Source of the DNA: Cryobacterium arcticum
Lineage (GTDB): Bacteria > Actinomycetota > Actinomycetes > Actinomycetales > Microbacteriaceae
DNA length: 64,000 nucleotides
Direction of reading: 5' to 3'
Assembly: GCF_001679725.1 (NCBI RefSeq)
Contig: NZ_CP016282.1
Location: 1,612,001 to 1,676,000 of the forward strand
The notes under the pieces are model-generated. The model was given only the letters and a program-made list of their open reading frames with translations. It did no database searches and was not told where the DNA came from. A program made the position numbers and the translations under genes. Positions 1 through 64,000 of this stretch are shown in pieces (within the stretch, counting starts at the first letter, position 1; every line of letters starts with the position of its first letter).

Positions 1-699
1 CTCACCCGGGTCGACCGCAAGTACGTGTTGCCGCGGAGCGAGCTCGGCGAGGTCCTGGCCGACCTCGACCCCGGCGTGCGGGTGCTGGACATCGACGGGG
101 TGCGGTCGTCGGCGTACGAATCGGTGTATTTCGACACCCCGGAGCTCACCAGCTTCCTCATGGCGGCGCATCCGCGTCGGCGGCGATTCAAGATCCGCAC
201 CCGCACCTACGTCGACTCCGCCCAGAGCTACCTCGAGGTGAAGACCCGCGGTGGCCGGGGCGTGACCGTCAAGGACCGCCTGCCGTACGGGATCGACGAC
301 CGGGACACCCTCACCAGCGAGGGCCGCCGGTACACCGACACGGTGCTGGACGAGGCTGAGATCCGCGGTGCGGAGGGGCAGGAACTCGTGCCCACTCTCA
401 CCACCCGCTACCTGCGCACGACCCTGTTCGTTCCGGAGTCCAGCAGCCGGGCCACGATCGACACGGGCCTGTCCTGGACCGCGGTGCCCACCGGTACCGG
501 GCCGCTCCGGCTGGACCGGCCGCACCTGGCGATCGTGGAGACCAAGTCCGGCTCGCGTGCCTCCGCGGTCGACCGGATCCTCTGGGCGCACGGGCACCGG
601 CCGGCCAGCATCTCGAAGTACGGCACCGGCATGGCGGCTCTTCGCACCGATCTCCCCGGCAACAAGTGGGCCCCCGTCCTGCGCCGGTACTTCCGCTAG
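1..699 (+). CDS. VTC-domain (polyphosphate polymerase-like) protein, 5'-truncated by the window edge
   Basis: The frame is open from base 1 and already reads TRVDRKYVLPR, the conserved opening of VTC domains, so the true start lies upstream. A GTG at 25 falls inside this motif and is unlikely to be the start. The expected tunnel motifs follow in order: YFDTPE, the basic RRRRFKIRTRTY stretch, YLEVKT and VKDR, and near the C-terminus VETKSGS. In yeast Vtc4 this fold makes polyphosphate from ATP inside a tunnel lined by Arg, Lys and Glu. In bacteria the activity of such stand-alone domains is mostly unproven. The neighbour downstream is a beta-repeat lipoprotein, a pairing that recurs in bacteria together with CotH or DUF4956 genes, so a role at the cell surface is possible. 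The family is certain; the substrate is not. Confidence 0.85.
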   Translation, partial: LTRVDRKYVLPRSELGEVLADLDPGVRVLDIDGVRSSAYESVYFDTPELTSFLMAAHPRRRRFKIRTRTYVDSAQSYLEVKTRGGRGVTVKDRLPYGIDDRDTLTSEGRRYTDTVLDEAEIRGAEGQELVPTLTTRYLRTTLFVPESSSRATIDTGLSWTAVPTGTGPLRLDRPHLAIVETKSGSRASAVDRILWAHGHRPASISKYGTGMAALRTDLPGNKWAPVLRRYFR

Positions 700-774
700 G
701 CGCCCCTCGCGCCGGCACTCCCCACCTCCTGACCTCCGCCCCAGCGCGGACACCCATCGATTGTGAGTACCCCC

Positions 775-2655
775 ATGAAGAAATCACCCGCCGCGCCATC
801 CGCGCCCGGCACCCGCCGCTTCGGTGTGCAGGCCTGTACCTACCGAGTGCTGCCGTTCCTCGTCACCGCGGCCCTGCTGACCGGATGCACCGCCGTCGCC
901 GGGGCCGCCGAGTCGACCGGCACCAGCGGCACCAGCGCCTCCGCCACGGCCGCCGTCGCCGTGGACACGTCCACCACCGCCGCCGAGGTGCTGGCCGCGA
1001 ACCAGCAGACCCACGACGACGCCACCGACTACGAGTGGGACGACGCCGACGTGGTGGCGATCACCCTCGACGGCGACGGCGCCTCAATCGACACGGAAAC
1101 CGAAGACAGCCCCTCCGAAGACACCGGGGCCGTGACCGTCTCCGGCAGCACCGTGACCATCACGGCCGCAGGTACCTACGAGCTCAGCGGCACCCTCGAC
1201 GACGGCCAGATCGTCGTCGCCTCCGCGGGTGAGGGCACCGTGCGCCTGATCCTCAACGGCGTCGAGGTGAGCAACTCCACCGGGGCCGCCCTGGTCGTCT
1301 CCGAGGCCGACGAGGCGATGATCGTGCTGGCCGACGGCTCGAGCAACTCCCTCTCCGACACCGACAGCTACGCCGAGGACGCCGACGCCAACGCGGCGCT
1401 CTACAGTGCGGCCGACCTGACCATCACGGGCACGGGCTCGCTCGACGTGACCGGCAACGGCAACGACGGCATCACCAGCACGGATGGCCTGATCATCAAC
1501 TCAGGCACCGTCACGGTGACGGCGGTGGACGACGGCATCCGCGGCAAGGACTACGTGGTGGTGGACGGCGGCACGGTCACTGTCACCGCCGGCGGCGACG
1601 GCCTGAAGTCCGACAACGCCGAGGACGTCACCCGCGGCTACATCTCACTGACCGGCGGCACCATCGACGTGACGGCCGCGGGAGACGGCATGCAGGCCGT
1701 CACGGACGTGGTGCTCTCCGGCGCCGATGTCACCGTGCGGTCTGGCGGCGGCCACACGGCCACGGGCGCAGACGACGTCTCGGCCAAAGGCCTCAAGTCC
1801 GGGGTGGTGACGGTCGTCGACGGCGGCACCCTCTCCGTCGATGCGGCGGATGACGCGTTGCACTCCGACGGAACCGTGCGGATCGCCTCGGGCGAGGTCA
1901 CCCTCGCAGCCGGCGACGACGGGGTGCACGCCGACACGGCGCTCGACATCATCGGCGGCAGCACCACAGTGACCACCTCCTACGAGGGACTCGAGAGCAC
2001 GGCCATCAGCATCGGGGACGGTACCGTCTCGGTCACCGCCAGCGACGACGGCCTCAACGCCTCCAGCGGCAGCACCACGACCGCCCAGGGCGGCGGTGGC
2101 GGCATGGACTCCGACGGTGGGGAGACCATCACCATCACCGGCGGCAGCACGGTCATCGACGCGGGGGGAGACGGCTTCGACTCCAACGGGTCGGCGACCA
2201 TGAGCGGCGGCACCCTCGTGGTGAACGGTCCCACCAACGACGGCAACGGTGCGCTCGACGTGAACGGAACCTTCACCATGACCGGCGGCACTCTGGTGGC
2301 CGCCGGAAGCGCCGGGATGGCGGTGTCGCCCGAAACCGGCTCCGGCCAGACCTTCGTGGCGATCTCGCTCGATTCGGTGCAGGACGCCGGCAGCACGGTG
2401 CAGCTCGTGGACGGCTCTGGCGACGTGGTGATGGCCTTCGAATCGATCAAGGACTTCCAGTCCGTGGTGCTCTCTTCCGACGAGCTGACCGACGGCGAGA
2501 CGTACACCGTCTACGTGGGCGGATCGGCCTCGGGCGAGATCGCGGACGGGGTCTACGCCGACGGCGACTACTCGGCGGCGACGAACGCGACAACCGTCAC
2601 CGCCGGTGTGGCGGCAACGGGAACGATGGGCGGCGGCGGAGGCGGCCCGCGCTAA
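775..2655 (+). CDS. Carbohydrate-binding domain-containing (DUF4353-type) beta-repeat lipoprotein
   Basis: The 626-residue product starts at ATG 775 with a basic N-terminus, a hydrophobic stretch and a lipobox LLTG-Cys38, so it should be an exported lipoprotein. An in-frame GTG at 763 is an alternative start. After a Ser/Thr/Ala-rich spacer, residues of about 90-500 consist of repeated short beta-strand units of the kind GGTVTVTAGGDGL, rich in Gly, Asp and Thr. This is the pattern of right-handed parallel beta-helix proteins of the DUF4353 (Cthe_2159-like) family, some of which bind cellulose or polygalacturonate and calcium. The C-terminus ends in a glycine run, GGGGGG. It follows the VTC gene by 75 bp, so the two are probably co-transcribed. 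The ligand is unknown. Confidence 0.8.
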   Translation: MKKSPAAPSAPGTRRFGVQACTYRVLPFLVTAALLTGCTAVAGAAESTGTSGTSASATAAVAVDTSTTAAEVLAANQQTHDDATDYEWDDADVVAITLDGDGASIDTETEDSPSEDTGAVTVSGSTVTITAAGTYELSGTLDDGQIVVASAGEGTVRLILNGVEVSNSTGAALVVSEADEAMIVLADGSSNSLSDTDSYAEDADANAALYSAADLTITGTGSLDVTGNGNDGITSTDGLIINSGTVTVTAVDDGIRGKDYVVVDGGTVTVTAGGDGLKSDNAEDVTRGYISLTGGTIDVTAAGDGMQAVTDVVLSGADVTVRSGGGHTATGADDVSAKGLKSGVVTVVDGGTLSVDAADDALHSDGTVRIASGEVTLAAGDDGVHADTALDIIGGSTTVTTSYEGLESTAISIGDGTVSVTASDDGLNASSGSTTTAQGGGGGMDSDGGETITITGGSTVIDAGGDGFDSNGSATMSGGTLVVNGPTNDGNGALDVNGTFTMTGGTLVAAGSAGMAVSPETGSGQTFVAISLDSVQDAGSTVQLVDGSGDVVMAFESIKDFQSVVLSSDELTDGETYTVYVGGSASGEIADGVYADGDYSAATNATTVTAGVAATGTMGGGGGGPR

Positions 2656-2667
2656 CCGGTTCCCCGG

Positions 2668-2774
2668 GATGCTCGTAGCTCGTGAAGATGCTCGCAGCGG
2701 GTGAAAATGACCCCCTTTTCACCCGCTGCGAGCATTTTCGCCCGCTGTGACGCTGTTCACACGCTGCGACCGGA
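2668..2774. repeat. Array of 19-bp repeats in opposing orientations forming a 20-bp perfect hairpin
   Basis: Two copies read in one direction (2668-2686 gatgctcgtagctcgtgaa and 2687-2705 gatgctcgcagcgggtgaa). Three copies read in the other (2718-2736 ttcacccgctgcgagcatt, 2737-2755, 2756-2774). The inner copies form perfect 20-bp arms at 2688-2707 and 2716-2735 with an 8-nt loop. The array sits in the spacer between the lipoprotein gene and the holin-like gene. It could terminate transcription, but the 19-bp phasing goes beyond a simple terminator. Confidence 0.85.
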
Positions 2775-2829
2775 CGGGAAGCCCGCGGCGGGGGATGACG
2801 GGGCACCTGCCCGGCGCTACCATCGCGGC

Positions 2830-3234
2830 ATGATTCGCATCCTGTTGCGCGCGTTGATCTTCCTGCTGTCGGCGGCGCTGGGACTGTGGGTGGCCTCGCT
2901 TCTGCTGCCCGACCTCACGGTCACTCCGAGTGGCTTCATCACGGCCGTCGTGGTCTTCGCCGTGACGCAGAGCGTGCTCTCGCCGTTCCTGGCCAAGGTC
3001 ATCGCCCGGGGCGCGCCCGCCTTCCTGGGCGGGATCGGGCTGGTGTCGACCTTCGTTGCGCTGTGGATCGCGTCGCTGTTTCCCGGCGGACTCACCATCG
3101 TGGGCTGGCAGACCTGGATCCTCGCCGCTCTGGTGGTGTGGCTGGTCACGGCCCTGGCGACCCTGCTGCTGCCGTTGTTGCTCCTGCGCGAGGCGAAGAA
3201 CAAGCGCACCGACGCGGCCGGTCGCACGCCGTAG
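2830..3234 (+). CDS. Phage holin family IV-type membrane protein
   Basis: This 134-residue protein is almost entirely hydrophobic, with four predicted membrane segments (about 5-27, 35-55, 62-85 and 93-118) and a short basic tail KNKRTDAAGRTP. Size, topology and the opening MIRILLRALIFLLSAALGLW match the actinobacterial four-segment holin superfamily IV, which is usually chromosomal and not linked to prophage. ATG 2830 is chosen because upstream in-frame codons run through the 19-bp repeat array. No phage genes surround it, so a lysis role is not supported here. Membrane permeability or envelope maintenance is a guess. Confidence 0.7.
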   Translation: MIRILLRALIFLLSAALGLWVASLLLPDLTVTPSGFITAVVVFAVTQSVLSPFLAKVIARGAPAFLGGIGLVSTFVALWIASLFPGGLTIVGWQTWILAALVVWLVTALATLLLPLLLLREAKNKRTDAAGRTP

Positions 3235-3286
3235 AGGTACGACCGGGGTGAGGTGCCGCAGGTCGCGGGGTCTCGTTCCTGCCCGA

Positions 3287-4486
3287 TCAGGTGCGCCGCA
3301 GGCCCACGGCGGTCAGGGCCAGGCAGCCGGCGCAGGCGACTGCGAGCAGCGAGAGCATCAGCGGGTAACCGACGAAGCCGCTCAGGCTCGCGAAGGCGAC
3401 GGGCAGCAGGAAGCCCACGTAGGTGAGGCTGTAGTAGACGCCCGTGATGCCGGCGAGGTCGGTCGGCGTGGAGATGCGTTGGATCTCGACCAGCCCGGCG
3501 ACCACCGTGATGCCGTAGGCGGCGCCGAGCAGGATCCCGGTTCCCAGGGCCAGCGCGGGGGAGAGCGTGAGCGACGTGGCCACGGCGCTGAGCACGCCCA
3601 CCACCATGAGTCCCATCCCCACCAGGAGCGCCCGGCCGTGGGTGATCGAGTTGAGGCGCGACACCTGCGGTTGCACGAGGGCGCCGGTGCCGAGGGTCAC
3701 CACGGTCAGGAGGGTGGCGAAGGCGAGGTTCAGCTCGCCGAGCTGCGCCTCCACGAGCTTGGGCATCATGGCGTACGCGATGCCGGCGGCGCCGAACACC
3801 CAGGGCGCCGTGGGCAGCACCACGCGGAGGAAGCGGCGGTGCCCGGCGAGGGGCACCTGCAGGTCGAGCCAGAGGGAGCCGTGCACCCGGCTGCGGGGCA
3901 CGGACTCCGGGGTGCGGAGTAGGGCGGGCAGGATCGCCAGGCTGAGCAGGATGTGCACAGCGTAGGGCAGCAGAGTCGGCAGCGGCCCCCACTGAGCGAG
4001 AACCCCGGACACCCCGGCGCCCAGTCCGAAACCGATCGTCAGGGTGAGCGCCGGCCGCCGCGCGCCGGCCGTGGGGCGGGCGACCAGGTCGAACGGGGCG
4101 CTGGAGAGCTCCTTGAGCCAGGCTGTTCCCACCGACATGGCCACGCCCACACTCAGACCGGCGAGGAACCGGCCCAGGCAGATGATCACCTCGCTGGAAA
4201 AGCCCAGGCCCAACAGGACGCTGGCCGTGATGCCGGCGACCACGCCCGCGATCACGAGGGGCTTGCGTCCGTACCGGTCGGAGAGCGCACCCGCGAGCAG
4301 GAGGCCTGGGACCAGGCCGACCACGTAGAGCCCGAGGAAGAGATCCGCCGTCACGGTGGAGTAGTGGCCGAGGGTCTCGTACATGTGCAGCAGAGGGGTG
4401 AAGTGGTTGCCGCCCCAGGCCATCACGAAGAGTGCGGGGGCGGCAAGCTGCCACGGGGGAATGACGCGGGGAGTGCGGGGAGACAT
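3287..4486 (-). CDS. MFS transporter
   Basis: A 399-residue major facilitator superfamily protein with about 12 predicted membrane helices. The MFS motif A is visible in the loop after helix 2 as GALSDRYGRKPLV. The substrate cannot be read from sequence. The gene lies 89 bp downstream of a GntR/FCD regulator on the same strand, so the pair probably forms one unit, with the regulator controlling export or uptake of a small metabolite. The downstream neighbour is convergent. Confidence 0.85.
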   Translation of the reverse strand: MSPRTPRVIPPWQLAAPALFVMAWGGNHFTPLLHMYETLGHYSTVTADLFLGLYVVGLVPGLLLAGALSDRYGRKPLVIAGVVAGITASVLLGLGFSSEVIICLGRFLAGLSVGVAMSVGTAWLKELSSAPFDLVARPTAGARRPALTLTIGFGLGAGVSGVLAQWGPLPTLLPYAVHILLSLAILPALLRTPESVPRSRVHGSLWLDLQVPLAGHRRFLRVVLPTAPWVFGAAGIAYAMMPKLVEAQLGELNLAFATLLTVVTLGTGALVQPQVSRLNSITHGRALLVGMGLMVVGVLSAVATSLTLSPALALGTGILLGAAYGITVVAGLVEIQRISTPTDLAGITGVYYSLTYVGFLLPVAFASLSGFVGYPLMLSLLAVACAGCLALTAVGLRRT

Positions 4487-4575
4487 GGGTCTTTTCGGTC
4501 GGGAGGGCGGACGAGGCGAGGACGGGTGGGGACGGGTGGGGTAGAAGGTCCGGGGAGAGCGGGCGGGGCGCCGGG

Positions 4576-5247
4576 CTAGAGCGACCGGTGCACGCGGTGC
4601 CCGGTTTCCAGGTGCAGGCGCAAGGCCGCGTCATAGGCGAGGGTGTCGCCGGCGCGCAGGTGGTCAGCCAACACGGTGTGCTCGTCGATGAGCACGGTGA
4701 TGCTGTCGGGGTCGCGGGCCGCCACCCGGTGTACAAGCCGTTCGAGCCGGGGGCCCAGGCGGGCGTAGATGTCGTCGATGATCCGGTTGCCGGTCTCGTC
4801 GACGATGCGGGAGTGGAACCTGTGGTCTGCGCGGGCGTAGGCGAGGAGGTCGCCCGCCACGGCGGCATCCGTCTGGGCTTGGATGAGGGCGCGCAGCTCG
4901 GCGTCGACGGCCTCGATCTGGTGGGGACGCCCACCGATCAACTGCACGGCCTTGGTCTCCAGGAGCATGCGCACCTGGAGCAGGTCTGCGGTCTCCGCGT
5001 CGTCGACGGCCGTGACCACGGCGCCCTTCTTGGGGAAGAGACGCAACAGGCCGGCGGACTCGAGCATGAGGAAGGCCTCGCGCACGGGGGTGCGGCTGAG
5101 TCCGAGGGTGTGGGCCACGTCGCCCTCGGTGATGAGGGCGCTCGCCGCGAGCGTGCCCGAGATGATGGCGTCGGCCACGTGGGAGTACGCGCGATCGACC
5201 GCGGACGGCCCGTTGGAAAGGGGGCGGGCGGAAGTCGACGACTGCAT
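4576..5247 (-). CDS. GntR family transcriptional regulator, FCD subfamily
   Basis: The 223-residue protein has an N-terminal winged helix-turn-helix (about residues 17-80, with the hallmark SRTPVREAFLMLESAGLL) and a C-terminal all-helical FCD ligand domain. That domain shows the usual acidic and histidine metal or ligand residues (D-x3-H in DHRFH, later H in DEHTVL and HLETGH). FCD regulators are usually repressors released by small organic acids. It heads the unit with the MFS gene. A short TGAT-N6-ATCA dyad lies just upstream and may be its autoregulatory operator. Confidence 0.9.
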   Translation of the reverse strand: MQSSTSARPLSNGPSAVDRAYSHVADAIISGTLAASALITEGDVAHTLGLSRTPVREAFLMLESAGLLRLFPKKGAVVTAVDDAETADLLQVRMLLETKAVQLIGGRPHQIEAVDAELRALIQAQTDAAVAGDLLAYARADHRFHSRIVDETGNRIIDDIYARLGPRLERLVHRVAARDPDSITVLIDEHTVLADHLRAGDTLAYDAALRLHLETGHRVHRSL

Positions 5248-5263
5248 GTTCTCATCGTAGCGC

Positions 5264-5277
5264 TGATAAATGCATCA
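5264..5277. promoter_or_regulatory. Candidate GntR operator (TGAT-N6-ATCA dyad)
   Basis: The sequence tgataaatgcatca lies 17 bp upstream of the GntR start, in an AT-rich patch that stands out from the GC-rich surroundings. Spaced dyads of this size are typical FCD-regulator sites. Assignment rests on position and symmetry only. Confidence 0.4.
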
Positions 5278-5425
5278 ATAACCTCAACAGGGCTCGGCGG
5301 TGTGATCAGCGGGGAGGTACGGCGACCCGGCAGTAGAGTGCAGTCACCGTGAGCCGACGATGCCTCGCCCCGGAATCCGCCGGAGACGGCCAGAGCCGGA
5401 TCCGGCCTGAGTGGAAGAACGACTG

Positions 5426-6271
5426 ATGAGCGAACGAACGATTGTGATCACCGGGGCCAGCGACGGAATCGGCGCTGCTGCGGCTCGAGCGCTCAGCGGC
5501 TCGGGCAACCGGGTGGTCATCGTGGGGCGCTCGCCGGAGCGGACCCAGGCCATCGCGGCCGAACTCGGAGCCGACCATTTCATCGCCGACTTCAGCAGGC
5601 TCGCCGAGGTACGCACCCTGGCCTCCGATCTGCTCAAGCGGTACCCGCGCATCGATGTCCTGGCCAACAACGCCGGCGGCATCATGGGGGACCGGGAGCT
5701 CACGGTCGACGGTCACGAGAAGACCATGCAGGTCAATCACCTGGCCCCGTTCCTGCTCACCACGCTGCTGATGGACCGCCTCCTCGCGAGCCGGGCCGCG
5801 GTGATCAACACCTCGAGTGCCGCCAACCGGTTCGGTCGCATCAACCTCGACGACCTCGACAACGAACGCAAGTACTCGGCCAACAAGGCCTACGGCGATG
5901 CCAAGCTCGCCAACATCCTCTTCACCCGCGAGCTGCACCGGCGCTACAACGCGCTCGGCCTGGTCACTGCGGCCTTCCACCCCGGCGTGGTCGCCACGAG
6001 TTTCTCCACCGGCTCGACCAGTGTCATGCGTTTCATCTACCAGACCGCCCTCAAGCGCATGCTGATCACGCCGGAGAAGGGCGCCGACACCCTGATCTGG
6101 CTGGCCAGCACGGCGGCCGGAGTCGATTGGCAGTCCGGCGAGTTCTACGAGAAGCGCCGCGTGCAGACCGCCAACAGGCAGGCCGCGGATGCGGGGCTCG
6201 CGACGGCCCTGTGGGAACGCAGCGCCGATATGGTCGCCACCGACCTGCTGCCGCAGGACCACGCCTCCTAG
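5426..6271 (+). CDS. Short-chain dehydrogenase/reductase
   Basis: A 281-residue SDR. The NAD(P)-binding glycine motif TGASDGIG lies at residues 8-15, the NNAGG motif follows, the catalytic Ser is in INTSSAANR, and the catalytic pair is Y-x3-K in AYGDAKLAN. The overall pattern, including a helix after the active site and no C-terminal GG-D/N motif, resembles the retinol dehydrogenase/WW-domain oxidoreductase-like group. ATG 5426 is preferred because GGAAG precedes it by eight bases; an upstream in-frame GTG at 5411 lacks such a site. The substrate is unknown, and the neighbours give no functional clue. Confidence 0.85.
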   Translation: MSERTIVITGASDGIGAAAARALSGSGNRVVIVGRSPERTQAIAAELGADHFIADFSRLAEVRTLASDLLKRYPRIDVLANNAGGIMGDRELTVDGHEKTMQVNHLAPFLLTTLLMDRLLASRAAVINTSSAANRFGRINLDDLDNERKYSANKAYGDAKLANILFTRELHRRYNALGLVTAAFHPGVVATSFSTGSTSVMRFIYQTALKRMLITPEKGADTLIWLASTAAGVDWQSGEFYEKRRVQTANRQAADAGLATALWERSADMVATDLLPQDHAS

Positions 6272-6329
6272 CCCGCAGCGGGTCCAGTTGTCGCAGGCAC
6301 GACGGGCGGCCAGGGCGCGGTGATCCCCG

Positions 6330-7289
6330 TCAGGAGATGCGCGTGAGGGCCGTGAAGGACATGGTCCCCGAGTAGCCGTTCTGGCAGGTCTGGTAGAGCA
6401 GGTCGTAGCCGCGCGGGATGTCCGCGGTGCTGTCCCGGTCGGCGTTGAGCATGGCCACGATCCCGTCGACCCGGTAGGTGCCGGCGTGCACGCCGGCGAG
6501 CGTGATCACGGTGCCCGCGTCGTCGGGGAAATCCTTGCCGCCGCACGACCAGTGCTCGGCGATGGTGGGCACGTTCTGGTAGTGCGCGGTCACGTCCACC
6601 GACCCGATGCACTCGTCGAGTTCCGGCGTCCACCCGGTGGCGTGCACGGTGTTGGTGTACCGCTCGCGCAGGATCCGGTCCTGTTCGGCCTGCCAGTCGG
6701 CCATGGCCTGCACGACGGCGGCCACCGGAGCGGCCAGGTCGTCGGCCACGCCCTGCACGCCCGACGCCGCCGTGAAGTCGAATGCCGCGAGTGCCTTCGC
6801 GTCGTCACGGATGCCCGGACCCAGCTCGAACACGGCGCTCCGGGTCGTCGAGGCATCAGCAGCGACTTCCGCGGCCGTGAGCTCCTGAGCGGCCGAGCTC
6901 AGGCGCAGGGTCACGGTGTCGATGGCGGCGGCGAGGTCCGCGCGCGGCTGCTCGTCGAGCACCTTGCCCGCGCTCTCGTCGAGCAGGGCGATCGCGTCGT
7001 CGAGGGCGCTCTCGCCGGTGCTCACGGTGTCCACGGCCGTGGACTGCTCGGCACGGAAGGCCTGGGCCGCGGCGTCGTAGGCGTTCTGGGCCTCGGACAC
7101 CGAAATGGTGCGAACGACGAATCCGGCGACAAGCAGCAGCGCGAGGGTTCCGGCGGCCACCAGCATGCCGGTGCGGATGCCGGTGCGGCGGCTGCCCCGC
7201 ATCCGGAGGCCGCGGACACGGCCACCGTTCTGCGGGGCGCGCGCCGACCCGGCTGCTTCCTGCCGCTCGTCCCCTGGAATTCGCCCCAC
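6330..7289 (-). CDS. Membrane-anchored hypothetical protein with extracytoplasmic helical domain
   Basis: I do not recognise the family. The 319-residue product has a basic N-terminal stretch, one hydrophobic segment at about residues 42-63 (MLVAAGTLALLLVAGFVV) and then a long region rich in Ala, Glu and Asp that is predicted helical, likely coiled-coil, to about residue 215. The C-terminal ~100 residues contain four Cys (DECIGS, HWSCGG, YQTCQNG) that could form two disulfides outside the cell. The start is GTG 7289; a later in-frame ATG 28 codons on would remove only the cytoplasmic head. It is convergent with the SDR gene. Confidence 0.6.
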   Translation of the reverse strand: MGRIPGDERQEAAGSARAPQNGGRVRGLRMRGSRRTGIRTGMLVAAGTLALLLVAGFVVRTISVSEAQNAYDAAAQAFRAEQSTAVDTVSTGESALDDAIALLDESAGKVLDEQPRADLAAAIDTVTLRLSSAAQELTAAEVAADASTTRSAVFELGPGIRDDAKALAAFDFTAASGVQGVADDLAAPVAAVVQAMADWQAEQDRILRERYTNTVHATGWTPELDECIGSVDVTAHYQNVPTIAEHWSCGGKDFPDDAGTVITLAGVHAGTYRVDGIVAMLNADRDSTADIPRGYDLLYQTCQNGYSGTMSFTALTRIS

Positions 7290-7406
7290 CCGCTTCGCCT
7301 GGCCGGCCGGTCGCCGGTTTCCGGTGGCCAGTTTATCGGGAGCATGTTACGGGCGGGGAAACTTCCGTGCTCCCGCCCGTACCCTCCGGCAGTCGACTCG
7401 GGCAGT

Positions 7407-8153
7407 ATGTCGTCGATGACGACACCGGCGATCCATATCGGGACCTCGGGGTGGAGCTACGACCACTGGGAGAACGTGCTCTACCCCGTCGGCCTGCCGC
7501 CGGCGAAGCGACTGGCCCACTATGTGGGCGCCTTCGACACCGTCGAGCTCAACGCCAGTTTCTACCGGTGGCCACGCCCGGACGTGTTCGCCGGGTGGAA
7601 CCGGCGCCTGCCGGCCGGATTCCTCATGTCGGTGAAGGCGCCCCGCGGGCTGACCCATGCGCGGAAGCTCTACGAACCCGAGGTGTGGGCCGGCCGCATC
7701 GAGGCGGGCTGGCACGAACTCGGTGAGCGTCGCGCCGTCCTGCTGGTGCAGCTGGCGCCCCGGCACGAGCGCGACGACGCCCGGCTGGACTACTTCCTCG
7801 GCGCCCTGCCGCCGTGGGTCCGGGTGGCCGTCGAATTCCGGCACGACAGCTGGCACGTCGAGGAGGTGTTCGCCATCCTCGAGCGGCACGGGGCCGCCTA
7901 CTGTGTGATGAGCGGAGCCGGGCTGCCCTGTGTGCTCCGCGCCACCGCGCCGTTCGTCTACGTGCGCCTGCACGGGCCCGCCCACGACGCGCTCTATGCC
8001 GGGTCGTATTCGGAGACGGATCTGCGCTGGTGGGCCGACCGCATCCGCGAGTGGCAGGCCGGCGGCCGGGAGGTGTTCGCCTATTTCAACAACGACGGCG
8101 ACGGCAACGCGGTGCGGAACGCCTGGACCCTGCGGGACCTGGTGGGAGTCTGA
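7407..8153 (+). CDS. DUF72 domain-containing protein (YecE family)
   Basis: The 248-residue product begins its conserved region with IHIGTSGWSYDHW and continues with VELNASFYRWP, the signature stretches of the DUF72 TIM-barrel family. FYRWP, KAPRGLTH, AVEFRHDSW and AYFNNDGDGNAVRNA are all in place, so the domain looks complete. The biochemical role of this family is not established. ATG 7407 and ATG 7416 are both possible starts. The gene is divergent from the hypothetical at 6330-7289. Confidence 0.85.
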   Translation: MSSMTTPAIHIGTSGWSYDHWENVLYPVGLPPAKRLAHYVGAFDTVELNASFYRWPRPDVFAGWNRRLPAGFLMSVKAPRGLTHARKLYEPEVWAGRIEAGWHELGERRAVLLVQLAPRHERDDARLDYFLGALPPWVRVAVEFRHDSWHVEEVFAILERHGAAYCVMSGAGLPCVLRATAPFVYVRLHGPAHDALYAGSYSETDLRWWADRIREWQAGGREVFAYFNNDGDGNAVRNAWTLRDLVGV

Positions 8154-8309
8154 GCGTTGGTGAGCAGGAGGACAGAAACCCCGCACAATGCCCCTAGCGC
8201 GCGGACCGGAGGTGGGATATGCAAACCGGCATACCAGCCGATTATCGGCCGGGCGAGCTCGCCAAACAGCCGGTCACGCCCCATCTGCCTGCATAGAATT
8301 GTGGCCCCG

Positions 8310-8357
8310 GACGCGGTCTGACGAGTCACCGCGTCGATGAGGCACCCGATCGGGTGC
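8310..8357. promoter_or_regulatory. Two adjacent palindromes upstream of the FAD oxidase gene
   Basis: An inverted repeat gacgcggt-N10-accgcgtc spans 8310-8335. A perfect 16-bp palindrome gcacccgatcgggtgc spans 8342-8357 and ends 19 bp before the start codon. A possible -10 hexamer tagaat lies at 8294-8299, which would place both dyads in the transcribed leader, a common location for repressor sites. No regulator gene is adjacent. Confidence 0.45.
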
Positions 8358-8376
8358 ATGTCCAGCAGAGGTGTCC

Positions 8377-9765
8377 ATGACCATGACCGACGTCGCGTCT
8401 CCCGTTCTCGACGAACTCGCAGCGGTGCTCACAGCCGCCCAGATCGTCACCGGCCCGCGCACCGAGAGCAATCGTCGCGACCAGTCCGAGGGCACGCTCA
8501 GCGGCGAACCGCTCGCGGTGGTCTTCCCGGCCAGCACCGAGGAGGTCGCGGCCGTCGTCACCATCGCCGCCGCGCATCGCATCCCGATCGTGCCGCAGGG
8601 AGCCCGAACCGGCCTCGCCGGCGGGGCCAACGCCATCGCCGGCGCCATCGTGCTCAGCACCACCCGGCTCAAGAAGATCCTCTCGGTCGACGCCGCCAAC
8701 CAGACCGCCACAGTGCAGGCCGGCGTGCGCACCATCGCCCTCGCCCGCGCCGCCGAGGCCGTCAACCTGTTCTACCCGCCCGACCCCGGCTCCTGGCGGG
8801 CCTCCACCATCGGCGGCAACGTGGCCACGAACGCCGGCGGCATGCTTTGCGTCAAGTACGGCGTCACGGGCAACTTCGTGCGCCAGCTCACGGTGGTGCT
8901 CGCCGACGGGTCGATCGTGAAGACCGGGCAACGCACCATCAAGGGTGTGGCCGGCTACAACCTCACCGCGCTGCTGGTGGGGTCTGAGGGCACCCTGGGC
9001 ATCATCACCGAAATCACGGTGGGCCTGCTGCCCGCCCCGGCCAGTCCCTCCGGCGTGTCAGCGACGTTCTCCACCGCGACGGATGCGTTGGCCGCGGCCA
9101 ACACCATCGTTGCCGGCAGCCGCCGGCCGAGCGTGCTGGAGTTCCTCGACGGCGCCTGCATCGAAGCGATCAACGCGTTCGATCCCGCCTCCGCGCTGCC
9201 TCGGGGCGCCGGCGCCCTCTTGCTCGTGCAGTCCGACCAGATCGGCCAGGCGCACGACGACGTCGAGGCCTACGCCGACGTGCTGCGGGCCGCGGGAGCC
9301 GACGACGTGGTGATCGCCCATGACGCCGAATCCCTCGACCGGCTGATGAGCGCCAGGCGCTTGTTGCACCCGGCCGTGCAGGCTGTACGCGGGGGATGCC
9401 TGAACGAAGACATCACGGTGCCGCGTTCCCAGCTGCCGGCGCTCCTGGCCGGCCTGGCCGAGATCTCCCGGGAGCTCGACGTGCCGATCAGCACCGGAGG
9501 CCACATCGGGGACGGCAACCTGCATCCCGTCATCGGCTACGACCCCGCCGCCCCCGCCGAGCTCGAGGCGGCCCACGTCGCGTTCGCCCGGGTGATCGGC
9601 CTGGCGATCTCGCTGGACGGCTCGGCCTCCGGGGAGCACGGCATCGGCGTGCTCAAGCGTGCGCACCTCGACGACGAGCTCGGCCCGGTGCTGCGCGACC
9701 TGCAGCTGCGGGTCAAGGCGGCCTTCGACCCCCTGGGGATCCTCAACCCCGGCAAGAAGCTCTAG
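8377..9765 (+). CDS. FAD-binding oxidase, GlcD / D-lactate dehydrogenase type
   Basis: The 462-residue protein has an N-terminal PP-loop FAD-binding domain (VPQGARTGLAGGANAIAG, then PPDPGSWRASTIGGNVATNAGGMLCVKYG and GYNLTALLVGSEGTLGIITE). A C-terminal FAD-oxidase domain follows, with the GGHIGDGNLHP and SGEHGIG motifs. This is the glycolate oxidase GlcD or D-2-hydroxyacid dehydrogenase family, which oxidises glycolate, D-lactate or D-2-hydroxyglutarate and passes electrons to quinones or an electron-transfer protein. No GlcE or GlcF partner is adjacent, which favours a single-subunit dehydrogenase. ATG 8377 is the likely start; GTG 8371 is possible. Confidence 0.88.
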   Translation: MTMTDVASPVLDELAAVLTAAQIVTGPRTESNRRDQSEGTLSGEPLAVVFPASTEEVAAVVTIAAAHRIPIVPQGARTGLAGGANAIAGAIVLSTTRLKKILSVDAANQTATVQAGVRTIALARAAEAVNLFYPPDPGSWRASTIGGNVATNAGGMLCVKYGVTGNFVRQLTVVLADGSIVKTGQRTIKGVAGYNLTALLVGSEGTLGIITEITVGLLPAPASPSGVSATFSTATDALAAANTIVAGSRRPSVLEFLDGACIEAINAFDPASALPRGAGALLLVQSDQIGQAHDDVEAYADVLRAAGADDVVIAHDAESLDRLMSARRLLHPAVQAVRGGCLNEDITVPRSQLPALLAGLAEISRELDVPISTGGHIGDGNLHPVIGYDPAAPAELEAAHVAFARVIGLAISLDGSASGEHGIGVLKRAHLDDELGPVLRDLQLRVKAAFDPLGILNPGKKL

Positions 9766-9768
9766 GGA

Positions 9769-10572
9769 TCAGCGGGCGGGGGAGAGGTAGCGTTCCCTCA
9801 GCCGGGGAGTCATCGCGAGGCCTCCGGAGGCGTCGACCGTCAGCACGTCGATGTCCCAGCGCTCGGTGACCAGGTTGAGCGTCTCCGATCCGCCGGCCAG
9901 GATCGCTGTCGCCAGGACGTCGGCCGTGACGATTCCCGCAGCCAGGACGCTGACCTGCACGAGGTCGCCGGACTCCGGCCGGCGCCAGATGTGCTCGCCG
10001 CGCTCCGAGGTGCCCGAGGTGGCTATGGCCCGCCAGCCGCCGGTGAAGGGCACGACGCAGAGCAGGGCGCTGCGGTCGAGCGGGTCGACGATCCCCGCCG
10101 TCCACAGCCCCGCCGTCCCCGCCCCCGGCGTCCCGTCGGGCAGGTTCGCCTCGGCTTCCTGCCCGTCCGAGAGCGTGTCGCCGCCCACGGTGACCAGCCA
10201 GTCCCGCACGCCGGCCTCGTGCAGGAGCCGACCGGCGTCCTCGATGGCCAGGGCCTTGACCACGCCGGAAAGGTCGAGGAGACCGTCCGGGCGGTGCGGG
10301 GTGAAGACGCCCGCGGTGTCGTCCCGCCAGCGCAGGGCGAGTTCGTAGGCGGCGAGCATCGGGGCGCTGGCCCGGGTCAGGCGCTCCGACCCGTCATTGA
10401 TCCGGCTGATCTCCGAATCGGCCCGGTAGAGGCTGAACCGCTGTTCGAGTTCCTCGAAATTGTCGCGCACGGCCTGCAACACGTCACCGCCGGAGCGATC
10501 CGGTGCGGGCGGCGCATCCCGGAAGCGCAGGCTCGCCATGGTCCCCATGGTGGGAAACACCACCGTGGACAC
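9769..10572 (-). CDS. apbE: FAD:protein FMN transferase (ApbE)
   Basis: The 267-residue protein carries the ApbE pattern: TMGTMASLRF at the N-terminus, the acidic DNFEELEQRFSLY helix, the VTVGGD loop, and ATSGTSERGEHIW followed by TADVLATAIL. ApbE transfers FMN from FAD to a Ser or Thr of extracytoplasmic proteins. It has no obvious lipobox. Its gene starts 2 bp after the stop of the FMN-binding-domain gene, and the ferric-reductase-like gene lies before that. Substrate and enzyme therefore appear to be made together. The start is GTG 10572. Confidence 0.93.
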   Translation of the reverse strand: MSTVVFPTMGTMASLRFRDAPPAPDRSGGDVLQAVRDNFEELEQRFSLYRADSEISRINDGSERLTRASAPMLAAYELALRWRDDTAGVFTPHRPDGLLDLSGVVKALAIEDAGRLLHEAGVRDWLVTVGGDTLSDGQEAEANLPDGTPGAGTAGLWTAGIVDPLDRSALLCVVPFTGGWRAIATSGTSERGEHIWRRPESGDLVQVSVLAAGIVTADVLATAILAGGSETLNLVTERWDIDVLTVDASGGLAMTPRLRERYLSPAR

Positions 10573-10574
10573 GG

Positions 10575-11090
10575 TCAGAGCCCGGCCTGGTCGAGGGCCG
10601 ACTGCAACGAGGTGAGATAGGCCTCGCTCGTGTAGGTGGCGCCGGAGACCGTGGAGACCTGGGCGGACTGGGCCGCGAGCACCTCCTGGCGCAGCACCGG
10701 TGCGGCCCGGTTGCTGATCTGCACGGACCTGCCGTCGGCATCCGTGAGCTTGAGGGCGGCGACGTCGGTGATGGCGCCCCCGGCCACGGTGATCTGCACT
10801 TGCACCGACCCGAACCGGGTGGAGGTGCTGCTGCCCGTGAACGTGCCGGAAGGCGCGGCGGGCGCAGCGGGCGCGGCGGTGGCCGCGGGCGCCGAACCGT
10901 TCGACGTGCCGCCGGACGACGGACCGGTCGCCGTCGACGAGCCGGCGGTGGACGGTCCGGCGCTGGTGCCGCCGCCGGAGGAGGCGGACGGAACCGACGT
11001 CATCAAGGCGCTGGGAGCGCCGAGTTGCCAGCCCACCACGAGCACGGCAGCCGACGACAGGATGCTTGCGGCAATAGCGCGTTTTCTCAC
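10575..11090 (-). CDS. Exported FMN-binding domain protein with flavinylation motif
   Basis: The 171-residue product starts at GTG 11090, overlapping the stop of the upstream reductase gene as GTGA. It has an N-terminal membrane segment (RAIAASILSSAAVLVVGW), a Ser/Gly/Ala/Pro-rich linker of about 60 residues and a C-terminal FMN-binding (RnfG/NqrC-like) domain. The flavinylation motif SGATYTS is near the C-terminus, and its Thr is the expected site of covalent FMN attachment by ApbE. It is probably an extracytoplasmic electron carrier that takes electrons from the haem-containing reductase encoded next to it. Confidence 0.88.
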   Translation of the reverse strand: MRKRAIAASILSSAAVLVVGWQLGAPSALMTSVPSASSGGGTSAGPSTAGSSTATGPSSGGTSNGSAPAATAAPAAPAAPSGTFTGSSTSTRFGSVQVQITVAGGAITDVAALKLTDADGRSVQISNRAAPVLRQEVLAAQSAQVSTVSGATYTSEAYLTSLQSALDQAGL

Positions 11091-12547
11091 CAGTCGAACC
11101 TTTCCACGTGGATCTGACGGTCGGCGAGCCCGGCCGCCTTGGCGTCCCGCACCACCAGATCGGTCCAGGCCTGCGGGCCGCAGACGTAGAGGTCGGAGTC
11201 GGTCAGCCGCGGGAACACACTCGAGATGGTGACCCCGGCACTGATCGCCTCGGCGCTCATCCAGGTGTCCACGCCACGCGGCCGGGGTCCGATCATCGAG
11301 TAGATGGCCGAGCCCGCCGTGCGGGACAGCGCGCCGACCTCGTTCCACAGGTAGCTCTGCGACTCGTCGGTTCCGCGCAGCAGCACCGTCGCCTCGCCCC
11401 GACTGAGGGGGGAGTGCTCGAGCAACGAACGGATGGGCGTGATGCCGATGCCGGCCGCCACGACCGCGAGGTGCGGGGAGGTGCGGGCGGCATCCGTGAA
11501 CAGGCCGTACGGGCCCTCGATCGACACCCGCGTGCCCACCGGCACCCGTCCGAGTTCCCGGCTGCCGCGGCCCAGGTCCCGCACGGTGATGCGGGCGCTG
11601 GTGCGCGTGGGCACCGCTGAGAACGAGATCGGGTGCGCGTGCCACCAGGTGCCGGCCGTCCAGAACCGCCAGATGGCGTACTGGCCGCCCGCCGTCTGCA
11701 GCCGGTCGAGGTCGCGGCCGGTCAGGTGGATCGACACCACACCGGGAGCGATTGTCTCGATGCCGGAGACCGTGATCCCGTGCCGGTACGAGCGGATGAC
11801 CGGCAGCACGAAGCGGTACCAGCCGATCGCCCCGAAGGCGAGGACGTAGAGCGCCAGCCAGTAGACCCGCTGCACGGTGCCGTCGGCCAGGACCCCGCCG
11901 GCACTGAGCTGGTGGGGGAGTGCCACCAGCACCGCGGCGTAGCTGAGCAGGTGGATGGCGTGCCAGACCTCGTACGGGAAGCGCCGGCGCACCGCGACGA
12001 GGGACGAGATCACCACGGCCACGAGCAGCCCCACGCCCAGGTAGGCGAAGGCCATATCGGGAGTGGTGAAGAGGGTGACCGTCTCGGCGACCACGTCGAC
12101 ACCGCTGCTGAGCGCATACCCCAGCGTGAGCAGCGCACCGTGCGCGAGGATCAGGTACAGCGCCGGCTTGCCCAGCCGCCGGTGCAGCGCCATCGCCACG
12201 TCCTGACCGACCGTGCGGTCGATCAGCGGGATGCGCGCGGCCAGCACCAGCATGATCAGGATGAGGTCGGTGCCGACGAGCCCGGTCACGATGCCCAGTG
12301 CGGTCACGGCGGATGCCACATCCGTCACGTCGTTCAGACCGCCGTACGCCAGGTACAGCGCCACGGCAAGCGCGACCGAGGTGACCAGGGCCGTGACCAG
12401 GATGTCCGCGGCGCGAAGCCGGCGCCGGGTGCGGATCCGGCGCGCCCGTGCCACCGGCGCCGGAGCGCCCCGGCCGGCCCCCCTGGCGCCGTCCGGCACG
12501 CGGGTCGTCGGTGCGCCGGTGTCGGCACTGGACTGGTGAACGGTCAT
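11087..12547 (-). CDS. Ferric-reductase-like transmembrane protein with FAD/NAD(P) domain
   Basis: The 486-residue protein has an N-terminal six-helix haem domain with spaced His residues (ALHRRLG, LAHGALL, VWHAIHLLSY). A flavodoxin-reductase module follows, with the FAD motif HPISFSA, the nucleotide loop GIGITPIRSLL and a C-terminal YVCGPQAWTD. It should move electrons from cytoplasmic NAD(P)H through FAD and two haems to the outer face. ATG 12547 is chosen because GAGAAG stands just upstream; a longer form starting at 12595 is possible. It leads the operon with the FMN-binding protein and ApbE, so the likely acceptor is the flavinylated domain. Confidence 0.88.
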   Translation of the reverse strand: MTVHQSSADTGAPTTRVPDGARGAGRGAPAPVARARRIRTRRRLRAADILVTALVTSVALAVALYLAYGGLNDVTDVASAVTALGIVTGLVGTDLILIMLVLAARIPLIDRTVGQDVAMALHRRLGKPALYLILAHGALLTLGYALSSGVDVVAETVTLFTTPDMAFAYLGVGLLVAVVISSLVAVRRRFPYEVWHAIHLLSYAAVLVALPHQLSAGGVLADGTVQRVYWLALYVLAFGAIGWYRFVLPVIRSYRHGITVSGIETIAPGVVSIHLTGRDLDRLQTAGGQYAIWRFWTAGTWWHAHPISFSAVPTRTSARITVRDLGRGSRELGRVPVGTRVSIEGPYGLFTDAARTSPHLAVVAAGIGITPIRSLLEHSPLSRGEATVLLRGTDESQSYLWNEVGALSRTAGSAIYSMIGPRPRGVDTWMSAEAISAGVTISSVFPRLTDSDLYVCGPQAWTDLVVRDAKAAGLADRQIHVERFDW

Positions 12548-12708
12548 GGCTCTTCTCGTTTCGGTGGGCAACACGCTCGTGGCGATCTCGGGCACACCAC
12601 AACACTCCCGCGGGATTCTTCGAAGTTTCTTAGCCGTAGGCCCGGTCGGCGACGTACTATCGCGAGTGGGCGTCAGCCGGCGCCCTGCACTGGCTATGGA
12701 GGTTTGCA
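12548..12708. promoter_or_regulatory. Divergent promoter region between the flavin redox operon and the repeat-peptide operon
   Basis: This 161-bp spacer separates two divergent operons. A possible -10 hexamer tactat lies at 12655-12660 for the rightward operon. An 8-bp palindrome cttcgaag sits at 12618-12625, near the middle of the spacer. A strong ribosome-binding site ATGGAGG (12696-12702) precedes GTG 12709. I see no clear DtxR/IdeR box. Confidence 0.35.
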
Positions 12709-12963
12709 GTGGGCATCAACGACGACGACATCACGACATCTGGCCTGGACCCGAACGAGGGCACCGCCGACGGCGGGGCCAACCCTGAGGGCCACGACGG
12801 CGGCGCCGACGGTTCGGCGGACGCCGGCGAAGGCACCGCGGACGGGGGAGCAAACCCCTCCGGTCACGACGGCGGAGCCGACGGCTCCGCATCGGGAGAG
12901 GGCACTGCCGACGGCGGGGCCAACCCGGAAGGGCACGACGGCGGCGCCGACGGATCCGCCTGA
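12709..12963 (+). CDS. Small acidic Gly/Asp-rich protein with three tandem repeats; candidate substrate of the adjacent JmjC oxygenase
   Basis: The 84-residue product starts at GTG 12709 behind a strong ATGGAGG site. After a 16-residue leader (MGINDDDITTSGLDPN) come three copies of a 21-residue unit at residues 17-37, 41-61 and 64-84, each Glu followed by GTADGGANPxGHDGGADGSA (x is E, S, E). The protein ends exactly with the third unit. It has no Cys, no aromatic residue and no membrane segment. Copies 1 and 3 are identical in protein over these units yet differ at seven synonymous codon positions, so the peptide sequence is under selection. The stop overlaps the ATG of the oxygenase gene (TGATG). 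I do not recognise a characterised family. A leader plus repeated core next to a hydroxylase-type enzyme suggests a modified ribosomal peptide; an RTX-like calcium-binding tail is an alternative reading. Confidence 0.85.
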   Translation: MGINDDDITTSGLDPNEGTADGGANPEGHDGGADGSADAGEGTADGGANPSGHDGGADGSASGEGTADGGANPEGHDGGADGSA

Positions 12964-14210
12964 TGAGCGCCGGGCAGCGCGGGCCGAGCGATCGGCCCGC
13001 GCTTGCGCGGTTGCTGCCCATCTCGCCGGACGCGTTCGCGGCCGAGTACTGGGACCAGACGGCGTTGTTCACCCGCGCCGCCGAACTGGGCGACGGGCTC
13101 GGCGACCTGTTCAGCGCCGACGCCGTCGATGACCTCGTCACCCGCAGGGGCCTTCGCACCCCGTTCGCCCGGATGGCCAGGGCCGGCGTGCTGCTCGACC
13201 CCGCGCGCTACACGGCGCCCGGCGGGCTGGGCGCCGAGATCGCCGACCAGGTGAGCGCCGACAAGGTGCTCGACGAACTTAGCGGCGGCGCCACCCTGGT
13301 CCTGCAGGGGCTGCATCGCACGTGGCCGCCGCTGGCCGAATTCGCCCGCGCCCTCGCCGCCGACCTGGGCCATCCGGTGCAGGTGAACGCCTACATCACC
13401 CCGGCCGCCGAGCGGGGATTCGATCCCCACTACGACGTGCACGACGTCTTCGTGATCCAGGTGCAGGGGGAGAAGCGCTGGCGCATCCACCCGCCCGTTC
13501 ATGCCCGGCCCCTTCGCGATCAGCCGTGGACCGGGTATCGCGCCGCGGTCGAGGGTGCGGCAGAGAAGGTGCCGGCCATTGACGAGGTCTTCCGGCCCGG
13601 TGACGTGCTCTACCTCCCGCGCGGCTGGATCCACTCCGCGACGGCTCTGGGCGGCACCTCCATCCACCTGACCATCGGGGTTGCCGCCCTCACCCGGCAC
13701 GACGTGCTGCGCGAGGCCCTGGCCAGCGCGACCGCCGACGAGACGCTGCGCGCGGCGCTGCCGGTGGGCGTCGACCTGACGGATGCCGCGACGGTCGCCG
13801 CGCTGGTGAGCGCCGCCGTCGACGACCTGACCCGCTACGCCCACGGTGAGCACCACGACCTGGGCGACACCGTCGGGCGGCGCCTGCACACGAGGGTGCG
13901 TGACTCGGCCAGGCCCGAACCGATCGCCCCGCTCGCCACGAGCGCTGCTGCGGCCGCATTGCACGAGGCCACGACGGTGAGCCTGCGCCGCCAGCTCGAT
14001 GCCAGGCTCGATCACGGGACGGATGCCGGCACCGTGTCGCTGGTGCTGCCGGACAAACGCGTGACGCTGCCGGCGGAGGCCAGCGACGCCCTGGCCCAGG
14101 TGCTCACGGGCCAGACCACGCAGGCCGGCGGTCTGGCCGGGCTGGACTCGGCGTCGTCCCTGGTCGTCGCCCGGCGCCTCGTGCGCGAGGGCGTTCTGGT
14201 CGTGCGGTGA
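12963..14210 (+). CDS. JmjC/cupin-domain 2-oxoglutarate-dependent oxygenase (ROX-like)
   Basis: The 415-residue protein has the JmjC fold signature of bacterial ribosomal-oxygenase-like proteins (YcfD/NO66 group). An iron-binding H156-Y-D158 stands in FDPHYDVHDVF, with QVQGEKRWRIH after it and the distal His224 in LYLPRGWIHSA. A winged-helix-like C-terminal region (about 290-415) follows, also as in that group. These enzymes hydroxylate the beta-carbon of His, Arg or similar residues in proteins. Here the gene is translationally coupled on both sides: its ATG overlaps the stop of the repeat-peptide gene, and its TGA overlaps the GTG of the next gene. The peptide repeats contain Asp, Asn and His, so hydroxylation of that peptide is a natural hypothesis. 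A ribosomal-protein substrate remains possible. Confidence 0.88.
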   Translation: MSAGQRGPSDRPALARLLPISPDAFAAEYWDQTALFTRAAELGDGLGDLFSADAVDDLVTRRGLRTPFARMARAGVLLDPARYTAPGGLGAEIADQVSADKVLDELSGGATLVLQGLHRTWPPLAEFARALAADLGHPVQVNAYITPAAERGFDPHYDVHDVFVIQVQGEKRWRIHPPVHARPLRDQPWTGYRAAVEGAAEKVPAIDEVFRPGDVLYLPRGWIHSATALGGTSIHLTIGVAALTRHDVLREALASATADETLRAALPVGVDLTDAATVAALVSAAVDDLTRYAHGEHHDLGDTVGRRLHTRVRDSARPEPIAPLATSAAAAALHEATTVSLRRQLDARLDHGTDAGTVSLVLPDKRVTLPAEASDALAQVLTGQTTQAGGLAGLDSASSLVVARRLVREGVLVVR

Positions 14211-15232
14211 GCCAGCCGGCGGGAGGGCCGACCGAACCGGTCGACGCGGCCCGGGTGATCGAACCGGCCCGTGGCTGGCTGCCCTGCAGCGACAGGTCCC
14301 TCGAACGCGACGACCCGCTGCCCGGCACCGCCGGTTACGGTGAGCGGTGGTTCCTCGTGGAGATCGACGGTGCGTGGGGCACCCATGCGTTCCTGCAGTC
14401 CCCGCTCGAACCGGCGCTCGGCCGGGCCTTGGTCACCCGGATCGAGTCCGCCGGTATCCGGCCACTGGCCATCCGCCGCACCGGCCGCACCGCCCACGAG
14501 CGGCGGGCCCAGGCCAGTTGGCGGTGGGCCGCGGTGGATGCCCGGCCCGGCCACGAGCAGATCCGCTGGGGCGCGGTGTCCGACCCCGCGGAGCTCCTCA
14601 CGGTGCCGCTGGACGGGGCCGGCGGTGAGCCGTCGACCGAGCCGCTCATCTGCGTGTGCACGCACGCACGCCACGACCAGTGCTGCGCCGTGCGCGGGCG
14701 CCCGGTGGTCACAGCCCTCGCCCTGGCCCACCCGGACGCCACCTGGGAATGCTCCCACCTGGGCGGCGACAGGTTCGCGGCCACGCTCATCCTCTTCCCG
14801 CACGGCCTGTACTACGGCCGGATGAGCGCCCAGGAGGCGCCAGCACTCATCGACCGGTATCGGGCCGGACTGATCGAACCCGGCCGCTTCCGCGGGCGCA
14901 GCTCGCTGCCGAACGTCGTGCAGGCCGCGGCCGCCTTCGCCGCCCGGGAATTCGGTGACGACCGTGTAGACGCCTTCGCCTACAGGTCCTGGACGGAGTC
15001 GGCCGGAGTGCACAGTGTCTACTTCGATCACGCATCCGCAGGGCCCGCACCCGCGTCGGCCGTCCAGCCGGTCACCGTCCGCGTCGTCGAGACCCTCTCC
15101 GAGCCGCTCCTCAGCACCTGCGCCGCGACCACGGCGCGCCCGGTGCGCCAGTTCCGGCTGGACTCCATCGACCGTGCCGTGCCGGCACCCGAGCCGCCCC
15201 TGGAGACGCCGGTGGAACCACCCGTCGAGTAG
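14207..15232 (+). CDS. Sucrase/ferredoxin-like (Apd1-type) [2Fe-2S] protein
   Basis: The 341-residue product starts at GTG 14207, overlapping the oxygenase stop as GTGA. Its central region shows the sucraseferredoxin-like pattern: C149-V-C151-T-H153-ARHDQ-C159-C160, then C182-S-H184-LGGDRFA and a LFPHGLYYGRM strand. In yeast Apd1 a thioredoxin-like domain of this family binds a [2Fe-2S] cluster with two Cys and two His. The second His of the Apd1 HxGGH motif is Asp188 here, so the ligand set differs or is drawn from the extra Cys and His residues. The C-terminus is a proline-rich tail. Its place as third gene suggests it supplies or removes electrons for the peptide-oxygenase system; this is inference. 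Confidence 0.8.
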   Translation: MSQPAGGPTEPVDAARVIEPARGWLPCSDRSLERDDPLPGTAGYGERWFLVEIDGAWGTHAFLQSPLEPALGRALVTRIESAGIRPLAIRRTGRTAHERRAQASWRWAAVDARPGHEQIRWGAVSDPAELLTVPLDGAGGEPSTEPLICVCTHARHDQCCAVRGRPVVTALALAHPDATWECSHLGGDRFAATLILFPHGLYYGRMSAQEAPALIDRYRAGLIEPGRFRGRSSLPNVVQAAAAFAAREFGDDRVDAFAYRSWTESAGVHSVYFDHASAGPAPASAVQPVTVRVVETLSEPLLSTCAATTARPVRQFRLDSIDRAVPAPEPPLETPVEPPVE

Positions 15233-15300
15233 CCCGACGGCTGCTCCGACGGGCCCGCATGGTCGCGCGCGCGACCGCGCGCATACCCGCTGGCGGCACC

Positions 15301-15365
15301 CCCCAAGGGGAGGTGAATACGGGACCAAGGTCCCGGTTCAGGCGCCGAACCGGAGAGTAATGTTC
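15301..15365 (+). other. Structured leader candidate upstream of pflB, resembling actinobacterial c-di-AMP (ydaO) riboswitch signatures
   Basis: Two consecutive perfect stems occur: gggacc-aa-ggtccc (15321-15334) and ggttc-aggcgcc-gaacc (15335-15351). They are preceded by ggtgaata (15312-15319) and followed by ggagagtaa. The order GGTGAAT..., hairpin, GGCGCCGAACC, GA-AG-TAA is close to conserved stretches of the ydaO class, but the upstream partner strand is not obvious. This may be a variant, a relic or coincidence. Confidence 0.35.
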
Positions 15366-15494
15366 ACAACAGAGGGCGAACCACCGGCACCGTGGCACTA
15401 GCTGGTACCTCGTGGTCCTGCTCTCGTGGCCCGACTGGTGGGATAAACACCCAGTCAGCGGGAAAGCCTCGATCCTACAAGGAGAGCAATCCAT

Positions 15495-17762
15495 ATGACC
15501 GTTACAGATGGCATCAGAAGCGACCAGCGCGGTCTCGCAGAAGCAGGCCCGGCTGAATTCGTCAGCGGCCCGTGGCAGGACTCGATCAATCTGCGCGACT
15601 TCATCCAGCGCAACTACACGCCGTACACCGGCGACGCAAGCTTCCTCGAAGGCCCCACCGAGCGCACCACAGGCATCTGGGCCAAGCTGTCCGCGATGTT
15701 CCCTGTCGAGCGCGAGAAGGGCGTCTATGACATCGACGCCACGACGCCCTCGTCCATCACCGCGCACAAGCCCGGCTACATCGACAAGGACAACGAGGTC
15801 ATCGTCGGCCTCCAGACCGACGCGCCGCTCAAGCGCGCGATCATGCCCTTCGGTGGCTGGCGCATGGTCGCCACCTCGCTCGAGACCTACGGCTACCCCG
15901 TGTCGCCCGAGCTCGAGACGATCTTCACCGACTACCGCAAGACCCACAACACCGCGGTCTTCGACGTCTACCCTCCCGGTGTGCGTCGTGCGCGCAGCAG
16001 CCACCTGATCACGGGCCTGCCGGATGCCTACGGCCGCGGCCGCATCATCGGTGACTACCGTCGTGTGGCCCTGTACGGCATCGACGCCCTGGTCGCCGGC
16101 AAGAAGAACGACCGCGCCGAGCTGGACATGGAGCCCTCGACCGAGGACATCATCCGTGCCCGCGAGGAGAACTCGGAGCAGATCCGGGCTCTCAAGGAAC
16201 TCGCCCAGATGGCAGCCAGCTACGGCTCGGACATCTCCAAGCCCGCCACCACCGCCAAGGAAGCCGTTCAGTGGCTGTACTTCGCGTACCTCGGTGCGGT
16301 CAAGGAGCAGAACGGTGCGGCAATGTCGTTCGGCCGCAACGCGGCCTTCCTCGACGCCTACATCGAGCGCGACCTCGCCGCCGGAACCCTGACCGAGTCC
16401 GGTGCCCAGGAACTCATCGACGACCTCGTCATCAAGCTGCGCATCGTGCGGTTCCTCCGCACCCCGGAGTACGACGAGATCTTCGCCGGAGACCCCACCT
16501 GGGTCACCGAGTCGCTCGCCGGCATCGGTGAAGACGGTCGCCCGCTCGTCACCAAGACCGCGTTCCGCTTCCTGCAGACCCTGTACAACGTGGGCCCCGC
16601 ACCCGAGCCGAACCTGACCGTTCTGTGGAGCGACAAGCTGCCCGAGGGCTTCAAGCGCTTTTGCGCCCAGGTCTCGATCGACACGTCGGCCATCCAGTAC
16701 GAGTCCGACGAACTCATCCGCAACGAGATGGGTGACGACGCCGCGATCGCGTGCTGCGTCTCCCCGATGCGGGTCGGTAAGCAGATGCAGTTCTTCGGGG
16801 CCCGCGTCAACGCCGTCAAGGCGCTGCTGTACTCGATCAACGGCGGCAAGGACGAGGTGTCCGGCAAGCAGATCGCCCCGGCCACCGCGCCGAACACCGA
16901 CGAGATCCTCGACTACGACACCGTCTTCCCGGCCTACCTCGAGACCCTCGAGTGGCTCGCCGAGACCTACGTCACCGCGCTGAACTGCATCCACTACATG
17001 CACGACAAGTACGCGTATGAGCGCCTCGAGATGGCACTGCACGACAAGGAGATCATCCGCACCCTGGCCTGCGGCATCGCCGGCCTGAGCGTGGTCGCCG
17101 ACTCGCTGTCCGCCATCAAGTACGCCACGGTCCGTCCGGTCCGCGACGAGACCGGCCTGGTTGTCGACTACACCGTTGAGGGCGAATTCCCCACCTTCGG
17201 CAACGACGACGACCGCGTCGACGTCATTGCGGTGGACGTCATGGAACGCTTCATGACGATGATCCGCAAGCACCCGACCTACCGCGACGCGATCCACACC
17301 CAGTCGATCCTGACGATCACGTCCAACGTGGTCTACGGCAAGGCCACCGGCAACACGCCCGATGGTCGCCGCAAGGGTGAGCCGTTCGCACCGGGCGCCA
17401 ACCCGATGAACGGCCGCGACACACACGGTATGCTCGCGTCGGCACTCAGTGTCGCCAAGCTTCCGTACAGTGAAGCGCAGGACGGCATCTCGCTGACCAA
17501 CACTGTCGTTCCGAGCGGCCTCGGCCACACCAAGGACGAGCAGATCACCAGCCTGGTCGGCCTGCTCGACGCGTTCACGTCGGCCACCGGCTACCACCTG
17601 AACGTCAACGTGCTCAACAAAGAGACCCTCGAAGACGCCATGCTGCACCCGGAGAACTACCCGCAGCTGACGATCCGTGTTTCCGGTTACGCCGTGAACT
17701 TCGTCCGCCTCACCCGCGAGCAGCAGATGGATGTCATCAGCCGCACGTTCCACTCGCACTAA
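15495..17762 (+). CDS. pflB: Formate C-acetyltransferase (pyruvate formate-lyase)
   Basis: The 755-residue enzyme matches E. coli PflB in length. It has the adjacent catalytic cysteines Cys420-Cys421 in AIACCVSPM and the glycyl-radical site Gly731 in [13 protein letters not shown] near the C-terminus. It converts pyruvate and CoA to acetyl-CoA and formate under anoxia and is cut at the glycyl radical by oxygen. ATG 15495 stands behind AAGGAGAG at 15479-15486. The activase gene follows 46 bp downstream. A dyad gactgg-N12-ccagtc at 15433-15456 and a TTCACAA half-site at 15363-15369 lie upstream and may bind a redox regulator. Complete pfl operons are uncommon in aerobic actinobacteria. Confidence 0.97.
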
Positions 17763-17784
17763 AGAACACCCTTAACACATGACC

Positions 17785-17844
17785 GGCAACGCTAGGTAGG
17801 ACGAGACCATGACCGCGATCAACCTCGGCTTCCCTAGCGTTGCC
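17785..17844 (+). repeat. Perfect 12-bp inverted repeat enclosing the pflA ribosome-binding site and start codon
   Basis: The arms ggcaacgctagg (17785-17796) and cctagcgttgcc (17833-17844) are exact complements. The 36-nt loop between them holds the GTAGGACGAG region and ATG 17809. In mRNA the stem would place the pflA initiation region in a closed loop, which could tune activase translation relative to pflB. Confidence 0.7.
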
Positions 17845-18702
17845 TGTCCTGTTGTAGAACTTTCCGGAGAGCACGTCGACCTGTCGGCGCCCGTCTCCGA
17901 CGACGTCAGCGCCCTCAACGACGCCGACCGCAAGGCCGAACTGCACACCCTCGAAATGAAGGCGATCCGGGAAGGCACCGTCGCCAGTGTGCACTCCTGG
18001 GAGCTGGTGACCGCCGTCGACGGCCCCGGCACCCGCATGACCCTGTTCCTCTCCGGCTGCCTGCTGCGCTGCCAGTACTGCCACAACCCGGACACCTGGA
18101 AGATGCGCGACGGCCTGGTCACGCCCATCGACGAACTCGTCGCCCGGATGACCCGCTACCTCGGCGTTTTCAAGGCCACCAACGGCGGCCTCACCATCTC
18201 GGGCGGCGAGCCGCTCATGCAGCCCGCCTTCGTGAAGCGGATGTTCAAGGAAGCGCACGCCCTGGGCGTGCACACCACCCTGGACACCTCCGGCTACCTC
18301 GGCAAGAGCGCCTCGGACGAACTCCTCGACAACGTCGACCTGGTTCTGCTCGACGTGAAGTCGGGCCTGCCCGACACCTACAAGACCGTCACCGGCCGCG
18401 AACTCGCGCCCACCATCGCCTTCGGCGACCGGCTCGCCGAGCGGGGCATCCCGGTCTGGGTGCGCTTCGTCCTGGTGCCCGGACTCACCGACGCCGTCGA
18501 CAACGTCGAAGCCGTCGTGGACATCGTGAAGAGCTGGCCCAATGTGCAGCGTGTGGAGGTGCTGCCCTTCCACCAGATGGGCGAGGACAAGTGGGACCGC
18601 CTGAGCATCCCGTACCCCCTGCACGGCGTGCACCCGCCGGAGAACGAGCTGTTGAACCGCGTGCGTGGCCAGTTCGAAGCCCGGGGACTGACCGTCTTCT
18701 AG
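17809..18702 (+). CDS. pflA: Pyruvate formate-lyase-activating enzyme (radical SAM)
   Basis: The 297-residue protein carries the radical SAM cluster motif C84-LLR-C88-QY-C91-HNPDTW. It also has ISGGEP for SAM binding, LDTSGYL, DLVLLDVKS and the C-terminal PYPLHGVHPP found in PflA. It uses a [4Fe-4S] cluster and SAM to abstract hydrogen from Gly731 of PflB. The first ~55 residues, before TVASVHSWELVTAVDGPGTR, are an extension not present in E. coli PflA (246 residues). A later start at the Met in LEMKAIREG would give a standard-length protein, so the start is uncertain. Confidence 0.95.
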   Translation: MTAINLGFPSVACPVVELSGEHVDLSAPVSDDVSALNDADRKAELHTLEMKAIREGTVASVHSWELVTAVDGPGTRMTLFLSGCLLRCQYCHNPDTWKMRDGLVTPIDELVARMTRYLGVFKATNGGLTISGGEPLMQPAFVKRMFKEAHALGVHTTLDTSGYLGKSASDELLDNVDLVLLDVKSGLPDTYKTVTGRELAPTIAFGDRLAERGIPVWVRFVLVPGLTDAVDNVEAVVDIVKSWPNVQRVEVLPFHQMGEDKWDRLSIPYPLHGVHPPENELLNRVRGQFEARGLTVF

Positions 18703-18765
18703 GCTTCCGCTTCTGCGCTCTTCTGCCAGGCGACACGGGCCCGGCGCCCGCGACACACGGCGAAT

Positions 18766-18799
18766 ATCGGCTTTACGCATATAAATGCGTGAAGCCGAT
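18766..18799 (+). terminator. Hairpin downstream of pflA
   Basis: Arms atcggctttacgcat (18766-18780) and atgcgtgaagccgat (18785-18799) pair at 14 of 15 positions with a G-U wobble at the other and a 4-nt loop. It is followed by a short T-rich run. It likely ends the pflBA transcript. Confidence 0.6.
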
Positions 18800-18920
18800 T
18801 TGCCTTTGACCAGCACAAATAGTGTTACGAATTTGAAGCCAGGGACTTTGTACCCTGACTGGGAAAACAGGTTGCTGCCAGACTGTGGATATCTTCAGAT
18901 TCACAACGAAAGGCAACATC

Positions 18921-19406
18921 GTGTCAACAGCAACAGTTCCGGCCACGGCCCTGAGCGCCACCAAGACCAAGGTCGTCAAGCTCATTGGTTGGGCCGGAAT
19001 TCTCGGTGCAATCGTCATGATCGTCGGCGGCGGCGTCGTCTGGGGCGTCGTGAGCTCGCAGCTCGCCGCCGAGAACATCACCGTCTCCGAGGACGCCGAG
19101 TTCCTCGCCGGCGCACCCGTGGTCGGCCCGTTCTCCGCTTACGCGCAGGCGACCATCATCAACCACCACGCCCTCGCGATGGCCGACAACAAGACGTACG
19201 CCGAGCTCGAGCAGGATGACCCGCTGCGCGCGACGGTCATGAACGCCTCGTTCCTGCGGACCTCGCTGTTCACCTCGGTCGTCTCGTTCGGCGTCTCGGC
19301 CTTCGCCATGGGCATGGGCCTCCTGTCCGGCCTCTTCGGCTGGGCCATCCTGACCCTCGCTCCGGCCTGGCCCAAGAAGACCACGGCCACGGGCGTTCGC
19401 GCGTAG
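18921..19406 (+). CDS. Small two-pass membrane protein (family often labelled LigA-like)
   Basis: The 161-residue protein starts at GTG 18921 behind AAAGG. It has one hydrophobic segment near residues 22-48 (LIGWAGILGAIVMIVGGGVVWGVV) and another near 125-152 (FGVSAFAMGMGLLSGLFGWAIL). The roughly 75-residue loop between them is probably outside the cell. Similar actinobacterial proteins are often annotated as aromatic ring-opening dioxygenase LigA, but no dioxygenase metal site is visible and I do not support that function. A strong terminator follows. Function unknown. Confidence 0.6.
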   Translation: MSTATVPATALSATKTKVVKLIGWAGILGAIVMIVGGGVVWGVVSSQLAAENITVSEDAEFLAGAPVVGPFSAYAQATIINHHALAMADNKTYAELEQDDPLRATVMNASFLRTSLFTSVVSFGVSAFAMGMGLLSGLFGWAILTLAPAWPKKTTATGVRA

Positions 19407-19421
19407 TCGTCACACCTCGTC

Positions 19422-19453
19422 AACGACCCGGCAGCCTCGGCTGCCGGGTCGTT
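19422..19453 (+). terminator. Strong GC-rich terminator hairpin
   Basis: Perfect 15-bp arms aacgacccggcagcc and ggctgccgggtcgtt flank a 2-nt centre and are followed by cgtcgtttc. It lies 16 bp after the stop of the small membrane protein gene and 124 bp before the cellulase start. Confidence 0.85.
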
Positions 19454-19577
19454 CGTCGTTTCCGCCCGCAACGACCGGCGCCGGCCGTTGCCGTGGGGCG
19501 GTTCGAGCCCCTAGTGTGAGCGAGGGGACACCCCCGATCCTCGGCACCACTACCTGGGCATCACTTTTGGGGGACCC

Positions 19578-21398
<1,821 letters not shown>

Positions 21399-21455
21399 TG
21401 GTGACGACCGGCTAGCCAGGACCGTCCGGGTGGGTGCCGAGCGGTGCTGTCGGGA

Positions 21456-22049
21456 CTAGTACTCGGTGGCGCCCTCTGAGTCGTCGCCCCAGCTCGCGAT
21501 CCGCGGCGGAAGCGGATATTCGTGGGTGCCGTTCTCCGCGAGGATCTCGAGATCCACCAGGCGGGGAGCGGTCGTGCCGGCCTGGCTCACGAACCAGCCG
21601 CCCACGAGAACCACATCGCTGACCGTGGATGCCACGCCCACGCCGGTGACCGTGAACTGCCCGTAGGCCGGGTCCACGAATCGGGCCGAGATGAGGTCGC
21701 CGTGCTGCACGGCCGGGCTTTCGCCTGACTCGGCGGCGGGCGCCTCTGCACCGGTCGCATCGGGTTCCGACTCACCGTCCACAGGTTCGGGGGAGTCGGC
21801 CTCCGGCGTCGCCGTCAGGGCCTGCAGGGACTTGTGCGGCTTGAGGTTCTGCTCGATGGAGCGACCACCGATGGTGAGGGTCTTGACCGAGGCGGAGATG
21901 AAGGCCGTTCCCTCGATCGTGAAGGCGCCGTACCGCTTGGTCAGGAACATCGCGCTGACCGAGCTGCCCGACTCCAGAGTGGCGATCGCGTCGGTGAGCA
22001 GCTTGACGTTTCGCCTGGTGGGCACATTGGGCATAGCGGGACCGGCCAT
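21456..22049 (-). CDS. Hypothetical protein with two similar halves
   Basis: I do not recognise the family. The 197-residue product starts at ATG 22049 behind AGGAGGAAAA, a near-perfect ribosome-binding site that rules out the longer upstream frame. The N-terminal half (VSAMFLTKRYGAFTIEGTAFISASVKTLTIGG) and the C-terminal half (ISARFVDPAYGQFTVTGVGVASTVSDVVLVGG) align with each other: both have an S-x-R/F...YG-F-T pattern followed by GG. This suggests a duplicated small beta-domain joined by an acidic Glu/Pro/Ala linker. There is no signal peptide. It is convergent with the cellulase gene. Confidence 0.7.
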   Translation of the reverse strand: MAGPAMPNVPTRRNVKLLTDAIATLESGSSVSAMFLTKRYGAFTIEGTAFISASVKTLTIGGRSIEQNLKPHKSLQALTATPEADSPEPVDGESEPDATGAEAPAAESGESPAVQHGDLISARFVDPAYGQFTVTGVGVASTVSDVVLVGGWFVSQAGTTAPRLVDLEILAENGTHEYPLPPRIASWGDDSEGATEY

Positions 22050-22334
22050 TTTTCCTCCTGAGAACCTGACACGCCACTCTAACTCGCGGGGCGCATCCCG
22101 GTCGTGCCGGTGGGCCTGCCGCACGTCGTCGACATCCGATTGTGCGGAGCCGTATGGTGCCCCGTTCAGGGGGGTTCGGCAAGCCCCTAGCGCCCGGACG
22201 ACGCTCGGCTTTGAGTGGGGCTACCGGTGCTCGCTGGCTCTCCGGCCCGGTTGGGTGGTGGTTCGGGCAGGTTCAGCGGCGTGAGCCGTTGCAGGCGTAA
22301 GACGTGGCAGGCGGAAGGGCAGGACTCGACGGCT

Positions 22335-24710
22335 ATGGTGTCGAATGGGACGGACGGAACCAATGGAACCGGGGTGACCCCGCCACGCACGGTCGGGGGA
22401 GTGTTCGGCGGATTCGTGGGGCTCATCGCGACGAGTGCGATAGCCGGTCTGCTGGTCACGGTGGGTCTGACCCCGGTGGTGGCGTTGACCGGAATGACCG
22501 CGACCAACACCATCGGCGTCTTCGAGACCCTGCCCGACTACCTGGACATCGAACCGCTCGCCCAGCGCAGCAACATCTACGCCACCAACTCCGACGGCAG
22601 CCCCGTGCTGCTGGCCACTCTCTACGACCAAAACCGGGTCGAGGTGGGCTGGGACGACATCGGCCAGAACGTCAAAGACGCCGCGGTCGCCGGAGAGGAT
22701 CCCCGGTTCTACGAACACGGCGGTGTCGACCTTCAGGGCACGGTGCGCGGCGCGGTCACGACGACCCTGCACGGGAACGTGCAGGGCGGCTCCTCGATCA
22801 CGCAGCAGTACGTCAAGAACGTGCTCGTGCAGAAGTGCGAGATGCTGCCCACCGACGACGAGATCCAGAGCTGCTACGACGAGGCCACGGTCACGTCGGT
22901 AGCGCGCAAACTCAAGGAGATGCGGCTGGCCATCGGGGTGGAGAAGAAGTACGCGAAGAATGACATCCTGCGGCAGTACCTGAACATCGCGGGCTTCGGC
23001 GGCCGGGTCTACGGCATCGAGGCGGCGGCCGACTACTACTACAGCAGCACGGCGGCCACCCTCACCCTCTCCCAGGCGGCCAGCCTCGTGGCCATCGTGA
23101 ACAACCCGGACAAGTTCCGCCTGGACAAGCCGGAGAGCGAGACCAACGGGGCCGCGAACGGCTACAGCGACAACCGGCAACGGCGTGACTACATCCTCGG
23201 GGCGATGCTCAAGTACCAGAAGATCACCCAGGCCGCCTACGACGAGGCCGTCGCGGCGCCCATCGAGCCCACGATCCACGAGCCAAGCACCGGCTGCCAG
23301 ACCGCCCTGGCCAACGCCTACTTCTGCGACTACGTCATCTATGTGCTGGCGAACGACCCCGTCTTCGGTGACGACGCGGATGCCCGCATCACCAACATCC
23401 GTCGCGGCGGCTTCGACGTCTACACGACCCTCGACCTCGACCTGCAGAGTGCGGCGGTCGCGACCCTGAACGCCAATGTGCCCAAGTCGGTGGCGGGCTG
23501 GGACGTGGGCAGCGTCATCTCGAGCGTGCAGGTGGGCACGGGCCGGGTGCTCGCGATGGCGCAGAACAAGGACTACAGCCAGGACCCCGAGGTGCTGGCC
23601 ACGGGCGACAACTGGACCAGCGTGAACTACAACACCGATTTCAACGCCGGCGGCTCCAGCGGGTTCCAACCCGGATCGACCTACAAGGTCTTCACCCTCG
23701 CCGAGTGGCTGAACACCGGCCACTCGCTGAGCGAACGGGTCGACTCCGCGCCCAAGTCGCGCTGGGGCACCTTCACCGACAGCTGCCTGGGCCCGCAGAA
23801 CTACGACGCGGAGGGCTGGAGCCCCAAGAACGACGCCGACGAGTCCGGTGGCAACTACAGCGCGCTCGAGTCCACCATCGGATCGATCAACACGGGCTTC
23901 ATCGGCATGGCCAAACGCCTCGACCTGTGCGGCATCCGCAAGATGGCCGAGGCCTTCGGGGTGCACCGCGCCGACGGCGACCCGCTGAGCCAGAGCGCCG
24001 CATCGGTGATCGGCACCAACGAGATCGCGCCGCTGACCATGGCCGTGGCTTTCGCGGGCATCGCCAACCAGGGGGTCACCTGCAGCCCGCTCGTGATCGA
24101 CCGGATGGTCGGCTCGGACGGCGCCGAGGTCCCCATCCCGCTGCCGAAGTGCACGGCGTCGGTGACCCCGGGCACGGCGACGCAGATGATCTCGGCCCTG
24201 AGCCGGGTGATGACCGAGGGAACGGCTGTGCAATCGAACTCGGCCACCTCGCCGCGGGTGCCGATGTTCGGCAAGACGGGAACGACCGACAACGCGAAGA
24301 ACACCTGGATGAGCGGTGCGAGCAGCAAGGTGGCCACCGTGGTGGGCGTCGTCACCGTGACGGGTGAGGCCAACCAGCGGGCGATCCGGTTCGCCAGCGG
24401 GCCCGCCGCCACGGCGCGGCACCGGATGTGGCCGGACGTGATGTCGGTCGCGAACGCGAAGTACGGTGGTGACCCGTTCGCCGGGGTGCCCGTCGCACCG
24501 GAGCCGACGGACACCGAAAACAACGACAGCACCGGTCCCGTGGATCCCGGCCCCGTCACACCCGATCCGCCCGCGCCGCCCGCTCCTCCCGCGCCGCCGG
24601 CCCCCGAGCCACCGGCGCCGGAGCCGCCCGCTCCCGAGCCGCCCGCGCCCGAACCCCCGGCACCCGAACCGCCGGCCCCGGAGGCCCCGGTTCCGGCGCC
24701 GTCCGGCTGA
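22335..24710 (+). CDS. Bifunctional class A penicillin-binding protein (GT51 and transpeptidase)
   Basis: The 791-residue protein has one N-terminal membrane segment (about 20-45). A GT51 glycosyltransferase domain follows, with AGEDPRFYEHGGVD and GGSSITQQYVKN. The transpeptidase domain has the catalytic S448-T-Y-K451, the S517-I-N519 motif and K647-T-G649. The last ~75 residues are a Pro/Glu/Ala repeat (PAPEPPAPEP type) that may span the wall. It polymerises and cross-links peptidoglycan. ATG 22335 is taken as the start; the frame is open further up but those codons lack a membrane-protein start pattern. The 285-bp upstream spacer shows no other gene. Confidence 0.92.
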   Translation: MVSNGTDGTNGTGVTPPRTVGGVFGGFVGLIATSAIAGLLVTVGLTPVVALTGMTATNTIGVFETLPDYLDIEPLAQRSNIYATNSDGSPVLLATLYDQNRVEVGWDDIGQNVKDAAVAGEDPRFYEHGGVDLQGTVRGAVTTTLHGNVQGGSSITQQYVKNVLVQKCEMLPTDDEIQSCYDEATVTSVARKLKEMRLAIGVEKKYAKNDILRQYLNIAGFGGRVYGIEAAADYYYSSTAATLTLSQAASLVAIVNNPDKFRLDKPESETNGAANGYSDNRQRRDYILGAMLKYQKITQAAYDEAVAAPIEPTIHEPSTGCQTALANAYFCDYVIYVLANDPVFGDDADARITNIRRGGFDVYTTLDLDLQSAAVATLNANVPKSVAGWDVGSVISSVQVGTGRVLAMAQNKDYSQDPEVLATGDNWTSVNYNTDFNAGGSSGFQPGSTYKVFTLAEWLNTGHSLSERVDSAPKSRWGTFTDSCLGPQNYDAEGWSPKNDADESGGNYSALESTIGSINTGFIGMAKRLDLCGIRKMAEAFGVHRADGDPLSQSAASVIGTNEIAPLTMAVAFAGIANQGVTCSPLVIDRMVGSDGAEVPIPLPKCTASVTPGTATQMISALSRVMTEGTAVQSNSATSPRVPMFGKTGTTDNAKNTWMSGASSKVATVVGVVTVTGEANQRAIRFASGPAATARHRMWPDVMSVANAKYGGDPFAGVPVAPEPTDTENNDSTGPVDPGPVTPDPPAPPAPPAPPAPEPPAPEPPAPEPPAPEPPAPEPPAPEAPVPAPSG

Positions 24711-24737
24711 GGTGTCCGATCGAGGCCCGGCTGACCT

Positions 24738-27700
24738 CTAGGCGGTCTGCGTCGACCACAGGTCGAACGGTGCGATCCCGGCCGTTCGGGCCGGCCGGGC
24801 CCGCTCCGCTCCGGCCGCCGCCGCAGCGTCCCCGCTGGCCGGCGCGGTGTCGGCGTGGCCGTCGAGCAGGGCGCTAGCCCGGGCCGCCTTGGCCGCCTGG
24901 GCACGCTCCCTGGCCTTGTCCCTCGCCACCGTGACCAGGTCCCACATGCCCTCGCCGGTCACCGAGACCCCGCGGGCTCCCGACCGACGGGTGCGGCCGC
25001 GCACCAGCATCAGCTCGGTTTGGAAGACCCCGGCGCCGATGCGTTCCTGGGCGTCGTGGAAGAACACCACGTTGGACACCGGTCCGGTCCCGTCGTCCAG
25101 GCTCACGAAGACCACCCGGCGTCCGCCCCGCATGGGCGGGGTGTTGGTGGCCCGGCGCACGCCCGCGAGCAGCACATCGGTTCCCCCGGGCAGCGTCGCC
25201 AGCGCCGACGCTGGGGTCACCCCGAGCTCGGCGAACAAGGGGTAGAACTTGCGCATCCGGTGGTCGGCCACGGCCAGCCCGGTGTCGAGCAGTTCGAGGT
25301 CGCTCTGGGTGCGTCCGCGCAATTGGAGGGAGGTGACGGCGTCGAACCGCGCGCCCTCATAGTCGAGAACCGGCAACGGCACCTCGAAGGCGAGCTGGTC
25401 GTCGGCGATCGTGATGGCCGTACCCCGCAGCGACTGGATGTGCGCGAGCAGCTCGTGCCGACGGGTGCGGTCGTGGTCGATGAAGCTGTCAAGCGCGCCG
25501 ATCCGGGCCAGGGCTTCGAAGGTGCGCCGGCGGGGACGCACCCGGTCGCGGAAGTCCTGCAGCGAGCTGAACGGCTGGTGCCGAACGATGCGGGCGCGTT
25601 CGGCCTCGCTCGAACCAGACAGCTCCGGCAACGGCATCCGGATGCCCTGGCCCGAGCCGACGGATTCCACCCGGTAGTCCAGGGCGCTGTGTTGCACGTC
25701 GAGACCGAGCACCGGCACGCCGAGCACCCGGGCCTCCGCCACCAGCAGGTCCTTGGGCCACATGCCTGGATCGTGGGTGAGCAGTCCGGCCAGGAAGGGA
25801 GCCGGATGATGGGTCTTCAACCAGGCCGACTGGTAGGTGGGCAGGGCGAACGCTGCACCGTGGGCCTTGGCAAAGCCGAAGCTGCCGAAACCGGCCAGGA
25901 CCGTCCAGACCCGGTCGATCGTCACGGTGTCGAATCCGCGCGCGAGGGCCCGTTCGCGCACGTAGGCCTCGATGACGGGCAACTGTTCGGGCCGGCCGAG
26001 ATGCCGGCGCAGCACATCGGCGTAGCCGAGGCCGCAATCGGTGAGTTCGTGGAAGAGGCGCATCACCTGCTCGTGGAAGATGACGACGCCCTTGGTCTCC
26101 CGCAGAATGGCCTCGAAGCGCGGATGGATGTAGTCCGGGGCGACCTCGCCGTGCCGGGCCTGCAGGTATTTCAGCGGCATGTTGTTCTTCATCGGGCCGG
26201 GCCGGAACAGGGAGATCTCGACGGTGAGGTCGTTGAACTCCTCGGGTTGCAGCTTGCCCACCAGCTCCATCTGGCCGGGCGACTCGATCTGGAAGATTCC
26301 CAGGGTGCGCGTGGAGCGGATGAGTTCGAAGGTGGCCGGGTCGTCCAGCGGCACCCGGTCGAGGTCGATGTGCTCGCCGGTGAGCCGGTGGTGCTCCTCG
26401 ACGGCGTGCGCCATGGCCGACTGCATGCGCACCCCTAGGATGTCGAGCTTGATCAGGCCCATCGGGTCCATGTCGTGCTTGTCGAACTGTGACATGGGCA
26501 GTCCCATGCCCGACGCCTGCACCGGGGTGCGGTCGAGCAGGGAGGCGTCGGAGAGGATGACCCCGCACGGATGCACCGAGATGTGCCGGGGCAGCCGGTC
26601 CAGCCGGGCGGTGAGGTCGACGAGCAGGTCGAGCTGGGCCGACTCGCGCACCTCGGCGGCCAGCTCCTCGAGCTCGGGCTTCTCGGCCAGCGCCGCGCGG
26701 AAGTCCCGGGCGTTGAATCGCCACATCTGCTTGGCGATCGTGGCCACCTGGGTGTCGGGCATGCCGAGCGCCAGCCCGGCGTCACGCACGGCTCCGCGGC
26801 CGCGGTAGGCGTTGGTCATCGACATGAGCGATACCCGGGCGCCGCCGAAGGTCTGGAAGATCGTGCGGTAGATGTCGTGCCGCCGGGACGATTCCACATC
26901 GAGGTCGATGTCGGGCAGGGTCTGGCGTTCGGGGGAGAGGAAGCGTTCCCAGAGCAGGCCGTTGCCGATGGGCTCGACCGAGGACGTGTGCAGGGCGTAG
27001 TTGAGCACCGAGCCCACCCCGGAACCGCGGGCCTGGATGCGGATGCCCATGCCGCGGACGATGTCGGCCACCTTCGCGACGGTGAGGAAGTAGCTGGCGA
27101 AACCGAGACTCTCGACGGTGGCCATCTCGTGGGCGAGCCTGTCGTGGGCGGCGCCGAGGGCCGGCCGGCCCGCATCGGTGTACCGTTCGTCGATGCCGCT
27201 CCGGGCGCGCGCCCACAGCTCGGTGAGCGGGTCTCCGGTGATGCCGATGACGCTCGCCTCGGGCATCCGGGGGCGGCCGAGACCGATGTCGGCGACCGGG
27301 TCGAGCACGCAGCGCTCGGCCAGGTCGTGGGTGTCCCGCAGCAGCCGGGCCAGGGCCCCGTCGCTGTGCTGGCCGGCGTCGACCACCATACGGGCCACCT
27401 GGCGCATGGCCGCGGCGGGTTTGAGCCAGGCCTGCCCGTTCACCTGCAGCTCGGTGTCCTGCGACCCGCCGAGTTGGGCGAGCGGGGTGAGATGCCGGGC
27501 GGCGTCGGCGAGGTCGGCCGTGACCGCCTCGTCGGGCGTTCCGTAGCGCACGGCGTTGCTCAGCACCGCCGGCAGCTGGGCGTACTCGGCCAGGGCGAGC
27601 ATGCGGGTGGCTGGCGCGACGCTGCCGGGGGTGCCCGGCTCGGCGAGGTGGCAGACCACCTCGAGGACGAGCGACCCGGGCGGCATTTCGCGCACCCAGT

Positions 27701-28178
27701 CGGCCAGGCCGGCCCGGGCCTGCGGGGTGTCCCGGCGTCCCACCGCCAAGCCCACATCCGACAGCGGGCCGAGCAGCACCGTCAGTGAGTTCAGGCCGGC
27801 AAGCTCGGCCAGCCGGCGCCGGGAGATGCTCGGCGGCTGGCCCGCCAGCCGTACCGGGGTCTCGTGGGCGCTGGACACCGCCCGGCACAGGGCCGCGTAG
27901 CCGCGCCCGGTGCCGCCGCCGTGCGCGAGCACCACGACCCGGCCGAGCGCACCGAGGTCGTCGTCGTGGTGCACCGCGAGCTCGGCGCCGAGGCCCGGGC
28001 TGATGCCCGCCGCGACACAGGCGCGCACATGCTTCACCGCTCCGTAGAGGCCGTCACGGTCGGTGACGGCCAGGAAGGTCGCCCCGTCGGCTGCGGCCTG
28101 CCCGGCGAGGGCCTCGGGCAGGGTCACCCCGTAGTGGGTGGAGTAGGCGCTGGCGACGTGCAGGTGCGGGAAACTCAC
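24738..28178 (-). CDS. dnaE2: Error-prone DNA polymerase III alpha subunit (DnaE2)
   Basis: The 1146-residue protein has an N-terminal PHP domain (FPHLHVASAYSTHYG) and a C-family polymerase core. LPDIDLDVE supplies two catalytic Asp, and LIKLDILG the third. GSGVGSVLNYAL, FRPGPMKNNM and the finger region IFHEQVMRLF are present, and an OB-fold region occupies the C-terminus. It lacks the extra beta-binding tail of DnaE1. DnaE2 performs SOS-induced translesion synthesis, usually with ImuA' and ImuB, which are not encoded here. GTG 28178 follows the DUF6504 stop by 7 bp, and a perfect LexA box stands upstream of that gene. Confidence 0.95.
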   Translation of the reverse strand: MSFPHLHVASAYSTHYGVTLPEALAGQAAADGATFLAVTDRDGLYGAVKHVRACVAAGISPGLGAELAVHHDDDLGALGRVVVLAHGGGTGRGYAALCRAVSSAHETPVRLAGQPPSISRRRLAELAGLNSLTVLLGPLSDVGLAVGRRDTPQARAGLADWVREMPPGSLVLEVVCHLAEPGTPGSVAPATRMLALAEYAQLPAVLSNAVRYGTPDEAVTADLADAARHLTPLAQLGGSQDTELQVNGQAWLKPAAAMRQVARMVVDAGQHSDGALARLLRDTHDLAERCVLDPVADIGLGRPRMPEASVIGITGDPLTELWARARSGIDERYTDAGRPALGAAHDRLAHEMATVESLGFASYFLTVAKVADIVRGMGIRIQARGSGVGSVLNYALHTSSVEPIGNGLLWERFLSPERQTLPDIDLDVESSRRHDIYRTIFQTFGGARVSLMSMTNAYRGRGAVRDAGLALGMPDTQVATIAKQMWRFNARDFRAALAEKPELEELAAEVRESAQLDLLVDLTARLDRLPRHISVHPCGVILSDASLLDRTPVQASGMGLPMSQFDKHDMDPMGLIKLDILGVRMQSAMAHAVEEHHRLTGEHIDLDRVPLDDPATFELIRSTRTLGIFQIESPGQMELVGKLQPEEFNDLTVEISLFRPGPMKNNMPLKYLQARHGEVAPDYIHPRFEAILRETKGVVIFHEQVMRLFHELTDCGLGYADVLRRHLGRPEQLPVIEAYVRERALARGFDTVTIDRVWTVLAGFGSFGFAKAHGAAFALPTYQSAWLKTHHPAPFLAGLLTHDPGMWPKDLLVAEARVLGVPVLGLDVQHSALDYRVESVGSGQGIRMPLPELSGSSEAERARIVRHQPFSSLQDFRDRVRPRRRTFEALARIGALDSFIDHDRTRRHELLAHIQSLRGTAITIADDQLAFEVPLPVLDYEGARFDAVTSLQLRGRTQSDLELLDTGLAVADHRMRKFYPLFAELGVTPASALATLPGGTDVLLAGVRRATNTPPMRGGRRVVFVSLDDGTGPVSNVVFFHDAQERIGAGVFQTELMLVRGRTRRSGARGVSVTGEGMWDLVTVARDKARERAQAAKAARASALLDGHADTAPASGDAAAAAGAERARPARTAGIAPFDLWSTQTA

Positions 28179-28185
28179 GGCCGCA

Positions 28186-28458
28186 TCACCCCCAGTCGAG
28201 CGAGAGCACCCAGGTGCCGTCGGCATCGTGGCGCAGGTCGTAACGGTGCTGGTCCTCGCCGCCGCGCGCGGCATCCACCCGCCAGAGTTCGGTGTCGATC
28301 CGGGTGGGGGTGCCCGCGTCCTCCCACCAGCGGGTGCGGGTGAAGACCGCCTGCGGCTGGCCGATGATGGTGTGTTCGAATCGATCCCAGACGAAGGCCA
28401 GGGGGTCGCCGTCTGCGGAGAGTTCGACCTGCACCGCGGTGTCGATGATCTGGGGCAT
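28186..28458 (-). CDS. DUF6504 family protein
   Basis: The 90-residue protein (ATG 28458 behind GAAAGG) begins MPQIIDTAVQVEL and contains the conserved WDRFEHTIIGQPQAVFTRTRWWE and ELWRVDA stretches. DUF6504 genes are typically found in actinobacterial mutagenesis cassettes with imuA, imuB and dnaE2. It reads into dnaE2 after 7 bp and lies directly behind the SOS box. Its role is unknown; a small accessory factor of the DnaE2 mutasome is inferred from linkage. Confidence 0.85.
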   Translation of the reverse strand: MPQIIDTAVQVELSADGDPLAFVWDRFEHTIIGQPQAVFTRTRWWEDAGTPTRIDTELWRVDAARGGEDQHRYDLRHDADGTWVLSLDWG

Positions 28459-28481
28459 GGCAGCCTTTCGAAACTGGAAGC

Positions 28482-28497
28482 TCGAACAAATGTTCGA
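28482..28497. promoter_or_regulatory. LexA-binding SOS box
   Basis: The sequence tcgaacaaatgttcga is an exact match to the actinobacterial consensus TCGAAC-N4-GTTCGA. It ends 24 bp upstream of the DUF6504 start. It sits in the 172-bp divergent spacer with the glutamate decarboxylase gene, whose start is 133 bp away, so it most likely controls DUF6504-dnaE2. Confidence 0.93.
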
Positions 28498-28630
28498 CAA
28501 TCGGAGTGTACGTCACTCCTCCGACACATGCCAGCGGACCCGGCCGGCCGGGCCAGGTCGGGCACGCCGGTCCGGTCAGGATGCCGGTTCGGGGTAGACC
28601 GGGCGGCGGGGTGGGGGCACTCTATGTTGC

Positions 28631-30007
28631 ATGTCGACGAATCCAGAGTTCCTCGAGGTCAACCCACTGTTCGCCCGGCCGGGGGAGGCCACGCTCGCCC
28701 CGCGATATACGCTCGGTGACACCATGATGGGGCCGGACACGGCCTTCCAGATCATCCACGACGAGATCAAGCTCGACGGCATCTCCAGGCTCAACCTGGC
28801 CACCTTCGTGAGCACCTGGATGGACGACCAGGCCAGACGGCTGTACACCGAGTCCTTCGACAAGAACATGATCGACAAGGACGAGTACCCGCAGACGGCG
28901 GCCATCGAAGACTACTGCTGGCACATCATCGCCGACCTCTGGCATGCGCCAGAGCCGCGCACCACCATCGGCACCTCCACGATCGGGTCGTCGGAGGCCT
29001 GCATGCTCGGCGGGCTGGCCTTCAAGCGCCGCTGGCAACAGGCCCGTCGCGCTGCCGGGCTCTCAACGGAGAAACCCAACCTGGTGATGAGCAGTGCGGT
29101 GCAGGTCTGCTGGGAGAAGTTCTGCAACTACTGGGACGTCGAGATGCGTCTGGTACCGGTGACGGACGAGCATCCGTGCCTGGACGGCCACGACCTGGCC
29201 GACTATGTCGACGAGAACACCATCGGGGTCGTCGCCATCATGGGAGTGACCTACACGGGCATCTACGAGCCGGTGCAAGAGATCGCCGCGGCCCTCGACG
29301 AGATCCAGACGCGCACGGGACTGGACGTTCCCATCCACGTGGATGCGGCATCCGGCGGCATGATCGCCCCGTTCCTGCAGCCGGACCTGGTGTGGGACTT
29401 CCGGTTGGAGCGGGTGCACTCGATCAGCACCTCGGCGCACAAGTACGGCCTGGTCTACCCGGGGCTGGGCTGGGTGGTCTGGCGCAGCCCCGACCTGCTG
29501 CCGGAGGACCTGATCTTCCGGGTGAGCTACCTGGGCGGCGACATGCCGACCCTCGCGCTCAACTTCTCGCGGCCCGGAGCCCAGGTGCTGCTGCAGTACT
29601 ACCTGTTCCTGCGGCTCGGCTTCGAGGGCTACCGGCTGGTGCAACAGGCCTCCCAGGACGTGGCGATGTACCTCTCGAAGGGCATCGCAGAGCACGGTGC
29701 GTTCACCCTGGTGAGCGACGGTTCCGACATCCCGGTGTTCGCGTGGCGGCTGGCCGAGGGGCACACCGACAAGTGGAACCTCTTCCACCTGTCCGACCGG
29801 TTGCGCGCGCGCGGCTGGCTGGTGCCCGCGTACCCGATGCCCGACGACCTGTCGGACCGCATCGTGCAGCGCATCGTGGTGCGGAACGGGTTGAGTCTCG
29901 ACCTCGCTTCGCGGCTGCTGACCGCGATCAGCGAAGAGACCGCGTACCTCGACCGGCTGGACGGGCCCATGCCCGTGGAGGAACACCAGCCCGGCTTCAC
30001 CCACTGA
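28631..30007 (+). CDS. gadB: Glutamate decarboxylase
   Basis: The 458-residue PLP enzyme matches the GadA/GadB group in length and motifs: GTSTIGSSEACMLGGLA, HVDAASGGMIAPFL and the Schiff-base Lys271 in STSAHKYGLVYPG. It converts glutamate to GABA while consuming a proton. The C-terminus ends in GFTH; in E. coli GadB a C-terminal His closes the active site at neutral pH, so a similar switch may exist. No glutamate/GABA antiporter gene is adjacent, so acid resistance is not shown and a metabolic GABA role is equally possible. Confidence 0.95.
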   Translation: MSTNPEFLEVNPLFARPGEATLAPRYTLGDTMMGPDTAFQIIHDEIKLDGISRLNLATFVSTWMDDQARRLYTESFDKNMIDKDEYPQTAAIEDYCWHIIADLWHAPEPRTTIGTSTIGSSEACMLGGLAFKRRWQQARRAAGLSTEKPNLVMSSAVQVCWEKFCNYWDVEMRLVPVTDEHPCLDGHDLADYVDENTIGVVAIMGVTYTGIYEPVQEIAAALDEIQTRTGLDVPIHVDAASGGMIAPFLQPDLVWDFRLERVHSISTSAHKYGLVYPGLGWVVWRSPDLLPEDLIFRVSYLGGDMPTLALNFSRPGAQVLLQYYLFLRLGFEGYRLVQQASQDVAMYLSKGIAEHGAFTLVSDGSDIPVFAWRLAEGHTDKWNLFHLSDRLRARGWLVPAYPMPDDLSDRIVQRIVVRNGLSLDLASRLLTAISEETAYLDRLDGPMPVEEHQPGFTH

Positions 30008-30153
30008 CCCGGCGGGGCCGAACCTCAGACGTACCGAATCGTTGTGACCGGCCTACTCGCTATCTGTGCCACCTGACCCCACTCTCAGCTGGTGCGGCGT
30101 AGCATTTTCTCTAGGGCGCACCGAGTACCAAGCAGCCCTGTTGGAAGGTACAC

Positions 30154-31074
30154 ATGACAATCGACAGCGAGACCCAGGCCCAGGCCCAGGCGCAGCCCCA
30201 GGCGGAGTCCCAGACTCAGACCCAGGACCAGGCGGAGTCCCCGACAGAGACACGGACTGCCGCCTCGGCCGGACCGGTCGCCCAAGCCGCACGCGTCACG
30301 TCACCGGGTACGGTCAGCGCGACCGACGAGGAATCCACGCCCCCGGCTCCGGTGGCCCTTGTCACCGGAGCCGGCTCGATCATCGGCCGTGCCGTGGTCG
30401 CCCGGCTGCTGGAGAACGGCTACGCAGTGGCCGGAGTCGACGCCAAGGAGACCGCGCTCCTGGGTGATCGGCACGTGGTGTCGGTGGGAGACATGGGTAC
30501 CGAGCGCGACGCTCGCCTCGCCGTATCCCACGCAATCGAGACCTTCGGCCGGCTCGATGCGGCCGTGCTCCTGGCCGACATCGGAAGCTCCCGCACGCTG
30601 CAGATGCCCGGCTCCATCGCCGAGGGCGAGCATCTGCTTGCCCGCAACCTCAACAGCATCGCACTGGGTATCCAGGCGGCCGTCGAGGGGTTCTCGCTCG
30701 ACGGGCACCGCAGCATCGTTGCGACGGCCTCCGTGGCCGGGTTGCTCGCGGATCCGGGCAACTGGGCCTATCACGCTTCGAAAATCGCGATGATCGACCT
30801 CGTGCGGTCGTCGGCGTTGACCTATGCCGCCCGCGACATCCGTATCAACAATGTGGCCTCTGGCCTGGTGCGGGCGGACCTCGGCGACGAGAACCTGTCC
30901 GATCAGATCTTCGGCCGGGATTTCTCGCGGCGCATCCCGCTCTGCCGGCTCGCGGATGCCCGCGAGGTCGCGTCGGTCATAGCTTTCCTGCTCTCGCCGG
31001 CGGCGTCGTACGTGACGGGCACGACCCTCGCGGTGGACGGCGGCCTGACGGCGTCGGCCGGAATCGTGTTCTGA
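30154..31074 (+). CDS. SDR family oxidoreductase with a Gln-rich N-terminal extension
   Basis: The 306-residue protein starts at ATG 30154 behind GGAAGG. Residues 1-65 are a low-complexity head rich in Gln, Ala, Glu and Thr (repeats of QAQA and TQTQ). A complete SDR domain follows: TGAGSIIG for NAD(P), NLNSIALG, the Ser in ATASVAG, and Y-H-A-S-K, ending with the classical YVTGTTLAVDGG. The domain resembles classical SDRs that act on sugars or steroids; the substrate is unknown. The head is unusual for SDRs and may be an interaction segment or the product of a repeat expansion. ATG 30154 is well supported, so the head is probably translated. Confidence 0.83.
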   Translation: MTIDSETQAQAQAQPQAESQTQTQDQAESPTETRTAASAGPVAQAARVTSPGTVSATDEESTPPAPVALVTGAGSIIGRAVVARLLENGYAVAGVDAKETALLGDRHVVSVGDMGTERDARLAVSHAIETFGRLDAAVLLADIGSSRTLQMPGSIAEGEHLLARNLNSIALGIQAAVEGFSLDGHRSIVATASVAGLLADPGNWAYHASKIAMIDLVRSSALTYAARDIRINNVASGLVRADLGDENLSDQIFGRDFSRRIPLCRLADAREVASVIAFLLSPAASYVTGTTLAVDGGLTASAGIVF

Positions 31075-31368
31075 AGCAAGGTCGGTTCCTCCGTGCGATT
31101 CCCGGCCGTGGGGCGGGCAACCTGCCAATGCCCTGATCAATTGGATTCGACCGCTCGCGAACCCCGGCAACGTGGCAGAATATCGCTCCGGGGCAGCCTC
31201 TTTCGGGGACGGCTCCGAACAGAAGACGAACCACTCGATCGGCATGATCGATGACGTGAGAAATCGACGGGTCACCACGGAGGGCAGCGTTGCCACCCCG
31301 GTGCCTCACAACCGGCGCGGGCCCTGTTGCGCCCGATGATGGCGGCCCGCCGCCAAGAGGGAGACACC

Positions 31369-33588
31369 GTGGGAACTCACACGACGCTGGATTCGATGCG
31401 ACAGGCAGGCGGCATCCTGGCCGGTATCCGCTGCGCGGACGACCTCACCATCGCCGCGACCCGCGACGGCGGCAACCGCGCCGTGAGGCTGCTGGCCCAG
31501 GCCGCGCTCGATCCGACCGACCAGCTCACCGCCATCGCGGCCGTGCATGCCCTGGCTCAGGTCTTCGACGAATCCGCCGACGACGTGCTGGTCTCCCTGC
31601 TCGAGCACGACTCCGCGTTCCTGCGCGAGCACGCCGCCTGGGCCTTCGGCACCCGGCTGCCGCGCTTTGACGCCATCGCCGGGCTGTTCCGCATGGTGGT
31701 GGCCGGTGGATTCTCCGGGATGATCGCCCAGCGCACCCTCGAGCAGTGGGCGGCGTCCGCCCCCGACCACGTGGCCCTGGCCGCCGAGGGCGCCATGCTC
31801 GGTGTCGCCGAGCCGGCCGCCCGTGCCCGTCTCGTCGAGACGATCGGCCTCATCGGCGGCCGCATCCCGCAGCGGATGCTGCGCCGCATCGCGGCCGACC
31901 CGACCGAGGCCCTCGACCCCCGGGCCGCGGCCGTGGCCGCCCTGGGCGACTCCCCGGCCACCGACGCCAACGTCGCCGTCGTGACCGACCTGGCCCGCGG
32001 CGACGACGACCTCGCCGACGTGGCCCGCCTCGCCCTGCTGGACCTCACCGTGCCCGCCTACCCGCGCGCGCCGTGGAGCAGCGGGCAGACCGTGGCTCAG
32101 CTGTTCCTGCACGCTGACATCGACCGGGAACTCAGCCAGGTGGGCTCGGGTGACAACGGCGGAATCGCCACCCTGCTGGTGCGCCTGGGCGACGCCCTCG
32201 TGGCCGGCGGCGGCGCGGCCTACTCCCCGGCCAACCAGGTCGATGCCCACCCGCTCGATTCAGTACAGCTCGACAGCGACCGGACCGGCAGCAGCGTCGA
32301 CCGCGTGCTGACCCTGTCGCGCGGCGGCCCCGCCGACGCCCTGGCCTGCCTGCCCGAGGTGAGCTCGACGCTCTCCGGGCACGCCTTCGCGACCGTCCCG
32401 TTCCTCGGGGCGCCCATCTCCTCGGCCGATGCCTGGCCGCGGCGCGTGGCAGTGCAGCGCGGCATCCGCCGGATTCTGCGCGCCGCGGGCAGCGTCGACG
32501 TGTTGCACCTCAGGATGGCGGACGTGGGCACCCTTGCGGCCTCCTCCGTGGCTCGTGAACTGGAGATCCCGGTGGTCTTCACGGTGGCACCAGACCCGCA
32601 CAGCGTGATCAACGCGATGGATGCCGCCGGCTCGCTCACGCGCGCCAACTTCGGCGCCGTCGACGAGGTCGAACACTTCTGGTTCCGGGCCCGGCTGGTG
32701 CAGCGGATCGCGGCCGACGCCGCGCACACCGTGCTCTTCCCGCGCCCCGAACTGGAGCGGGACATGCGCGAACTCGTGGGCATCGACATCACGGCGCACC
32801 CCGAGCGTCACTCCGTGGTCGCGGAGGGCATCGACCTCACCGTGATCGAGCGGTCGGTGGCCACGGCGATCACGGCTGACCCGGCCGACTTCGCTGACCT
32901 CGACGCCCTGCTGGCCACGCTGCCCGAGCACCGGCGGCACCTGCCGCTCGCGGTCACGGTGGGCCGGCTGCACCGGGTGAAGGGCATGGCCACTCTCGTG
33001 CACGCCTGGGCCGACGATGCGGCCCTGCGCGAGCGGTGCAACCTGCTGATCGTGGGCGGCGATCTCGAGAACCCGTCGTTCGACGAACGCGGACAGCTCA
33101 ACCTGATCGGCACCGCGGTGCCCCTGGACGCCGCAGCCGGACACGGTCTGCTGCTTGCCGGACACCGGGCCAACGACGCGGTGGCCCGCTGGCTGGCCGC
33201 CGCCCGCTACGGCCGGCCCGGACTGGCGGCGCCGAACGGTGTCTACGTGTGCGCGAGCATGAAGGAAGAGTTCGGCATCGCGCTGCTCGAGGCGATGGCG
33301 ACGGGACTGACCGTCGTGGCGCCTGACGCGGGCGGACCGGCGACCTACGTGGAGGACGGCACCACCGGCATCCTGGTGAACACCGCCGACGCTGCCCAGC
33401 TCTCGGACGGCATCACCCAGGCGCTCGATCTCGCAGCCGGCCCGTTCGGCGAGGAATTCGCCCAGCGCGCCGCCGACATGGTTGCAGGGACCTTCGCCAT
33501 CCAGGCCATGGCCGGCACTCTTGCGGAGGTCTACCACGCGGTGGCCGAAGCGCAGCAGGCCCTCGACTGGGCGTTGAGCGCTTCATGA
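31369..33588 (+). CDS. Fusion of HEAT-like repeats with a GT4 glycosyltransferase
   Basis: The 739-residue product starts at GTG 31369 behind AGAGGGA. Residues of about 20-240 are repetitive Ala/Leu-rich helices (RLLAQAALDPTDQLTAIAAVHAL, FLREHAAWAFG) of HEAT or PBS-lyase type. The rest is a GT-B glycosyltransferase with a C-terminal GT4 motif, VCASMKEEFGIALLEAMATG and APDAGGPATYVEDGTTGIL, as in sucrose-phosphate-synthase-like enzymes. The stop overlaps the ATG of the second glycosyltransferase, so both act together, perhaps building a glycolipid or capped sugar. HEAT-GT4 fusions are not common; the repeat domain may bind a partner protein. Confidence 0.82.
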   Translation: MGTHTTLDSMRQAGGILAGIRCADDLTIAATRDGGNRAVRLLAQAALDPTDQLTAIAAVHALAQVFDESADDVLVSLLEHDSAFLREHAAWAFGTRLPRFDAIAGLFRMVVAGGFSGMIAQRTLEQWAASAPDHVALAAEGAMLGVAEPAARARLVETIGLIGGRIPQRMLRRIAADPTEALDPRAAAVAALGDSPATDANVAVVTDLARGDDDLADVARLALLDLTVPAYPRAPWSSGQTVAQLFLHADIDRELSQVGSGDNGGIATLLVRLGDALVAGGGAAYSPANQVDAHPLDSVQLDSDRTGSSVDRVLTLSRGGPADALACLPEVSSTLSGHAFATVPFLGAPISSADAWPRRVAVQRGIRRILRAAGSVDVLHLRMADVGTLAASSVARELEIPVVFTVAPDPHSVINAMDAAGSLTRANFGAVDEVEHFWFRARLVQRIAADAAHTVLFPRPELERDMRELVGIDITAHPERHSVVAEGIDLTVIERSVATAITADPADFADLDALLATLPEHRRHLPLAVTVGRLHRVKGMATLVHAWADDAALRERCNLLIVGGDLENPSFDERGQLNLIGTAVPLDAAAGHGLLLAGHRANDAVARWLAAARYGRPGLAAPNGVYVCASMKEEFGIALLEAMATGLTVVAPDAGGPATYVEDGTTGILVNTADAAQLSDGITQALDLAAGPFGEEFAQRAADMVAGTFAIQAMAGTLAEVYHAVAEAQQALDWALSAS

Positions 33589-34901
33589 CCCTCCTGATCA
33601 TCAGCCCCGACTACGCGTCGCACCTGTTCCCGCTCGCGACCCTCGGCACCGCCTGGCGCACCAGAGGTGAGCGTGTGGTGGTGGCCAGCGGACCGGCCAC
33701 GGCCGGGATCGTGGCCGACTTCGGCTTCGAACGCGTGAACCTGCAGCTGGGCCGCGGGTCGAACCCCGGCACCATCCGCGCCGAGGACCAGCCCACCGGC
33801 GAGGACGACGCCCTGCGCGGCTTCTTCGACGCCACCCGGGTGGGCCTGGTGGAAACCCTCCGGTTCCAGGCCGAGGCCCGCAGCAGCGACCTGCTCTGGA
33901 ACCCCGTGGCCGTGGCCCGCGAGGTGCAGCGCATCGTGGCCGAGGTGCAGCCCGACCAGGTGATCGTCGACCACCTGGCGTTCAGCGCCCGGCTCGCCCT
34001 GATCAGCGCCGGAGTGCGGCACGCCGACGTCGTTCTCGGGCATCCCACCGCCCTGCCCGTGGGCGACGAGGTCTACGGCTACCCGTCGGCCTGGCCGGAG
34101 GCGTTCACCCCGGACCCGCTCGAGCTCGTGCAGCTACGGCTGCTCTGCGAACGGGTGCGCGACGACTTCACGCTGCAGTGGAACGATGCCCTGCTGCAGC
34201 TGGACCCGACGGCCCCGCCCAGCGGCGACGCCTTCACCGAGACCGGAGACGTGCTCCTGCTGAACTATCCGGCCGAGCTGCACTCGGCGGAGCGCACCGC
34301 GCTTCTGCCCGAACACGCCTTCCTCGGCTCCGCGGTGCGTTCGGAGGCCGACGACCCAGAAGTGTCCGCCTGGCTGGCCTCCGGCGACGACCGCCCGCTG
34401 GTGTACGTCAGCTTCGGCAGCTTCCTGTCGGTGCGCGGCGACGTCCTCGCCCGCGTGGCGGAGGCCCTGCGCGGTCTCGATGTGCGGGTGGCGATCGCCG
34501 TGGGCTCCACCGACGCGGCCGAGTTGGGCCCGCTGCCGGATTCCTGGCTGGTGCGTTCGTTCCTGCCCCAGGTGACGGTGCTCGGGCACGCGGCCCTGGC
34601 CGTCACCCACGGCGGCAACAACTCGGTCACCGAGGCCATGACGGCCGGTGTGCCGTTGCTTGTGCTGCCATTCTCCACCGACCAGTTCGCCGGAGCCGCG
34701 GCCCTCGACGACGCCGGTTTCGGGCTCTCCCTCGACCCCAACACGGCCGGACCGGATGCGCTGCGGCAGGCCGCCGTGACGCTGCTGGGGCTGTCGGGCG
34801 AACCCCAGGAGCGACTGCAGGCGCTCAGCGCGGCGCTGTCCGGTGGCGCGGGGCCGCAGCGCGCCTACACGGCGTTGCAGACGGTGCCGCGCGCGGCCTG
34901 A
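33585..34901 (+). CDS. GT1/UGT-type glycosyltransferase
   Basis: The 438-residue protein has the GT-B fold of macrolide and UDP-glucuronosyl transferases. The signature near the C-terminus is VTHGGNNSVTEAMTAGVPLLVLPFSTDQFAGA, and the linker is VYVSFGSFLSV. These enzymes transfer a nucleotide-activated sugar to small hydrophobic acceptors. Its ATG overlaps the preceding GT4 stop (ATGA), so it is translationally coupled. The two enzymes may add successive sugars to one acceptor; the acceptor cannot be deduced. Confidence 0.87.
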   Translation: MTLLIISPDYASHLFPLATLGTAWRTRGERVVVASGPATAGIVADFGFERVNLQLGRGSNPGTIRAEDQPTGEDDALRGFFDATRVGLVETLRFQAEARSSDLLWNPVAVAREVQRIVAEVQPDQVIVDHLAFSARLALISAGVRHADVVLGHPTALPVGDEVYGYPSAWPEAFTPDPLELVQLRLLCERVRDDFTLQWNDALLQLDPTAPPSGDAFTETGDVLLLNYPAELHSAERTALLPEHAFLGSAVRSEADDPEVSAWLASGDDRPLVYVSFGSFLSVRGDVLARVAEALRGLDVRVAIAVGSTDAAELGPLPDSWLVRSFLPQVTVLGHAALAVTHGGNNSVTEAMTAGVPLLVLPFSTDQFAGAAALDDAGFGLSLDPNTAGPDALRQAAVTLLGLSGEPQERLQALSAALSGGAGPQRAYTALQTVPRAA

Positions 34902-34989
34902 CGCGGTACGGGACCCGTCGTGCATCTCGACGCTTCGTCCTCCGCGTCGGGTCCTCCGCGTGGGTACTCGGCGGAGTAGCTGCCGGGTC

Positions 34990-35505
34990 CTAGGCGTCGA
35001 TGGCGTACACGAGTGACTCCTGCACCATGCCGAGCCAGTCGTAGACCTCGCCCAGGAAGCCGCTCTGGTCGTCGTGCAGCCGGGGGATGCCCCGGTCGTC
35101 GACCTGCAGGCGTTCGGCGATCACCAGCCTGAGGTCGGTGAGGGTGCGCAGCCACGACTGCACGCCGGCCGGGTCGAGCACCACGGGAACCGGCAGCGGA
35201 TCGTGCCCCGGCGCATCCTGCGCTTCGGCACCGAGAAGGGCGATGACCGAGCGGGCGTTGCCGATCTTGCCCTCGAGCAGGCCGTCGGCCGTGAACCGGC
35301 GGAACTCGGCGCTGGCCTCGGGGTCATCGGGGTAGGCGGCGGGCAGGAGCCGGCTCACATTGGTCAGGCTGAACGAACCGGGGTCGTCGGTGTCGATGCT
35401 CTCGAGCATTCTGATCAGCTGCCCGGCCACTTGGCGGAGCAGGTCGGCTTCGACGGGTTCCAACATCGCCGAGACCATGCCGGAGTCCTCGCGGCGGAAG
35501 TCCAT
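34990..35505 (-). CDS. DUF2017 family protein
   Basis: The 171-residue mainly helical protein contains EPVEADLLRQVAGQLIRML, FRRFTADGLLEGKIGN and the C-terminal YDWLGMVQESLVYAIDA typical of DUF2017. This actinobacterial family almost always follows clpS, as it does here (82 bp downstream). Its function is unknown; linkage suggests a role in Clp-dependent protein turnover. Confidence 0.88.
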   Translation of the reverse strand: MDFRREDSGMVSAMLEPVEADLLRQVAGQLIRMLESIDTDDPGSFSLTNVSRLLPAAYPDDPEASAEFRRFTADGLLEGKIGNARSVIALLGAEAQDAPGHDPLPVPVVLDPAGVQSWLRTLTDLRLVIAERLQVDDRGIPRLHDDQSGFLGEVYDWLGMVQESLVYAIDA

Positions 35506-35587
35506 CAGGTCACCGTCCGGCGGCGCGCGGCGCGCGTCTTCGCGCAGACCGGGCGCAGACGCTCACCCCGGTTGTGAGTTTCGATGC

Positions 35588-35872
35588 TCACTCGTCGGCC
35601 CGGTCCAGCGTGGCCCAGAGCCCGTAACCGTGCATGGCCTCCACGTGCCGCTCCATCGATTCCCGGTTGCCGGTGGCCACGATCGCGCGGCCGTTGTTGT
35701 GCACCTGCAGCATGAGGCGTTCCGCCTCGGCGGCCGGCACCCCGAAGTAGCTGCGGAAGACGTAGGCGACGTAGGACATCAGGTTGACCGGGTCGTCCCA
35801 GACCACGGTGACCCAGGGCCGGTCCAGGGAGACGGCCTCTCGGGTGAGCAGTCTTTCGTCGGTGGTGGGCAC
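35588..35872 (-). CDS. clpS: ATP-dependent Clp protease adaptor ClpS
   Basis: The 94-residue protein contains the ClpS core [20 protein letters not shown], where the D-D-P-V-N loop binds N-degron residues, and the downstream [14 protein letters not shown] and helix [16 protein letters not shown]. ClpS hands substrates with destabilising N-termini to ClpA or ClpC with ClpP. The start is GTG 35872. It forms a unit with the DUF2017 gene. Confidence 0.95.
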
Positions 35873-35946
35873 ACTTAAGCCTCACATGTGCGGGCCGAGA
35901 GTTCCACCACCCCATGGCAGGATGGGGACATCGTGAGACACCCGCA

Positions 35947-36873
35947 ATGAGCCGCCGCCCCACCGTCAGTCCCCGCATCAGCCGACCCCGCCGCCGTCCA
36001 CGCTGGACCCGCCGCACCCCCAATCTGCTGATCACCCTGGTCGTGGCGATCGCCATCGCCTGGGCCGTCGGCTACGTCTCCACCGGCCAGGCCGCTCCCA
36101 CCATCGGCTGGGACACTGCGGCCCCGGATGCGCAGGCCACCTCCCAGCCCGCCGGCGGCGACCGTGCACCCAAGAGCACCGTGCCCCCGAACACCGCGCC
36201 GGTCAGCGCGGCACCGTCGAACAGCGCGCCGACCTATTCCGGCACCGAGGCCCTCGCCCTGGTGGCGGCTCTGCCCGACGCCGTCTGGAGCGACGACGGC
36301 AGCTACGCGGGCAACCGCACGGCCCTGTTCGGCGATGCCTGGGCGTTCGACTTCGACCAGAACGGCTGCGACACCCGCAACGACATCCTCACCCGCGACC
36401 TCGTCGCCGCAGACGTCGACCCGGCGACCTGCCGGGTGTACACGGGCACCCTCACCGACCCATACACGGGCGAGACGATCGACTTCGTGCGCGGGCAGGA
36501 CACCTCGGCCCTGGTGCAGATCGACCACCTGTTGCCGCTCAAGGCCGTCTACGCCACCGGGGGAGAGTCCTGGACTGCCGAGAAGCGGCAGGCCCTGGCC
36601 AACGACCCGGTGAACCTGCTGGCGGTCAAGGGCACCGAGAACTCGTCGAAGTCCGACTCGCTGCCGAGCGACTGGCTGCCGGGCTTCTACCCCGACGTCT
36701 CCGACCGGCACGACCTGGGGCAGCGCGTGGTCTGGGACGACCTGCCCGCCGACACGACCCTGCAGTGCTGGTACATCGACAAGCTCGTTCCGGTCTTCGT
36801 GGCCTACGACCTCGGTGTCACCCCCGAAGACCGCGCCGCGATGACGGCCGTGCTGGAGACCTGCCCCGCCTGA
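35947..36873 (+). CDS. Exported HNH endonuclease family protein (DUF1524-like)
   Basis: The 308-residue product has a basic N-terminus and one hydrophobic segment (LLITLVVAIAIAWAVGYV, about 26-43). A Pro/Ser/Thr-rich spacer and a C-terminal nuclease domain follow, with VQIDHLLPLKAVYATGG, ANDPVNLLAVKGTENSSKSD and W-LP. DH-x2-P plus the downstream N-L and NSSKSD are the HNH catalytic layout of the DUF1524/GmrSD-C group. Two pairs of Cys may form disulfides, consistent with action outside the cell, probably on nucleic acids for nutrition or DNA turnover. ATG 35947 is chosen; 35914 is an alternative. Confidence 0.85.
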   Translation: MSRRPTVSPRISRPRRRPRWTRRTPNLLITLVVAIAIAWAVGYVSTGQAAPTIGWDTAAPDAQATSQPAGGDRAPKSTVPPNTAPVSAAPSNSAPTYSGTEALALVAALPDAVWSDDGSYAGNRTALFGDAWAFDFDQNGCDTRNDILTRDLVAADVDPATCRVYTGTLTDPYTGETIDFVRGQDTSALVQIDHLLPLKAVYATGGESWTAEKRQALANDPVNLLAVKGTENSSKSDSLPSDWLPGFYPDVSDRHDLGQRVVWDDLPADTTLQCWYIDKLVPVFVAYDLGVTPEDRAAMTAVLETCPA

Positions 36874-36904
36874 TCCCGCCCGCCGCCTTCGCCCCGTGAG
36901 CAAC

Positions 36905-36971
36905 TCCTGCAATTTCGGCGGGAACGGCCTGACACAGGCCGAATCGGCGGTGCTGCCGGAAATCTGCAGGA
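36905..36971. terminator. Nested inverted repeat between convergent genes (bidirectional terminator candidate)
   Basis: An outer arm pair tcctgca (36905-36911) and tgcagga (36965-36971), extended by aatttc and gaaat matches, encloses a perfect inner hairpin cggcctg-aca-caggccg (36925-36941). It fills the 104-bp spacer between the HNH gene and the convergent IclR gene. There is no long T-run. Confidence 0.55.
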
Positions 36972-36977
36972 ACGAGG

Positions 36978-37670
36978 CTAGGCCAGGAGCGGGGCGAGGG
37001 CGACGGCGGCCTGCCGGAGGAGGACCAGGTGCTCGCCGGGCTCTTCGATGCGGGCCCGCGGCGCGGCCAGGCACAGCGCGGCCACCAGGGTGCCGTCCCG
37101 GTCCCGGATCGGCACCGCGAGGCAGCCGAATCCGGTGCTCAACGTATCCAGTTGGCGGGCGAACCCCTGTTCCTGCACCTCGGTCACCCCGGGCTCCAGA
37201 GCCCCGGGGGAGTGCCGCTCGGCCAGCAGCAGCCGGCCCATGGCCGATTCGTGCAGCGGCCGGTGGCCTGTGGCCGGGAGCGTCGGGGGGAAGTCCGGGT
37301 CCGGGTCGATCACCTGCAGGCCGTTCCCGTCATAGCGCACGAGGTGCACGCCGCCGCGGATGCGCTCCCTGAGGTCGGTGACGATGAGCCGCACAGCCTC
37401 CGGAGGCCGGGGCGGTGCCACGAACTTCGCCAGTTCCGCGACCTTCCGGCCGAGGGCGAAGCCGCGCAGGTCGGGCATCCGCACCAGGTATTCGTCCTGC
37501 ACCAGCAGGTTGAGCAGCCGGTAGGCCGTCGCTCGCGGGAGGCCGAGGTTGTCGGACACCTGCCGTGCCGTGACACCGGCGCCGCACCGGGCGACCTCCT
37601 CGAGCACGGTGAGGGCGCTGTGGATGGCCTTGGGTTGGCGTGCCCGCAGGTCTGCGGCCTCGCCGCTCAC
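36978..37670 (-). CDS. IclR family transcriptional regulator
   Basis: The 230-residue protein has an N-terminal winged helix (AIHSALTVLEEVARCGAGVTARQVSDNLGLPRATAYRLLNLL, written here as separate IclR hallmarks: the ARQVSDNLGLPRATAYR recognition region) and a C-terminal ligand domain with GRPLHESAMGRLLLAERH-type and FGCLAVPIRDRDG motifs.  Its GTG start overlaps the TGA of the APC permease gene (GTGA), so both are one operon. It is a likely regulator of amine or amino-acid uptake and oxidation in this module, binding near 39.2-39.4 kb. Confidence 0.9.
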   Translation of the reverse strand: MSGEAADLRARQPKAIHSALTVLEEVARCGAGVTARQVSDNLGLPRATAYRLLNLLVQDEYLVRMPDLRGFALGRKVAELAKFVAPPRPPEAVRLIVTDLRERIRGGVHLVRYDGNGLQVIDPDPDFPPTLPATGHRPLHESAMGRLLLAERHSPGALEPGVTEVQEQGFARQLDTLSTGFGCLAVPIRDRDGTLVAALCLAAPRARIEEPGEHLVLLRQAAVALAPLLA

Positions 37671-39184
37671 GGGGCGGCCCGGTTGTCGGCGAGGGCGGCG
37701 CCGAGGATGTCCGTCGACACCGGCACGTCGTAGACGCCGACGGTGTCACGCAGCCAGGGCCGGCGGATCCGGCGAACCACCGCAAACAGGGTGCCCACGA
37801 GCATGACGGCCAGGAACACCCAGACGCCGGCGAACCGGGCAGAGCCGATCTCCACGACGAGGTACACCACGAGCACGGCGCTCAACAGTACGGCAGCGGC
37901 TCCGGCGCGCAGCACCGGCCAGGGAGTGAGCTCGCCGATGCGCCAGAGGAACACCGGGGCCGCGACGCAGACGAGGATGTAGGCCGCGATGTAGCCGCCG
38001 GCCGCGCCGACGATGAAGATCTCCATCGCCCGCCAGACGCTGCCCGTGAGCAGGATAGTGCCGATCAGGCCGGTGGTGAGCACCGGAACCGTGACCACGA
38101 TGGCGATGAACGGGGTGCGGTGCCGCCGGTGGCTCTGCCCGAACGCGCTCGGCAGCACCCCCTCCCGGCCCATCGAGAACAACACCCGCACGAGCGCCGT
38201 GATCGACGCTATCGCGCAGGCCAGGAACGACGCGGCGATGCTCACGTCGAGCAGCAGCCCCAGTGCGTCGATGCCGTACGCGGCGGCGAGGTCGTTGACC
38301 GGGGACGCACTGGCCGTGATGCTGCCGCCCACCGAGGCAAACCCGACGAGCTGGCTGAGCGCGGCCAGCAGGTACAGGCCGCCGGAGCCGATCACGGTCC
38401 AGGTCACCGCGCGGGGGATCGTGGCGTACGGACGCCGGGCTTCGACCCCCAGCGTGGCCGAGCTCTCAAATCCGACGAACGCCGTGAGCGCCAGGGCGGC
38501 GCCGACGGCGAAATCGGAGGGTCGCACTTCTGACATGTCCAGCACCGACCAGTCGAGCGCAGAACCCTGCACCACCAGCAGCGCCACGACAAGGGCGAGA
38601 ATGATCACCACCGAGACACACTCCACCAGCAGCGTCGCCCGGGTCGACACCCGGATACCCCTGGCCAGCAGGACCATACAGGCGACGGCCATGGCCAGGA
38701 TCAGCAGCACGGGCACGAGCAGGCTCCCCGTGAGAGCGGGCCACAGCCGTGCCGCGAGAATAGCGAGGTAGTACCCGGCCCCACCGAGGGCGAACATGGC
38801 CACGAAGCCGTAGCCGACGAGCAACGCCGTTCCGGTGACGAAGGACGCCGTGGTACCCAGGCCGTGGGCCACGAAGGTGTACAGCGATCCGGTGGCGGCG
38901 ATCCGGCGGGTGAACTGGTTGACCGTGCCGGCCACGAGCAGGGCCAGGAGCATCGCCGCGCCGAGGGCCCAGACGGTGGCGCCGCCGGCGACGGTGGCGA
39001 CGAGCAGCGGCATGGTCGTGGCCGCGGCTGAGGGTGCGACGGCGGACACCGACTGGGAGAGCACGTCGATGAAACCGACGCTGCGCCGGTCGAGGCCGTC
39101 AACCGGGGAGCGGGACTCGATCCCGGCCACCGGCTGCGGGTTCTCAATCGCCCGCCCCAGGGCTGACATCTCCGTGGCGCTCAT
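37667..39184 (-). CDS. APC family amino acid/amine permease
   Basis: The 505-residue protein has about 12 hydrophobic helices and the APC hallmarks: SQSVSAVAPSAAATTMPLL near helix 1, the GFESSATLGVEARRPYATIPRA loop after helix 6 (shown here in part) and MGREGVLPSAFG. It probably imports an amino acid or amine. It is transcribed divergently from a second APC permease and the copper amine oxidase, and its gene overlaps the IclR gene. ATG 39184 stands behind TGAGGTGAGG. Confidence 0.9.
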   Translation of the reverse strand: MSATEMSALGRAIENPQPVAGIESRSPVDGLDRRSVGFIDVLSQSVSAVAPSAAATTMPLLVATVAGGATVWALGAAMLLALLVAGTVNQFTRRIAATGSLYTFVAHGLGTTASFVTGTALLVGYGFVAMFALGGAGYYLAILAARLWPALTGSLLVPVLLILAMAVACMVLLARGIRVSTRATLLVECVSVVIILALVVALLVVQGSALDWSVLDMSEVRPSDFAVGAALALTAFVGFESSATLGVEARRPYATIPRAVTWTVIGSGGLYLLAALSQLVGFASVGGSITASASPVNDLAAAYGIDALGLLLDVSIAASFLACAIASITALVRVLFSMGREGVLPSAFGQSHRRHRTPFIAIVVTVPVLTTGLIGTILLTGSVWRAMEIFIVGAAGGYIAAYILVCVAAPVFLWRIGELTPWPVLRAGAAAVLLSAVLVVYLVVEIGSARFAGVWVFLAVMLVGTLFAVVRRIRRPWLRDTVGVYDVPVSTDILGAALADNRAAP

Positions 39185-39247
39185 GCCTCACCTCATCGTC
39201 CACTGCGCCAGAATGCGCAGGACCCCACGCTAGCCAGCCGCGATTGC

Positions 39248-39356
39248 CGCGCCGCGACGCCGGTGTTTCCGGGGTGTATCGCCCAAATGAGACAACCCGC
39301 GACGCGTGGTCTCATTCGGCCGCTCGCTGCCTTTTACCTCCGGGTGACGAGGCGGC
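39248..39356. promoter_or_regulatory. Large imperfect dyad in the divergent permease promoter region
   Basis: The core arms ccaaatgagac (39283-39293) and gtctcattcgg (39309-39319) match at 10 of 11 positions around an inner cgcgacgcg. Weaker complementarity extends outward to about 39248 and 39356 (gccgc...gcggc). The 225-bp spacer serves both permease operons, so the core dyad is a plausible IclR-family operator. Confidence 0.45.
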
Positions 39357-39409
39357 AACAGGCCGCGGTCAGGCTGGGCATACCCGCATCCACCCAGTCT
39401 GGAGTCGAC

Positions 39410-40885
39410 ATGACCGCAACGAAAGAAACCACCGCCGGAACCATTCCGCCGCGCGCGCTCACCGGCTCGCTGGGCGTCACCGCCATCGTGCTGATGGTGG
39501 TCGCCGCCGCAGCACCACTGACCGTGATCGGGGGAGCGGCGCCGCTGGGCATCCTGCTCGGCAACGGCGTCGGGTTCCCCGCGATGTTCGCGATCGCCGC
39601 GATCGTGCTGCTGTTCTTCGCGGTGGGTCTGGCCGCGATGACCAGGCACGTACCCAAGCCCGGCGCCTTCTTCACCTTCGTCAACTACGGCCTGGGCAAG
39701 CCCGCCGGCCTGGCCACAGCGTTCCTGGCCCTCCTGACCTACACGACCATCCAGGTGTCGGTGCACGGATACGTCGGCTACATCCTCTCGGTCACCGTCA
39801 CCGGGGTCGGCGGGCCCGACCTGCCGTGGTACCTGTACTCCCTGGCCGTCGTGGCCCTCGTGGGCGTGCTCGGCTACCGCCACATCGACCTGAGCTCCAA
39901 GGTGCTCGGCGTGCTGTTGATCGGCGAGGTCGGGATCGTGCTGGTGCTCGTGGCGGCCGTGGTGATCGCCGGCGGCGCCGACGGTCTCTCGCTGGCCCCG
40001 TTCGAACCAAACAACGTGCTCAGCGGCTCGCCCTCGGTAGGACTGATGTTCGCCATCGCCGCCTTCATCGGCTTCGAATCCACCGCGATCTTCCGCGACG
40101 AGGCCAAGGACCCGGCCCGCACGATCCCGCGGGCCACCTACGTGGCCGTGGTCGGCATCGGCGTCTTCTACACGCTCGCCTCCTGGGCCCTCGTGATGGC
40201 GTGGGGCCCCGACGGAGTGGTGGCCCAGGCCGCCGAAGACCCGGGCGCGATGATCCTGATCACCACCCTGAAGTATCTCGGTTCGGTCGGCGAGCTCGTC
40301 ATGAACGTGCTGCTGATCACCAGCATGCTCGCCTGTGTGCTGTCGTTCCACAACGTCATCACCCGCTACCAGCACTCCATGTCCACCGCCAAGGTGCTGC
40401 CGGACGTACTCTCCTCCGTGCATCCCAAGCACTTCGCCCCGCACGTGTCCTCGGTCGTGCAGACCGTCACCGCCGGCCTGCTCGTGGTGCTCTTCGCGCT
40501 GCTGGGCCTTGACCCGATTCTGCAGGTCTTCACCTGGTTCTCCGGAGTGGCCACCCTGTCGGTGGCGCTGCTGATGGCCGTGACCAGCATCGCCGTGGTG
40601 GTGTACTTCGCCCGTACCAAGCGGGACCGCCGGCTCTGGAACACGGTCATCGCCCCGTCGCTCGGCTTCGTCGGCCTGCTCGTGTCGGCCACCATGATCG
40701 GCCTGAACTTCCCGTTCCTGATCGGCGACGTCAACGCCGCCGGCGAGCCGGCCTTCGGGGTGCTCACCGCGGTGCTGCTCGGCCTGATCGTGCTCTTCCC
40801 GCTGGCCGGACTCCTGCAGGCCCTCTGGCTCCGGCGCAACCGCCCTGCCGTGTACGCCCAGATCACCGAGGCCATCGGCGCCTGA
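39410..40885 (+). CDS. APC family permease, probably for amines
   Basis: The 491-residue protein has 12 predicted helices. APC motifs are AAAPLTVIGGAAPLGILLGNG in helix 1 (part shown), FIGFESTAIFRDEAKDPARTIP after helix 6 (part shown) and a cytoplasmic HPKHFAPHVSS loop. ATG 39410 follows GGAG. The gene runs into the copper amine oxidase gene after 45 bp, so uptake of a primary amine such as tyramine or phenethylamine is the best inference. Confidence 0.9.
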   Translation: MTATKETTAGTIPPRALTGSLGVTAIVLMVVAAAAPLTVIGGAAPLGILLGNGVGFPAMFAIAAIVLLFFAVGLAAMTRHVPKPGAFFTFVNYGLGKPAGLATAFLALLTYTTIQVSVHGYVGYILSVTVTGVGGPDLPWYLYSLAVVALVGVLGYRHIDLSSKVLGVLLIGEVGIVLVLVAAVVIAGGADGLSLAPFEPNNVLSGSPSVGLMFAIAAFIGFESTAIFRDEAKDPARTIPRATYVAVVGIGVFYTLASWALVMAWGPDGVVAQAAEDPGAMILITTLKYLGSVGELVMNVLLITSMLACVLSFHNVITRYQHSMSTAKVLPDVLSSVHPKHFAPHVSSVVQTVTAGLLVVLFALLGLDPILQVFTWFSGVATLSVALLMAVTSIAVVVYFARTKRDRRLWNTVIAPSLGFVGLLVSATMIGLNFPFLIGDVNAAGEPAFGVLTAVLLGLIVLFPLAGLLQALWLRRNRPAVYAQITEAIGA

Positions 40886-40930
40886 CCTGCCGTTCTCACC
40901 CCTCCACCGCCTCACCAGACAGGACCCAGC

Positions 40931-43021
40931 ATGACTCTCTCCGACGTTTCCCTGCACACAGTTTCAGGTGCCAGCACCGTCCCGGCCGCGCCGCATCCGC
41001 TCGGCAGCCTCACGATGGCCGAATTCACCGCCATCCGCGACATCGTCATCAACGCGGACGACTTCACCGACACGACCCGGTTCGCCTATGTGGGCCTGGC
41101 CGAACCGCACAAGCGGGACGTGCTCGCCTGGCAGGCCGGCACCGGGCCGCTGCCCGACCGGAAGGCCCGGGTGATGCTGCTGGACATGGCGACCGGTCGC
41201 TCCACCGACAACATCGTGTCGCTGGGCGCCGGCGTGATCGAGAGCACCCACGTGCTCGACGGCTCGGCCGGGCAACTGCCGATCCTCGACACCGAGTTCG
41301 AGGCCATCGCCGGCATCGTCAACGCCGACCCGCGTTGGGTCGCGGCGCTGGCCGAGCGGGGCACGACCATCGACGAGGTGGTCGTCGTGCCACTCTCGGC
41401 CGGCTACTACGACCTGCCGGAGGAGATCGGCCGCCGGATCGTGCGGGTGTTGGCGTTCCGCCAGGACTACCCGACAGACCACCCGTGGGCGCACCCCGTC
41501 GACGGCCTCTGCGCCTATGTGGACACGGCGGCGGGCACCATCACCCGGCTGATCGACGCGGCCACCGTGGCCATCCCGGCCGAGGGCGGCAACTTCAACG
41601 ACCCGGCCGTGCAGGGCGAACCTCTCACCACCCTCAAGCCCATCGTGATCAGCCAGCCGGAGGGGCCGAGTTTCGCCGTTGACGGCGAGTGGGTCACCTG
41701 GGCGAACTGGAAGTTCCAGGTGGGCTTCGACACCCGCGAGGGACTGGTGCTGCGTCAGCTGTCGTTCACGGATGCCGGCGAGGAACGCCCGATCATCTAC
41801 CGGGCGTCGATCAACGAGATGCTCGTGCCCTATGGCGACCCGTCGCCGGTGCGGTTCTGGCAGAACTACTTCGACACCGGAGAGTACCTCTTCGGCCGCT
41901 ACACCAACTCGCTCGCGCTCGGCTGCGACTGTGTGGGCGAGATCAAGTACTTCGACGCCGTGCTCGCCGACGAACTCGGCAACCCGTTCACCATCCCCAA
42001 CGGCATCTGCATGCACGAGGAGGACGTGGGAACGCTGTGGAAGCACAGCGACCTGTTCACCGGCGCCCATGAGGTGCGCCGCCAGCGCCGCCTGGTGATC
42101 AGTTTCTTCACCACCGTGGGCAACTACGACTACGGCTTCTACTGGTATCTGTCGCTGGACGGCACCATCGAGTGCGAGGCCAAGCTCACCGGCGTGCTCT
42201 TCACGTCGGCGTACCCCGGCATTGCCGCCCCTGGCTCCACGCACGATGCGGGAGCAGACTACCCGTATGCCAGCGAGGTCGCTCCGGGGCTCGGTGCCCC
42301 GTACCACCAGCACCTCTTCAGCGCGCGGCTCGACATGACGGTCGACGGCCTGGCCAACGCCGTCGATGAGATCGAGGCCGTTCGGCTGCCGATGGGTCCG
42401 GGCAACGAACACGGCAACGCCTTCACCATGAAGAGCACCCGGCTCACCGGCGAGGCAAGCTCGGGCCGTGTCGCCGATGCCTCCGTCGCGCGGTCCTGGC
42501 ACATCGTGAACACCGAGAAGACCAACCGGATGGGCCGGCCCACCGGCTACGCCCTGCTGCCGGAGGCGAACCCCACTCTCATGGCCGACCCGCAGTCGTC
42601 GATCGCCCAGCGGGCCGAGTTCGCCACCAAGCACCTCTTCGTGACGCAGTACGACCCGGCGGAGCAGTACGCCGCCGGCGACTTCGTGCACCAGAACCCG
42701 GGCGGCGACGGCATCACCACGTACATCGCCGATGACGCGTCCATCGACGGGGAGGACATCGTGCTCTGGCACACCTTCGGCCCCACCCACTTCCCGCGGG
42801 TGGAGGACTGGCCGGTGATGCCGGTGGACTACGCCAAGTTCACGCTCAAGCCGTACGGCTTCTTCGCCCGGAACCCCACTCTCAACGTGCCCGCAAGCGA
42901 GCCGGTGTCGCACTGCTCGCACGGCGGCGAGCCCGAGTCACACGCGGCGCATGCATCGACTGCCCCGGCACCGGCGGCGGGCGCCTGCGCGTGCGCCGGC
43001 CACGCGGCCCACGACGCCTAA
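40931..43021 (+). CDS. Copper-containing primary amine oxidase with His/Cys-rich C-terminal tail
   Basis: The 696-residue enzyme has the TPQ cofactor motif N398-Y399-D400-Y401, where Tyr399 is self-processed. The catalytic base is Asp315 in YFDTGEYLFGRY, and the copper ligands are His459 and His461 (HQHLF) and His620 (GPTHFPR). Length and motifs match Arthrobacter phenethylamine and histamine oxidases. It oxidises a primary amine to the aldehyde, ammonia and hydrogen peroxide. After the normal end near residue 660, a tail of about 36 residues contains seven His and four Cys (HCSHGG, ACACAGHAAHDA). This is unusual and may bind copper. No signal peptide is present. Confidence 0.95.
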   Translation: MTLSDVSLHTVSGASTVPAAPHPLGSLTMAEFTAIRDIVINADDFTDTTRFAYVGLAEPHKRDVLAWQAGTGPLPDRKARVMLLDMATGRSTDNIVSLGAGVIESTHVLDGSAGQLPILDTEFEAIAGIVNADPRWVAALAERGTTIDEVVVVPLSAGYYDLPEEIGRRIVRVLAFRQDYPTDHPWAHPVDGLCAYVDTAAGTITRLIDAATVAIPAEGGNFNDPAVQGEPLTTLKPIVISQPEGPSFAVDGEWVTWANWKFQVGFDTREGLVLRQLSFTDAGEERPIIYRASINEMLVPYGDPSPVRFWQNYFDTGEYLFGRYTNSLALGCDCVGEIKYFDAVLADELGNPFTIPNGICMHEEDVGTLWKHSDLFTGAHEVRRQRRLVISFFTTVGNYDYGFYWYLSLDGTIECEAKLTGVLFTSAYPGIAAPGSTHDAGADYPYASEVAPGLGAPYHQHLFSARLDMTVDGLANAVDEIEAVRLPMGPGNEHGNAFTMKSTRLTGEASSGRVADASVARSWHIVNTEKTNRMGRPTGYALLPEANPTLMADPQSSIAQRAEFATKHLFVTQYDPAEQYAAGDFVHQNPGGDGITTYIADDASIDGEDIVLWHTFGPTHFPRVEDWPVMPVDYAKFTLKPYGFFARNPTLNVPASEPVSHCSHGGEPESHAAHASTAPAPAAGACACAGHAAHDA

Positions 43022-43038
43022 CCGGAAAGGAGCACACC

Positions 43039-43683
43039 GTGATCTCGGCCCTGCACCTGATCATGATCGTGGCGGCGGCGTCGAGCCTGTGCTGTGTGCT
43101 CGGCAGCCGGCGCACCCGGTCGGTCACGGCCGTGGGCGGCACGGTGCTCATGGCCGCGGCCATGGCCGACCTCGCCCTTGGCCTGATCGGCCTGGCCCCG
43201 CTGGTGTGGACCACCATCCTGGTGGGTTGGGCGATGGTGGCCGCGGGTGCCGCGCGGTGGCGTGAAGGCCGTGCGGCGGTGGGCCACGAGGTCGGCCCGG
43301 GCGGCGCCGTTCCGGCCACCGCGTACCCTGCCGCTGTCGTCCCGGCTGCCGCCGCTACGGCCACCGAGTCCCGGGCCGCTGTCACCACCGACGGACCTCG
43401 CCACCTGCACCTGCTGCACCAGCTCGGCCTGGTGGTGGTGGCCGGCCAGATCGCCCTGTGCGGCACTATGGCCGGGGGAACGGCCACGTCGCCGGGCCTG
43501 GGCGGCATGACGCATCCGCACTCGGTCTCGATCTTCGTCGCCGTGGTGTGCGTCGCCGGGGCCCTCTTCGTGGTCGCGGCCGCTGCCATGGTGCTCGTCG
43601 GTCAGCGCAACCGGCCGGAGCGCGGAACCCTGCTGAGCATGTCGGTCATGACGGCCGCGATGGCAGTGATGCCCTTCGGCTGA
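43039..43683 (+). CDS. Small Met/His-containing membrane protein downstream of the amine oxidase
   Basis: I do not recognise a characterised family; it resembles actinobacterial DUF5134-like membrane proteins. The 214-residue product starts at GTG 43039 behind AAAGGAG, 17 bp after the amine oxidase stop. It has about five membrane segments: three before residue 75 and two after residue 125. A variable Ala/Pro/Thr loop and His-containing stretches lie between (RHLHLLHQLG, GMTHPHS). It also has CC near residue 14 and several Met in membrane segments. With the Cu enzyme and its His/Cys tail next door, a role in copper handling is plausible but unproven. Confidence 0.65.
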   Translation: MISALHLIMIVAAASSLCCVLGSRRTRSVTAVGGTVLMAAAMADLALGLIGLAPLVWTTILVGWAMVAAGAARWREGRAAVGHEVGPGGAVPATAYPAAVVPAAAATATESRAAVTTDGPRHLHLLHQLGLVVVAGQIALCGTMAGGTATSPGLGGMTHPHSVSIFVAVVCVAGALFVVAAAAMVLVGQRNRPERGTLLSMSVMTAAMAVMPFG

Positions 43684-43704
43684 CCGCCACCCGCCCCGGC
43701 TGGA

Positions 43705-43785
43705 GCATAACTCCGGCAATTCTCGACCGACGGGCCCGAAACGGCTGTCTTTCAGGCCCGGTGGGGAATCGAGCAGTAGTTATGC
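43705..43785. terminator. Long imperfect inverted repeat between convergent genes
   Basis: Outer arms gcataact (43705-43712) and agttatgc (43778-43785) are perfect. Inner arms cgggcccgaaa (43731-43741) and tttcaggcccg (43750-43760) match at 10 of 11. The right outer arm overlaps the stop codon of the minus-strand DUF1275 gene. It is probably a shared terminator for both strands. Confidence 0.6.
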
Positions 43786-44496
43786 AACCGGCGCTGGGGC
43801 ATGGTGGGGGCGGCCGGCCGCGTGGCCGATGGCGGTCACGGTGAGGGTGATCGCGGCGGTGAGGGCGATGCCCCAGCCGATGTGCACCATGAGCAGCAGG
43901 GCGCCAACGCCGGCGCCGGCCAGGATCAGCACGATGGCCGCCAGGCGGCGGAACCAGGGCTGGTTCTTGGCGCCGCCGAAGCGGGAGTCGGCCGCGAAGC
44001 CTGTGATGGTGGAGGTGACGACCACGGTCGTGACGTCCTTCACCGCGATGTGGCGCGCCACGGCGGCCTGCAGACCCATCACGGCGGCCAGGAAGCCGGT
44101 GACGAACAGGTCGAACGGCGCCGGCGGCTTGCCGCCCACGACGAACAGGATGATCGCGAGCGCGGCCATGATCACGCCGACCGCGCCGAACAGCGCGGTG
44201 GCTTCGGTGGTCCACCCGAACTTCACGTGGCGCAGCACCCGGCCGCCGATCGCGGCGCCCACCATGAAGGTGAACAGGGCGATGAGCGGGCCCACAACGG
44301 GCAGGTCGTCGGCGCCGGCGATGGCCATGCCCAGGATCACGACGTTGCCGGTCATGTTGCCGGTGAACACCTTGTCGAGGCCGAGGTAACCCACGGCATC
44401 CGCCACACCCGTGGAGAAGGTGAGGGCGAGCATCAGGCCCAGGTGCAGGTGGTCGGGCTTGCTGCGCAGGCGGTGGAGGACGGGGGTGGAGGCCAC
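43780..44496 (-). CDS. DUF1275 (YoaK/UPF0700) family membrane protein
   Basis: The 238-residue protein has six predicted membrane helices and the DUF1275 motifs FSTGVADAVGYLGLDKVFTGNMTGNVV (part shown), GLQAAVARHIAVKDVTTVVVTSTITG (part shown) and a C-terminal helix. GTG 44496 is preferred because AGGA lies six bases upstream; an in-frame GTG at 44520 has no such site. The function of the family is unknown. It is divergent from the formamidase gene. Confidence 0.85.
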   Translation of the reverse strand: MASTPVLHRLRSKPDHLHLGLMLALTFSTGVADAVGYLGLDKVFTGNMTGNVVILGMAIAGADDLPVVGPLIALFTFMVGAAIGGRVLRHVKFGWTTEATALFGAVGVIMAALAIILFVVGGKPPAPFDLFVTGFLAAVMGLQAAVARHIAVKDVTTVVVTSTITGFAADSRFGGAKNQPWFRRLAAIVLILAGAGVGALLLMVHIGWGIALTAAITLTVTAIGHAAGRPHHAPAPVA

Positions 44497-44715
44497 GAGT
44501 GGTCCTATCGGTGTGGACACGCGAGCGTGCGAGATGGGTTCGGGAACGGGTGCCGGGGTGAGGCGCACCCGGGACGGAACGGAGCCCGGTCGGGAATTGT
44601 CACGGTAGCGGCTGGTCGGAGCGGGCGCAAAACGGGCGCTACTCTCGACCAACGGGGATGCGCCGGCCGTCCGGCGCCGAACCGGTTCCCGACCCTCGAT
44701 CCGAAAAGGCGTCCC

Positions 44716-45798
44716 ATGCCATTCGACATCCTGCAGCCCGGCACCGGGCACATCCGCGCCGCGCAGTACCTGCCCGCCACGCCCGACACCGTGTTGTGGG
44801 GGCGGCTGCCCTGTGCCACGGATGCGCCGGCGCTCGTGATCGAGAGCGGCACCGAGGTCACCATCGACACGGTCAGCCACGAGGGCGTGCTCGAAGACCA
44901 GGGCCGTGACCCGGTGGTCTTCTTCGCCGGCCACGGCGTGGAACGAGCCGCGGTGCTCGACGACGCCGTGCGGCTGGCCGGTTCGTTCAGCCTGCGCGAC
45001 CCCCGGGTGGACGGGCCGCACCTGGTCACCGGTCCGATCCATGTGCGCGGCGCCAGCCCGGGCGACCTGCTCAAGATGACCGTGCTCGAGGCCACCCCGC
45101 GGGTGCCGTACGGCGTGATCTCCAACCGGCACGGTCGCGGCGCCCTGCCGGGGGAGTACCCGCTCGGCGACGGCAACGTGAGCGTGTTCGCGGCGCTGGA
45201 GGACGGCCCGGCGGGCCGGGTGGGCACCCTGCCGCTCGTGCCGGGCGGGGAGCGGAGCGTGCACTTCCCGCTCCGGCCGTTCCTCGGCATCATGGGCGTC
45301 GCCGTCGCCGGCGATGAGCGCCCACACTCCGTGCCGCCCGGTTCGCACGGCGGCAACATCGACATCAACCTGCTCACCGTGGGCTCGGCGCTGTACCTGC
45401 CGGTTCAGGTGGAAGGCGCGCTGGCCTACGTGGGCGACCCGCACTTCGCCCAGGGCGACGGCGAGGTGGCCCTCACGGCCATGGAGGCGTCGCTGCGGGT
45501 GACCATCCGGTTCGACGTGGTGACGCAGGCCGACGCCGTGGCCGCGTTCGGCGAGCTGGTCGGGCCGCTCGCCGAGACGGCCGAGTTCCTGGTGCCCACC
45601 GGCATGGACGCCGACCTCGACGAGGCCGTGCGGAAATGCGTGCGCGCGGCGATCGACCTTCTCGCGGCGCGGTTCGGGATGGACCGCACCCTCGCCTACG
45701 CGTACCTGAGCGCGGCGACCGACTTCAACATCTCGCAGGTGGTCGACCTGGTCGCCGGCGTGCACGCGCGCATCCGGGTGGCGGACTTCGATGTCTGA
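44716..45798 (+). CDS. Acetamidase/formamidase family protein
   Basis: The 360-residue protein has the FmdA/AmdA pattern: PVTGPIHVRGASPGDLLKMTVLE-like strand (seen as VTGPIHVRGASPGDLL), RPFLGIMGVA, PPGSHGGNIDIN and VGDPHFAQGDGEV. These metal-dependent amidases release ammonia from formamide or acetamide. ATG 44716 stands behind AAAAGG. Its last 8 bases overlap the amidase gene, so the two are co-translated. Linked to ureide genes, it may recycle a small amide formed during nitrogen catabolism. Confidence 0.9.
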   Translation: MPFDILQPGTGHIRAAQYLPATPDTVLWGRLPCATDAPALVIESGTEVTIDTVSHEGVLEDQGRDPVVFFAGHGVERAAVLDDAVRLAGSFSLRDPRVDGPHLVTGPIHVRGASPGDLLKMTVLEATPRVPYGVISNRHGRGALPGEYPLGDGNVSVFAALEDGPAGRVGTLPLVPGGERSVHFPLRPFLGIMGVAVAGDERPHSVPPGSHGGNIDINLLTVGSALYLPVQVEGALAYVGDPHFAQGDGEVALTAMEASLRVTIRFDVVTQADAVAAFGELVGPLAETAEFLVPTGMDADLDEAVRKCVRAAIDLLAARFGMDRTLAYAYLSAATDFNISQVVDLVAGVHARIRVADFDV

Positions 45799-47446
45799 GC
45801 CGCGCACCACCGTTCCCGGGCCGGCTGTTGCCGGGCCCGCCGCCGTCACGCCCACGAGCGTCACCGGCGACCTGCCCGACGGACTGCTCGAGGCCTTCAC
45901 CGGCTACGAGGACGCCCTCGCCCGCAACGACCTCGCGGCTCTCGACGCCTACTTCGCGCCGGGGGAGAGCACACTGCGCGGCGACGCCACCGGGCTGCTC
46001 GTGGGCCACGACGCGATCAGCGGGTTCCGCGGGGCGCGCAGCGGCACGCTCGCCCGCGGCATCCGCTCGCTGCACGTGCGGGTGATCGACCCGCGGCACG
46101 CCGTGATCGTGTCGGTGAACACCCCGGATGCCGGCGGCGCCGGCCTGGTCACCCAGCTCTGGGTGCAGGGCGACACGGACTCCTGGCGGGTGGAGGTGGC
46201 CCAGGTGGCCGCGCCGCCGGCCGCGGTCAACCCCACGGTGTGGCGCCTGGTGGGCACCCCGCTGGTTCCCGCGGCCACCGACACCGGCCCGCTCGCCGGC
46301 GAGACGGTTGCCGTGAAGGACCTCTTCGACCTCGCCGGCTTCACGGTGGGCGCCGGAAACCCGGCGTACCTCGGCGAGGCCACGCCGGCCACCGTGACCG
46401 CCCCGGCCGTCGCCGCGCTGCTCGGCGCCGGTGCGAGCGTGCGGGGTGTCGCCCAGACCGACGAATTCGCGTACAGCATCGCCGGCGACAACGAGCACTA
46501 CGGCACCCCGCCCAACGTGCGGGTGCCCGGCGGACTGCCCGGCGGCTCGTCCAGCGGCCCCGCCGCGGCCGTCGCCCTGGGCCAGGCGAGCATCGGTCTG
46601 GCCACCGACACCGCAGGATCCATCCGGGTGCCCGCGTCGTACCAGGGACTCTGGGGACTCCGCAGCACCCACGACGCCGTCGACCGCACCGGCCTGCTGC
46701 CACTGGCACCGACCTTCGACACCGTCGGCTGGCTCACCCGCACCCCGGCCGTGCTGCGTGCCGCCGCCGCCGCGTCGCTCGATCCCGCCCGGCAGGTCGC
46801 CCTCGTACCGACCGCCGCACCGACCGCCGCACCGGAGGATGCACTGACGAATCCACCGGCCCGCTTCGCCGTGTCGACGGCGCTGGTCTTCGCCGCCGAC
46901 GACGACGTACAGGCCGCTTTCGTGACCGGGCTGGACCGCCTCATCCGGGCCGGGCTGCTGCCCGAACCCGACCTCGTCGACGTGGGCGACCTCGCCGAGG
47001 CCCTGCGCATCTTCCGGGCGATCCAGACGGCAGAGGCGTGGAGGTGCAACGGGGACTGGGTCACCGCGCACCCCGGCGCCCTCGGCGCCGCGGTCGCGAG
47101 CCGGTTCGAGATCGCGTCCCGCACCGACCCGGCCGCCGAGGCCGAGGCTCGCGTCGCGATGGCCGCCGCCCGCGCCCGGCTGGACGCGGTGCTCGACGGA
47201 CGCATCCTGCTGCTGCCCTCGGCGTCGTCGACGGCGCCGTCGCGGCACGCGAACGCGGCCACCATCGACGCGACCCGCACGGCGACGCTGACCATGACGA
47301 GCCTGGCCGGGATCGGCGGATATCCGGCGCTGTCCGTGCCACTGTTCGAGGTTCACGGCAAGCCTGTGGGGCTCTGCCTGGTGGGTCCGCGATACAGCGA
47401 CCTCGCCCTCGTCGATGTGGGGGCGGAATTGGCCGCGGGTGGGTGA
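45791..47446 (+). CDS. AtzH-like domain fused to an amidase-signature hydrolase
   Basis: The 551-residue protein has an N-terminal AtzH/SnoaL-like domain (about 30-135, LLEAFTGYEDALARNDLAALDAYFAP, part of the family pattern). An amidase-signature domain (about 150-545) follows, with the Ser-cisSer-Lys triad: Lys in VAVKDLFD, the GGSSSG loop and the nucleophile Ser in DTAGSIRVP. AtzH is a helper in cyanurate pathways, and the related AtzF hydrolyses allophanate. The substrate here could be a ureide-derived amide such as oxamate or allophanate. It overlaps the formamidase gene by 8 bp. Confidence 0.88.
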   Translation: MSEPRTTVPGPAVAGPAAVTPTSVTGDLPDGLLEAFTGYEDALARNDLAALDAYFAPGESTLRGDATGLLVGHDAISGFRGARSGTLARGIRSLHVRVIDPRHAVIVSVNTPDAGGAGLVTQLWVQGDTDSWRVEVAQVAAPPAAVNPTVWRLVGTPLVPAATDTGPLAGETVAVKDLFDLAGFTVGAGNPAYLGEATPATVTAPAVAALLGAGASVRGVAQTDEFAYSIAGDNEHYGTPPNVRVPGGLPGGSSSGPAAAVALGQASIGLATDTAGSIRVPASYQGLWGLRSTHDAVDRTGLLPLAPTFDTVGWLTRTPAVLRAAAAASLDPARQVALVPTAAPTAAPEDALTNPPARFAVSTALVFAADDDVQAAFVTGLDRLIRAGLLPEPDLVDVGDLAEALRIFRAIQTAEAWRCNGDWVTAHPGALGAAVASRFEIASRTDPAAEAEARVAMAAARARLDAVLDGRILLLPSASSTAPSRHANAATIDATRTATLTMTSLAGIGGYPALSVPLFEVHGKPVGLCLVGPRYSDLALVDVGAELAAGG

Positions 47447-47462
47447 CCGCGCGAAACATGGC

Positions 47463-47507
47463 TGAAACACCTGTTGCGTAAACTGGGGATCTGAAACATT
47501 TGGTTCA
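47463..47507. promoter_or_regulatory. TGAAACA-type motif pair upstream of the ureidoglycine aminotransferase gene
   Basis: Two related sites occur: tgaaacacctgttgc (47463-47477) and the near-palindrome tgaaacatttggttca (47492-47507). A third partial copy, gcgaaacatgg, starts at 47451. Similar words occur at 59912-59954 and 61076-61200, next to other purine genes, which suggests one shared regulator. Confidence 0.5.
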
Positions 47508-47510
47508 GAA

Positions 47511-48788
47511 TTGCCGAGGGGTGAAACAGCCATTTCCAGTCTTCCGATCAATCCGCCCTCGCGTCTGCTGATGGGCCCCGGCCCGGTGAACGCCGACCCG
47601 CGGGTGTTGCGCGCCATGTCGGCCCAACTCGTGGGCCAGTACGACCCGTCCATGACGGCGTATATGAACGAGACCATGGAGCTGTACCGGGGCGTCTTCA
47701 AGACCGCCAACGAACAGACCGTGCTCATCGACGGCACCTCCCGGGCCGGCATCGAGGCCGCGTTGGTCTCGCTGATCAGCCCGGGTGACCGGGTGCTCGT
47801 GCCCATCTTCGGGCGCTTCGGCCATCTGCTGCGCGAGATCGCTGAACGCGCCGGCGCCGAGGTGCACGTGCGGGAGATCGAGTGGGGCACCGTATTCACG
47901 CCCGCCCAGATCGAGCAGGCTATCCGCGAGACCAAGCCGGCGCTGCTGGCCATCGTGCACGGTGACACGTCCACCACCGTCGCCCAGCCGCTCGATGAGC
48001 TCGGCGACATCTGCGCGAGGCACGGTGTGCTCTTCTACACCGACGTCACCGCGTCGCTGGCAGGCAACACCTTCGAGGCGGATGCCTGGGGCTTGGACGC
48101 CGTGACCGCCGGCCTGCAGAAGTGCCTGGGCGGCCCCTCCGGCTCGGCCCCCGCCACCTTCTCCCCGCGTGCGGCCCTGGTGATCAACGCCCGCAAGAGC
48201 ATCGAAGCGGGCATCCGCGAGGCCGGCGACGCCGTGAGCGCGCACCCGATCCGCTCCAACTACTTCGACCTGTCGATGATCTTCGATTACTGGGGTCCCA
48301 AGCGGCTCAACCACCACACCGAGGCCACCACCATGCTCTACGGCGCCCGCGAATGCGCCCGGCTGCTCGTGGACGAGGGCATCGACACCGCCGTGGAGCG
48401 GCACCGGCTGCACGGCGCCGCCATGCTCGCGGGGGTGCAGGGGCTGGGCCTGGCCGTCTTCGGCGACCTGGAGCACCGGATGAACAACGTCGTCGCCGTG
48501 CACATCCCTGAGGGCGTGACCGGGGACGCCGTGCGCGGCGAACTGCTGAACGACTTCGGCATCGAGATCGGCACCTCGTTCGGCCCGCTGCACGGCAAGG
48601 TCTGGCGCATCGGCACCATGGGCTACAACGCCCGCAAGGACACCGTGCTCACGACCCTGGCCGCCCTCGAGCAGGTGCTGCGCCGAGCCGGCGCCGGCGT
48701 GACCGGTGGTGGCGGGGTCGGCGCCGCCTACGAGGTCTACCAGGATGCGGCTCGAGCCGCATCCGTTGCGGAGACCGGGCCAGCATGA
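47511..48788 (+). CDS. pucG: (S)-ureidoglycine--glyoxylate aminotransferase (PucG-like)
   Basis: The class V PLP aminotransferase of up to 425 residues has LLMGPGPVNADPRVLRAM, DGTSRAGIEAAL, YTDVTASLAGN and the Schiff-base Lys in TAGLQKCLGGPSG, the PucG form of the motif. It moves the amino group of ureidoglycine to glyoxylate, giving oxalurate and glycine. The only in-frame start of usual type near the conserved N-terminus is TTG 47511. An ATT at 47532, ten bases after GAGGGG, would give the homolog-like N-terminus ISSLPINPPSR and may be the true start. It overlaps the allantoate amidohydrolase gene as ATGA. Confidence 0.92.
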   Translation: MPRGETAISSLPINPPSRLLMGPGPVNADPRVLRAMSAQLVGQYDPSMTAYMNETMELYRGVFKTANEQTVLIDGTSRAGIEAALVSLISPGDRVLVPIFGRFGHLLREIAERAGAEVHVREIEWGTVFTPAQIEQAIRETKPALLAIVHGDTSTTVAQPLDELGDICARHGVLFYTDVTASLAGNTFEADAWGLDAVTAGLQKCLGGPSGSAPATFSPRAALVINARKSIEAGIREAGDAVSAHPIRSNYFDLSMIFDYWGPKRLNHHTEATTMLYGARECARLLVDEGIDTAVERHRLHGAAMLAGVQGLGLAVFGDLEHRMNNVVAVHIPEGVTGDAVRGELLNDFGIEIGTSFGPLHGKVWRIGTMGYNARKDTVLTTLAALEQVLRRAGAGVTGGGGVGAAYEVYQDAARAASVAETGPA

Positions 48789-50122
48789 GCGGGCCGGGGG
48801 ACAGTGCGGGCCTGAACGGGAGCGAGCGCACCAGCGCGGCCGCCGTGCTGGAGCGCTGCGACGAGCTGGCCGGGTTTTCGAGCCTGCCCGACGGCCTGAT
48901 CGAGCGGGTCTACCTCTCGCCCGAGCACACCGCGGTGAACGCCCTCGCGGCCGGCTGGATGCGTGAGGCCGGCATGACCAGCTGGCAGGACGCGGCGGGC
49001 AACCAGTGCGGCCGCCTCGAGGGTGCCACGCCCGGCCTTCCCGCGCTGCTGCTCGGCTCGCACCTGGACACCGTGCCGTCGGCCGGTCGGTATGACGGCA
49101 TCCTCGGCGTGCTCACGGCCATCGCCGTGGTGGAACGAATCGCGTCCAGCGGCCGCAGCCTGCCGTTCGCCCTGGAGGTCGTGGCCTTCGGCGATGAGGA
49201 GGGCACCCGGTTCGGCACCGCTCTGCTGGGCAGCCGCGCCCTGGCCGGAACCTGGCTGGACGCCTGGTGGGAGCTTACCGACGAGGCCGGCACGACCCTG
49301 CACGACGCCTTCGTCGCGTTCGGCCTGGACCCGGCCGCCATCGGCGGTGCCGCCCGCACCTCGAACGAGGTCATCGGCTACCTCGAGGCGCATATCGAGC
49401 AGGGCCCGGTGCTCGAGGAGCACGACCAGCCGCTCGGCATCGTCTCCTCGATCGCGGGCGCCCGACGCTTCCAGATCACCATCACCGGCAAGGCCGGTCA
49501 CTCGGGCACACCGTGGACGCACCGCCGCGACGCCCTCGCCGGGACGAGCGAGGCCATCGTGGCCATCGAGAAGCTCGCCCGCGCCGCGGACCTGATCGCC
49601 ACGGTGGGACACCTCGAGGTGTTCCCTGACGCCGTCAACGTGATCGCCGGCCGGGTCGAGTTCAGTCTCGACCTGCGCGGCCGGTTCGACGCCGACCGTG
49701 ACCGGGCCTGGCAGCAGATCGAGTCCCTGCTGGAGGAGATCTGCGCGACCCGCGGCCTGCACGTCGCGGTCGACCAGACCCATGCGGCGCCCGCCGCGCA
49801 CTGCAGCGACCGGCTGCGCGGGGTCATCGCCGCCGGCATCCGTGCCACGGATGCGTCGACCGAGAACCCCGAACCGCTTGAGCTGTTGTCGATGGCGGGG
49901 CATGACGCCATGGCCGTCGCCCAGATCACCGAGATCGGCATGCTGTTCGTGCGCTGCGCCGGGGGAGTGAGCCACCACCCCGACGAGTCGGTCACCGAGG
50001 CGGACGTGGCCCGGGCACTGGACGCCTTCGAGGCGGCGGTGCTCGAGCTGGCGGCGCACCATGATGCCGGACAGCGTGACGACGGAGAGCAGGACACCGG
50101 ACGGCACGAGGCGCAGGCATGA
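48785..50122 (+). CDS. allC: Allantoate amidohydrolase
   Basis: The 445-residue M20-family hydrolase shows the two-metal site residues in GSHLDTVPSAGRYDGILG and AFGDEEGTRFG, then LEAHIEQGPVLEEHDQPLGIV (part of the family pattern), GHSGTPW and the C-terminal SGAGHDA equivalent SMAGHDAMAVAQ. It cleaves allantoate to ureidoglycine, ammonia and CO2, the substrate of the preceding aminotransferase. N-carbamoyl-amino-acid hydrolases share this fold, but context decides for allantoate. It is coupled on both sides by ATGA overlaps. Confidence 0.92.
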   Translation: MSGPGDSAGLNGSERTSAAAVLERCDELAGFSSLPDGLIERVYLSPEHTAVNALAAGWMREAGMTSWQDAAGNQCGRLEGATPGLPALLLGSHLDTVPSAGRYDGILGVLTAIAVVERIASSGRSLPFALEVVAFGDEEGTRFGTALLGSRALAGTWLDAWWELTDEAGTTLHDAFVAFGLDPAAIGGAARTSNEVIGYLEAHIEQGPVLEEHDQPLGIVSSIAGARRFQITITGKAGHSGTPWTHRRDALAGTSEAIVAIEKLARAADLIATVGHLEVFPDAVNVIAGRVEFSLDLRGRFDADRDRAWQQIESLLEEICATRGLHVAVDQTHAAPAAHCSDRLRGVIAAGIRATDASTENPEPLELLSMAGHDAMAVAQITEIGMLFVRCAGGVSHHPDESVTEADVARALDAFEAAVLELAAHHDAGQRDDGEQDTGRHEAQA

Positions 50123-50964
50123 CCATGAACATCGGGCAGCGTATCGACGGCCGCTACGGTGAGCTGTCGCCGCAGGAACAGCGCGCCGCGGACTTCATCC
50201 TCGACCACATGAGCGATCTCGCCGTGTACAACGCGTCGGAGCTGGCCCGCCTCAGCGGGGTGTCCAAGGCCACGGTCTCGCGGCTGTTCCGCCGTCTCGG
50301 CTTCCAGGACTCGGCCGAGGTGCGCGAGCACGCCAGGGCCCTCCGCAGCTTGGGGGCCCCACTCGGCGGTCCAGGGGCATCCGCCGGGACGCCCTCGCGG
50401 CTGGCGGCGCACGCCGAGGCCGAACACGACAACCTGCGGCGCCTGCTGCTGACCCTGGAGGACGGCCGGCTGGACGCCGCCGCCCGACTGGTGCACTCGG
50501 CCCAGAACGTGGTGATCGTGGGGCTGCGCAACAGCTACCCGCTGGCCCTGCACCTGCGCCAGCAGCTCGTGCAGGCCCGCGACCACGTGCGGCTGGCCCC
50601 CTTGCCCGGCCAGTCGCTCGGCGAGGAACTCGCGGGGCTCGGGCCGCGCGACGTGGTGGTGTTGATGGGCTTTCGCCGGCGGGTGGCCGGATTCGGCGAT
50701 ATCGTGGCCGCGATCCGCCGCCGCGACGTGCCGCTGGTGCTGATCGCGGACTCCTCGGCGCGCAAATACTCCGACCAGGCCACGCACTGGCTCGAATGCC
50801 CGGTCGACTCGGTCTCCGCGTTCGACAGCTACGCCACCGCGATGAGCCTGGTGAACCTGCTCGCCACCGGAGCGATGGGTGCGCAGGTGCGTGAGAGCCG
50901 AACCCGGATCGCAGCGATCACCAGCGTCTACGAGGACCTCGACGAACTCGAAGCGCCGTGGTGA
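50119..50964 (+). CDS. RpiR family transcriptional regulator (HTH-SIS)
   Basis: The 281-residue protein has an N-terminal HTH_6 domain (LSPQEQRAADFILDHM, NASELARLSGVSKATVSRLFRRLGF) and a C-terminal SIS sugar-phosphate-type domain (about 115-245, with VVIVGLRNSYPLALHLRQQL). RpiR proteins usually sense phosphosugars, but members also control purine and ureide genes. It is co-translated with allC and is the only regulator gene inside the purine cluster, so it is the prime candidate to bind the TGAAACA sites. Confidence 0.92.
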   Translation: MTMNIGQRIDGRYGELSPQEQRAADFILDHMSDLAVYNASELARLSGVSKATVSRLFRRLGFQDSAEVREHARALRSLGAPLGGPGASAGTPSRLAAHAEAEHDNLRRLLLTLEDGRLDAAARLVHSAQNVVIVGLRNSYPLALHLRQQLVQARDHVRLAPLPGQSLGEELAGLGPRDVVVLMGFRRRVAGFGDIVAAIRRRDVPLVLIADSSARKYSDQATHWLECPVDSVSAFDSYATAMSLVNLLATGAMGAQVRESRTRIAAITSVYEDLDELEAPW

Positions 50965-51098
50965 CGTGCGCCTGGTGAGACCGTGAGCCCGGCGCAGCAT
51001 GACCGGCCGACGCAGCATGACCGGCCGACGGTGATGGCGTCGGCGTTGGTGTCGGAGCTTGTGACGGGAGCGGGGTTCCGCTGTGCCTCGCGTGGCCG

Positions 51099-51860
51099 TT
51101 ACGCCGATTCCGGCGTATCCACGTCGTCGCCGGTGCCCAGGTCGTCGCAGGGCACCGCCAGCACGCCGTGGGTCACGAGGTACGGCCGTGCGCCGGTGTC
51201 GCCGCTCAGACTCGATCGCAGCAGCGCCCAGTGGCTGCGGCCGATGACCACCGGATGCCCGGGCCGGCCGCCGAAGTGCGCCTGCCTGAGGGTCTGCGGC
51301 GTCACACCACCCGATCGAGCGGATCTGCCCGCGAACGCGGTTGCGCCCTCCGTCGATGCCCCGCCCGCTGACGCAGCGCGAATCGGCTGTGCCGAGCCAG
51401 CGCTCGTGCCCGAGGCCGCCGTGCTGGAGCTCCCCGCCACATCGATCTCGCCGATCAGCCGTGCCACCGTCGCCGCGTCGAGGTCGGGAACATCCACCGG
51501 CACCATCGCCACGGCCGTGACCGCCGGTTCGGACTCCTGCAGCGCGGCCAGCCCGGCGTCCAGCGACGCCGCCAACCCGTCGGCCCAGCGGTCGGCATGC
51601 ACGACGACCAGTCGGTCCGGGCTGTCGAACCGGGCGGTGGAGTCGCGCAGGAGCTCCTCGGCCTCGGCCCCGCCCGCGCCGAGAACCACCAGCACCGGAT
51701 CGCAGCCTCCGGCTTCGAGCGCACGCGCGGCTCGGACGAGCCAGGACACACCGGTTCCGTCGACCGCCAAGGCCTTCGGTCCGCCGTACCGGGAGCCCGC
51801 GCCCGCGGCCAGGAGCAATCCCGCCACCCGGCGGTCTCTGTCGGTCTGCATGCCAGCCAT
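51099..51860 (-). CDS. MobA/MocA-like nucleotidyltransferase (PucB-like)
   Basis: The 253-residue protein has the N-terminal nucleotide loop LLLAAGAGSRYGGPKAL, the metal-binding VPVDVPDLDAATV, and GGRPGHPVVIGRSHW, the layout of molybdenum cofactor cytidylyl- or guanylyltransferases. In B. subtilis PucB performs this job for xanthine dehydrogenase. Here it would mature the Mo cofactor of a xanthine dehydrogenase encoded elsewhere. Residues of about 142-188 are an inserted Ser/Ala/Gly/Thr-rich low-complexity stretch. It lies between two plus-strand operons in opposite orientation. Confidence 0.85.
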   Translation of the reverse strand: MAGMQTDRDRRVAGLLLAAGAGSRYGGPKALAVDGTGVSWLVRAARALEAGGCDPVLVVLGAGGAEAEELLRDSTARFDSPDRLVVVHADRWADGLAASLDAGLAALQESEPAVTAVAMVPVDVPDLDAATVARLIGEIDVAGSSSTAASGTSAGSAQPIRAASAGGASTEGATAFAGRSARSGGVTPQTLRQAHFGGRPGHPVVIGRSHWALLRSSLSGDTGARPYLVTHGVLAVPCDDLGTGDDVDTPESA

Positions 51861-51969
51861 GGTACGGGGTGCGCACCGGAACCCGGTCGGGTTGCTATCC
51901 GATCACCGCTCCCTCGCCACCTCAACCCGTGCCCGCCCTGGTGTCTACACCCGCGTTTCGATCACCCGC

Positions 51970-52047
51970 GCTGTCCCCACCCGCACAGCTCCCACCCGCA
52001 CCGCTCCCACCCGAACAGCTCACACCCGCACCGCTCCCACCCGAACC
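51970..52047 (+). repeat. 15-bp tandem repeat array upstream of uraD
   Basis: Four 15-bp units, gctcccacccgcacc, gctcccacccgaaca, gctcacacccgcacc and gctcccacccgaacc (51988-52047), follow an 18-bp variant at 51970-51987. The array ends 20 bp before the uraD start codon and occupies its leader or promoter. No reading frame of a known protein covers it. Confidence 0.85.
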
Positions 52048-52067
52048 GTCACCGCCCGGAGGCACCC

Positions 52068-52619
52068 ATGACCACGATCCCCACCGGCGACGAGCTGCGC
52101 GACATCCTCCGGGCCTGCCTGGCGGTTGGCCGGTGGGTGGACGAGGTTGCCGCCCAAGCGCCGTTCGGCTCGGTCGCCGGCCTGGTTGAGACGGCGCGGA
52201 CCGCAGCCACGCCGCTGACCCGGGCCGAGATCGACGAGGCCATGGCGGAGCATCCGCGGATCGGCGAGAAACCGCGGGGCACCTCGCGCGCCGCGGGATT
52301 CTCACGCAGCGAGCAGGCCTCGGCAGACGCGGATGACGCGGGCCTCGCCGCGGCTCTCGCGGAGGGCAATCGCGTCTACGAGGAGCGGTTCGACAGGGTG
52401 TTCCTCATCCGTGCCGCCGGGCGGACCCGCCAGGAGATCCTGACCGAACTGCACCGCCGGGTGGACCTGGACGATGACACCGAGGCCGCCATCGTCGGCT
52501 CCGAGCTGCGGGACATCGCGCTCATCCGTTTGGGAGTTCTGGCCGTGCAGTGGCAGGATGTCTCGGTGCCCGAAACCGACGCCTCCGACTCCGCAACGCC
52601 ATCGGGCGATCCCCGATGA
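52068..52619 (+). CDS. uraD: 2-oxo-4-hydroxy-4-carboxy-5-ureidoimidazoline (OHCU) decarboxylase
   Basis: The 183-residue helical protein contains the family pattern: SVAGLVETAR, AEHPRIGEKP with the catalytic His, FSRSEQASA, and the C-terminal RVFLIRAAGRTRQEILTELHRR stretch (part shown). It converts OHCU to (S)-allantoin, the third step after urate oxidase. ATG 52068 stands behind CGGAGG. The stop overlaps the HIU hydrolase start (ATGA). Confidence 0.94.
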   Translation: MTTIPTGDELRDILRACLAVGRWVDEVAAQAPFGSVAGLVETARTAATPLTRAEIDEAMAEHPRIGEKPRGTSRAAGFSRSEQASADADDAGLAAALAEGNRVYEERFDRVFLIRAAGRTRQEILTELHRRVDLDDDTEAAIVGSELRDIALIRLGVLAVQWQDVSVPETDASDSATPSGDPR

Positions 52620-52960
52620 GTCCGCGCAGCCACATCACCACCCACGTGCTCGATGCCGTGACCGGCCGGCCCGCCGTCGCTGTGGGTGTTCGTCTCGAAC
52701 AACAGGTGAGTGACAACTGGCATGATCTGGCGTCGGCGCAGACCGACTCCGACGGACGTATCGGCGACCTCGGGCCTGAAGCCGTGTCGGCCGGCCGCTA
52801 CCGCATCACCTTCGACACCGGAAGCTACTTCGCCGCTCGTGACCAGGCCACGTTCTACCCCCAGGTGACCATCGTCTTCGAGTTGGGCGACGAGTCCGCC
52901 CACTACCACGTGCCCCTGCTCCTGAGCCCGTTCGCCTACTCCACGTACCGCGGCAGCTGA
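52616..52960 (+). CDS. uraH: 5-hydroxyisourate hydrolase (transthyretin-like)
   Basis: The 114-residue protein has the N-terminal HVLDAVTGRPA, the central GRYRITFDTGSYF and the C-terminal signature PFAYSTYRGS that separates HIU hydrolases from transthyretins. It turns the urate oxidase product into OHCU, the substrate of the overlapping uraD gene. Confidence 0.96.
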   Translation: MSPRSHITTHVLDAVTGRPAVAVGVRLEQQVSDNWHDLASAQTDSDGRIGDLGPEAVSAGRYRITFDTGSYFAARDQATFYPQVTIVFELGDESAHYHVPLLLSPFAYSTYRGS

Positions 52961-52972
52961 GCCGGCGGCCGG

Positions 52973-53503
52973 TCAGTCCGCCGTCGCCCGGGCCGACTCA
53001 TCGGCCGGAACCCGGGCCTCGAGCTTCTTCATCAGCACGGAGGCGGGCAGTAAGGCCAGCCCGAGCGGAACGATGACGTTGCGCAGCGGACTGACCACGA
53101 GGTTGAGGGCGTCGAGCGCGATGCTGGGGCGTCCCTGCGCAACGAGCGAGCTCATCCAGCTGTCGAGGGAGGCTCCCACCAACAGGCCGGCGAGGGTGAG
53201 GACGACACCCGTCCAGAACACCCCGGCGGCGGTGATGTGGGTGGCCGGATGCGCCCGTGAGATCGTTCCGCGCTCGATGAGCCGTGCCACGAAGGAGGCG
53301 GCGACCGTCCAGGTGCCCAGTGGCACGAGCAGCACCAGGGCGACGGAGAACGATTCGAACCACCAGCTGGTGGCGAGGGACTGCAGCGAGTTCGGGTCGG
53401 TGACGCGGTAGACGAGGTCTCGGGCGAGCTGGAGGAGGACGCTGGCCGCCACCAGCCCGATGCCGATCCACAGGAGTGCGCGGGCTGAGAGGTTCGCAGG
53501 CAT
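52973..53503 (-). CDS. Four-helix membrane protein of unknown function
   Basis: The 176-residue product has four predicted membrane segments (about 8-30, 50-72, 90-112 and 135-160) and a charged C-terminus. It has no recognised motif. A short D-P-N-S-L loop follows the first helix. It is convergent with uraH, 12 bp away, and is not obviously linked to purine use. Confidence 0.65.
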   Translation of the reverse strand: MPANLSARALLWIGIGLVAASVLLQLARDLVYRVTDPNSLQSLATSWWFESFSVALVLLVPLGTWTVAASFVARLIERGTISRAHPATHITAAGVFWTGVVLTLAGLLVGASLDSWMSSLVAQGRPSIALDALNLVVSPLRNVIVPLGLALLPASVLMKKLEARVPADESARATAD

Positions 53504-53679
53504 GGTGTCCGATCTGTCGAGCGACGCTTGCGGTGGGCGGCGTGGGTAGGCAGCGCGAGCGATAAGTGCAGGTCAATACGGGAAAGCTCAGGCTGATATG
53601 CCTGTTGGTATGCCCAACCTAGTGCCCGAGACAGGCGGCGTCGAGCCCCAGTGGGGCTGCGGCGGTTCGACGTCACAGT

Positions 53680-54020
53680 TCAGAACGGCGGCGGGTCCTC
53701 GGGCGGATCGCTCGCCCCGGATGGCGCCGGCGATGAAGGCGGGCCGGACTCTGGGTCGGCTGCCGGTGACGTTCCCGGCGGTGGTAGCGGTGGTGGTGGT
53801 CTGAGGTAGATGTCGGGGTGGGTGCGGTGGGTGAGTCCGTCGGGGGAGGTCCAGCGGAGGACGCCGCCGGGTTTCTTGCTCGACCTGCCAGAGGGTTTGG
53901 TGTTTGAGGCGGTGGTGGAAGGCGCAGAGGTGGGTGAGGAGCTGGATGAAGCTGGGTCAGTGGACGGCGATCTCTCAGGTGGTTGTGGAGGAGAGGGTGT
54001 GGCCAGCATCCGCCCTGACG
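53680..54020 (-). pseudogene. Decayed 3' remnant of a DUF222/HNH (13E12-type) endonuclease gene
   Basis: One minus frame encodes THLCAFHHRLKHQTLWQVEQ, the typical HNH end of 13E12-type proteins. A second frame continues with KPGGVLRWTSPDGLTHRTHP, the segment that normally follows directly, and then a Pro-rich tail to a stop. A single extra base after the VEQ codons explains the break. A third frame upstream carries NHLRDRRPLTQ, another family piece, so at least two frameshifts are present. The 5' part of the gene is absent; the SRAP gene occupies that side. Confidence 0.75.
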
Positions 54021-54022
54021 GG

Positions 54023-54748
54023 CTAGGTCGTCAGCGGGTCGATCAAGGTCGCATCCTGTGGGTCGATGGCCCGCACGCTGTTCACCCGGCGGTCGACGAG
54101 GCGGGTATGCATGGTGGCGGCCACGGCGGTCGATGTGCGGTCGAGCAGGTCGAGCATGGCCTGTCGTTTGGCCGCCGATTCGGCTCGGTCTGCGGTGGTG
54201 ATCGACTGCGGGTTCAACCAGGTCGACCAGGTGTCGGGCTCCAGGAAGGCCGGCATCCGGTCGTGCACCTCGCCCGAGGCATCCCGCGCCTCGCGGGTCA
54301 CGACGGCGAAGACCCGGGACCACTGCCCGTCGGCGTCCTTGGACGCCCAGCTCACGCCCGCCGCGGCCAGCAAGCCGTCGCCGTGGATGAAGTGCGGCTG
54401 CTTCGCGCCCTTCTCCCCGGTCCACTCGTAGTAGCCGAGCATGGGCACGATGCACCGCGCGTTGGAGAACGCGCCCACCCAGAATCGCTGGTCGAGCTTC
54501 TCCAGCCGGGCGTTGATGATCGGGCCGCGGCGAGGCTGGCCGGCCGGCTGCGGCCAATCCCAGGTCGCGAGGGTGACCTCCCTGGTGGGTGCATCAGCTC
54601 CCTCCGGCTGCCACTCGCGCACGATGGGCGCCGGGTCGGTCGGGGCGATGCTGTAGCTGGGCCGCCAGTCGCCGGCGCGCCCGCCGGCGGCCACGAAGTC
54701 CCGGATCAGATCGTCAACGTCTTCGTTCATAGCAAATCGTCCGCACAT
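54023..54748 (-). CDS. SOS response-associated peptidase (SRAP, YedK/HMCES family)
   Basis: The 241-residue protein begins MCGRFAMN; after Met removal Cys2 becomes the catalytic residue that cross-links to abasic sites in single-stranded DNA. NARLEK, the GYYEWTG motif with the catalytic Glu, and the His in MHTRLV complete the site. The upstream codons before this Met are not conserved, so ATG 54748 is the start. No LexA box is seen upstream. Confidence 0.94.
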   Translation of the reverse strand: MCGRFAMNEDVDDLIRDFVAAGGRAGDWRPSYSIAPTDPAPIVREWQPEGADAPTREVTLATWDWPQPAGQPRRGPIINARLEKLDQRFWVGAFSNARCIVPMLGYYEWTGEKGAKQPHFIHGDGLLAAAGVSWASKDADGQWSRVFAVVTREARDASGEVHDRMPAFLEPDTWSTWLNPQSITTADRAESAAKRQAMLDLLDRTSTAVAATMHTRLVDRRVNSVRAIDPQDATLIDPLTT

Positions 54749-54817
54749 GAGGGCGAGGGTACTCCGTGGGCGCCGTGGAGTCACGAGGCCGACACTTCCG
54801 GCGACCCACCGACCGAG

Positions 54818-55267
54818 TCAGGACGCGGGGCTCAGTCGGGACGAGAAGCGCACCAGGTAGCCGTCCGGATCCTGCACCAGGAACTGAGCGACACCGGCCT
54901 GGGTCTCGCCGGTGTCGTACCACTTGGTTTCCGGCGCCATGAACAGCGGCCAGTCGGCGGCGGCCAGGCTGTCCACCAGCACCGAGATGGCCGGCACCAT
55001 GATCTGGAAGTTGATGCCGCGGCCGAGGGGCCGCTCCAGCGCGCCGGGGATCCAATTGCGTCCCGCTCCGACCTGCTCGAGCATCAGGTGCGCGGTACCC
55101 GAGCGCAGGTAGGCGAAGCCCTCGAGCGGGCGGTCGTAGAGCACCTCGAAGCCGCAGAGCGTGACCCAGAAGTGCAGGCTCGTGGCCAGGTCGGTCACCA
55201 GCAACTCGGGAACCAGATCGGGTGAGACCTCCGACGCCGGAGGCGGAGTGGCGGCGGGAGAGGTCAT
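54818..55267 (-). CDS. VOC family protein (glyoxalase/bleomycin-resistance type)
   Basis: The 149-residue protein has one vicinal-oxygen-chelate unit: VPELLVTDLATSLHFWVTL, GFEVLYDRPLEGFAYLRSG (adjacent strands), AHLMLEQVG and the closing FLVQDPDGYLVRFSSRL. This is the bleomycin-binding subgroup, often a drug-sequestering protein. ATG 55267 stands behind GGGAGG. The actual ligand is unknown. Confidence 0.87.
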   Translation of the reverse strand: MTSPAATPPPASEVSPDLVPELLVTDLATSLHFWVTLCGFEVLYDRPLEGFAYLRSGTAHLMLEQVGAGRNWIPGALERPLGRGINFQIMVPAISVLVDSLAAADWPLFMAPETKWYDTGETQAGVAQFLVQDPDGYLVRFSSRLSPAS

Positions 55268-55366
55268 GCCTCCCAGTATGGCGGCGCCCCGGGAAGGTCC
55301 CGCCGCAACGGCACCGGCACCGGCCCGATCACCATCGACAGTGCCACTCCCGCAGACCTGGCGAGA

Positions 55367-55430
55367 ACTGTTCCCAGAACGGACGAATGGTCCCAGCGCA
55401 CTGGGCGCACGTGTCCGATCGGGAAACAGT
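55367..55430. repeat. Cruciform-like inverted repeat upstream of the DinB gene
   Basis: Arms actgttcccagaacggac (55367-55384) and gtccgatcgggaaacagt (55413-55430) pair at 15 of 18 positions and enclose a perfect inner hairpin cccag-cgca-ctggg (55392-55405). The outer 9 bases, actgttccc, recur in the hairpin on the other side of the gene. Confidence 0.7.
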
Positions 55431-55474
55431 CGGGTTCGATCGATCCCGGGGATGGGCTGTGGAAGGCTGGGGGC

Positions 55475-55990
55475 ATGACGCGCACCGACCCTCCTCACTC
55501 CGCCGACGAGCGCACCCTGCTGGACACCTTCCTCGACTACCAACGGGCCACCCTGCTGATGAAGACCGAGGGGCTGGACCATGCGCAGCTCAACACCGCT
55601 TTGGCGCCATCGTCGCTCACCCTGGCCGGGCTGCTCAAGCACCTGGCTTATGTGGAGGACCGCTGGGTGCAGTCCAGGTTCCTCGGGCGCTCCGATGCCG
55701 AGTTGGAGCCGTGGGGGAGCGCGCCCTGGCACGAGGACCGGGACTGGGAGTTCACCAGCGCCGCCGCGGACGACCCCGAGGAGCTGCGGGAGCTGTACCG
55801 GGCCGCCTGCGAGCGCAGCCGCCGTGCGACGGCGGGCCGCGGCCTCGACGAGCTGGTCGCGACGCCCGGCCGGGACGGCGAGCGGTGGAGCCTGCGCTGG
55901 ATCCTGCTGCACCTCATCGAGGAGACCGCCCGGCACTGCGGCCACGCCGACCTGATCCGCCAGGCCATCGACGGCACCGTCGGCGAGTAA
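55475..55990 (+). CDS. DinB/DUF664 family protein
   Basis: The 171-residue four-helix-bundle protein shows the DinB-fold metal pattern: His in LLKHLAYVED, and H-x3-E...H-x2-H in LLHLIEETARHCGHAD. Actinobacterial DUF664 members include mycothiol-dependent transferases, so a thiol-conjugating detoxification role is possible. ATG 55475 stands behind GGAAGG. It is flanked by related hairpins and is not linked to the purine genes. Confidence 0.87.
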   Translation: MTRTDPPHSADERTLLDTFLDYQRATLLMKTEGLDHAQLNTALAPSSLTLAGLLKHLAYVEDRWVQSRFLGRSDAELEPWGSAPWHEDRDWEFTSAAADDPEELRELYRAACERSRRATAGRGLDELVATPGRDGERWSLRWILLHLIEETARHCGHADLIRQAIDGTVGE

Positions 55991-56012
55991 CTGTTCCCGC
56001 ACGGGGAACAGT
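55990..56012. terminator. Terminator hairpin between convergent DinB and guanine deaminase genes
   Basis: Perfect 9-bp arms actgttccc and gggaacagt flank a 5-nt loop. The hairpin starts at the stop codon of the DinB gene and ends 9 bp before the stop of the guanine deaminase gene. Confidence 0.75.
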
Positions 56013-56021
56013 CGCGGCGGG

Positions 56022-57449
56022 TCAGGGGGCGGTGACGCGGCGCCCGCGCACGAAGACGCCCGTGATGGCCGGCTGGCGGAGGGCCATCAGCAGGGCGAAC
56101 AGGGTCTGGTCGGTGGCCATGGCCTCGTCGTCGGCGCGGATGCCGTTGGCCAGCACCGCCGCGAGCGGCTCCCACTTGTCGGGTTCGATGAGCAGGAAGT
56201 CCGCATCCTTGCCCACATCGAGGTTGCCGTAGCGCTCCTCCATGTCGAGCGCCCGGGCGCCGGCCAGGGTGGCGGTGAACAACAGCTCGGCGGGGCTGAT
56301 CGACAGCCCGGCGTCACCCGGCTCGGACAGGTGCACCTTGAAGCAGTCGTTGAGCACCCGGCTCATGAGCCACTCGTCGCCGGCACCGATGTCCGAGCCC
56401 AGCGCCACGTTCACACCGAAGCCCGTGGTGCGGGTCCACGGCATGGTGCCCGAGCCGAGGAACTGCTGCGAGGTGGGGCAGTGCGCGATCGACGAGCCGG
56501 TCTCGGCCAGGCGGGAGAGCTCGTCGTCCTCGCAGTGCACGGCGTGCGCCAGGATGCTGCGGCGCCCGAGCAGGCTCGACCCGCCCACCGCGGAGCCGGG
56601 CAGGAACTTCCCGTCGTAGGTGTCCAGGTAGTTCTCCACCTGGTAGATGGCTTTGACCACGTCGATCTCGCCGGTCTCCGGGCGGTTGTTCTCGTTGAGA
56701 TGGCTGTGGAAATAGACCCCGTCGCCGCGCACCCCGTCGTAGAGCTCACCGAGTGCCGCGAGGGTGTGCGGCGTGACCGAGAGGCTGAACCGGGGCACGA
56801 CGGCCACCTGCAACAGCGCCGTGCGGGAGTCCCCGGTGTCGCGCGCGTGCCAGCGGGAGATCTCATCGCTCACCAGGTCGAGGGCATGGGCCTCCGAGGT
56901 GATCAGGGCGCTGGCCGACTCCGGCCCGACGGTCTGGATGCCACGACCGCTGACCAGGCGTAGCCCGGCCCGTTCGGACTCGGCGAAGAGCGCGTCCTGA
57001 GCGTGCGGGAAGGCCGAGCCGAACACCAGGGCGCTCGTGGTGCCGGCCGCCGTGCGCCGGCGGGTGAAGTCGCGGGCGATCGCGGCCGCGAAGTCGTCGT
57101 CCTGCAGCCGGGTCTCGGCCGGGAACACGCAGTTGTCCAGCCACTCCAGCAGCTGCCCGCCGCCGTAGGCATCCGTGGAGTAGGTCTGCGGAAAGTGGAT
57201 GTGGGTGTCGACGAAGCCCGGCAGGATGAAGCCGCCGCGGGTGTCGGTGACCGGGAGGCCCTCGAAGCCGGCGGGCAGGTCGGCGGCCCGGCCGACCCAG
57301 GCGATGGTGCCGTCACCGGCGGTGACCAGGGCGCCCTGCGGCAGCGAGACCAGGTGGGCGGGCGCCTCGGCGAGGGTGGGGGAACCGGCGATGTGGAAGA
57401 CGTGGCCGAGGTAGACGTGGCCCAGGGAGCCGGCGGGTTGTGCGCTCAC
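56022..57449 (-). CDS. guaD: Guanine deaminase
   Basis: The 475-residue amidohydrolase has the Zn site FVDTHIHFPQ, the GuaD-specific LLEWLDNCVFPAE and YFHSHLNEN, HAVHCEDDE, SIAHCPTSQQFLGSG and the metal Asp in LGSDIGAGDE. It deaminates guanine to xanthine. GTG 57449 is chosen because it starts 1 bp after the urate oxidase stop; longer frames overlap that gene. It is the last gene of a minus-strand operon with urate oxidase and allantoinase. Confidence 0.93.
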   Translation of the reverse strand: MSAQPAGSLGHVYLGHVFHIAGSPTLAEAPAHLVSLPQGALVTAGDGTIAWVGRAADLPAGFEGLPVTDTRGGFILPGFVDTHIHFPQTYSTDAYGGGQLLEWLDNCVFPAETRLQDDDFAAAIARDFTRRRTAAGTTSALVFGSAFPHAQDALFAESERAGLRLVSGRGIQTVGPESASALITSEAHALDLVSDEISRWHARDTGDSRTALLQVAVVPRFSLSVTPHTLAALGELYDGVRGDGVYFHSHLNENNRPETGEIDVVKAIYQVENYLDTYDGKFLPGSAVGGSSLLGRRSILAHAVHCEDDELSRLAETGSSIAHCPTSQQFLGSGTMPWTRTTGFGVNVALGSDIGAGDEWLMSRVLNDCFKVHLSEPGDAGLSISPAELLFTATLAGARALDMEERYGNLDVGKDADFLLIEPDKWEPLAAVLANGIRADDEAMATDQTLFALLMALRQPAITGVFVRGRRVTAP

Positions 57450-57450
57450 G

Positions 57451-58359
57451 CTAGACCAGCCCGGTGTAGGAGTCCCAGGCGGGGCCGGCATCCGTGGCGT
57501 CGTCGTGCAGAACTGCGGCCTGGATGAGCCCGTACGGCCGGTCGGCGGCGTGGTAGACCTCGTTGTTGTTCTCCACGCCGAACGGCGAGAGGTCGTAGAG
57601 GAAGTGGTGCTTGTTGGGTGCGGACAACCGGATCTCGGCGATGTTCGGGTAGGCCTCGAGCACCGCCTGGCCCATCTTGTAGAGCGTCTGCTGCAGGGCC
57701 AGGGAGTGCACCACGGCGAACTGGGTCTTGAGGATCGCGGCGATGCCCGCGTAGGTGGCCTCCCAGTCGACGTCGGTGTGGTCGGTGAAGCGCCAGCCGG
57801 CCGTGAGCGACGTGGCCATCACCCGGTCGTTGGTGGGCTGCAGCAGCGTGTACGGGTCCTGCATGAAGCCGGAGAACTCCGACCCGGTGGACTTGAGCAG
57901 GATCAGGTCCTTGAGGCCGCCGACCACCCAGATCTGCTGGTCGTCGCCCGTGCCCTCCACGGAGATCGCCGCCGTGCGCACCTCCTGGCCGCGGCGCACC
58001 CAGGTGTGGTCGTGCTCGGTGCCGTCCACGACCACGCGTTCCCAGGCGAATTCCTCGATCTCCACCCGGGAGCCTGCCACCGAGCTGATGTGGTCGACGA
58101 AATGCGTGGCGAGGTCGAGTCCGTAGCTCTCGATCGAGAGCAGCCCCTTCTCCTTGGCGAAGGAGTACGCGGTCTGCTTCTGGGTGTCGGTGGGCAGCAC
58201 CTGCAGCTGGTCGCCGGCCAGGTGCGCGTCGGCGAAGTCGCCGTGCAGGGCCGTGGAGACGCTGATGTCGTGGATCTCGTGGCGGGGCGTGTCGCGGTAG
58301 ATGCGCACGATGCGGTTCTCCGCTTTGCCGTAGCGGTTGGGTCCGAGAACGATCGACAT
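57451..58359 (-). CDS. Urate oxidase (uricase)
   Basis: The 302-residue cofactor-free oxidase shows the catalytic Lys in YGKAENRIVRI, the Thr in PTDTQKQTAY and the His in APNKHHFLYDL. GLKDLILLKSTGSEFSGF and a C-terminal DRPYGLIQAAV are also present. It oxidises urate to 5-hydroxyisourate. ATG 58359 stands behind AAGGAG. It lies between allantoinase and guanine deaminase, so the pathway enzymes are made together. The substrate route continues with uraH and uraD at 52-53 kb. Confidence 0.96.
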   Translation of the reverse strand: MSIVLGPNRYGKAENRIVRIYRDTPRHEIHDISVSTALHGDFADAHLAGDQLQVLPTDTQKQTAYSFAKEKGLLSIESYGLDLATHFVDHISSVAGSRVEIEEFAWERVVVDGTEHDHTWVRRGQEVRTAAISVEGTGDDQQIWVVGGLKDLILLKSTGSEFSGFMQDPYTLLQPTNDRVMATSLTAGWRFTDHTDVDWEATYAGIAAILKTQFAVVHSLALQQTLYKMGQAVLEAYPNIAEIRLSAPNKHHFLYDLSPFGVENNNEVYHAADRPYGLIQAAVLHDDATDAGPAWDSYTGLV

Positions 58360-58372
58360 GAGGGCTCCTTCT

Positions 58373-58431
58373 GATGCGTGATGCGCGATGCGTGCGTCGT
58401 GCGTGATGCGGTGATGCGGGTCGTGCGGGTC
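58373..58431. repeat. Degenerate gatgcgN tandem repeats in the allantoinase-uricase spacer
   Basis: Three consecutive 7-bp units gatgcgt, gatgcgc and gatgcgt (58373-58393) are followed by degenerate copies (gtgcgt, gatgcgg, tgatgcgg, gtgcgg) up to 58431. They fill nearly the whole 74-bp gap between the two genes. Confidence 0.7.
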
Positions 58432-58433
58432 TC

Positions 58434-59816
58434 TCAGCGGGCGCGCACCAGCGCGCCTGCCGGGGTCTGGGGGGATGCGCCGGAGTCGTCGAACGCGTAG
58501 ATCACGTCGCCGGCCAGCCAGGTGGTGTGCACCCGGCCGAACAGGCTCGCACCGTCGAAGGCGCTCACCCGGTTCTTGTGCCGCAGGGTGTCGACGTTGA
58601 CGGTGAACGTGTCGTCGGGGGCGAAGGCCACGAGGTCGGCGGCCGCGCCGACCTCGATCGCACCGGCGGGCAGCCCGATGAAGCGGGCGGTGGCCGCGGT
58701 CATCCAGTGCAGCACCCGGTCGAGGCCGAGGCCGCGTTCCCGGGCCGCCGTCCACACGGCGGGCAGGCTCAGCTGCAACCCGGAGATGCCGCCCCAGGCC
58801 AGGCCGAAGTCACCGCCGTGGCCGAGCTTGAGTTCCCGGGTGGCCGGCGAATGGTCGGAGGCGATGAAGTCGATGACGCCGTCCTCCAGGCCCTGCCAGA
58901 GCAGGTCCCGGTTGCCGGCGCCGCGAATGGGTGGGCAGCACTTGAACGCGGTGGCACCGTCGGCGATGGTCTCGGCGGCGAAGCTCAGGTAGTGCGGGCA
59001 GGTTTCCACGCTGATCGGCAGGCCCTCGGCGCGTGCTGCCGCGAGCCGCGGCAGCACCAGCGCCGAGGAGAGGTGCAGGATGTGGGCGCGCACGCCGGTG
59101 CGCCGCACGACGTCGATCACCCGGGCGATCGCGGCATCCTCGGCCGCATCCGGCCGGCTGGCGACGAAGTCGAGGTAGCCGGTGCCGCCGGCGTTCTGGC
59201 TGCCGTCGAGCACGGCGGGGTCCTCGGCGTGCACCACGAGCAGGCCGCCGAAGCCGGCGATCTCGCTGCCGGCCGCCAGGAGCTCGGCGGGGGAGAGGTG
59301 CGGGAACTCGTCGACGCCGGAGGGGGAGAGGAAGGCCTTGAAACCGAAGACGCCCGCGTCGTGCAGCGGCTCGAGCGAGCCGAGGTTGCCGGGGATCGCG
59401 CCGCCCCAGAAGCCCACGTTGACGCTGGACTGGGGCGCCGCGGCCTGGCGCTTGAGCTCGAGCGCCGCCACCGTCGTGGTGGGCGGGATGCTGTTCAGCG
59501 GCATGTCGATGATGGTGGTCACGCCGCCGGCGGCCGCCGCGAGGGTGGCGCTCGCGAAGCCCTCCCAGTCGGTGCGGCCGGGTTCGTTGACGTGCACGTG
59601 CGTGTCGACGACGCCCGGCTGCAACACCTGGCCGGCCGGGAGGGTGACGTCCCGCACGGTCTCGAGCGTGGCATCCACGGGCTCGATGGCGCGGATGACA
59701 CCGCCGGTGATCGCCACGGCCGCGGGCACGAAACCCGGTACAGAACGCGGCACCGAACCCGCACCGACACCCTGCGCGGTGAGCACTCGATCCGAGCGGA
59801 TGACCAGGTCGTACAT
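58434..59816 (-). CDS. allB: Allantoinase
   Basis: The 460-residue cyclic amidohydrolase has the metal-binding VVDTHVHVNEPGRTDWEGF. The carboxylated Lys is in VFGFKAFLSPSGVDEFP, and the later His and Asp are in LHLSSA, CPHYLSF and DFIASDHSPAT. This pattern, with the ETCPHYL and CCPPIR stretches, is that of AllB and not of dihydropyrimidinases. It opens allantoin to allantoate. ATG 59816 stands behind GAGAAGGAG. It leads the operon with uricase and guanine deaminase. Confidence 0.94.
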   Translation of the reverse strand: MYDLVIRSDRVLTAQGVGAGSVPRSVPGFVPAAVAITGGVIRAIEPVDATLETVRDVTLPAGQVLQPGVVDTHVHVNEPGRTDWEGFASATLAAAAGGVTTIIDMPLNSIPPTTTVAALELKRQAAAPQSSVNVGFWGGAIPGNLGSLEPLHDAGVFGFKAFLSPSGVDEFPHLSPAELLAAGSEIAGFGGLLVVHAEDPAVLDGSQNAGGTGYLDFVASRPDAAEDAAIARVIDVVRRTGVRAHILHLSSALVLPRLAAARAEGLPISVETCPHYLSFAAETIADGATAFKCCPPIRGAGNRDLLWQGLEDGVIDFIASDHSPATRELKLGHGGDFGLAWGGISGLQLSLPAVWTAARERGLGLDRVLHWMTAATARFIGLPAGAIEVGAAADLVAFAPDDTFTVNVDTLRHKNRVSAFDGASLFGRVHTTWLAGDVIYAFDDSGASPQTPAGALVRAR

Positions 59817-59911
59817 CGGGTTCTCCTTCTCGGTTCGAGAGCGTCTCCGGGCCTCGTGTGGGGCCACTTCTGTCACCCTAGTGAACTCGTTCAGGCCTCG
59901 TTCCGGGGTTC

Positions 59912-59954
59912 TGAAACCTGTCGGACACACGACATGCGGCGTCGATGAAACACC
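59912..59954. promoter_or_regulatory. TGAAAC motif pair upstream of allB
   Basis: The words tgaaacctgtcgg (from 59912) and tgaaacaccgacgg (from 59946) lie in the 154-bp spacer before allantoinase. They share TGAAAC followed by a C/G-rich half with the sites near 47.5 and 61.1 kb. Confidence 0.45.
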
Positions 59955-59970
59955 GACGGGATGCGCGGCC

Positions 59971-61002
59971 CTATGCCGTCGGGTACCCTGCGACGTAGTC
60001 GTCGATGGACGCCAGATAGGCCGCCTTCTCGTCCTCGGGCAACCAAGACGCCTGGAAGGAATTCTTGGCCAGGAGCACCAGCTCGTCGGCGTCGAGGCCG
60101 GCCTTCTCGGCCAGCGCCAGGTAGTTGTCGGCCGCGTAGGCACCGAAGTAGGCGGGGTCATCGGAGTTCACCGTGACTAGTACGCCGAAGTTCATCAGGG
60201 CCACCATCTCCACGGCCTTCATGTCGGCGGTGACGAAGCTGTTCGACACCGGGCAGCAGGTGAGGCCGAGTCCCCGCTCGCGCACCAGGGTGACCAGCTC
60301 AGGGTTCTCCACGATGTTGGTGCCGTGATCGATGCGGTCCACCTGGATGTCTTCGAGTACCTGGCGGATGTTCTCGATGCTGCCGACCTGGTCGATGTCG
60401 CAGTGCATGGTCAGCTTGAGTCCGTTCTCCCGGGCGAGGGCGAAGACGGCGGCGAACTTCGCCGGCGGGTTGTCCCGCTCGTCGGAGTCGAGGCCCACCC
60501 CGATGAACCGGTCCTTGTAGGGCAGCGCGGCCGTCAGCGTCTCCAGCGCGCTCTCGGCGGAGAAGTCGCGCAGGAAGCAGAGGATGAGCTCGGCGGAGAT
60601 CCCGACCGCGGCAGCATCCTGCGCGGCCCGGTGGTAACCCACGATCACGGTCTCGATCGGCACACCGCGGGAGGTGTGCGCCTGCGGGTCGAAGAATGCC
60701 TCCACCCGGCGCACCCCGTCGGCGGCGGCGCGGCGGAAGTAGGCCGTGGCGAGGTCGTAGAAGTCCTCTTCGGTGACCAGGACGTCCATCGCCGGGTAGT
60801 ACACGCCCAGGAAGCTCGCGAGCGAGTCGAACTCGTAGGTGGCCCGCACCTGCTCCACCGTGCTCTGGCCGATATCCACTCCGTTGCGCCGGGCCAGCGC
60901 GAGCTTGAGCTCAGGCTCGAGGGTGCCCTCGAGGTGCAGGTGCAGCTCCGCCTTGGGCAGGCCGGAGACGAACGCAGAGGTCGGTACGATAGCGGAAGAC
61001 AT
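59971..61002 (-). CDS. add: Adenosine/adenine deaminase family protein with altered active-site motif
   Basis: The 343-residue amidohydrolase has the Zn-binding LPKAELHLHLEGTLEPEL. FFDPQAHTSRG and IDHGTNIVENP follow, then CPVSNSF and the metal and catalytic Asp pair in VNSDDPAYFGAY. These stretches match the adenine deaminase (yeast Aah1-like) branch better than adenosine deaminases. The usual HAGE motif, whose Glu protonates the purine, reads HCDIDQ here, so the substrate or mechanism may differ. An aminopurine substrate is likely from context. ATG 61002 stands behind GAAAGGA. Confidence 0.87.
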   Translation of the reverse strand: MSSAIVPTSAFVSGLPKAELHLHLEGTLEPELKLALARRNGVDIGQSTVEQVRATYEFDSLASFLGVYYPAMDVLVTEEDFYDLATAYFRRAAADGVRRVEAFFDPQAHTSRGVPIETVIVGYHRAAQDAAAVGISAELILCFLRDFSAESALETLTAALPYKDRFIGVGLDSDERDNPPAKFAAVFALARENGLKLTMHCDIDQVGSIENIRQVLEDIQVDRIDHGTNIVENPELVTLVRERGLGLTCCPVSNSFVTADMKAVEMVALMNFGVLVTVNSDDPAYFGAYAADNYLALAEKAGLDADELVLLAKNSFQASWLPEDEKAAYLASIDDYVAGYPTA

Positions 61003-61336
61003 TGGGGTTCCTTTCGGGGTGGACTCCGTGACGCTATCACGCCAGGGTATTGCCCGGCCCGAGGGGAATTCCGGCGTTTCATCCCGGCATTTCAGCCGTA
61101 ATGAGCCGGAAATGTTTCGGTCTTCGGCGCGTCACACACAGCAATTAGTGTTCGAGGCATCCGAACATTTGTTGCAGCGGATGCGACGTGCTGAAACACC
61201 GCAATCACACCAGCAGCCTCACAGCAGTACAGCAACACCCACCCACAGCACGACATCAGTACCCCGGGCATCCCGCCCCCAGCACGCCGTTGAGTTCCAC
61301 GGCAACCCCCCGAGCACCATCGAGAGGAACCGCGTC
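61003..61336. promoter_or_regulatory. 334-bp divergent regulatory region with several TGAAACA-like motifs
   Basis: No gene is seen in this spacer between add and the ABC transporter operon. It contains gtttca at 61076, ccggaaatgtttcgg (61106-61120, near-palindromic), gaacatttgttgc (61163-61175) and tgaaacaccgcaat (from 61192). The 61163 site is close to tgaaacacctgttgc upstream of pucG. Positions of about 61200-61330 are CA-rich and look like an unstructured leader. Confidence 0.5.
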
Positions 61337-62422
61337 ATGACGCAAGCCCCGCTTTCCCCGTTCACCCGCCGCACTGTCAAGCGCCTCGGCCAGGGCGTGG
61401 CCGTCGCCGCCGCTCTCACCCTGCTGCTCACCTCCTGCGCAAGCGACGCCGGCTCCGACTCGGCTTCCGGCGAGGACGCCTCGTTCGGCGACGCGAGCAT
61501 CCAGCTCTCCTGGATCAAGAACACCGAGTTCATGGGCGAGTTCGTCGCCGACGACGCCGGGTACTTCACCGACGCGGGCTTCGACTCCGTCGACCTGGTT
61601 CCCGGCCCGGCATCGGCCGAGGCCGGCGTCATCTCCGGCAACGTCGACCTGGGCATCGGCAACGCCATCTCCACCGGCACCGTCATCGCCGAGGAGGGCG
61701 CCCCGCTGAAGATCATCGGCGCGACGTACCAGAAGAACCCCTTCACCATCCTCTCGCTCAAGGGCGTCGGAAACATCGCCAGCCTGGCCGACCTCAAGGG
61801 CAAGACCATCGGCGTGCAGGCCAGCAACCAGAGCCTGTGGGACGCGTTCCTCAAGGTGAACGAGATCGACCCGTCCACCATCACCGTGGTGCCGGTGGAG
61901 TACGACCCGACCCCGCTGTTCAACGGCGAGGTCGACGGATGGTTCGCCTACCTCACCAACGAGTCGATCGACGCCGAGCTTGCCGGCCTCGACCCGGTCA
62001 ACCTGCCGCTGGCCGACAACGGCCTGCCGTTCGTCGCCGAGACCTTCACGGCCTCCGACGACGCGATCGCCAACGACCGCGAGAAGCTCAAGGCCCTCCT
62101 GGTCGCCGAGATCAAGGGCTGGTCCGACGCGATCAACGACCCCACCGCCGCGGCGACCCTCACGGTCGACACGTACGGCAAGGACCTCGGCCTGACCATG
62201 GAGAAGGAAACCCGCCAGGCTGAGATCCAGGCCACCGACCTCGTCGTCAGCGACGACACCGCGGCCAACGGACTCTTCACGATCAGCGACGCCCTGCAGC
62301 AGGAATCCCTCAACACGCTGAAGGCCGCGGGCATCGACATCGACGCCAAGTCGCTGTTCGACCTGAGCCTGCTCGCCGAGGTCTACAAGGAGAACCCCGA
62401 CCTCGTCAAGTACAGCAAGTAG
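61337..62422 (+). CDS. ABC transporter substrate-binding lipoprotein (NMT1/SsuA-like)
   Basis: The 361-residue protein has a twin-Arg-containing basic head, a hydrophobic stretch and the lipobox LLTS-Cys at about residue 33, so it is a membrane-tethered binding protein. The mature part begins IQLSWIKNTEFMGEFVADDAGYF (part of the pattern), typical of NMT1/THI5-like and sulfonate-binding proteins. VIAEEGAPLKIIGATYQKNP and LKGKTIGVQ follow. Location in the purine cluster suggests a purine, pyrimidine-like or ureide ligand. ATG 61337 is used. Confidence 0.9.
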   Translation: MTQAPLSPFTRRTVKRLGQGVAVAAALTLLLTSCASDAGSDSASGEDASFGDASIQLSWIKNTEFMGEFVADDAGYFTDAGFDSVDLVPGPASAEAGVISGNVDLGIGNAISTGTVIAEEGAPLKIIGATYQKNPFTILSLKGVGNIASLADLKGKTIGVQASNQSLWDAFLKVNEIDPSTITVVPVEYDPTPLFNGEVDGWFAYLTNESIDAELAGLDPVNLPLADNGLPFVAETFTASDDAIANDREKLKALLVAEIKGWSDAINDPTAAATLTVDTYGKDLGLTMEKETRQAEIQATDLVVSDDTAANGLFTISDALQQESLNTLKAAGIDIDAKSLFDLSLLAEVYKENPDLVKYSK

Positions 62423-62509
62423 TCTCCGCACCAATCAGTACCGCAGCACCTCACCCGCTGCACGCAACCAGCACCAACTCGCTAGTCGCACCACCACTCG
62501 GCATCATTG

Positions 62510-62538
62510 CGGCACCCGTCTCCTGGAGGCGGGTGCCG
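62510..62538 (+). terminator. Attenuating hairpin between binding-protein and ATPase genes
   Basis: Arms cggcacccgtctcc (62510-62523) and ggaggcgggtgccg (62525-62538) pair at 13 of 14 positions. No T-run follows. Such hairpins often reduce expression of ATPase and permease relative to the binding protein. Confidence 0.6.
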
Positions 62539-62591
62539 TCGGCGATACTGGGTATCCGGTCCCCGACGACGCCCAGTAAGGAATGTACGAC

Positions 62592-63425
62592 GTGAGTACG
62601 ATCGACACCGGCCCGGCGGCCCCCACTTCGGCCACCACCTCGGGAACCGGGCTGCACATCTCGGAGCTCCACAAGACCTTCTCGGTCGGCCGCAAGGAGG
62701 TTGTCGCGCTCGACAACGCCAACCTGCACACCGACAAGGGCAGCTTCCTGTCCCTGCTCGGCCCCTCCGGCTGTGGCAAGTCCACCATCCTGCGCATCCT
62801 GGCCGGCCTGGAGAATCCCACCAGCGGCACGACGCGCGTCGACGGCAAGAGCCCCGCCGAGCTCCGCAGCGGCCACGAGCTGGGCATCGCGTTCCAGGAC
62901 TCCGCGCTGCTGCCCTGGCGAAGCGTGCGCAGCAACATCAAGCTTCCCTTCGAGGTCGCCCGGATGCCGGTCGACGAGGATTACGTCACCGAACTCATCC
63001 AGCTCGTGGGCCTCACGGGCTTCGAGAAGGCCAAGCCCGCCCAGCTCTCCGGTGGGATGCGCCAGCGTGTCTCGATCGCCCGCTCCCTGGTGCTCAAGCC
63101 CTCGGTGTTGCTCCTCGACGAGCCCTTCGGCGCCCTCGACGACATGACCCGCCAGCGCCTCAACGTGGAGCTTCTGCGCATCTGGACCGAGAAGCCCGCA
63201 ACGACCCTGATGGTCACGCACGGCATCTCCGAGGCCATCTTCCTCTCCGACCAGGTGGCCGTCATGAGCCCCCGGCCCGGCCGTGTCAAAGAGGTCATCG
63301 AGATCGACCTGCCCCGCCCGCGCCTGCCCGAGATGATGCGCACGCCGGAATTCCACGCCCTGCACGACCGGGCCTCCGAACTGCTCTTCGGCGCCGACAC
63401 CGCCGCGGCCTCCGGAGCACACTGA
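62592..63425 (+). CDS. ABC transporter ATP-binding protein (SsuB/TauB type)
   Basis: The 277-residue ATPase has Walker [10 protein letters not shown] at residues 57-65, a Q-loop in [11 protein letters not shown], the signature [15 protein letters not shown], Walker [14 protein letters not shown] and the H-loop in MVTHGISEA. It energises the importer with the binding protein and the following permease. GTG 62592, nine bases after AAGGA, is preferred over ATG 62583, which would touch that site. Its stop overlaps the permease ATG (TGATG). Confidence 0.93.
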
Positions 63426-64000
63426 TGCCGGTCACCCGTGGCCTGCCCGGTTGGGCCACCGGCCTGATCGGCATCGTCGTCGTCGTGGCCCTCTGGTGGG
63501 TCAGCGCTCTCACGATCTTCCAGAACGCCGGCTCCGTGCCCGGCGGGGCCATTCCCACCCCGGCGGATGTCGTGACGCAGTTCGTCAACGACGGCCTGGG
63601 CTTCTACTGGCCGCACATCACGATGACCCTCAGCGAGGCCGCCCTCGGCTTCCTCTGGGGAAACGGGTTGGCGTTGATCCTGGCCGGCCTGGTGCTGATC
63701 GTGCCGCGCATCGAGAAGATCGCCCTGCAGATCGCCGTGATCACCTACTGCGTGCCCATCGTGGCGATCGGGCCCATCGCCTACATCGTCATCGGGCCGC
63801 CGCGGGGAGACCCGTCCGGCACCGCCGTCTTCCTGGCCGCCCTGTCGGTGTTCTTCACCACCGTGGTCGGCTCCCTCGTGGGGCTCAAGGCGGCCGACCA
63901 GGCCAGCCTCGACCTGGTCAGCGTGTACGGCGGCACCAAGTTCACCCAGCTGCGCAAGGTCAGGCTGATCGCCGGCACCCCCAGCGTGCTCAACGCCCTG
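63425..64000 (+). CDS. ABC transporter permease (SsuC type), 3'-truncated by the window edge
   Basis: The reading frame opens at ATG 63425 and stays open to the last base (192 residues seen). It has an N-terminal membrane segment (GLIGIVVVVALWWVSAL) and the IPTPADVVTQF motif common to SsuC, TauC and ThiX permeases. Further helices and the beginning of the EAA loop follow (DLVSVYGGTKFTQLRKVRLIAGTPSVL region, where the family reads AA-x3-GAS...F-V-LP-A-P). It is the membrane channel of the same importer. Confidence 0.92.
   Translation, partial: MPVTRGLPGWATGLIGIVVVVALWWVSALTIFQNAGSVPGGAIPTPADVVTQFVNDGLGFYWPHITMTLSEAALGFLWGNGLALILAGLVLIVPRIEKIALQIAVITYCVPIVAIGPIAYIVIGPPRGDPSGTAVFLAALSVFFTTVVGSLVGLKAADQASLDLVSVYGGTKFTQLRKVRLIAGTPSVLNAL

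Follow-up and report, generated by a model that had tools for sequence, protein, structure and literature searches.

The window analysed here is a 64,000-nucleotide stretch of the Cryobacterium arcticum genome, which is 4.35 Mb in size. It carries a single overlapping operon of three genes on the + strand, which encode, in order, a small repetitive peptide, a JmjC-type oxygenase and a sucraseferredoxin-like (Suc_Fer) protein. This three-gene arrangement had been proposed in the initial annotation, and its coordinates, reading frames and both overlaps are confirmed in the sequence. The closest relatives at the locus are found in Cryobacterium. Its features, numbered by position in the window, are the following.

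12653..12663, + strand: promoter-like block CGTACTATCGC, with a -10-like TACTAT at 12655-12660; putative function
12668..12685, + strand: inverted repeat GGGCGTC-AGCC-GGCGCCC (pairing assigned by eye) within what is presumed to be the 5' leader RNA; candidate operator or hairpin
12698..12702, + strand: ribosome-binding site GGAGG of the peptide gene
12709..12963, + strand: peptide gene, 84 aa, a leader with a DDDI motif followed by three 21-aa repeats; presumed substrate
12709..12756, + strand: leader segment, 16 aa, MGINDDDITTSGLDPN, presumed recognition sequence; its motif is common to distant homologues with other cores
12757..12960, + strand: core of three units EGTADGGANPxGHDGGADGSA, with spacers DAG and SG
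12963..14210, + strand: JmjC 2-oxoglutarate oxygenase with the ribosomal-oxygenase fold, 415 aa
13935..14207, + strand: oxygenase C-terminus, an RRE-like winged-helix domain that presumably reads the leader (K365, R405)
14207..15232, + strand: Suc_Fer (thioredoxin-like ferredoxin) protein, 341 aa, accessory

The TGA stop codon of the peptide gene (12961-12963) shares one base with the ATG of the JmjC gene, whose own TGA (14208-14210) overlaps the GTG start of the Suc_Fer gene (14207-14209) by four bases. Upstream of the operon, the CGTACTATCGC block is identical or one base off in eight Cryobacterium loci, the window counted, and the inverted repeat is mostly kept across the same number. A sigma-70 and terminator scan of the locus gave no match.

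The peptide gene begins with GTG. Each 21-residue unit of its product contains three Asp, one Asn and one His, and the protein ends precisely with the third unit, as had been described. The peptide has no Cys, Phe or Arg, and neither it nor any other peptide scanned matches a Pfam or NCBIfam model at E<=1.

Relatives of both the peptide and the oxygenase are widespread. A protein search with the peptide returned 147 relatives at E<=1e-3. Among the best 120 of these 147, source names are from Leifsonia, Mycobacterium, Mycolicibacterium, Salinispora, Actinoplanes, Phytohabitans and Rhodococcus, and the proteins are named hypothetical protein except for one 'BatC protein' (Leifsonia poae). A profile built from distant peptides with T/D-type cores gave 280 matches at E<=1e-6, and the named ones among the best 120 of 280 belong to Actinomycetota or soil metagenomes. 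The JmjC protein has 304 relatives in named genomes, and the best 80 of these 304 were used for locus analysis. A complete peptide gene lies upstream of the JmjC gene in 76 of the 80 loci. In the other four the peptide is cut, because three sequences start inside the gene (L029, L038, L081) and one contains a run of N (L043). Repeat number had been expected to vary while the pairing with the enzyme held, and this is what is seen: 71 peptides have three units, five have two and four are incomplete. Nearly all of the complete peptides (73/76) end in GSA, GTA or GAA. The trio thus recurs across named and whole genomes and is not confined to one strain.

Adjacency of the two genes is equally regular in broader samples. 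Among 296 genomes that sample the phylum, the peptide profile (E<=1e-6) is matched in eight and JmjC relatives (E<=1e-20) occur in 42. Among 296 genomes that sample the class, 26 match the peptide profile (E<=1e-5) and 51 carry the JmjC gene (E<=1e-40). The JmjC gene adjoins the peptide gene in 8/8 peptide-positive genomes of the phylum sample, and in 26/26 of the class sample it lies directly downstream on the same strand, which is the juxtaposition of precursor and modifying enzyme expected of a RiPP locus. When the 25 class-sample genomes with a JmjC gene and no profile match were read individually, 23 proved to have a diverged Asp-rich repeat peptide upstream. The remaining two (genomes G139 and G543; loci L106 and L177) have an acidic, non-repetitive upstream ORF that satisfies the Asp-rich rule described next.

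This rule calls for at least seven Asp in the last 50 residues together with a small/acidic make-up, or for three DGG[AS] motifs. It is satisfied upstream of the JmjC gene in 77/78 testable named loci and 74/78 testable whole-genome loci. In the same loci, an Asp-rich or DGG-repeat frame end lies near 357 of 41,161 background positions (0.9%). Five loci with too few upstream bases (L038, L081, L122, L139, L140) were left out, as was L123, whose gene runs off the contig, yet which carries a leader peptide. Seven Asp in 50 are present in 62/78 and 66/78 loci, and a stricter variant that requires nine is passed by 14/78 and 47/78. The loci that fail the rule are L043, with its N run; L112, which has a different repeat peptide upstream with units SADGTDQGVxGGTYGPRDAS; and L136, L137 and L138, whose JmjC genes are distant (E about 1e-28) and also have no adjacent Suc_Fer gene.

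Long open frames are abundant in GC-rich DNA and the relatives of the peptide are named hypothetical protein or, once, BatC, so one could ask whether the frame is merely a shadow frame or a low-complexity artefact beside a cupin gene. Between units 1 and 3 there are seven synonymous substitutions and not one non-synonymous, and pN/pS is 0.09-0.22 against seven Cryobacterium orthologues, from which we conclude that the peptide is a protein under strong purifying selection. An RBS-like 4-mer, scored by a loose rule, precedes all 81 of the peptide starts examined. With the low background counts given above, these values rule out a chance or shadow frame, and that the peptide is not a gene is scarcely credible.

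The Suc_Fer protein matches PF06999 (E=6e-17). Its gene comes next in the same direction in 75/80 named loci (absent from L013, L053, L068, L073 and L077) and is adjacent in 63/81 whole-genome loci; an adjacency rule counted 74 and 61, to which L050, L120 and L171, at contig or locus ends, were added. Residues conserved among 43 sequences include C27, C151, C159, C160, H184 and C305. Apd1-type proteins have a ligand pattern that contains two His. The Suc_Fer proteins resemble Apd1 and sucraseferredoxin in their PF06999 match, invariant Cys and one His, but differ in having an SHxGGD motif and additional invariant Cys27 and Cys305. In this motif His184 is kept and the second ligand place is taken by Asp188, which is Asp in at least 90% of the 43 sequences.

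The Fe-S protein had been suggested to be a redox partner or cluster carrier; the comparison lends no support to an obligatory redox partner. Eighteen genomes were checked for PF06999 anywhere (E<=1e-5), and 12 have a match while six do not. Three of these six, rated 100% complete (G204, G466, G278), encode the peptide and the oxygenase and have no PF06999 match at this threshold, so Suc_Fer is a frequent partner that is not required. In the genomes of L137 and L138 the Suc_Fer gene lies elsewhere and not at the locus. One of the 12 positive genomes, G062, has an adjacent Suc_Fer gene after all. No alternative partner was evident among the ORFs read in two loci that lack Suc_Fer (L145, L146).

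Further neighbours are not shared. In 35 loci, frames of at least 90 aa were surveyed in flanks of about 1.5-4 kb, or less at contig ends. The best-shared frames are shadow frames of the trio itself, and beyond the trio a family recurs in at most 3/35 loci. There is consequently no conserved transporter, protease or ferric reductase family near the trio in these 35 loci, and no family in more than three flanks that could serve leader removal or export. A divergent upstream ferric-reductase-like gene was considered as a member of the system and dropped on the same count.

Peptides of other classes keep a short leader motif, [LI]xD[DE][DE][IM], often followed soon by Thr. In full frames 123/153 peptides carry the strict motif, and the number rises to 138/153 when a loose form is accepted as well; on sequences cut to 100 aa the strict count is 121. 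The 30 peptides without the strict motif include some that are cut by contig ends, such as L140. The leader is present in L151 as MSLEDDDIRSGH. Behind this shared leader the distant cores differ, and include DADGTDGDATDGTDGDA, DGGADGGADGG and PTEDDENLDAPGEHSQDTGDE twice, among others. Thus, a recognizable leader and a separate core, as in RiPP precursors, are found in this family, if not in every member.

Across 75 whole-genome peptides, the 45 C-terminal residues consist of 30% Gly, 24% Asp and 20% Ala, and the residue after Asp is Gly, Ala, Ser or Thr in 734/826 cases. His is absent from 37 of these cores, Asn from 56 and both from 34. On a tree of 89 enzymes, T/D-type cores occupy one part and positions near the base, and DGG-type cores occur in the Actinomycetia part. 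Core types largely track enzyme phylogeny, and a core label assigned by a rough rule requires 15 changes on this tree.

The oxygenase matches PF08007 JmjC_2 (E=2.2e-28). Its HxD...H iron ligands, placed by alignment with NO66, are intact (H156, D158, H224), and these ligands stay unchanged in enzymes that are paired with differing cores. Over the whole length NO66 and MINA53 are the nearest proteins of solved structure, and its structural relatives also include FIH and the ribosomal His hydroxylases. The C-terminal domain is structurally RRE-like, as is that of the ribosomal oxygenases. A sequence search for PqqD/RRE with two C-terminal fragments gave a single Pfam match, to DBD_HTH, at E 0.17, below the cut-off. 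The RRE link rests on structure for this reason.

A clade of 12 enzymes (SH-aLRT 99) is paired with peptides that all fail the strict leader motif, ten of which also fail the loose form. Remnants of the leader can be seen in L102 (NDDDT) and L172 (SDDT). A C-terminal-domain profile was trained only on 27 distant leader-bearing enzymes. Its median score is 62.3 (29.6 to 81.0) for 39 leader-bearing Actinomycetia enzymes and 14.3 (4.8 to 24.1) for the 12 clade enzymes with a lost or reduced leader, whereas the catalytic part scores 289.5 and 274.0, respectively. Elsewhere in the tree, L178 has a shortened leader, MQDDELET, and a C-terminal score of 4.9; L174 has no leader and scores 30.7.

Individual alignment columns follow the same pattern. 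Of the columns that reach 80% conservation across 67 leader-bearing enzymes, 13 others have lost 0/73 in the catalytic part and 5/12 in the C-terminal domain, two of the five being deleted positions. At 70% conservation the losses are 1/91 and 7/15. Position 365, beside a strand of the domain, is Lys or Arg in 61/67 leader-bearing enzymes and in 0/13 of the others. Leader loss or reduction therefore coincides with decay of the C-terminal domain, with the catalytic part spared. This joint decay represents about two independent events, not thirteen. It supports a putative role for the RRE-like domain as the leader binder. An acidic leader motif suits a basic reader domain.

Taken together, the comparative evidence indicates that peptide and oxygenase form a conserved pair in which the peptide is likely the substrate. 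The proposal that the repeats are the oxygenase substrate stands in this respect; the Asn and His of the window repeats do not, since they are not general to the cores. We consider it probable that the two constitute a leader-guided, RiPP-like modification pair in which the JmjC enzyme hydroxylates Asp in the repeats. The small peptide would be the precursor, and its N-terminal [LI]xDDD[IM] segment would dock on the RRE-like C-terminal winged helix. The JmjC center, with Fe(II), 2-oxoglutarate and O2, would then hydroxylate Asp residues of the DG/DA-rich repeats, with the beta carbon as the likeliest position. Many cores consist mainly of Asp, Gly, Ala, Ser and Thr, which makes Asp beta-hydroxylation the simplest chemistry. 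Suc_Fer may be an accessory that supplies electrons or handles metal in the majority of lineages, though not in every one. Once modified, the acidic peptide probably remains in the cell, since the flanks share no transporter or protease family and a secreted antibiotic is accordingly less likely; most simply, it might bind metal (iron or calcium) or respond to oxygen or iron. We infer leader docking, hydroxylation, Asp as the site and an intracellular metal-related role, the last being a guess prompted by the chemistry of beta-hydroxy-aspartate.

Other readings of the pair deserve comparison with this one. NO66 and MINA53 hydroxylate His, and FIH hydroxylates Asn. The fixed Asn and His in the NPxGHDGG part of each window unit, together with the structural kinship to FIH and the ribosomal His hydroxylases, might mean that the system modifies one of these residues instead. 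This is unlikely, as the 34/75 cores that lack both (last 45 positions) are paired with enzymes whose iron ligands are unchanged. Asp is thus the better candidate site, and poly-DGGA and DADGTDGDA cores leave it as the usual target besides Ser and Thr. We give little weight to the idea that the enzyme is a ribosomal oxygenase acting on a ribosomal protein, with the acidic peptide as a regulator or assembly factor. The full-length resemblance to NO66 and MINA53, with a common winged helix, fits such an activity. It does not account for the phylum-wide pairing with an Asp-rich peptide in nearly all testable loci, for the broad agreement of core types with the enzyme tree, or for the decay of the C-terminal domain in enzymes whose peptides have a lost or reduced leader.

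The peptide might also go unmodified and bind to the oxygenase and the Fe-S protein, serving as an acidic metal buffer, an Fe chaperone or an inhibitor. A strongly Asp-rich, conserved peptide encoded alongside iron proteins, with no processing genes found nearby, is compatible with such a function. However, varied cores behind a common short leader suit the logic of a substrate better, and the RRE-like domain decays with the leader, so that an unmodified peptide seems rather improbable. Leader-guided Asp hydroxylation remains the preferred reading.

Several known systems share parts of this architecture. NO66, MINA53 and YcfD share their entire fold with this oxygenase, winged helix and Fe ligands included. 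These enzymes act on ribosomal proteins, whereas here a gene for a cognate Asp-rich peptide precedes the enzyme gene. Bufferins are peptide metallophores that are made by MNIO enzymes and rely on Cys. They are similar in being small ribosomal peptides with an O2- and iron-dependent maturation and a possible metal role; the window peptide, in contrast, has no Cys and no MNIO gene is conserved beside the pair.

JmjC enzymes in RiPP pathways are already known. In biphenomycin-type systems, BipG, BpmG (JmjC) and PbsQ (cupin-like) hydroxylate the side chain of Orn in a ribosomal precursor from the same cluster (PMC12257519, PMC12707348). The Orn lies in an FRF-type core, and the clusters include an MNIO, an arginase, a B12-radical SAM enzyme and a TldD protease. 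The precursor described here is instead Asp-rich and repetitive, its window member lacks the Phe and Arg of such a core, and none of those genes, nor any other neighbour beyond the trio, is conserved nearby. Bregman et al. 2025 (PMC12710340) note that PF08007 JmjC proteins from fish and algae carry RRE-like domains, the same combination as in this oxygenase, and place the closest bacterial homologues in RiPP-like contexts. In the passages considered, that report does not describe a precursor family, a leader motif, a Suc_Fer partner or a joint decay. Among the matches listed, the open-licence literature holds no description of a system that pairs an Asp-repeat peptide with a JmjC enzyme. Neither the leader motif nor the RRE-like domain, nor the way the two decay together, was part of the initial annotation.

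By a bolder extension, which we regard as doubtful, the phylum would possess an intracellular system in which an RRE-bearing JmjC enzyme converts Asp-Gly repeats to a ribosomally templated poly-hydroxyaspartate that serves as a multidentate metal ligand. As the reaction needs Fe(II), 2-oxoglutarate and O2, the hydroxylation state of the peptide would on this view report or buffer the iron or oxygen status of the cell. Such a system would be a housekeeping class of RiPP rather than a secreted product.

In many bacteria of one large phylum, peptide and oxygenase have the appearance of a widespread route to a modified acidic peptide that has so far gone undescribed. If the preferred reading is true, it would provide a defined substrate for a widespread group of bacterial JmjC proteins that are now named cupins, 'L16 Arg81 hydroxylase' or 'NO66', and would add a JmjC/RRE-type class of peptide modification with a simple, deeply conserved precursor. 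The way in which the leader motif decays along with the RRE-like domain singles out testable residues, namely DDDI in the leader and K365 and R405 in the enzyme. The pair would also be a clean two-gene system for examining how a ribosomal-oxygenase fold acquired the ability to recognize leader peptides.

The region 5' of the gene for the Asp-rich repeat peptide and the genes that flank the trio contain the following features.

12653-12685, 5' of the peptide gene: promoter-like block CGTACTATCGC, then the inverted repeat GGGCGTC-AGCC-GGCGCCC
11087-12595, minus strand, divergent from the trio: ferric-reductase-like membrane protein
9769-10572, minus strand, downstream of the ferric-reductase-like gene: ApbE-like ORF, its likeness judged by eye
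15495-17762, plus strand: pyruvate formate-lyase (PF02901 and PF01228 matches)
17809-18702, plus strand: pyruvate formate-lyase activating enzyme, assigned by eye

When eight Cryobacterium loci are compared, the block and its inverted repeat are mostly kept ahead of the peptide, and conservation is absent farther 5' in the same loci. The inverted repeat may be an operator or an RNA hairpin.

The ferric-reductase-like and ApbE-like ORFs give the trio a redox or iron neighbourhood, an arrangement that flank comparison finds is not common to its relatives. Immediately 3' lie the genes for pyruvate formate-lyase and, as assigned by eye, its activating enzyme, such that the oxygen-using enzyme of the trio adjoins an oxygen-sensitive glycyl radical enzyme.

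Peptide cores take several forms. Some in the class sample of 296 genomes, including those of loci L172 and L176, carry near-pure (DGGA)n runs of at least 12 units. In genome G279 (L112/L141), a long peptide 5' of the JmjC homologue joins a DDDI leader to SADGTDQGVxGGTYGPRDAS repeats, a distinct core type that contains Tyr and Arg; this genome (93% complete) lacks a PF06999 match. The peptide of L133 (genome G113) represents a further core type, with a SITDNDITSG leader and two copies of PTEDDENLDAPGEHSQDTGDE. A 138-aa ORF on the 550-base metagenome contig P0098 continues from a JmjC-like N-terminus into DGG repeats, and is either a genuine fusion or a product of misassembly.

Two loci, L106 and L177 (genomes G139 and G543), retain the JmjC gene behind an acidic ORF without repeats, which in L106 ends C-terminally in DDPELSGADLPEDQADGQGPTVEPGA. 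The Suc_Fer gene is not adjacent in either locus, and the RRE-like domain, the presumed leader reader, is weak (scores of 19.3 and 20.6, respectively, with the C-terminal-domain profile). These oxygenases have possibly switched substrate.
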